DNA of 7,321 nt from Opitutaceae bacterium (lineage in GTDB: Bacteria; Verrucomicrobiota; Verrucomicrobiae; Opitutales; Opitutaceae), in the NCBI GenBank assembly GCA_031266495.1, contig JAISAX010000490.1:1-7321 (forward strand). Reading direction: 5' to 3'. Each line of letters opens with the position of its first letter. Position 1 is the stretch's first letter. Of the stretch, positions 1-7,321 are shown piece after piece. The notes under the pieces were generated by a model. It did not search any database and was not told the origin of the DNA. It saw nothing but the letters and a program-made list of their open reading frames with translations. Position numbers and translations under genes: made by a program.

Positions 1-12
1 CCCCCCCCCCCC
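1..12. repeat. C homopolymer at left window edge
   Basis: The window opens with an uninterrupted run of 12 C, followed by GC-rich sequence up to the end of the first minus-strand gene at position 24. No gene or regulatory function is visible in it. A homopolymer at the very edge may mark where an assembly stopped. Confidence 0.8.
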
Positions 13-23
13 GGCCGCATGCG

Positions 24-383
24 TCAGCCATCCCCGCTCCGGCGGTAGCGGACCAGCACGGCCAGCGACCCGCGCCGCGACACAAACGCCTGCGGCCGCT
101 CGCCGTTTTCCTCCGCGTGGTAGCAGAGCTGGAGCAGGTTTCCGCGCCGCCGCATGATGGCGCGCAGCCGCCGGCCGGCTCCGATGCCCTGTTCGCAGAC
201 GATATCGATCTCGTGCCAGCCTGCGCTGCTGTCGCCGGAGATCTCGATCCGGCCCGCGTCGCGCTCGCCACCTTCGCGAGTGATCGTATAGCGATCCGCC
301 TCGATCGTCATGAGCAGGCCCGGCGGAGGCACCGCCTGTCCGCCGAATTCCGCCCCCCGAGGTTCCCATATGCCGTCGATCAT
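24..383 (-). CDS. small TIGR03067-like domain protein
   Basis: A 119-residue protein when read from the ATG at 383. It starts MIDGIWEPRGAEFGGQ, continues with LLMTIEADRYTI, and ends with a segment LLQLCYHAEENGERPQAF and a strand LAVLVRYRR. This order (DGxW, a G-G-x-x-P segment, a TIE-x-x-RYT strand, an L-x-x-CY-x-x-x strand followed by ERP-x-x-F, and a final strand) matches my memory of the TIGR03067 domain of Planctomycetota and Verrucomicrobiota, a small beta-rich domain of unknown function. No signal peptide or membrane segment is visible, so it is probably cytoplasmic. An in-frame TTG at 419 would add 12 residues and overlap the regulator stop as TTGA, suggesting translational coupling. 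I prefer the ATG because the domain begins right there, although neither start has a clear ribosome binding site. It lies just downstream of the sigma-54 activator gene on the same strand, so the two are probably co-transcribed. Function unknown. Confidence 0.72.
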   Translation of the reverse strand: MIDGIWEPRGAEFGGQAVPPPGLLMTIEADRYTITREGGERDAGRIEISGDSSAGWHEIDIVCEQGIGAGRRLRAIMRRRGNLLQLCYHAEENGERPQAFVSRRGSLAVLVRYRRSGDG

Positions 384-415
384 CGTGTGAAAAGAAGCGG
401 CGGGACCGGCCGGCT

Positions 416-2080
416 TCAAGCGCCGGATGCCACCGCCTGCGCATCCTCCGCCTCCAGCCGGGCCTTCACCGTGCGGCGATCCTGATCGAGGCGGCGGGCG
501 GTTTCCTCCACCGTGATCGCCTGCGCGTGGACATGGCGCGTATAGCGACGCAACACCTCCTCTGCCGTCAATTTTCCCGGCCCGAGCAACGCATTCCAGT
601 CAGCCTCCCCGCGCCCGCCCGCTTCCCTCCCCTGCCCCGCTCCGGACCACGGCGCCCCCTCCGCCGGCAAGGCCGGGCGATACTCCCCGCGCACGAGCAG
701 GTTGCGCATGCACTGCTCCAGTTCGCGAAAATTGCCCGGCCACCCATAATGCGGCCCGAGATTTTTTTCGATCCAGGCCACCGCCTCGCGTCCGAATTTT
801 TCGCCCTCTTCCTCGCCGAGCAGACGCCGCGCCACATAGCCGGTGAGCAACGGCAGCTCCGTCCCCGACGCGTCGAGCTGTTCGCGCAACGACGGCGTGC
901 GCACCACATCGGAACAGAGCCGGTAATAAAAATCCTCGCGAAACCGCCCCGCGCGAATCTCCGCCGACAGGTCGCGGTTGGTCGCCGCGATGATTTTCCC
1001 CGAAAACCGCCGCGTCTCCGTGTCGCCCAGCCGCTGGAACGTCCGCGACTGCAACACCCGCAGCAGCTTCACCTGTATCCCCGTTTCCACTTCGCCGATC
1101 TCGTCGAGGAACACCGAACCCGTCGCGGAACACACTTCCATCCAGCCCGCCCGGTCCGCCAGCGCGCCGGTAAACGCCCCCCGCCGATGCCCGAACAGCT
1201 CCGACTCGATCAGCGTCGGCGAGAGCGCCGCGAGGTTGAGCGGAAAAAACGCCGTCGAAAAATCATCCGTGAACCCGCCACGCCGCACGTCGTAGGGCAG
1301 ATACCGCGACAACGCGATGGCGCGCGCCACCAGCTCCTTGCCCGTGCCCGACTGACCCGTTACCAGCGTGGCGAAATCCCCGATACGCGCATACAACGTC
1401 CGCCGGTAGCGCGGCAGGTCGTGCGTGAAAATCGATTGCCAGATCGCCGCCCGCAACCGCGCCATCGGGGCCGAGCCGCCCGCCAGCGAACGGAAAATAT
1501 GATGAAACGCCCGCCGGATCTGGAATGCGCACGCGAACAGATGCTCCACCGGCTGCCCCTCCAGCAATCGCAACCCGGGCAACGCCAGCAACCGCTCCAC
1601 ATCCGCCCGGAAGGCCTGAAAGAACTCCACGCGCACCGGTTTTGCCCCCGCGTCCGCCGTCCCTGCCTTGCCCGCCATCCCCGCCGCCCCCGGTTCCGCC
1701 GCCTTTCCGTGCGCGGCTTCGGACGCGCGGATCACGCGGTCGAACCGCTGCATGTACGTATGGTAAAGCCAGAGACCGGCCAGTTCGCCGTAAGCCGTCG
1801 CCTCCTCCCGGGCCACCCGGCCATCGCGCGGCCAGGCGTCCCGCGTCCTTTCGATCACCGCCTCCATCCGCTCCGTCAGACGCATATGATTGGGGTGGCT
1901 CGTTTCCGAGGGCGGCAACGTATTCCAGGCGGCCCCCTCCCCCACGAAACCCTCGCCCAGCGCGTCGCGCTCCCGGGCGATCCGCTCCGGCAAAAACGGA
2001 TTGGTCGCATTGATCCGCCGCACCGCTTCGGCAAACGGACGGTCTTCTTCCAGAAACAATCGCGGCAACTTCATCTTCAT
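416..2080 (-). CDS. sigma-54-dependent transcriptional activator (enhancer-binding protein)
   Basis: A 554-residue activator that remodels sigma-54 RNA polymerase by ATP hydrolysis. The AAA+ core carries Walker A GQSGTGK (about 242-248; most relatives have GESGTGK), the sigma-54 contact loop GAFTGA (301-306), Walker B VFLDEIGE (D326, E327), a sensor segment IIAATNRDL, FREDFYYRL, and WPGNFRELEQ (from about 447). A Fis-like helix-turn-helix, ITVEETARRLDQDRRTVKARL, lies at about 522-542. The first 220 or so residues match no response-receiver, GAF or PAS domain that I recognise. They contain an Ala/Gly-rich linker (around GAAGMAGKAG), so the input signal is unknown. Starts are uncertain: TTG 2116, ATG 2098, ATG 2080 and ATG 2074 are all in frame. 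I chose 2080, near the MKLPRLFLEED block, because it leaves the dyad at 2101-2115 outside the gene. The gene is divergent from the VIT/vWA gene, which has a sigma-54-like promoter, making that cassette its likely target. Confidence 0.93.
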   Translation of the reverse strand: MKMKLPRLFLEEDRPFAEAVRRINATNPFLPERIARERDALGEGFVGEGAAWNTLPPSETSHPNHMRLTERMEAVIERTRDAWPRDGRVAREEATAYGELAGLWLYHTYMQRFDRVIRASEAAHGKAAEPGAAGMAGKAGTADAGAKPVRVEFFQAFRADVERLLALPGLRLLEGQPVEHLFACAFQIRRAFHHIFRSLAGGSAPMARLRAAIWQSIFTHDLPRYRRTLYARIGDFATLVTGQSGTGKELVARAIALSRYLPYDVRRGGFTDDFSTAFFPLNLAALSPTLIESELFGHRRGAFTGALADRAGWMEVCSATGSVFLDEIGEVETGIQVKLLRVLQSRTFQRLGDTETRRFSGKIIAATNRDLSAEIRAGRFREDFYYRLCSDVVRTPSLREQLDASGTELPLLTGYVARRLLGEEEGEKFGREAVAWIEKNLGPHYGWPGNFRELEQCMRNLLVRGEYRPALPAEGAPWSGAGQGREAGGRGEADWNALLGPGKLTAEEVLRRYTRHVHAQAITVEETARRLDQDRRTVKARLEAEDAQAVASGA

Positions 2081-2100
2081 ACATAAAACGCCATCCATGC

Positions 2101-2115
2101 TGACATTTTTTGTCA
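2101..2115. promoter_or_regulatory. candidate activator-binding dyad TGACA-N5-TGTCA
   Basis: The sequence TGACATTTTTTGTCA is a perfect inverted repeat with 5-bp arms and a 5-bp T-rich spacer. Its centre lies about 110 bp upstream of the start site predicted from the -24/-12 element at 2192-2207. That is the usual distance for an enhancer site of a sigma-54 activator. It also sits immediately upstream of the preferred activator start, so it could serve autoregulation. Only one copy is visible, whereas many such activators use two or more. Assignment to this activator is inference. Confidence 0.4.
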
Positions 2116-2191
2116 AAACATGAATCCGAAATAATTACCGGAATACCACAACACCTTGTAATAAAATACCTAACCCAACATGCCCAAAACC

Positions 2192-2207
2192 TGGCACACA
2201 TCCAGCA
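2192..2207 (+). promoter_or_regulatory. candidate sigma-54 (-24/-12) promoter
   Basis: TGGCACACATCCAGCA matches the sigma-54 consensus TGGCAC-N5-TTGCA completely in the -24 half. In the -12 half it keeps the essential GC and the following A but has CA instead of TT. The GG and GC are separated by exactly 10 bases, as the factor requires. The predicted start of transcription is near 2218, only about 5 bases before the ATG at 2223, so the message would be nearly leaderless. A sigma-54 activator gene lies divergently next to it, which strengthens the case. The short leader weakens it. Confidence 0.5.
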
Positions 2208-2222
2208 AAGGCATCAGGCGTC

Positions 2223-4334
2223 ATGAAAAACCAAGACCACATCCAACGTCCATCCACAGTCCGCCGCGTCCTTGCCTTCATCGGATTCTCCATTGTTGCC
2301 GCCCTGCCCTGGGCCCTCATGGCAACCGCCCGCGGCGCCGGCACGCTCACGCCTGTCGGCTCGCCGCAGGCCCCGATCCGGATCCGGTCACATCAAGTCG
2401 ATGTCACCATCAACAACGGATTCGCCCGCACCGAAGTCACGCAGATCTTTTTCAACCCCAACTCCGTTGACCTTGAGGCCGTTTACGCGTTTCCCGTCCC
2501 GAAAAGCGCCAGCCTCTCCGAAGTGACGATCCACGCCGGCGAAAAAATCCTCCGCGGCGAAGTCCTCCCGAAGACCGAGGCCCAGGCCGTTTACGAAGAC
2601 GAAAAAACAAAAGGCAACGACGCGGGCCTCGCCTCGAAAAACACCTGCCAGACCTACGAATTCCGCGTCACCCCCGTCCGCGCCAATGCCGAAACGCAGC
2701 TCACATTCGTCTATTACCAACCGCTCGAAATCGACACCGGCGTCGGTCGCTACCACTATCCGCTCGAGGACGGCGGCACCGACGACGCCGCCCGCAATTT
2801 CTGGCAACCCGCCAACAGCCAGGTCGAAGGCGGCGGCCCCGGCCGGCTCGTATTCAACATCGAGATCAAATCCGCCTGGCCGATCGACGACGTGCGCGTG
2901 CCCGGCTTTGAAAACGCCGCCAGCATCCGGAAACTGGATACCGGCCACTACACGCTCTCGCTCGACCGCCCCGACGCGAAGCTCGAACGCGATTTTGTTC
3001 TCTACTACCGCCTCGCCGACAACCTCCCTGGCCGCGTCGAAGTCATCCCCTACCGCGCCTCGAAGGACAAACCCGGCGCCTTCATGATGGTCGTCACGCC
3101 CGGCATCGACCTGCAACCCATCACGCGCGGCGCCGACTACACGTATGTGCTCGACGTATCCGGCTCCATGCACGGCAAGATCACCACCCTCGCCAACGGC
3201 GTTGCCCGCGCCCTCGGCCAGATGCGCGAGACCGACCGCTTCCGCATCGTCACCTTCAACAACTCCGGCCGCGAAGTCCTCGGTTGGACGCCCGCCACCC
3301 GCGCCAACGTCGAGCGCGGCGTCGAACTCGTCAAAAGCCTCGCCCCCAACGGCGGCACCAACATCTACGCCGGCCTCCAGCTCGCCCTGCGCGATCTCGA
3401 CGCCGACCGCGCCAGCAGCATCGTCCTCGTCACCGACGGCGTCGCCAACCAAGGCGTCGTCGATCCGAAGGCGTTTCACGCGCTCCTGAAAAAATACGAT
3501 ATCCGTTTCTTCGGATTCCTCATGGGCAACAACTCCAACTGGCCGCTCATGCGGACGATGGCCGACGCCACCGGCGGTTTTTACGCGGGTGTATCCAACG
3601 ACGATGACATCGTCGGCCAGATTCTCCTCGCCAAATCGAAAATCGCCTTCGAGTCCCTGCACGACGCCTCCTTCAAGTTCAAGGGCGCCCGCGTCACCGA
3701 AACCACCGGCGACTACCCGCAAAAAATCTACCGCGGACAGCAGCTTGTCATATTTGGCCGATACGACAGCGCCGGCGAGGCCACCGTCCAGCTCAAGGCC
3801 AAGCTCACCGGCGAGGACAAGACCTACACCACAACGTTCAACTTCCCCGAGACCGACACCGACAATCCCGAGATCGAACGCCTCTGGGCCCTCGCGCAGA
3901 TCGAGCAACTCGAGCAACTCGAATCCATCGGCCAACTCCCGCCCGCCGAGAGCAAGGAAGCGATCACGCATCTCGGAGTGGAGTATCAGCTCGTCACCGA
4001 CCACACCGCGATGGTCGTCCTCGACGACGCCACCTTCGCCGGACGCGGCATCGATCGCAAAAACCGCGACCGCATCGCCACCGAACGCACCGCGCAAAGC
4101 GCCCGCGCGCAGCAGCCCGTCAAAAACTACCAGGTCGATGCGCAACAACCCACGTATTCGCAACCCGCCCCCCACGTGAGCCACCCCTACAGCGGCGGCG
4201 GCGGAGGCGGCGGAGCGTTCGGATCGACCGATGCGGCGTTGATCGTGCTCTTCACCGCACTGGCTGGCATCACGTCTGCGTTTTGCAGAAAACCCGCGAT
4301 CCGGAAACCACACACAAGCGCGGAGAATTCGTGA
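2223..4334 (+). CDS. secreted VIT and von Willebrand factor A domain protein with GlyGly-CTERM-like tail
   Basis: A 703-residue exported protein. A signal peptide (RR at 14-15, hydrophobic 16-33) probably ends near the ATA motif at 34-36. A VIT domain follows (about 48-165, with VTINNGFARTEVTQIFFN and VYAFPVP at 87-93). A vWA domain (about 305-475) has a complete metal site: DVSGS 311-315, T379 in GGTNIY, and D405 in TDG. A C-terminal conserved segment (about 547-605) includes LGVEYQLVTDHTAMVVLD, as in other VIT/vWA proteins. The tail has seven glycines (658-664), a hydrophobic helix (about 670-687) and basic residues (R689, K690, R694, K695), as expected of a rhombosortase substrate. The domain order resembles inter-alpha-trypsin inhibitor heavy chains and bacterial sortase-target VIT proteins, suggesting adhesion or metal-dependent ligand binding at the surface. 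The ATG at 2223 is needed to keep the signal peptide. Only weak SD-like bases (AGGCG, too close) precede it. It heads the plus-strand cluster. Confidence 0.92.
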   Translation: MKNQDHIQRPSTVRRVLAFIGFSIVAALPWALMATARGAGTLTPVGSPQAPIRIRSHQVDVTINNGFARTEVTQIFFNPNSVDLEAVYAFPVPKSASLSEVTIHAGEKILRGEVLPKTEAQAVYEDEKTKGNDAGLASKNTCQTYEFRVTPVRANAETQLTFVYYQPLEIDTGVGRYHYPLEDGGTDDAARNFWQPANSQVEGGGPGRLVFNIEIKSAWPIDDVRVPGFENAASIRKLDTGHYTLSLDRPDAKLERDFVLYYRLADNLPGRVEVIPYRASKDKPGAFMMVVTPGIDLQPITRGADYTYVLDVSGSMHGKITTLANGVARALGQMRETDRFRIVTFNNSGREVLGWTPATRANVERGVELVKSLAPNGGTNIYAGLQLALRDLDADRASSIVLVTDGVANQGVVDPKAFHALLKKYDIRFFGFLMGNNSNWPLMRTMADATGGFYAGVSNDDDIVGQILLAKSKIAFESLHDASFKFKGARVTETTGDYPQKIYRGQQLVIFGRYDSAGEATVQLKAKLTGEDKTYTTTFNFPETDTDNPEIERLWALAQIEQLEQLESIGQLPPAESKEAITHLGVEYQLVTDHTAMVVLDDATFAGRGIDRKNRDRIATERTAQSARAQQPVKNYQVDAQQPTYSQPAPHVSHPYSGGGGGGGAFGSTDAALIVLFTALAGITSAFCRKPAIRKPHTSAENS
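4322..4325 (+). promoter_or_regulatory. Shine-Dalgarno GGAG deciding a GTG start
   Basis: GGAG ends 5 bases before the GTG at 4331, inside the last codons of the VIT/vWA gene. It is the clearest ribosome binding site in the window. It supports the GTG start of the lipoprotein over the upstream TTG at 4283 and the downstream ATG at 4358. Confidence 0.65.
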
Positions 4335-5209
4335 AAACCATCAAACGATCGCCACCCATGAACCACCTCATCCCTCCCCTGATTTCCATGCTGGTCCTGG
4401 CCCTCCTTCCGGGCTGCCTCATGATTCACCCGACCAAAAGCACGCAAGCGAGCAGCGTGGTGCAATTCCTGTACCCCTCGCAGCAGCCGGTCGTATTGCC
4501 ATCCGTGCCGACGCTGAACCTGCCGCTGCGCGTAGGCATCGCATTCGCGCCGCCGGGTACGGGATGCGGCCCGCAACGGCTTTCGGAAACGGAAAAGGCA
4601 CGCCTGCTTCGCAAGACAAGCGCAGACTTCAGGGCGCTTCCCTATGTCTCGGGCATCGAAATCATCCCGACCACGTACCTGCGCCCGGGCGGAAGTTTCG
4701 ACAACCTCGACCAACTGCGCTCGATGCTCGCCATCGACGTGATCGTATTGCTGGCCTACGACCAGACCCAGGTCACCACGGACACGCCGTACACGTTGAG
4801 CTACTGGACCATCGTCGGCGCCTACATGGTGCCCGCGCAGAAAAACGACACGGCCACCCTGATGGAAGCCGTGGTGTACGACATCGCCAGCCGGCGACTG
4901 CTGTTTCGCGCAAGCGGCACCAGCTTGGTGAAACACCACTCGACCCTGGTGGGCATGGAGAAAAATCTGATGGAAGATTCGCGACAGAGTTTCGCGCAAG
5001 CCGCCGAGGAATTGACGGTCAACCTGAAAACGGAACTCAACGATTTCAAGGTGCGCATCAAGGAGACGCCGGAGGAAATCCGTGTGACCACCAGACCGGG
5101 TTACTCTGGCCTCGGCGCGCTCGACGGCAAGGACGTGGCGTTGATGATCTTCTTCGTCTTCCTCGCCAAGGCCGCGCACCTCGGCAGACGCGCCACGTGC
5201 CAGCAGTAA
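4331..5209 (+). CDS. rhombotarget-type lipoprotein with C-terminal GlyGly-CTERM-like helix
   Basis: A 292-residue predicted lipoprotein. The GTG start overlaps the preceding stop as GTGA, has a GGAG site upstream, and gives a signal peptide with K2, K5 and R6. The ATG at 4358 would give an n-region with no Lys or Arg. The lipobox LPGC places the lipidated cysteine at C29. The mature part contains LRVGIAFAPPGTG, LRKTSADFRALPYVSGIEIIP and LDQLRSMLAIDVIVLLAYDQ, suggesting an alpha/beta domain, perhaps like CsgG or LpoB; the fold is a guess. The tail runs GYSGLGALDGKDVAL (257-271), continues as a hydrophobic helix to about 284 and ends with RR at 286-287. It aligns without gaps to the tail of the upstream VIT/vWA protein (8 of 18 identical). 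This matches the family I recall as 'rhombotarget lipoprotein', encoded beside rhombosortases. After C-terminal cleavage it would remain held by its N-terminal lipid. The partner is probably the VIT/vWA protein; the molecular role is unknown. Confidence 0.85.
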   Translation: MKTIKRSPPMNHLIPPLISMLVLALLPGCLMIHPTKSTQASSVVQFLYPSQQPVVLPSVPTLNLPLRVGIAFAPPGTGCGPQRLSETEKARLLRKTSADFRALPYVSGIEIIPTTYLRPGGSFDNLDQLRSMLAIDVIVLLAYDQTQVTTDTPYTLSYWTIVGAYMVPAQKNDTATLMEAVVYDIASRRLLFRASGTSLVKHHSTLVGMEKNLMEDSRQSFAQAAEELTVNLKTELNDFKVRIKETPEEIRVTTRPGYSGLGALDGKDVALMIFFVFLAKAAHLGRRATCQQ

Positions 5210-5223
5210 ACCATAACGCCGGA

Positions 5224-5245
5224 GCGGCGGCATTCCTGCCGCTGC
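5224..5245 (+). repeat. hairpin, 9-bp stem with TTCC loop
   Basis: GCGGCGGCA (5224-5232) pairs with TGCCGCTGC (5237-5245) around a TTCC loop, with one G-U pair in RNA. It begins 15 bases after the lipoprotein stop, so it could stabilise the 3' end of the upstream message. No U-run follows, so it is not a typical intrinsic terminator. Confidence 0.6.
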
Positions 5246-5247
5246 GA

Positions 5248-5266
5248 CGAGGCGCAACGCGCCTCG
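5248..5266 (+). repeat. hairpin, perfect 8-bp stem with AAC loop
   Basis: CGAGGCGC (5248-5255) pairs perfectly with GCGCCTCG (5259-5266) around AAC. It follows directly on the previous hairpin, and the two form a paired unit as in REP-type elements. No T-tract follows. Confidence 0.6.
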
Positions 5267-5281
5267 CCCCTTGCCTCTCCG

Positions 5282-5313
5282 CCACTCCACTCCACTCCAC
5301 TCCACTCCACTCC
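5282..5313 (+). repeat. CCACT pentanucleotide tandem repeat, six copies
   Basis: Six perfect head-to-tail copies of CCACT occupy 5282-5311, followed by CC. An isolated related CCACTCC occurs shortly after, near 5320-5326. Five-base units in noncoding DNA can change copy number by slippage. Here that would alter the spacing between the flanking hairpin pairs but no reading frame. Confidence 0.85.
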
Positions 5314-5345
5314 GCCTCGCCACTCCGGCCCTTCGCCTTTCAGCC

Positions 5346-5366
5346 CGGCGACGCTTCGCGTCGTCG
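5346..5366 (+). repeat. hairpin, 9-bp stem with TTC loop
   Basis: Bases 5346-5354 (CGGCGACGC) pair with 5358-5366 (GCGTCGTCG) around TTC, with one G-U pair in RNA. It is the third of four hairpins in the intergenic element and lies downstream of the tandem array. Confidence 0.6.
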
Positions 5367-5368
5367 CA

Positions 5369-5384
5369 GCGGTCTGGAGACCGC
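5369..5384 (+). repeat. hairpin, perfect 7-bp stem GCGGTCT/AGACCGC
   Basis: GCGGTCTGGAGACCGC is a near-complete palindrome with a GG centre. With only two unpaired bases the RNA loop would be tight, so it may work as a DNA palindrome or cruciform, or open one or two pairs in RNA. It is the fourth hairpin of the element. Confidence 0.6.
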
Positions 5385-5451
5385 CGCTCCCGCCGCTCCG
5401 GTTTTCCGCCGGTGTAACACATCCGCAACTTCAGTAATTCCACCGCCAGCC

Positions 5452-6126
5452 ATGTCCCGATTTCGCGTATTTGTTCCGAGCCTCCCGCTCGTCACACTCG
5501 CCCTTGCCGCCGCGGCCCTGCTGGTCGCGGTGCTGCCTCCGGGTGTTGCCACCCTTGCCCAGTTCGATCGCGCCAGCTTCCTGGCGCAGGGCGCCATCTG
5601 GCCGCTCTACACCTCGCACCTTGTCCACTTCGGAAAAAACCATCTGGCCTGGGATGTCTTTGCCCTCCTCGTCCTCGGCACGATGGCCGAACGCTGGTCG
5701 CGCTTCGCCACGGTCCTCACGCTCACGCTGGCCGCGCCGCTCATCGTCCTGACCGTCTGGATCGCCCAACCGCAATTCATCACCTACCGCGGCCTCTCGG
5801 GCCTGGACGCCGCCCTCTTTACGCTTGTCGCGACCCGGATCCTCCGCGACGGACTCGCCTGCCGTCCCCGCCACCCGTTTTCTGTCGTCCTCGGGACGCT
5901 CGCCCTCGCCGGACTGGTTGCCAAATGCGGCTACGAAATTTTTTCGGGCGCCACGCTATTTGTTGCCAATAACAACACCCCCTCGCCTGCCGACACCGCC
6001 CATGCCTTTGTCCCGGTGCCGCTGGCGCACCTTGTTGGAGGTACCGTCGGCGCACTGACCGGAATTTTTTCCCGCCGCGAACACCCGCTCACGTTTCCCG
6101 AAAACCCGCATTCAACGCCCCGGTAA
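5452..6126 (+). CDS. rrtA: rhombosortase (rhomboid-family intramembrane serine protease)
   Basis: A 224-residue membrane protein, small for a rhomboid and the usual size for a rhombosortase. It cleaves GlyGly-CTERM tails of exported proteins within or near the membrane. Hydrophobic stretches lie at about 11-28, 65-80, 85-105, 116-130, 140-156 and 190-205. Visible rhomboid landmarks are HLVHFGKNHLAWD (H64, with D68 at the position where GlpG has Asn in HxxxN), the nucleophile motif YRGLSGLD (S116 in GLSG), and the catalytic histidine in AHLVGG (H193). The loop KCGYEIFSGATLFVANNN before the last helix resembles the segment preceding the final His in rhombosortases. The ATG at 5452 gives MSRFRVFVPSLPL, a short basic N-terminus before helix 1; no clear SD is seen. 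It lies 242 bases downstream of two proteins with matching C-terminal tails, its likely substrates. The symbol follows the rhombosortase family name and is less certain than the family call. Confidence 0.87.
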   Translation: MSRFRVFVPSLPLVTLALAAAALLVAVLPPGVATLAQFDRASFLAQGAIWPLYTSHLVHFGKNHLAWDVFALLVLGTMAERWSRFATVLTLTLAAPLIVLTVWIAQPQFITYRGLSGLDAALFTLVATRILRDGLACRPRHPFSVVLGTLALAGLVAKCGYEIFSGATLFVANNNTPSPADTAHAFVPVPLAHLVGGTVGALTGIFSRREHPLTFPENPHSTPR

Positions 6127-6157
6127 CTCCTGCGACCAGGTTATCCGTAATCCATAT

Positions 6158-6173
6158 TGGCAATCGCGCCGCC
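6158..6173 (+). promoter_or_regulatory. weak sigma-54-like element upstream of the ketoacyl synthase
   Basis: TGGCAATCGCGCCGCC has TGGCA in the -24 half and GC in the -12 half, with the required 10-base GG to GC spacing. The rest of the -12 half (CC before, C after) does not match the consensus. The predicted start near 6184 would leave a 24-base leader before the ATG at 6208. In GC-rich DNA such partial matches arise by chance, so this is only a candidate for sharing the control of the VIT/vWA gene. Confidence 0.22.
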
Positions 6174-6207
6174 ACCGCCAAAAATCAACCGTCACCTTCG
6201 TCCCTTT

Positions 6208-7287
6208 ATGTCCATCCAGCCAACCTCCATCGGCAGCTCCAGCGCCAGGCAACCCGTCGCCATTTCCCGACCGCTTCGACTTGCGGGCAGCGGATGTTAT
6301 TTGCCGCGCCGCTGCGTCGGGAACACCGAACTTGAAACACGCCTCGGCGTATCCGCTGGCTGGATCGGGGAAAAAACCGGCATCCATCACCGCCACTATG
6401 CAGACCCCGCCACCGAATCATCGCCCGTCATGGCAGCCCATGCGATTCGTGCCGCGCTGGGCGATTCCGGCGACGAGTCGCCGACCGACCTTCTCGTGTG
6501 CGCCTCGGCGATCGGCTCCCGCCCCCTGCCCGCCACCTCTTGCCTCGTGCAACGCGAACTCGGTCCCGCATGGGCGGGCGTCCCCTGCATGGATGTCAAC
6601 TGCACCTGCCTCGGCTTTCTCTGTGCGCTCGACATGGTCGCCTCGCATCTGGCCTGCGGTCGTTTTCGCCGCGTGGTGATTGTCTGCTCGGAAATCGCCT
6701 CCCTCGGCATGAACTGGGCGCAACCCGGATCAGCCACGCTGTTTGGCGATGCCGCCGTTGCATTTGTTGTCGAAACCGCCGGCGATTTCCCGCCCCGGTC
6801 CGCCTTCCTCCGGACCGATCCGCCCGCCCTGCTCCATTGCCGGATGGCAACCTTCAGCGAAGGCGCCGATTTCTGCACCGTGCGCGGCGGAGGCCTCGAA
6901 CTCCCGGGCTGGCAGTATCAGGAATCCCGGCACGCGGACTATCTCTTCCACATGGACGGCCTCCGCATACACGAACTCGCCAGCCGCCGGCTGCCGCCAT
7001 TTGTGCGCGAATTTCTGGAAGAAGCCGAAACCACGCTCGACGAGATCGACCTTGTCATCCCCCACCAGGCCGGCCTGCTGCCGCTGCGCATCATGCAACG
7101 CAAACTCGGCATCCCGTCCGGACGTTTTGTCATCACACTCGCCCGCCACGGCAACGTCATCTCCGCCTCGATACCTCTGGCGCTGCACCTCTCCCGGCAG
7201 GAAGGGCGGGCGCACCCCGGCCAGCGCGTGCTCCTGCTCGGCACTGCCGCCGGGCTCACCCTGGGCGCCGCCCTCCTGCGACTATGA
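6208..7287 (+). CDS. beta-ketoacyl-ACP synthase III (FabH-like, thiolase fold)
   Basis: A 359-residue condensing enzyme of the KAS III family, cytoplasmic, which joins an acyl-CoA starter to malonyl-ACP or a related acyl donor. Landmarks are LAGSGCYLPRRCVGN near the N-terminus, the nucleophile in DVNCTCLGF (C134), SATLFGDAAVAFVVE, the histidine in VIPHQAG (H286) and the asparagine in RHGNVISAS (N316). The His-Asn spacing of 30 equals that of E. coli FabH (244/274). The Cys-His distance (152) is about 20 longer than in E. coli, so there is an insertion. Differences from housekeeping FabH include PHQAG for PHQAN and GTAAGLTLGAALL in place of the final GGGFTWG loop. It is therefore more likely a specialised paralogue (secondary lipid, polyketide or starter-unit synthesis) than the essential fabH. 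ATG 6208 is preferred over TTG 6157, which adds a proline-rich, unconserved extension. Its stop overlaps the next start as ATGA, suggesting an operon to the right. A link to the rhombosortase cassette is not evident. Confidence 0.9.
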   Translation: MSIQPTSIGSSSARQPVAISRPLRLAGSGCYLPRRCVGNTELETRLGVSAGWIGEKTGIHHRHYADPATESSPVMAAHAIRAALGDSGDESPTDLLVCASAIGSRPLPATSCLVQRELGPAWAGVPCMDVNCTCLGFLCALDMVASHLACGRFRRVVIVCSEIASLGMNWAQPGSATLFGDAAVAFVVETAGDFPPRSAFLRTDPPALLHCRMATFSEGADFCTVRGGGLELPGWQYQESRHADYLFHMDGLRIHELASRRLPPFVREFLEEAETTLDEIDLVIPHQAGLLPLRIMQRKLGIPSGRFVITLARHGNVISASIPLALHLSRQEGRAHPGQRVLLLGTAAGLTLGAALLRL

Positions 7288-7321
7288 ACCACTCCGCGCC
7301 CTCCCCTCCCCCTCCCCCCCC
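7284..7321 (+). CDS. 5' end of a further gene, cut by window end
   Basis: ATG at 7284-7286 overlaps the ketoacyl synthase stop TGA (7285-7287) as ATGA, the classic arrangement for translational coupling. The visible residues are MNHSAPSPPPPP, a proline-rich start encoded by a C-rich stretch, and the frame is open to the edge. Only 12 full codons are available, so no product can be named. If real, it is likely to act in the same pathway as the condensing enzyme, for example an acyl carrier protein, reductase or acyltransferase; this is a guess from operon position only. Confidence 0.45.
   Translation, partial: MNHSAPSPPPPP
7314..7321. repeat. C homopolymer at right window edge
   Basis: The last eight bases are all C, preceded by C-rich sequence with scattered T from about 7299. 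Together with the 12-C run at the left edge, this means both ends of the window are C tracts. The tract may be true proline codons of the truncated gene or may be an assembly limit. Confidence 0.75.

Follow-up and report, generated by a model that had tools for sequence, protein, structure and literature searches.

A rhombosortase-like protease beside two tail-bearing proteins in an Opitutaceae bacterium: a candidate sorting locus with an apparent exchange of C-terminal tails

Gene content of the locus

We analysed a 7,321 bp stretch of DNA from an Opitutaceae bacterium (contig JAISAX010000490.1), referred to here as the window. The initial annotation had proposed a dedicated cassette in which a rhombosortase gene lies downstream of the genes of two candidate substrates, and the three ORFs of this cassette were borne out. 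The features identified were the following:

416..2116, minus strand: gene of a sigma-54-dependent transcription activator, pointing away from the cassette (PF00158, 156 bits)
2101..2115, no strand: inverted repeat TGACA-N5-TGTCA, a possible enhancer-binding site
2192..2207, plus strand: element resembling a sigma-54 (-24/-12) promoter, TGGCACACATCCAGCA, 31 nt upstream of the VIT ATG
2223..4334, plus strand: VIT/vWA protein, candidate substrate (703 aa; PF08487, 99.3 bits; vWA domains)
4194..4331, plus strand: tail of the VIT/vWA protein (7 Gly, hydrophobic stretch, basic end), unlike the VIT tail of strain TAV5
4211..5112, plus strand: segment absent from TAV5 by BLASTN, holding the present VIT tail and the lipoprotein body
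4331..5209, plus strand: rhombotarget lipoprotein, candidate substrate (lipobox LLPGC; TIGR04179, 283.9 bits)
5108..5206, plus strand: tail of the lipoprotein, a homologue of the VIT tail of TAV5
5217..5442, no strand: intergenic stretch with pieces of dispersed repeats, absent from the same site in TAV5
5452..6126, plus strand: rhombosortase-like protease of a VIT-associated clade (Ser116 in GLSG, His193; TIGR03902, PF01694, trees)

The lipoprotein starts either at GTG 4331, with a GTGA overlap with the VIT stop codon, or at ATG 4358. In both tails a Gly stretch is followed by a hydrophobic helix and then by basic residues, and the two pair without gaps over 18 residues with 8 identities, as initially described. 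The cassette is real and belongs to an already known kind. The protease is indeed of rhombosortase type and has two neighbours with tails; a fixed set it is not, as both substrates, in the order VIT, lipoprotein and rhombosortase, were found only in the window among the loci fetched.

Identity of the protease and its neighbours

The protease scored 81.5 bits against TIGR03902, which is 2.5 bits short of the cut-off of 84, an annotation threshold that governs naming and is not a biological trait. Since its TAV5 orthologue (80-81% identical) passed the same cut-off with 86.0 bits, we refer to the window protein as rhombosortase-like. It exceeded the PF01694 cut-off (28.2 versus 22.6 bits), its S116 and H193 were invariant in 22 sequences, with the catalytic Ser in GxSG, and its predicted structure had six long helices (pLDDT 87.5). 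It also adjoins a protein whose C-terminus combines Gly stretch, helix and basic residues, and this adjacency is conserved.

The lipoprotein matched TIGR04179 ("rhombotarget lipoprotein", NCBI) over its full length, well above the cut-off of 150, and carries the N-terminal lipobox and a GG-type C-terminal tail (GLG...basic). As in other members of this family a protease is encoded next door; unlike the usual members, it has a VIT-type tail and its protease belongs to the VIT-associated clade. No sequence relatives were found in the PDB, and the AlphaFold2 model (pLDDT 82) showed only weak likeness to the lipoproteins HpaA, GNA1162, PelC and CsgG (E 1.7e-5 to 1e-4, TM by query 0.24-0.35).

The VIT/vWA protein is 93% identical to its TAV5 counterpart (P0171). 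It resembles TIGR03788, the marine proteobacterial sortase target, in combining VIT and vWA, but scored 209.9 bits, below the cut-off of 551.65, and has a Gly-run GG-type tail and a downstream rhomboid instead of LPXTG and a sortase. Passages of PMC3237569 describe LPXTG relatives of the VIT/vWA family with a sortase in the adjacent gene; judging from the name, these are presumably TIGR03788. Neither window protein was listed at E<=1 by the GlyGly-CTERM model TIGR03501, nor did the TAV5 VIT tail match it, and for this reason we call the window tails GG-type and not TIGR03501.

Adjacency and co-occurrence

With a profile made from relatives of the window protease itself, 34 of 40 VIT loci of the family had a rhombosortase directly downstream (2 had none and 4 lay at edges), a count that covers all but G243 and G232 of the 42 family genomes with VIT. 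Within 1.6 kb of the gene, one was present for 83 of 101 distinct lipoprotein genes (17 none, 1 at an edge). A wider sample of the phylum, excluding three weak VIT hits for which there was no locus (G551, G503 and G491; 29-31% identity), gave 20 of 23 newly fetched VIT loci with a rhombosortase downstream, of which the six weakest neighbours (39-63 bits) may be ordinary rhomboids.

Lists for 150 family genomes, 83 of which have a rhombosortase over the cut-off, were compared by eye. The lipoprotein over its own cut-off was accompanied by such a rhombosortase in 32 of 33 genomes (the exception, G138, reached 74.0) and the VIT protein in 25 of 29 (exceptions G018, G031, G075 and G104). The initial annotation had named regular occurrence of homologues of both proteins in genomes without any rhombosortase as an observation that would refute it, and this was not what these genomes showed. 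Two further counts were discarded: rhombosortases at E<=0.001 were also scored in 14 of 14 control genomes, none of them over the cut-off, and a per-genome GlyGly-CTERM count by TIGR03501 was uninformative, with VIT tails missed and 1 of 14 control genomes passing the cut-off.

A VIT-associated clade of proteases

In the protease tree, a single clade takes in the VIT-adjacent rhombosortases (33 of 34 rows), and its only lipoprotein-adjacent members are those of the window, L001 and L003. A tree that excludes these three from the clade was rejected (p-AU 2e-51). For the AU test we removed L082, L181 and three rows with long branches and thinned the non-V rows to 22. Within the clade the lipoproteins are found at only two separate places. 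A single origin of the three loci was also rejected by the AU test on the protease tree, with a p value that presumes a group named before the tree, while the group was chosen after a tree was seen. Vertical descent with losses may still account for them, since the lipoprotein tree holds the three loci in one clade.

Exchange of tails with strain TAV5

Positions 1-4210 and 5113-5216 of the window are contiguous by BLASTN in the sister strain TAV5, a cultured Opitutaceae strain from termite gut, so that 4211-5112 forms an exact indel, whose breakpoints fall in Gly stretches. The DNA over 5113-5216 is 88.5% identical to TAV5, and the window lipoprotein tail matches the tail of the TAV5 VIT protein at 25 of 33 residues. 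Among the best 120 homologues per list, it scored 118, 92 and 84 against VIT tails and at most 53 against a lipoprotein tail. These alignments show that a tail changed owner, the window lipoprotein bearing a homologue of the TAV5 VIT/vWA tail. The initial annotation mentioned neither this exchange nor the divergent sigma-54 activator with its promoter-like site.

The orthologous locus occurs in three states, with VIT, with VIT and lipoprotein, or with the lipoprotein alone. It is quite possible, if short of probable, that the indel is an insertion, in which a piece with a VIT tail and a lipoprotein body entered a TAV5-like VIT-rhombosortase locus and the lipoprotein gained the resident tail. 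The nearness of this tail to VIT tails, among the homologues compared, fits such an event, as does the absence of the lipoprotein from 41 of the 42 family genomes with VIT. The lipoprotein body was not found in TAV5, and in the stretch that separates the VIT and rhombosortase genes of G056, G007 and G051 tblastn gave no remnants of a lipoprotein; a search of the G051 genome returned only a weak match, of lipoprotein residues 210-282, where the VIT ORF ends. On the other hand, at L003 the lipoprotein lies at the orthologous locus behind a remnant of the VIT leader, which favours an ancestral VIT and lipoprotein pair with a deletion in TAV5, and an imperfect 10-nt repeat (8/10) at both ends of the indel also argues against insertion.

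Tail likeness and position 6

The initial annotation pointed to the 8 of 18 identities and suggested a shared D-x-A-L core as the possible recognition signal of this protease subtype. Over 33 residues the two window tails share 10 identities and a BLOSUM62 score of 30, which lies within a null of 2000 random pairs, each of one of 102 lipoprotein and one of 118 VIT tails (median 12, 95th percentile 32, 99th percentile 43); the comparison is approximate, as the null tails were cut by length and the window tails by eye. The likeness is not above chance for such tails, and we rejected it as a sign of shared recognition. The homologue lists used here and below are the best 120 of 2292 lipoprotein and of 2387 VIT matches.

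Is it then the motif, a single residue or neither that matters? That the full core is the signal seems very improbable. In both window tails position 6 is indeed D and positions 8-9 are A-L, and D6 occurs in 59 of 115 parsed VIT tails among the best 120 homologues. However, with the window excluded, G-x5-D-[AV]-A-L was found in only 5 of 118 VIT and 0 of 102 lipoprotein tails of these lists, so that we rejected the strict motif as a general signal, and D6 is often missing from VIT tails that neighbour a protease of the VIT-associated clade. As acid-6 lipoproteins also lie beside rhombosortases of other clades (E6 at L027, L040, L043, L065, L030 and L073), the core is no exclusive signal either. 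What stood of the proposed tie between tail and protease subtype is position 6: 12 of the 13 distinct tails in the lipoprotein clade of the window have an acid there, against 0 of 101 other parsed lipoprotein tails among the best 120 homologues, and 82 of these 101 have Phe. A separate tally of acid-6 tails stands at 11/95 and not 12/95, since L069 was misparsed. D or E is present in 60 of 115 parsed VIT tails. Perhaps an acidic versus aromatic residue at this position, rather than the whole motif, helps the VIT-type protease to distinguish its substrates from those of the lipoprotein type, which we consider possible but somewhat doubtful. The three lipoproteins with a known VIT-type neighbour (window, L001 and L003), the only members of the acid-6 clade whose protease neighbour is known, all have D or E there. 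Against this, the clade is a single lineage and hence perhaps reflects one evolutionary change, the acid is not universal among VIT tails (outside Opitutaceae it is missing from most, as read by eye), and it also lies beside other protease clades. A last alternative, in which the protease acts on other proteins and the tails serve simply as transmembrane anchors, agrees with the failure of TIGR03501 to recognise either tail; we hold it to be highly unlikely given the family name that NCBI gave to the lipoprotein, the specificity of the protease clade and the fact that both substrate families neighbour rhombosortases and share genomes with them.

A putative sigma-54 control region

The activator is 91% identical in TAV5 (L184) and 59-65% identical in L185, L206, L207, L208, L209 and L003, and it is divergent in each. 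The -24/-12-like element occupies the equivalent position in 8 of 8 related loci. The palindrome, which the activator ORF reaches when read at its longest, is whole in the window, L206 and L003; the remaining 5 of the 8 loci have near-copies or half-sites of it. A broader survey of VIT loci passed over L158, L170 and L174, whose upstream sequence was too short, and L171 and L172, with 26-28% identity and PEP-type tails, had been set aside from the start. The survey detected a divergent activator at 26 of 36 family and 17 of 21 further loci (43/57), leaving 10 and 4 without one. The promoter pattern was present at 23 of 36 and 9 of 21 (32/57), leaving 13 and 12. Neither feature was found at 63 control lipoprotein loci.

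PrsR is reportedly the regulator of RpoN-controlled PEP-CTERM genes. PEP-CTERM genes are reported to be under RpoN (PMC9850573), which resembles the putative sigma-54 control of a sorted protein here, with the difference that those tails are of the exosortase type.

Discussion

We consider it probable that the window holds a conserved Verrucomicrobiota sorting locus, made up of a sigma-54 activator, a VIT/vWA protein and a dedicated rhombosortase, with a lipoprotein in between and with tails that are trimmed and exchangeable. The activator would drive the VIT/vWA surface protein and its dedicated rhombosortase, and in the organism of the window the lipoprotein gene sits between the two. Both proteins would be exported and held by their C-terminal helices until the neighbouring protease cuts each near the Gly stretch; the cut would free the lipoprotein from the inner membrane, with putative sorting to the outer membrane. 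The tails would act as exchangeable modules, as suggested by the TAV5-type VIT/vWA tail on the window lipoprotein. An extension of this model, that rhombosortase subfamilies have partly separate codes at a single position of the tail, with an acid for the VIT-associated type and an aromatic residue for the lipoprotein-associated one, and that substrates switch protease by recombination of tails at Gly-run codons, as between the window and TAV5, is at present speculative and rather unlikely.

The exchanged tail is a natural test of which substrate features rhombosortases read. The locus offers a natural matched pair, the same tail on two unrelated bodies that each lie beside the same protease clade, and a second contrast in a sister lineage of this lipoprotein, where the tail and the clade of the neighbouring protease both differ; together they open position 6 and the Gly-run junction to direct tests. 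The putative sigma-54 control suggests a route to inducing the system.

Passages of Haft and Varghese 2011 (PMC3237569) pair the tripartite GlyGly-CTERM tail with rhombosortase, a rhomboid subfamily, and describe dedicated systems with adjoining target and protease (Opitutus terrae in Table 3), consecutive targets less than 5 genes from the rhombosortase in Comamonas testosteroni, and, in the legend of Fig. 3C, vault-like VIT/vWA proteins with GlyGly, PEP-CTERM or LPXTG tails. Both GlyGly-type tails on VIT/vWA proteins and a target and protease side by side in Opitutus had thus been published by 2011. The window shares the tripartite tails and a rhomboid-type protease adjoining its targets; it differs from the system of those passages in two target families within a single cassette, a VIT-type protease clade, a sigma-54-type control region, tail exchange between orthologous loci and tails unmatched by TIGR03501. 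New here are the tail exchange, the VIT-associated protease clade with the three locus states, the position-6 pattern and the sigma-54 activator and element. In work on V. cholerae RssP, swapped GlyGly-CTERM tails joined at the di-glycine keep recognition, according to passages of PMC13393428. The tails appear likewise interchangeable at a Gly junction in the present case, but those swaps were engineered in one genome, whereas the one seen here is natural and lies between sister-strain loci.

Gene content of the cassette

The following genes were identified in the window.

416-2116, minus strand: sigma-54 activator
2223-4334: VIT/vWA protein (VIT), a candidate substrate
4331 or 4358 to 5209: lipoprotein, the second candidate substrate
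5452-6126: rhomboid (rhombosortase-like)
6208-7287: FabH-like synthase, adjoining the cassette

The lipoprotein belongs to the rhombotarget lipoproteins of NCBIfam TIGR04179 (283.9 bits; cut-off 150). Its upstream possible start codon, GTG at 4331, shares bases with the VIT stop codon (GTGA), so the two genes may be co-translated. Its predicted fold has a weak likeness to the lipoproteins HpaA, GNA1162, PelC and CsgG (E 1.7e-5 to 1e-4, with low TM-scores). The rhomboid exceeded the Pfam Rhomboid cut-off and scored 81.5 bits against rhombosortase TIGR03902, slightly below the cut-off of 84. Its Ser116 (in GLSG) and His193 showed no variation across 22 aligned relatives, including the window, and its structure model predicts six long helices (mean pLDDT 87.5). 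Homologues of the FabH-like gene in six relatives searched reached only ≤37% identity and were at other places; the alignment of the Opitutaceae sister strain TAV5 to the window ends at 6053, before this gene. C-rich runs occupy both contig ends (1-12 and 7300-7321), where the assembly probably breaks.

GlyGly-CTERM and rhombosortase were described by Haft and Varghese in 2011 (PMC3237569). That paper also reports GlyGly, PEP-CTERM or LPXTG tails on vault-like VIT/vWA proteins, Opitutus terrae in the list of adjacent target/protease pairs, and consecutive targets fewer than 5 genes from a rhombosortase in Comamonas. TIGR04179 appears in a 2017 paper (PMC5300114) as a full-length protein with a variant GlyGly-CTERM at its end. 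The basic rhombosortase/substrate picture of the initial annotation was therefore already established. Among the literature matches listed, we found no description of tail exchange at rhombosortase loci or of their sigma-54 control. In the most likely scheme, both proteins would be exported and then held in the inner membrane by their tails, which the protease would cut near the Gly stretch; the lipoprotein, also carrying an N-terminal lipid, would need this cut before its departure to the outer membrane.

Exchange of a tail between the two candidate substrates

Among the tails compared, the VIT tail of TAV5 was the nearest to that of the window lipoprotein (25 of 33 identical, score 118); the best lipoprotein tail scored 53 against the window's. 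This closeness is explained by the DNA, as window 1-4210 (90.4% identity) and 5113-5216 (88.5%) have homologues that are directly joined in TAV5, while 4211-5112, with the present VIT tail and the lipoprotein body, is missing from TAV5 at that site. Both breakpoints are inside the Gly stretches at the start of the tails, an imperfect repeat (8 of 10 matching) is found at both ends of 4211-5112, and a search for the lipoprotein body in TAV5 did not find it. Judging from these sequences, a tail has changed owner between the VIT protein and the lipoprotein. In a Vibrio cholerae study (PMC13393428), recognition was kept after a laboratory tail exchange, and the window/TAV5 joint is at the same place as the joint used there.

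The indel may be read in two directions. The related locus L003 carries a lipoprotein at the same place, behind a VIT leader, and this leans somewhat towards a deletion in TAV5; the likeness of the window's lipoprotein tail to VIT tails speaks for an insertion in the line leading to the window. Separately, intergenic repeat pieces at 5217-5372 are present elsewhere in the TAV5 stretch and not at this site in TAV5, and 5218-5259 and 5352-5393 form an imperfect inverted repeat of 42 nt.

Relationships and locus order

In a tree of 126 rhombosortase rows, 33 of 34 VIT-adjacent rows fell in one clade (SH-aLRT 99), here called V-type, where the only lipoprotein-adjacent members were those of the window and loci L001 and L003. 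The window rhombosortase was sister to that of TAV5, and a second tree of 57 rows gave the same picture. A group of 32 VIT-adjacent rows excluding the window, L001 and L003 was rejected (p-AU 2e-51), as was a single clade of these three (p-AU 1e-7). The lipoprotein bodies of the window, L001, L003, the homologue P0002 and ten more formed one clade (SH-aLRT 97; 14 rows, 13 distinct).

At the orthologous locus, identified by the divergent activator, VIT is followed by the rhombosortase in TAV5 and three other genomes (G007, G051 and G056), VIT, lipoprotein and rhombosortase follow each other in the window, and L003 has lipoprotein and rhombosortase, with a short ORF of VIT-leader-like start preceding the lipoprotein. 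A rhombosortase was directly downstream at 34 of 40 family VIT loci examined (2 without, 4 at edges) and at 20 of 23 further VIT loci from a wider phylum sample (one of the other three at an edge); six of these 20 scored weakly (39-63 bits).

Regular occurrence of homologues without any rhombosortase, which the initial annotation had named as evidence against its proposal, was not what we found. A rhombosortase over the cut-off was detected in 83 of 150 family genomes and, by by-eye list comparison, in 32 of 33 genomes with an over-cut-off lipoprotein (G138 reaching 74.0 bits) and 25 of 29 with VIT (E≤1e-40). The four VIT exceptions were a distant PEP-tailed relative (G018), fragments (G031, G075) and a VIT at a contig end (G104). 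Across 252 family genomes, VIT was found in 42 (E≤1e-100) and the lipoprotein in 49, with both only in G001 versus 8.2 expected (by-eye comparison; P 6e-4, ignoring kinship). There, VIT is at the activator and a lipoprotein-rhombosortase pair is elsewhere, on another contig.

Tail likeness and position 6

The suggestion that the two window tails are unusually alike was not borne out, their score of 30 being under the approximate 95th percentile of 32 for random lipoprotein-tail/VIT-tail pairs, in which tails were cut by length. The proposed core, G-x5-D-[AV]-A-L, was present in 5 of 118 VIT tails and 0 of 102 lipoprotein tails among the matches listed.

When residues are numbered from the final Gly of the Gly stretch, position 6 was acidic in 12 of 13 tails of the window's lipoprotein clade (Glu in 10 of 11, plus Asp in the window and Glu in L003). 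The remaining tails among the 120 closest lipoprotein homologues had no acid there (0 of 101 parsed, 7 unparsed; Phe in 82), and D/E was found in 60 of 115 parsed VIT tails among the 120 closest homologues. Among lipoprotein tails from non-V loci of many phyla, 12 of 95 were called acidic, one being a misparse. A simple position-6 code is disfavoured, since six acidic non-V lipoproteins adjoin a rhombosortase of another clade and, read by eye, the acid is mostly missing in VIT tails outside Opitutaceae.

Control region

In all eight related loci, the ATG is preceded at exactly 31 nt by a TGGCAY...GCW element; the pattern was composed after inspection of those eight. The divergent activator was found at 26, the element at 23 and both at 22 of 36 family VIT loci; at 21 further VIT loci the counts were 17, 9 and 7. 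Neither was found at 63 control lipoprotein loci of many phyla; the window's own sequence served as the activator query.

Variant arrangements at other loci

In five loci (L162, L163, L164, L166 and L168), and probably in L165 and L205, the VIT ORF runs on past an internal GG-type tail into another hydrophobic stretch, resembling a signal peptide, and an additional domain of ~130 residues. This arrangement looks like a fused gene or a polyprotein with an internal sorting tail; the VIT ORF of L167 stops at the tail. The L003 lipoprotein ORF (1971-3620) is likewise a fusion across a tail: beyond the tail, it continues in frame through one more lipobox-like sequence (SSGC) and a further domain. 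VIT proteins with another tail (GPVGP or similar) adjoin a more distant rhomboid (39-70 bits) in a Desulfuromonadales genome (L082) and in the Verrucomicrobiota sample (L225, L226, L227, L229 and L230), and distant VIT relatives in L171 and L172 (26-28% identity) carry PEP-CTERM-like (exosortase-type) tails. Tandem pairs of rhombosortase-like genes occur in L116, L134 and L135, with no lipoprotein or VIT relative within the short flanks. The rhombotarget lipoprotein is broken by in-frame stops in L204 (genome G154) and occurs in tandem copies in L033 and L080, the upstream copy being tail-less.
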